Of a stretch of DNA of 10,511 nt, positions 1 to 10,511 are shown piece after piece (position 1 is the first letter of the stretch; every line of letters begins with the position of its first letter). Source of the stretch: Acidobacteriota bacterium (lineage in GTDB: Bacteria; Acidobacteriota; Terriglobia; Terriglobales; Acidobacteriaceae); NCBI GenBank assembly GCA_003224785.1, contig QHZV01000181.1:1-10511 (forward strand), read 5' to 3'. The notes below the pieces were generated by a model. It did no database searches and was not told the origin of the DNA. It saw only the letters and a list, made by a program, of their open reading frames with translations. The position numbers were made by a program, and so were the translations under genes.

Positions 1-183
1 GGCTTGCCGCCCGGTCCAATCGCGAACCCAGGCAAAAGCTCGCTGCAGGCAGCCATGCACCCTGCCGATACGCGATATCTGTATTTCGTCAGCGATGGAA
101 ACGGACATCACCGTTTCTCAAGCACCTTAGAAGAACACAATAAGAATGTTGCCGCCTTTCGCCGCGCTGTCATGGGCAAGTAG
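1..183 (+). CDS. mltG: Endolytic murein transglycosylase MltG, C-terminal end (partial)
   Basis: Reading frame 1 is open from the first base to the TAG at 181-183 and gives the last 60 residues of a protein whose start lies left of the window. The residues [11 protein letters not shown], then [15 protein letters not shown] and [15 protein letters not shown], are the hallmark end of the MltG/YceG family, an inner-membrane lytic transglycosylase that cuts nascent peptidoglycan strands and so sets glycan chain length. In the family, the NPG segment and the phenylalanine of the HxFS stretch belong to the catalytic domain; the catalytic glutamate would lie upstream, outside the window. The gene ends normally with no sign of damage. 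The next gene on the strand begins 89 bp later. The family call rests on well-conserved motifs, although only the tail is visible. Confidence 0.9.
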
Positions 184-272
184 GATTCTCTTAAGTCAAT
201 AATTTCAGGAAGCGTAATGGCCGTAAGCGCCATCTCTATATACTGTTTACAAGGTCCGTCGCGAAGAACTGC

Positions 273-1184
273 ATGGCCTCATTTTCTAAAACAATCTGCA
301 TGCATGTGATACTCGCGCCACTTGGCGGATGTTTATTTCACACCCGCAAGGTGGAGCAGAGTCCGGCCATCGCCGTAAAAGCCTCCACGAAACAGGATTT
401 GCTCAACTACATCAATTCCCAGGCGACGAAAATCCAGAGCATGCAGGCGACGGTGGATATCGATACCGCTGTCGGCGGCGCCAAGAAGGGCAAAATCACG
501 GAATACGAGCAGATTCGCGGCTATGTGCTGGCGCGCAAGCCGGCAATGCTACGGATGATTGGTTTGCTGCCCATCATCCGGAACACCGCATTCGACATGG
601 TGAGCGATGGCCAGGAATTCAAGGTTTCGATCCCGCCCAAGAACCGTTTCGTGGTTGGGCGCAATGATCTGGTAACTCCAAATCCGCAGCAGCCGCTCGA
701 GAACTTGCGACCTCAGGTCATTTACGATGCCCTGCTGCTGCGAGAGATTGACGTGCCGAACGAAACCGCAGTGCTCGAGAATGGCACCGAAACCGTCACC
801 CTCGATAAGAACCACAGGTACGAGCAGCCCGATTACATCATTGACGTAATTCGTAGCCGTGGCGGCGACAGCTGGCTTTCGCGCAAGATCATTTTCAGTC
901 GTCTTGACCTTCTGCCCAATCGACAGCTTATCTACGACGAATCCGGGACGCTGGTTACCGACGCGCACTACAGCGACTACAAGGATTACAACGCGGTGGT
1001 ATTTCCTTCGCGTATCGAGATCTGGCGCCCCGAAGAGGAATACAAAATTACCCTGACCATGATCAAGCTCACCATGAATCTTGCGCTCGGTAATGAAAAG
1101 TTTGCATTGCAACAACCGCCTGGGGCCCAGGTGATTCATCTTGATCAGAACCCAGGCACCACGCATGCCGGCGGAAGCCATTAA
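273..1184 (+). CDS. Predicted outer-membrane lipoprotein, LolA/LolB-like fold
   Basis: A 303-residue protein with a short basic N-terminus, a modest hydrophobic stretch and the lipobox LGGC (Cys20), so it is probably exported and lipid-anchored. The mature part alternates short beta-like stretches (MQATVDIDTAVGG, GYVLARKPAMLRMIGL, FDMVSDGQEFKVSIPP, LIYDESGTLVTDAHYSDY, VFPSRIEIWRP), the pattern of the LolA/LolB-type curved beta-sheet that shields lipids. LPxRQLIYDxxG resembles the outer-membrane lipoprotein-sorting families. The ATG at 273 has only a weak purine-rich site (GAAGA) upstream. The frame stays open further left, but no better start is visible, and an ATG at 217 with an AGGA in front is in another frame and stops at 309. 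It precedes an ABC permease by 90 bp, which suggests a shared envelope lipid or lipoprotein transport role. That role is inference. Confidence 0.7.
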   Translation: MASFSKTICMHVILAPLGGCLFHTRKVEQSPAIAVKASTKQDLLNYINSQATKIQSMQATVDIDTAVGGAKKGKITEYEQIRGYVLARKPAMLRMIGLLPIIRNTAFDMVSDGQEFKVSIPPKNRFVVGRNDLVTPNPQQPLENLRPQVIYDALLLREIDVPNETAVLENGTETVTLDKNHRYEQPDYIIDVIRSRGGDSWLSRKIIFSRLDLLPNRQLIYDESGTLVTDAHYSDYKDYNAVVFPSRIEIWRPEEEYKITLTMIKLTMNLALGNEKFALQQPPGAQVIHLDQNPGTTHAGGSH

Positions 1185-1185
1185 G

Positions 1186-1269
1186 ATAGCTGTTAGCCTT
1201 TAGCCCTTAGCTGATGAACGGGCGCTGATCCGTAGGGTTCAAGCTGCGAGCTAAAAGCTAAGAGCTTCT
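1186..1269. repeat. Heptad inverted-repeat element, copy 1
   Basis: The gap between the lipoprotein and permease genes is almost entirely an imperfect inverted repeat. The left arm (1188-1212) and right arm (1242-1266) match at 20 of 25 positions around a 29-nt loop. The arms are tandem 7-mers: TTAGCCT and TTAGCCC on the left, AGCTAAA and AGCTAAG on the right. A related element lies at 6969-7048. It shares an exact 14-mer in the left arm (TTTAGCCCTTAGCT) and matches 15 of 16 bases at the start of the right arm. The right arm ends 8 nt before the permease start codon, so a folded transcript could affect translation of that gene. No transposase is visible, so a non-autonomous mobile or structural repeat is the likeliest reading. 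Confidence 0.75.
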
Positions 1270-1274
1270 TCTCC

Positions 1275-2375
1275 ATGATGAACAAAATGATTGTCTCGAA
1301 CCTGGCGCACCGGCCCTTGCGGTCGGCGATCAGCGTTGTTGCCATTGCGCTCGAAGTCACACTGATATTGATGATCGTAGGCTTTGCTCTGGGGATGCTG
1401 CACGATTCCCGTTCCCGTCAGGCCGGGATTGGCGCCGACGTGATCGTGCTGCCGCCGGGGGCGTCAAACATTGTTGGTCTGAGCGATGCTGCCATCCCCG
1501 TAAAAATCGCCGACATTTTGGCGAAGTTGCCACATGTGGCGGTGGTTTCGCCCGTAATCATGAAAGTTTCGACTGCGGGAGCTTTGCAAAATATTTTTGG
1601 TATCGATCTCAGCTCTTACGATGCTCTGCGACCATTCGTTTACCTGAAGGGCGGGCCCTTGCGGGGACCCGATGACATTCTGGTTGACGATATCTACACC
1701 AACGGCAAGCACGTGAAAATTGGCGACACGATTGAGCTTTTTAATCACAATTTCCGCGTTGCAGGAATTGTGGCTCACGGTAAGGGAGCGCGATTATTCG
1801 TTCCGCTAGCCACACTGCAGGAACTGAATGGCACTCCGGGAAAAGCCGTTAATCTGTACGTGAAAGCCGATAACTCCGCAGAGGTAGACTCCGTCGTGAA
1901 TGAGATTAAAAATGTGCCTGGAATGTCGAGCTACACCGTCCAGCCGATGCGTGACTACCTTGCCATGTTCACTCCAGATAACATTCCGATGCTCTCCACA
2001 TTCATCCGCATTGTGATCGGAATATCTGTGACGATCGGGTTCATAGTCATCTTTCAATCCATGTACACAGCTGTAATGGAGCGTACGCGCGAGATCGGGA
2101 TATTGAAGTCTTTGGGTGCTTCGAAGATGTACGTGGTGAACGTGATTCTGCGCGAGACAACGTTGCTTGCCTTAGGCGGAATCATTGTCGGGATTGCATT
2201 CAGTCTGGCGGCCAGCGCTGGAGTCCGGCAGCGCACAACCTTGCCCGTGGATATAACTACCGGATGGTTGCTAAGGGCAGCTGCAATTGCGATCGTTGGC
2301 TCATTGGCGGGTGCAGTGTATCCCGCATTTAAGGCTGCGCAGAAAGATCCGATTGATGCGCTCGCGTACGAGTAG
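1275..2375 (+). CDS. ABC transporter permease, MacB/FtsX family
   Basis: A 366-residue inner-membrane permease with the MacB/LolC/FtsX topology: one N-terminal helix (about 17-41), a large periplasmic MacB-like domain (about 45-235), then three helices (about 243-265, 294-316, 331-352). The segment MERTREIGILKSLGAS (268-283) is the conserved cytoplasmic loop after the second helix, which couples to the ATPase. The C-terminus DPIDALAYE is the usual family ending. Such proteins form homodimers or heterodimers with a separate ATP-binding subunit and move lipoproteins, lipids or toxic compounds, or signal mechanically, without the cargo crossing the membrane by itself. No ATPase gene is adjacent within the window, and the gene downstream is on the opposite strand. 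Two ATGs stand in tandem (1275, 1278); neither has a strong Shine-Dalgarno, and family members often begin MNKM, which would favour 1278. The substrate cannot be read from the sequence. Confidence 0.85.
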   Translation: MMNKMIVSNLAHRPLRSAISVVAIALEVTLILMIVGFALGMLHDSRSRQAGIGADVIVLPPGASNIVGLSDAAIPVKIADILAKLPHVAVVSPVIMKVSTAGALQNIFGIDLSSYDALRPFVYLKGGPLRGPDDILVDDIYTNGKHVKIGDTIELFNHNFRVAGIVAHGKGARLFVPLATLQELNGTPGKAVNLYVKADNSAEVDSVVNEIKNVPGMSSYTVQPMRDYLAMFTPDNIPMLSTFIRIVIGISVTIGFIVIFQSMYTAVMERTREIGILKSLGASKMYVVNVILRETTLLALGGIIVGIAFSLAASAGVRQRTTLPVDITTGWLLRAAAIAIVGSLAGAVYPAFKAAQKDPIDALAYE

Positions 2376-2409
2376 CTGCTCATCCTCGCTTGTCATCGCG
2401 ACCGCGCTC

Positions 2410-2925
2410 TCATCTCCATTTCAGGTCGTACCTCAGCGCATTCAATATCTGGTTTTCAAACTCGTACTCGACCAGCACATCGAAATTGTTTCCAGAAAAC
2501 TCCCATGACGCCGCATAGCGGATCATTGGCTGGCGATATAGCGAATATGCCGGAGCGTAATTGACGTTGCAGGGCTGCGGGCATGTGATCAATCCCGTTG
2601 GATCAGGTCGCAGCCTTCCGGTGGCCGCATAAAAAGTCGCCGCTGAAATATCTGCCTGCGATGAAACGGCGAGTTGCCGCGGAGAAACCGTCCACACCCG
2701 CGCATCTCCGGGCAAAATGTGCGGAGCGGCGTTGTTCATCTCCTGCTCCAGCGGATTCAGATCAATCTGCTGCGACAAATTCTGCTGCGCGGCTTGCCAG
2801 AGCGATTGCAATTCGGAGTCGCTATGCCTGGTTTGATTGATGAATCCGGCAGCTGGCGTGGCGCGGCCACCGCATCCCGCCAAGACGAGAGTCAATAGGA
2901 CCGCAACCCGAGATTGCAGGCGCAT
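2410..2925 (-). CDS. Small predicted lipoprotein of unknown function
   Basis: From the ATG at 2925 the product has 171 residues and opens with a textbook lipoprotein signal: basic MRLQSR, a hydrophobic core, and the lipobox LAGC with Cys18. The mature part is soluble, rich in Gln and Asn, with a CPQPC pair in its middle and an aromatic, beta-like end (PMIRYAASWEF...FDVLVEYEFENQIL). I do not recognise the family. An upstream in-frame ATG at 2979 has a better placed GAGG, 8 nt away, but would give a 36-residue signal peptide, unusually long for a lipoprotein, so I prefer the shorter form. It converges on the permease gene (34 bp between the stops) and diverges from the pirin gene. No terminator hairpin is obvious in the convergent gap. 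Confidence 0.7.
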   Translation of the reverse strand: MRLQSRVAVLLTLVLAGCGGRATPAAGFINQTRHSDSELQSLWQAAQQNLSQQIDLNPLEQEMNNAAPHILPGDARVWTVSPRQLAVSSQADISAATFYAATGRLRPDPTGLITCPQPCNVNYAPAYSLYRQPMIRYAASWEFSGNNFDVLVEYEFENQILNALRYDLKWR

Positions 2926-3146
2926 GGCTTCGATTCCGCTCTTCAGAAAGCCATCGGCACGAGCCGCCGTACTCTGCATAGTGCACGCCTCTACACGGGT
3001 GTTACGACTTCCGGAATCTGGCCGCTAGTAGCGCGTGTGGTTACGTTGACCGTGTGGGTGGACTGCCTTGAGCGAAGACGAACGGAGCTCGCCCGCTTCG
3101 AATCTTTCCGCACTGTTATTCATCTAATAAACATCGAGAGACAATT

Positions 3147-3842
3147 ATGCTAGAAATTCGTCCCAGTACCGAACGTGGCGGTGGCGACTATGGTTGGCTC
3201 AACACCCGCCACACATTTTCATTCGATCAATATCGTGACCCGCACTGGATGGGTTTTCGCTCACTGCGGGTGATCAACGAAGATTTCGTAGCTCCCGGCA
3301 ATGGATTTCCCATGCATCCGCATCGCGACATGGAAATCATCACTTACGTTTTGAAGGGCGCTCTCGCTCACAAGGACAGCATGGGTAATGGCTCGATCAT
3401 TCACCCTGGCGACGGGCAGCGCATGAGTGCGGGCAGCGGCGTGCGCCACAGCGAGGCCAACCCTTCGACCAAGGACCCAGTTCATCTTCTGCAAATCTGG
3501 ATCACGCCAGACCGCAGCGGCCATCAACCCGGCTATGAACAGAAGTCTTTCCCCGAGGAGGAAAAACGCGGTCGTTTCCTTTTGATTGCTTCACCGGATG
3601 GTGATCAGGGCTCGGTTACGATCCATCAGGATGCGAAGCTGTATGTCTCTCTACTCAGCCCCGGCCAGCAGGTTGAACACGAGCTTGGCCAAGGCAGGTT
3701 TGGCTGGCTGCAGGTTGCAAAAGGCGCAGTCGATCTGAATGGAAGATCGTTGAAGCAAGGCGACGGTGCGGCAACGGATGATCCGAGATTGATTGTCTCG
3801 GCCCGCGAAGAATCGGAAATCTTGCTGTTCGATTTGGCATAG
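3147..3842 (+). CDS. Pirin family bicupin protein (YhaK/YhhW-like)
   Basis: A 231-residue pirin-family protein, close to the usual bacterial length. The N-terminal cupin carries FPMHPHRDMEIITYVLKG and later SGVRHSEAN, giving the four metal ligands His57, His59, His101 and Glu103 at the same spacing as in characterised pirins, where an iron is bound. The C-terminal cupin (about 140-231) lacks these ligands, as is normal. Some bacterial pirins act as quercetin 2,3-dioxygenases in vitro and others seem to be redox sensors, so the physiological role is uncertain. The start at 3147 is supported by a purine-rich CGAGAG six bases upstream. The 221-bp region to the divergent lipoprotein start shows no convincing promoter, although an AT-rich stretch near 3117-3132 would be a reasonable place. 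A strong hairpin follows 27 bp after the stop. Confidence 0.9.
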   Translation: MLEIRPSTERGGGDYGWLNTRHTFSFDQYRDPHWMGFRSLRVINEDFVAPGNGFPMHPHRDMEIITYVLKGALAHKDSMGNGSIIHPGDGQRMSAGSGVRHSEANPSTKDPVHLLQIWITPDRSGHQPGYEQKSFPEEEKRGRFLLIASPDGDQGSVTIHQDAKLYVSLLSPGQQVEHELGQGRFGWLQVAKGAVDLNGRSLKQGDGAATDDPRLIVSAREESEILLFDLA

Positions 3843-3869
3843 CCGCTTAATAGACTTAATAGAATTGAG

Positions 3870-3893
3870 GGGACAGCCGCCCTCGGCTGTCCC
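3870..3893 (+). terminator. Strong hairpin after the pirin gene, terminator or palindromic repeat
   Basis: GGGACAGCCG and CGGCTGTCCC form a perfect 10-bp stem around the loop CCCT. It lies 27 bp after the pirin stop and is followed by a short, interrupted T tract (TTTGCATTT), so it may act as a Rho-independent terminator. The same loop in the same G-CCCT-C context occurs in a palindrome inside clpB (5426-5445). The hairpin could therefore be a member of a repeat family that happens to sit where a terminator is useful. Confidence 0.6.
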
Positions 3894-3935
3894 TTTGCAT
3901 TTCCCTGCATAGCACTATTCTGCTAAAACTCTGAC

Positions 3936-4337
3936 GTGGAGCGTCCCCTCGGCGTCACGGCGATAGCAGTTGTCTTCTTTTTGGCAGCCGCCTATCTCGC
4001 CGTCCTGGGTTCGATTCGCCTTGCTTCTCCCGAAAGCATTTCGCTCTCGCTCGGCGCGCCGCTTCTTCATGGGCTCGAAATCTCCGGCCCGTACGTGTTC
4101 CTCGTTGTGGCGGGCATCGGCTTGCTTGTCGGCTATGGACTGCTTCGGCTCAAAAACCTGGCACGCCGTGCGGCCATTATGCTGGCGCTGGCGGGAATCG
4201 TATTGCTGATTCCCAAATTCTCGGCCGACTCCGCCGAGCTACCTCTGAGACTGCTGACCGCAGGATTCGTGGTGATGATTCGGGTAGTGATCGTGTGGTA
4301 CCTGTGGCAGAGCTCGACCGCTGAGAATTTTCGCTAA
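3936..4337 (+). CDS. Small four-helix integral membrane protein, unknown function
   Basis: A 133-residue, strongly hydrophobic protein starting with GTG. Four likely transmembrane helices lie at about 6-27, 49-70, 76-93 and 104-125. The turn GYGLLRLKNLARRAAI between helices 2 and 3 is basic and probably cytoplasmic. The opening residues RPLGVTAIAVVFFLAAAYL resemble small uncharacterised membrane proteins common in acidobacteria; I cannot assign a function. No Shine-Dalgarno is visible. A TGCTAAAAC stretch ending 6 bp before the GTG could be a -10 box for a near-leaderless message, but this is weak. The stop lies only 6 bp from the stop of the convergent clpB gene, leaving no room for a separate terminator. 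Confidence 0.7.
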   Translation: MERPLGVTAIAVVFFLAAAYLAVLGSIRLASPESISLSLGAPLLHGLEISGPYVFLVVAGIGLLVGYGLLRLKNLARRAAIMLALAGIVLLIPKFSADSAELPLRLLTAGFVVMIRVVIVWYLWQSSTAENFR

Positions 4338-4343
4338 GTTGAG

Positions 4344-5939
4344 TTACGCCTTAACGGTCTCTCTCACTCTCTCGCTGACCGTAAATTTCACTTTGCCTGA
4401 CATAGTGTCCGCATCCACCGCAACGTGGTCGCCATGCAACACCTCGCCATCAAGGATCTTTAGCGCGAGCGGGTCCTGAATCAGTTTCTGGATGGCACGC
4501 TTCAGAGGCCGCGCGCCAAAATTTGGATCGTAACCTTCCGCGAATAGCAGGTCGCGCGCCGCGTCAGTCAGTTCGAGCGAAATCTTACGGTCGGCCAATA
4601 GCCGTCGCACGTCTTCGAGCCGGAGGTCAACGATCTTCACTAATTGTTCTTTGCCTAATGGGCTGAAGATGATGATGTCGTCCACACGATTGAGGAATTC
4701 CGGCTTGAAGTGCGCATGCAACGCATTCATCACTTGCCGCGAAGCTTCGTCAAACCAGGATCCATCTCGGCTGCCCAACGCCTCGATCGCGCCAGCTTCT
4801 GCTTGCAAGTAAGCCGATCCCAGGTTCGACGTCATAATGATGATCGTGTTCTTGAAATCTACGGCACGTCCTTTGCCGTCAGTTATGCGGCCGTCGTCCA
4901 TGATTTGCAGGAGCACATTAAACACGTCCGGATGCGCTTTCTCGATCTCATCGAAGAGCACCACCGCATAGGGACGCCGACGCACCTGCTCCGTGAGCTG
5001 CCCGCCTTCTTCATAGCCAACATATCCCGGAGGCGCGCCAATCAGCCGCGCCACCGCATGCTTCTCCATGTACTCGGACATGTCAATGCGAACCATGGCA
5101 TGCTCGTCGTCGAAGAGAAAGTCGGCGAGCGCACGCGCTAGCTCGGTTTTTCCGACGCCAGTAGGTCCTAGAAAAATAAATGAGCCAATTGGCCGCTTAG
5201 GATCGCTAAGCCCTGCCCGCGACCGGCGAATCGCATTCGAGACACGCTCCAGCGCCGCATCCTGCCCAATCACGCGTTGGCGCAGCCGATCTTCCATATT
5301 GACCAGCTTCTTCACTTCGCCTTCAAGCATCTTCGAGACAGGAATGCCGGTCCACTTGGAAACGATCTTGGCAATATCTTCCTCATCAACTTCTTCTTTG
5401 AGCATGCGTGGAGTTGCTCGTGTGGGGCGGGCGCCCTCGCCCGCCTGCCCGTCCATCTGAGCATTTACCTTGGCCAACTCTGCTTCGGCCTGTCGCAACA
5501 GGCCATACCTAATCTCAGCAACGCGCTGCAAATTCCCCTTGCGCTCTTCCGTCTGCTCCTCAATTTTGAGCTGCTCAATACGTTCCTTGAGCTGCCGCGA
5601 TTTCGCGATGACATCTCCCGCGAGACGTTCCTTTGAATTCGGATCGCTTTCTTTCTTTAACGCCTGCTTTTCGATCTCCAATTGGGTCTCGCGGCGCTCC
5701 AGCTGATCAATTTCCGTTGGCATGGAGTCGATCTGGATACGCAACGACGCCGCAGCCTCGTCAATCAGATCAATGGCCTTGTCAGGGAGGAAACGGTCAG
5801 AAATGTAGCGGTGCGATAGCGTTGCCGCCGCGACGATTGCAGAATCCTTGATTCGCACCCCGTGGTGCACTTCGTAGCGCTCTTTGAGCCCGCGCAAGAT
5901 CGCAATGGTGTCTTCAACATTCGGTTCGCCGACAAACAC
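4344..5939 (-). CDS. clpB: ClpB C-terminal fragment (end of NBD1, middle domain, NBD2)
   Basis: An open frame of 531 residues if begun at the GTG at 5937-5939, although the frame is open back to the TGA. It contains the end of the first ATPase, the coiled-coil middle domain that docks DnaK, and a complete second ATPase with Walker A, pore loop, Walker B and sensor 2. No Shine-Dalgarno precedes the GTG or the next ATG codons, so independent translation looks unlikely without reinitiation or readthrough. Retention of every NBD2 motif and the absence of any further stop in more than 500 codons argue that the interruption is recent or artefactual. Confidence 0.65.
5420..5445 (+). repeat. Palindromic repeat inserted in frame in clpB
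   Basis: GTGTGG is followed at once by an 8-bp stem GGCGGGCG / CGCCCGCC around the loop CCCT. On the clpB strand the surrounding bases encode about 15 extra residues ([14 protein letters not shown] and neighbours) between the end of the middle domain and the conserved [13 protein letters not shown] of NBD2, a linker that other ClpB proteins keep short. The repeat has no stop in the clpB frame. The layout matches the repeat at 8844-8869 inside rlmI. Confidence 0.7.
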
Positions 5940-6056
5940 GATTTGGAAACGGCGTTCAAGCGCTGCATCCTTCTCAATGTACTTCCGATATTCATTAAGG
6001 GTGGTCGCGCCGATCGCGCGTAGCTCGCCGCGAGCCAGGGCTGGCTTCAGGCTATT

Positions 6057-6059
6057 TCA
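6057..6059 (-). other. clpB: Premature in-frame TGA within clpB
   Basis: On the coding strand the local reading is GCC TGA AAT AGC CTG AAG. Relatives encode Ala-(Ser/Gly)-Asn-Met-Leu-Lys here, so both the TGA codon and the AGC two codons later are aberrant. GCCTGAA occurs twice, 10 nt apart (top-strand 6046-6052 and 6056-6062), as if a short templated copying event had rewritten these bases. A selenocysteine reading is unlikely: ClpB has no selenocysteine at this position and no convincing SECIS loop follows. Confidence 0.8.
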
Positions 6060-6953
6060 GGCATCGATTGCGCCCTCAGCGGCACCTGCGCCAACAAGGG
6101 TGTGCAGCTCGTCAATGAACAGAACGATTTGTCCCTGCGAATTTTCAATCTCTTTAAGCACCGCTTTCAGCCGATCTTCGAATTCGCCGCGATACTTCGC
6201 TCCCGCCAGCATGGATCCAAGATCAAGAGCCACTACTCGCTTATTTCTCAGAACCTCGGGGACATCGCCCGAGATAATTCTTTGTGCGAGTCCTTCGACG
6301 ATGGCGGTTTTGCCAACGCCCGGTTCGCCGATTAGAACGGGGTTGTTTTTGGTGCGGCGAGACAAAACTTGCACTACGCGGCGAATCTCCTCGTCGCGTC
6401 CAATTACAGGATCGAGTTTCCCACGACGGGCCTGCTCGGTCAGATCGCGAGCATAGCGCTCCAGCGCCTGATACTTGGCTTCGGGATTCTGATCGGTAAT
6501 GCGCTGAGATCCGCGAACTGCGGTGAGTGCCTTCAGAATGGCGTCGTGAGTTGCGCCGTGTTGCGCAAGAATCTCTTGAGCTGGATCGCGCTTGAGTTGG
6601 GTCGCAGCCAGTAGCAGATGCTCTGTCGAAACGTATTCGTCTTTGAACGTATCGGCTTCTTTGAAGGCCTGATCCAGAAGCTGATTTGCAGCTTGGGAAA
6701 GCGAAGCCTGCGCCGCCGCGCCTGAAGTCTTCGGCAAGCGCTCGATCGCTTCATAGATCTCATTCAGCACAGCCTGCGGTCCGATACCGATCTTCTCCAG
6801 CACAGGCTGCACGATGCCTTCTTTGTCCTCGAGCAACGCCGCGAGGAAATGCAGCGGCAGTAGCTCAGGATTGCCGTGCTCCGACGCGAGTTCGTTTCCG
6901 CGCTGTACCGCCTCTTGCGCTTTTAATGTGAATTTGTCCCAACGAATGGGCAT
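6057..6953 (-). CDS. clpB: ClpB N-terminal fragment (N domain plus truncated NBD1)
   Basis: The 298-residue product that would be made if the TGA terminates. It keeps the double Clp N domain that recognises aggregates, plus Walker A and Walker B of NBD1. It lacks the NBD1 arginine fingers (the ERRF segment comes after the stop), the NBD1 small subdomain, the middle domain and all of NBD2. It could bind nucleotide weakly but should not form a working hexameric threading motor. Its ribosome-binding site and start are the native clpB signals. Confidence 0.7.
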
Positions 6954-6968
6954 GGTGAACTCCTATAG

Positions 6969-7048
6969 ATCAGCTTTTAGCCCTTAGCTTCTAGCCAATC
7001 CAAATTTTTGAGGGTCGAGTTGATGACAGCTAAAACCTAAGAGTCAAG
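6969..7048. repeat. Heptad inverted-repeat element, copy 2
   Basis: This is the second copy of the ~80-bp element seen at 1186-1269. The left arm carries TTAGCCC and TTAGCTT heptamers and shares an exact 14-mer (6976-6989) with copy 1. The right arm starts at 7028 with AGCTAAAACCTAAGAG, 15 of 16 matches to copy 1. The central 30 bp is unrelated between copies. Its left edge lies next to the clpB ribosome-binding site, and its right edge touches the T tract of the hsp20 terminator. Confidence 0.7.
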
Positions 7049-7084
7049 AATAAAGGGAGGCGCATGCTCTCGCCGCCTCCCTTT
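7041..7084 (-). terminator. Intrinsic terminator of hsp20
   Basis: AAAGGGAGGCG (7052-7062) and CGCCTCCCTTT (7074-7084) form a perfect 11-bp stem with an 11-nt loop. On the - strand transcript the stem is followed by TTTATTCTTGACT, a good uridine-rich tail. It starts 24 bp after the hsp20 stop, so most hsp20 transcripts should end here and clpB would depend on readthrough or its own promoter. Confidence 0.8.
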
Positions 7085-7108
7085 CGATGCTTCCTGCAGA
7101 CCGACGAT

Positions 7109-7603
7109 TTACGCAGCGCGGCTGGCGCTCTTCACTTCCTTCCCCTCAAGCGCCTTTTCGCTGCCTACGTTGACTTTGATCTGCTTCGGCTTGGCCTCTG
7201 CCTTCTTGGCAAGCTGGATCTTCAGGATCCCCTTGTCGTAGTGGGCCTGTGCCTGATCCGCATTGACTGTGGTCGGCAGCGTGAACGAGCGGGTAAAACT
7301 GCCATACTGCCGCTCCACGCGGCGGAAGTTCTCCTCTTTTTCTTCCTGCTCGAACTTGCGCTCGCCGTGCACGGTCAGCAAATTGTTCTCGATTCGGACA
7401 TCAATGTCCTTCTCGTCAATTCCCGGCACTTCAATCTTCAAAGTGACGTTGTGTTCGTCCTCGTAAACATCAACCGGCGGGGCGAAAGTTGAAGTTGACA
7501 GCGCCTCCTGCCCTTCGCCGTAATTATCACGGAACAAACGGTTCATGCGGTCTTGCAAAGTAGTGAATTCGCGGAATGGATCCCAGCGAGTAAGAACGGT
7601 CAT
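7109..7603 (-). CDS. Small heat-shock protein, Hsp20/alpha-crystallin family
   Basis: A 164-residue holdase chaperone that binds unfolding proteins in the cytoplasm and hands them to DnaK/ClpB. The N-terminal arm MTVLTRWDPFREFTTLQDRMNRLF is typical of bacterial class A members. The alpha-crystallin domain spans about 41-133 and includes VDVYEDEHNVTLKIEVPG and the signature AHYDKGILKIQLAK. A C-terminal I-K-V (142-144) is the IxI-type motif that docks in a neighbouring subunit. The start at 7603 is set by AGGAGG seven bases upstream; an in-frame ATG 33 bp further out has no such site. It has its own promoter and terminator and lies upstream of clpB on the same strand, a sensible pairing of holdase and disaggregase. 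Confidence 0.95.
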   Translation of the reverse strand: MTVLTRWDPFREFTTLQDRMNRLFRDNYGEGQEALSTSTFAPPVDVYEDEHNVTLKIEVPGIDEKDIDVRIENNLLTVHGERKFEQEEKEENFRRVERQYGSFTRSFTLPTTVNADQAQAHYDKGILKIQLAKKAEAKPKQIKVNVGSEKALEGKEVKSASRAA

Positions 7604-7610
7604 GACAGTT

Positions 7611-7616
7611 CCTCCT
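7611..7616 (-). promoter_or_regulatory. Shine-Dalgarno of hsp20 (decides the start)
   Basis: The top-strand CCTCCT reads AGGAGG on the coding strand, seven bases before the ATG at 7601-7603. This is the best ribosome-binding site in the window and rules out the longer in-frame start at 7636. Confidence 0.9.
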
Positions 7617-7656
7617 GTATGAGAAGTCTTAATCAAAATTGGGCTGGTCGTCGTGG

Positions 7657-7673
7657 GCGCTATGATTTAGCGC
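7657..7673 (-). promoter_or_regulatory. Palindrome at the hsp20 transcription start, possible operator or 5'-UTR hairpin
   Basis: GCGCTA and TAGCGC form a perfect 6-bp inverted repeat with a 5-nt spacer (TGATT on the top strand). It begins about 7 bp downstream of the predicted -10 box, right at the expected transcription start. It could be a repressor site or the first hairpin of the roughly 70-nt leader. It is not the CIRCE consensus and not a recognisable ROSE thermometer. Confidence 0.4.
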
Positions 7674-7679
7674 AAGTAC

Positions 7680-7708
7680 AGCATAAAATGTGAGCGAGTT
7701 GTTGTCAA
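7680..7708 (-). promoter_or_regulatory. Predicted sigma70-type promoter of hsp20
   Basis: On the - strand TTGACA (7703-7708) is followed after exactly 17 bp by TATGCT (7680-7685), matching all 6 -35 and 4 of 6 -10 consensus positions. It lies in the gap after the rlmI stop, about 75 bp before the hsp20 start codon. The hexamers fit the housekeeping sigma factor rather than the sigma32 consensus, so heat control, if any, would come from another element such as the adjacent palindrome. Confidence 0.7.
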
Positions 7709-7731
7709 GCACTGGATCTGCTTAAATTCTA

Positions 7732-9042
7732 TTAACTTACAGCCAGTATCAGGCACTTCAAGTAAGCTGTTTCCGAGATTCCTAACACGCTCGGATGGTC
7801 TTTCGCTTGGCCCCGGTTTTCCAAAACTCGGACAATTCTGTGCGAGTCGAGGGCTGCGGCGGCAACAATTTCCATGAAATCTGGCGCGCTCACGTGGTAC
7901 GAGCATGAGCAAGTGACCAGGATTCCGCCCGGCCGCAGCATCTTAAGCGCTCGCAAATTCTGCCGCGATTTGGCAAAGGGTGGCGGATCGAGCACGATGC
8001 AGTCGTACTTGTTACCGGCGTCGGAATAGTCTCGCAATAAGTCGAAGGCGTTGGCCTCGATCCATTCGATTTCCCGTCCGTTCAGGGCAGCGTTCTTTTC
8101 CGCAATTTCGAGAGCTGGACGCGAGCTGTCAACGCCGGTGACTTTCCCGGACTGTTCCGCAAGATGCAGCGCGAAGCCACCTTGATAGCAGAACACATCG
8201 AGCGTCTCGCCGCGCGCATACTGAGCCGCGGCAGCATAGTTTTCACGCTGATCGAGGAAGGCTCCGGTCTTCTGTCCACCTAGGGCGTCAAACCGAAAAC
8301 GCACGCCGTTCATCTGAAACTCGGTTGAAAGTTGGGTGTGTATCAGAGGTGCTCCATTCTCCTCGGCTTGCGTAGGGACGGTCGTCTCGACCGTGAATTC
8401 GCCCCAAATCACTCCACTCTCCCTCTCTTCCAACCGCTCCAACTTCCTCACCCTCGCATCGACTCTCTCCACAATCGCTCTTGGCTGAAAAGCGAGCTTC
8501 AGCTCCTCAAGGAAGATGTCGCGAAGCGACGCCGCGTCCATCGCCTGGGTGAGAACTTGCAGGGAAAGAATGTCGTTGTAGCGGTCCACGATCAGTCCCG
8601 GCAGAAAATCCCCCTCGCTGAAGATCACGCGATAGGCATTCGTGTCCCGCACAAAGCCCTGGCGATAGGCAATCGCCGCCCGAATTCGCTCCCGCACTAG
8701 CTGATGGATGTCTTCGACAGGCCCGCGCGAAATCATCCGCAGCGCAATTTCAGAAGCGGAGCTGTATAAGGCCGTGCCGAGGATGCGTGCGGGACGGGCA
8801 GGCACGGTCCGTCTGGGTCGAACATGCTTGTCCGATAAAATCTGTGTGGCGCGGACACCCCTGTCCGCGGGTCTGTTGGAAGTTGCATTCGCTTGTTCTT
8901 GGACGAGCACAACAGAACCGGGCGCCGCACTCGCGGTTTCCACCACATCCGACCGGTACACCCAAACGTGCCCGGCACGAATGCGTTCACCTCCGCGCCG
9001 CGAGATAGTCACGATCGGGTACGAAGATTGTTCTTGTCCCAT
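7732..9042 (-). CDS. rlmI: RlmI-type 23S rRNA (cytosine-C5) methyltransferase with repeat insertions
   Basis: A 436-residue class I SAM-dependent methyltransferase of the RlmI/YccW family, which methylates C5 of a cytosine in 23S rRNA (C1962 in E. coli). It has an N-terminal PUA-like domain (about 8-107: SRRGGERIRAGHVWVYRSDV, LGTALYSSASEIALRMISRG), a central linker domain with FLPGLIVDRY, and a Rossmann domain with GAFLDQREN (261-269), LDVFCYQGGFALHLA (281-295), motif IV DPPPFAKSR (352-360) and TCSCS (377-381) holding the catalytic cysteine. E. coli RlmI has 396 residues. The extra length comes from about 39 residues at 49-87 and a shorter stretch around 217-224, both made of palindromic repeats. 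Relatives have about 10-13 more residues (ending RGYKEIN) between KSR and NLRALK, so a small deletion is likely here. There is no strong Shine-Dalgarno at the start. The fold looks intact, but activity is uncertain. Confidence 0.85.
   Translation of the reverse strand: MGQEQSSYPIVTISRRGGERIRAGHVWVYRSDVVETASAAPGSVVLVQEQANATSNRPADRGVRATQILSDKHVRPRRTVPARPARILGTALYSSASEIALRMISRGPVEDIHQLVRERIRAAIAYRQGFVRDTNAYRVIFSEGDFLPGLIVDRYNDILSLQVLTQAMDAASLRDIFLEELKLAFQPRAIVERVDARVRKLERLEERESGVIWGEFTVETTVPTQAEENGAPLIHTQLSTEFQMNGVRFRFDALGGQKTGAFLDQRENYAAAAQYARGETLDVFCYQGGFALHLAEQSGKVTGVDSSRPALEIAEKNAALNGREIEWIEANAFDLLRDYSDAGNKYDCIVLDPPPFAKSRQNLRALKMLRPGGILVTCSCSYHVSAPDFMEIVAAAALDSHRIVRVLENRGQAKDHPSVLGISETAYLKCLILAVS
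8371..8394 (+). repeat. Palindromic repeat within rlmI, C-terminal site
   Basis: After CGTAGGG comes a perfect 7-bp palindrome ACGGTCG / CGACCGT with loop TCT (8378-8394). On the rlmI strand it encodes TVETTVPT (residues 217-224), in a loop between the linker domain and the methyltransferase core where homologues show no such sequence. It stays in frame and stop-free. Its C/T-rich loop flanked by G and C resembles the palindromes at 3870 and 5426, although the loop is one base shorter. Confidence 0.55.
8782..8898 (+). repeat. Composite repeat insertion within the PUA domain of rlmI
   Basis: About 117 bp encode residues 49-87 of RlmI (for example PADRGVRATQ and RRTVPARPARI). Only a few residues are expected here, between the VVLV and LGTALYS strands of the PUA-like domain. 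It contains GTGTGG followed at once by an 8-bp stem CGCGGACA / TGTCCGCG with loop CCCC (8844-8869). A further inverted partner TGTCCG lies at 8829-8834, and a GC-rich stretch with GACGG and CCGTC sits at 8793-8812. The whole is open in the rlmI frame. The boundaries are estimates from the protein comparison. Confidence 0.65.
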
Positions 9043-9118
9043 GAAGTGAATGTTACGCCGGCAGAAGAGTGGATATTGGAAGCACCCGTGGAAGACATCG
9101 GGCTCCGCATATTCCGCA

Positions 9119-9124
9119 TATAAT
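9119..9124 (+). promoter_or_regulatory. Possible -10 box of the mlaD-like gene
   Basis: A perfect TATAAT stands 51 bp before the start codon of the MlaD gene, but no good -35 hexamer is found 16-18 bp upstream. An inverted repeat TGACCG / CGGTCA (9124-9129 and 9148-9153, 18-nt spacer) begins at its last base and would straddle the transcription start, so it could be an operator. Both readings are tentative. Confidence 0.4.
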
Positions 9125-9175
9125 GACCGGACTTGTTCGTCATTCTTCGGTCACCACGGCGATGAGGGCAAAATT

Positions 9176-9739
9176 ATGAGATGGAATATCCTGCGAGCCG
9201 GCGCTGTCATTGGACTAGCACTGTTAGCTATCTCCCTGCTGCTAATTGGGAAGCCTCTCGCGCACAAACTGGTCGTCAAATCTTATTTCACGGACGCAAA
9301 TGGGTTGCGTTCCGGGGCGGCGGTGCGGCTAGCTGGGGTTGATCTCGGGTCGGTCACGAGTGTTCGTGTCAGACCGGAATCGAAGGATGCGCCAGTTGAA
9401 ATAGTGATGGCGCTGAAGACGGGATATGAGCTGAACATTCCGAATGACTCCACGGTTTCACTGGAAACGGCTGGCGTTCTCGGTCAGACGTTCGTCGAAA
9501 TTGACAGCCATACCGCATCAGGGCCGCCGATCCAATCTGGCTCGACCTTAAAAGCACAGCCAACAGCAAGTCTCACAACTGAAGAAATGATCGCTAAATT
9601 CGCGACCGCATTTAACCTGAGCACAGCAGAAGCATTGGAAAAACTGGAGTCGCGTATCAAAGAACGTTGCGACGGCGAGAAGGTTCAGTCAGGCGTTACA
9701 AACAAGCGACCGGCATCCAAGGCGCGCCCAGCCAATTAG
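9176..9739 (+). CDS. MlaD/MCE-domain lipid transport protein
   Basis: A 187-residue protein with one N-terminal membrane helix (about 8-25) and a single MCE domain (about 32-112), including the signature VVKSYFTDANGLRSGAAVRLAGVDLG and then VSLETAGVLGQTFVEID. This matches the size of E. coli MlaD (183 residues), which forms a hexameric ring in the periplasm and passes phospholipids between the MlaFE ABC transporter and the outer membrane. The C-terminal 75 residues have a short helix (TTEEMIAKFATAFNLSTAEALEKLESRI) and a basic, disordered tail. The start at 9176 is supported by GAGGG seven bases upstream; a longer open frame back to 9050 lacks such a site. No mlaE or mlaF is within the window, so its partners must be encoded elsewhere or further right. 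The stop overlaps the stop of the convergent zinc-ribbon gene by 3 bp. Confidence 0.88.
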   Translation: MRWNILRAGAVIGLALLAISLLLIGKPLAHKLVVKSYFTDANGLRSGAAVRLAGVDLGSVTSVRVRPESKDAPVEIVMALKTGYELNIPNDSTVSLETAGVLGQTFVEIDSHTASGPPIQSGSTLKAQPTASLTTEEMIAKFATAFNLSTAEALEKLESRIKERCDGEKVQSGVTNKRPASKARPAN

Positions 9740-10511
9740 CTCCCCACGCTGCTCGGCGTTCCCACCGTTTCCTTCTTGTGATGACTTGCCGCTTCAGCCC
9801 GTGCCAACGCTAAGTCCCGTTGCAGGGAATCGAGGACAGCGGTGGGTAGTTCATCCAGCCAGTCATCTTGCTCGGCGTCGCTCCAATTGCCATTCAGGCG
9901 AATGGTCTCGGCAAGATCCTCGGGAAAGGCCTGACGGTATGCCCCCTCGCGAATGACGGTGTCGCCCAGCTTGCGTCCGCTAGCAGCGTCATAAACCCTG
10001 CGCGTCGCGGAACCGGCCGAGTTCGAGAAGCTGAGGAACACTTCGCCGACATCGCCATGCTCGCCGCGGTAGTACCAAGCCTGGCTGGCGTCAATTTTCG
10101 GATGATGGCGGCGGCGATGGTTTTTCTCGGCCTCTGTTGCCGGCGCTTCTTTCGAGGGATCGTAGTAAAGAATTCGCTGGCAGGAATCGCAGTAAATCAT
10201 CTTGCCACTGCGGACTTCGTTGAAAGTCTGCGGCCGCAGCGCCACCTGGCATCCCGAACATCTTTGCTCCAGGACCTCGGCCAGTCCCGAGCCGCGGAAT
10301 TTCTGCACGCGATCGTAATGACGCAACAGATCGGGGTCAACCGCACCCCGTGCGCCATCGCGTTTCGCGGTCCACTCCGCGAGTTCTTTTTCATCTTGCG
10401 CAGTACGGTCGTGCGCGATCTTCTTTTCTTTTTCGATCTCGGCGGTTTCTTCTTTCAGTTCGGCTTCGGCGGCTTTCACCTGTTTCTCGCGCGCCTCGGC
10501 GGTGACCATCA
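9736..10511 (-). CDS. Coiled-coil C4-type zinc-ribbon protein (partial, 5' end outside)
   Basis: The C-terminal 257 or so residues of a protein that continues past the right edge; the ATG at 10509 lies inside its coiled coil and is probably not the start. Residues 1-55 of the visible part are a charged heptad-type helix (AEAELKEETAEIEKEKK). Then comes a C4 zinc ribbon with CSGC (84-87) and CDSC (107-110) in the typical context LRPQTFNEVRSGKMIYCDSCQRILYYDP. This coiled-coil plus zinc-ribbon layout defines a widespread bacterial family (zf-RING_7 type) of uncertain, possibly nucleic-acid-related function. Family members usually end soon after RILYY. Here about 125 more residues follow, with a compact segment AWYYRGEHGDVGEVFLSFSNS through a Trp/Asp-rich stretch (NWSDAEQDDWLDELP) to a final helix. 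I do not recognise this extension. Confidence 0.8.
   Translation of the reverse strand, partial: MVTAEAREKQVKAAEAELKEETAEIEKEKKIAHDRTAQDEKELAEWTAKRDGARGAVDPDLLRHYDRVQKFRGSGLAEVLEQRCSGCQVALRPQTFNEVRSGKMIYCDSCQRILYYDPSKEAPATEAEKNHRRRHHPKIDASQAWYYRGEHGDVGEVFLSFSNSAGSATRRVYDAASGRKLGDTVIREGAYRQAFPEDLAETIRLNGNWSDAEQDDWLDELPTAVLDSLQRDLALARAEAASHHKKETVGTPSSVGS

What the first reader, a model, noticed from the sequence alone, without database searches (positions are those of the whole stretch)
6046..6062. clpB carries a single in-frame TGA in the conserved NBD1 segment, next to a second aberrant codon
The two halves of clpB are in exactly the same frame, and every ATPase motif on both sides is intact. 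Only codon 299 (TGA) and codon 301 (Ser in place of a conserved hydrophobic residue) deviate. GCCTGAA is duplicated 10 nt apart across the site, which suggests a short templated rewrite rather than one random substitution. Loss of ClpB while hsp20 stays well expressed would be physiologically interesting. Alternatives are an assembly or sequencing error, or readthrough.
Basis: partly seen in the sequence, partly recalled or inferred. Interest (0 to 1): 0.7.

Follow-up and report, generated by a model that had tools for sequence, protein, structure and literature searches.

The report
Broken clpB in an error-rich assembly
The stop codon inside this environmental bacterium's chaperone gene is really in the sequence, but the draft genome around it is full of small missing pieces and near-identical intact copies are known, so it is most likely an assembly error rather than a lost chaperone.

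Summary
The clpB frame (4344-6953, minus) has one in-frame TGA at codon 299 (6057-6059) and Ser at codon 301; 29 of 29 clpB genes extracted from relatives read Ser-Asn-Met there. Public ClpB proteins 99% identical to the window are intact at both clpB sites, and 98-99% identical RlmI proteins are intact too. The damage is not special to clpB: six contigs of this genome show 14 short deletions or frame breaks plus this stop in 72.6 kb of aligned coding sequence, without frame preference. In the gene set of five of those contigs G003 shows none and G004 three. The assembly also has N runs that the G003, G004 and G005 stretches lack. Best reading: an artefact of a 65.7%-complete, 490-contig draft. 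Against it: substitution-type patches are not in excess in this genome, so a real strain mutation at codon 299 is not excluded. The 7-nt duplication is within chance expectation.

The parts
4344..6953 (-). clpB frame, 869 codons plus stop, interrupted at codon 299
   Evidence: hits named ClpB
6057..6059 (-). in-frame TGA, codon 299
   Evidence: the 29 extracted relatives have Ser there
6051..6059 (-). 9-nt aberrant patch, codons 299-301 (stop-Asn-Ser), no change of length
   Evidence: not more than chance
5615..5616 (-). junction of an in-frame loss of 69 nt (23 residues; middle domain by recall)
   Evidence: residues present in P0001-P0004 and P0008
7959..7960 (-). junction of an in-frame loss of 36 nt (12 residues) in the rlmI-like gene 7732-9042
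   Evidence: (10 of 10 relatives aligned have the residues)
7732..9042 (-). rlmI-like 23S rRNA methyltransferase gene
   Evidence: names given by sources; alignments

Best explanation
The in-frame TGA and the two nearby deletions are most likely artefacts of a fragmented draft assembly; the living organism most likely has an intact clpB. Shown: short deletions and frame breaks about once per 5 kb in unrelated genes of this assembly, with no frame preference; N runs, two of them at frame breaks; intact ClpB and RlmI proteins 98-99% identical to the window. Inferred: short pieces were lost or wrongly closed where contigs were joined, and the 9-nt patch at codon 299 is a wrongly resolved join or a low-coverage stretch.
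For: Draft of 490 contigs, 65.7% complete. Intact P0001 and P0002 (99%) and P0003, P0004 (97%, 96%) for ClpB; intact P0121-P0123 (98-99%) for RlmI. 15 lesions in 72.6 kb over six contigs (6 in-frame deletions, 8 frame breaks, this stop); without the window 12 in 63.4 kb. In-frame 6 of 14, p=0.31 against one third. Same gene set of five contigs: G003 none, G004 3 distinct frame breaks. 9 internal N runs in this genome's sample; none in the G003, G004, G005 stretches, one in G001.
Against: Substitutions look normal: 672 private residues here against 677 in G004 over 16,693 triple-aligned codons, and isolated clusters of private changes 3 against 5. The codon-299 patch is thus the only stop and not one of an excess of substitution patches. 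The window itself has no N run. Other relatives' assemblies also show some events: 9 in 107.5 kb (3 frame breaks, 3 deletions, 3 insertions). No reads or DNA of a near-identical copy could be seen.
Confidence: 0.82

Rival explanations
1. clpB is truly inactivated in this strain by a clustered multi-base mutation, perhaps together with the middle-domain deletion, and recently, because the rest of the gene is not decayed.
For: The patch is several changes within 9 nt without change of length, unlike the 14 other lesions. Substitution patches are not generally in excess in this assembly. One family member, G008 (90% complete), shows no strong clpB match, so life without ClpB may occur in the family.
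Against: Near-identical intact proteins exist, outside the lesions clpB is 99% identical to them, and the same contig carries a further lesion in an unrelated gene.
Confidence: 0.14
2. The TGA is read through or recoded and a full-length ClpB is made.
For: The frame stays open for 570 codons after the TGA.
Against: TGA is an ordinary stop here: by a rough criterion 21 of 61 gene ends that coincide with a relative's end are TGA, 22 TAA, 18 TAG. No SelB C-terminal domain (PF09107) in the draft, while the E. coli control rang; weak, since the draft is 65.7% complete. The extracted relatives have Ser, not Cys, there. Readthrough would not explain the missing 23 residues.
Confidence: 0.02

Closest known systems
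ClpB/Hsp104 disaggregase (PDB 6dju, 1qvr among the best matches of intact P0002)
   Same: The frame as a whole is a ClpB; intact near-identical proteins match solved ClpB chains over almost the whole length.
   Different: Stop at codon 299 and 23 residues missing.
False pseudogenes in fragmented metagenome assemblies (a class named from general knowledge; paper searches returned nothing)
   Same: Many short deletions without frame preference, N runs, and near-identical intact copies.
   Different: The codon-299 patch is substitution-like without change of length, unlike the 14 other lesions.

Membership tests
ClpB disaggregase | one uninterrupted frame with both ATPase domains | tested here: not met
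   TGA at codon 299; both halves present in the same frame
ClpB disaggregase | complete coiled-coil middle domain | tested here: not met
   23 residues missing; the domain boundary is recalled, not computed
assembly artefact | lesions absent from near-identical copies | tested here: met
   protein level only; whether those copies come from other samples is not known
assembly artefact | same kind of damage in unrelated genes of the assembly, more than in comparison genomes | tested here: met
   deletions and frame breaks:
assembly artefact | excess of substitution-type patches like the one at codon 299 | tested here: not met
   clusters 3 against 5 in G004
assembly artefact | raw reads contradict the consensus | not testable with these tools
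   no reads held
true pseudogene | lesions shared by another copy of the same strain or species | tested here: inconclusive
   not seen in the 120 listed, but the collection is clustered at 90% identity
TGA recoding or selenocysteine | TGA not an ordinary stop, or Sec machinery present | tested here: not met
   the draft is incomplete

The most novel reading that the evidence does not exclude
This strain has truly lost ClpB through a clustered mutation and a middle-domain deletion while near-identical kin keep the gene, as one step of a wider loss in the family (G008 shows no strong clpB match).
Probability: 0.12. Interest if true: 0.3.

Novelty: not a real feature. Interest (0 to 1): 0.07.

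Why it matters
Mainly as a caution. If the sampled rate (15 lesions in 72.6 kb) held over the 2.6 Mb, this draft would contain hundreds of false pseudogenes. Gene-loss claims from it need reads or independent copies.

Tried and rejected
Templated rewrite from the duplicated 7-mer: not needed, such pairs are within chance expectation.

Genetic-code change or selenocysteine: rejected. A tRNA scan of 16 sampled contigs found one tRNA, uninformative.

Searching for the same truncated protein elsewhere: of 688 hits the 120 listed are at most 91% identical to the window's 298-residue half; one of them (P0318, 86%) is also 298 long and was not looked into. The collection is clustered at 90%, so this is not conclusive.

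Naming the genome through genome contigs: own record not returned, best-segment identities at most 76%. The source project stays unknown.

Paper searches on assembly-made pseudogenes and gap closing returned nothing. The ClpB middle-domain search was seen only as a listing of 10 of 26 papers with the starts of their abstracts.

First lesion scans were noisy with wrong-frame matches; counts used come from the filtered.

Full report
Observation. The minus-strand frame 4344-6953 encodes ClpB. Codon 299 is TGA and codon 301 is AGC. I extracted clpB from 29 loci of relatives; 29 of 29 have Ser-Asn-Met at 299-301 with near-identical flanks. One search covered 40 relatives; the other 11 were not extracted, and one of them, G008, shows only Clp-type matches of 67-70% identity.

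The same gene lacks 23 residues in frame (69 nt, junction 5615/5616), which all 29 extracted relatives have. By recall this is the coiled-coil middle domain, described as essential for disaggregation in the abstract start of PMC4023160 (listing only). The neighbouring rlmI-like gene lacks 12 residues in frame (36 nt, junction 7959/7960) that 10 of 10 aligned relatives have (an eleventh, L042, has only a partial gene and was left out).

Intact near-identical copies. A search of 5.8 billion proteins, with X at the stop, returned P0001 and P0002 (892 aa), 99% identical to the window in the multiple alignment (97% in the search table); they have Ser-Asn-Met and the 23 residues. P0003 and P0004 (97%, 96%) are intact as well. 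For rlmI, P0121-P0123 (448-449 aa, 98-99%) have the 12 residues. The sources are public contigs of other lengths than this one; whether they come from other samples is not known.

Is the damage special to clpB? The genome is a 490-contig draft, 65.7% complete. I compared five of the 20 other contigs fetched (20.0, 16.1, 15.5, 12.4 and 11.8 kb; a 14.9-kb one was not compared) and the window with relatives: G004 and G003 for the five, twelve relatives' stretches for the window. The filtered scan covered 72.6 kb of aligned coding sequence and found 15 lesions: 6 in-frame deletions of 36-90 nt, 8 frame breaks, and this stop. By contig: 5, 4, 2, 1, 0, and 3 in the window. Without the window it is 12 in 63.4 kb, 4 of 12 in frame. 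Two frame breaks are small (about 11 nt) and could be alignment effects. In frame are 6 of 14 (p=0.31 for 6 or more if one third is expected). Genes under selection would not look like this, so most of these deletions are probably not in the living genome.

Controls. Twelve relatives' clpB neighbourhoods (107.5 kb aligned) gave 9 events: 3 frame breaks, 3 deletions, 3 insertions. Four of the six deletions and insertions lie in a variable loop of rlmI, and the other two are mirror images of each other. In the gene set of the five contigs (loci from short matches left out) G003 gave no deletion, frame break or stop. G004 gave 3 distinct frame breaks (one is listed three times) and one stop against a 69%-identical frame that may not be a gene; the other rows of that call, four for G004 and two for G003, mirror this genome's deletions. 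Lesion load thus differs between assemblies of one genus.

Gaps. The sampled contigs hold 9 internal N runs of 17-123 nt; four further contigs read entirely N and are set aside. There are none in 357 kb of G005 or in the G003 and G004 loci, and one in 16 kb of G001. Two N runs lie at frame breaks in L047. The operators may also withhold stretches as N, so their origin is not certain. The window has none. That short joins were closed with bases missing is inferred.

Evidence against. Substitutions are normal: 672 private residues here and 677 in G004 over 16,693 triple-aligned codons; isolated clusters of private changes 3 against 5. The codon-299 patch is therefore not one of a demonstrated excess of its own kind. 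Calling it an artefact rests on the intact near-identical copies, the demonstrated deletion errors, and two further lesions on the same contig. A true mutation in this strain keeps a real chance (0.14).

Recoding. By a rough criterion TGA ends 21 of 61 genes whose ends coincide with those of relatives. No SelB domain was found. The residue in the extracted relatives is Ser.

Verdict. Ordinary: most likely an assembly artefact; a recent real loss is possible; readthrough is very unlikely.

Noticed in passing
L039 (G001:C490), position 5580: clpB of G001 (same genus) has about 100 nt missing with a frame break; G001 also has an N run.
   Followed up: partly
L037 (G005:C7), position 12142: hsp20 of G005 appears frame-shifted by one or two bases.
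   Followed up: no
G008: A family member, 90% complete in 20 contigs, shows only 67-70% Clp-type matches to the clpB query and may lack clpB.
   Followed up: no
L047 (G000:C445), about 6715-8305: A stretch is 89-100% identical to G004 while its surroundings are 73-77%: possible recent transfer or cross-assembly.
   Followed up: no
window 8690-8715, rlmI-like gene: Residues 111, 112 and 116 differ from P0121-P0124, a small cluster of substitutions without change of length.
   Followed up: no
window 9050-9739: This frame found no match in the 12 relatives' stretches around clpB, so it is not part of the conserved neighbourhood there.
   Followed up: no
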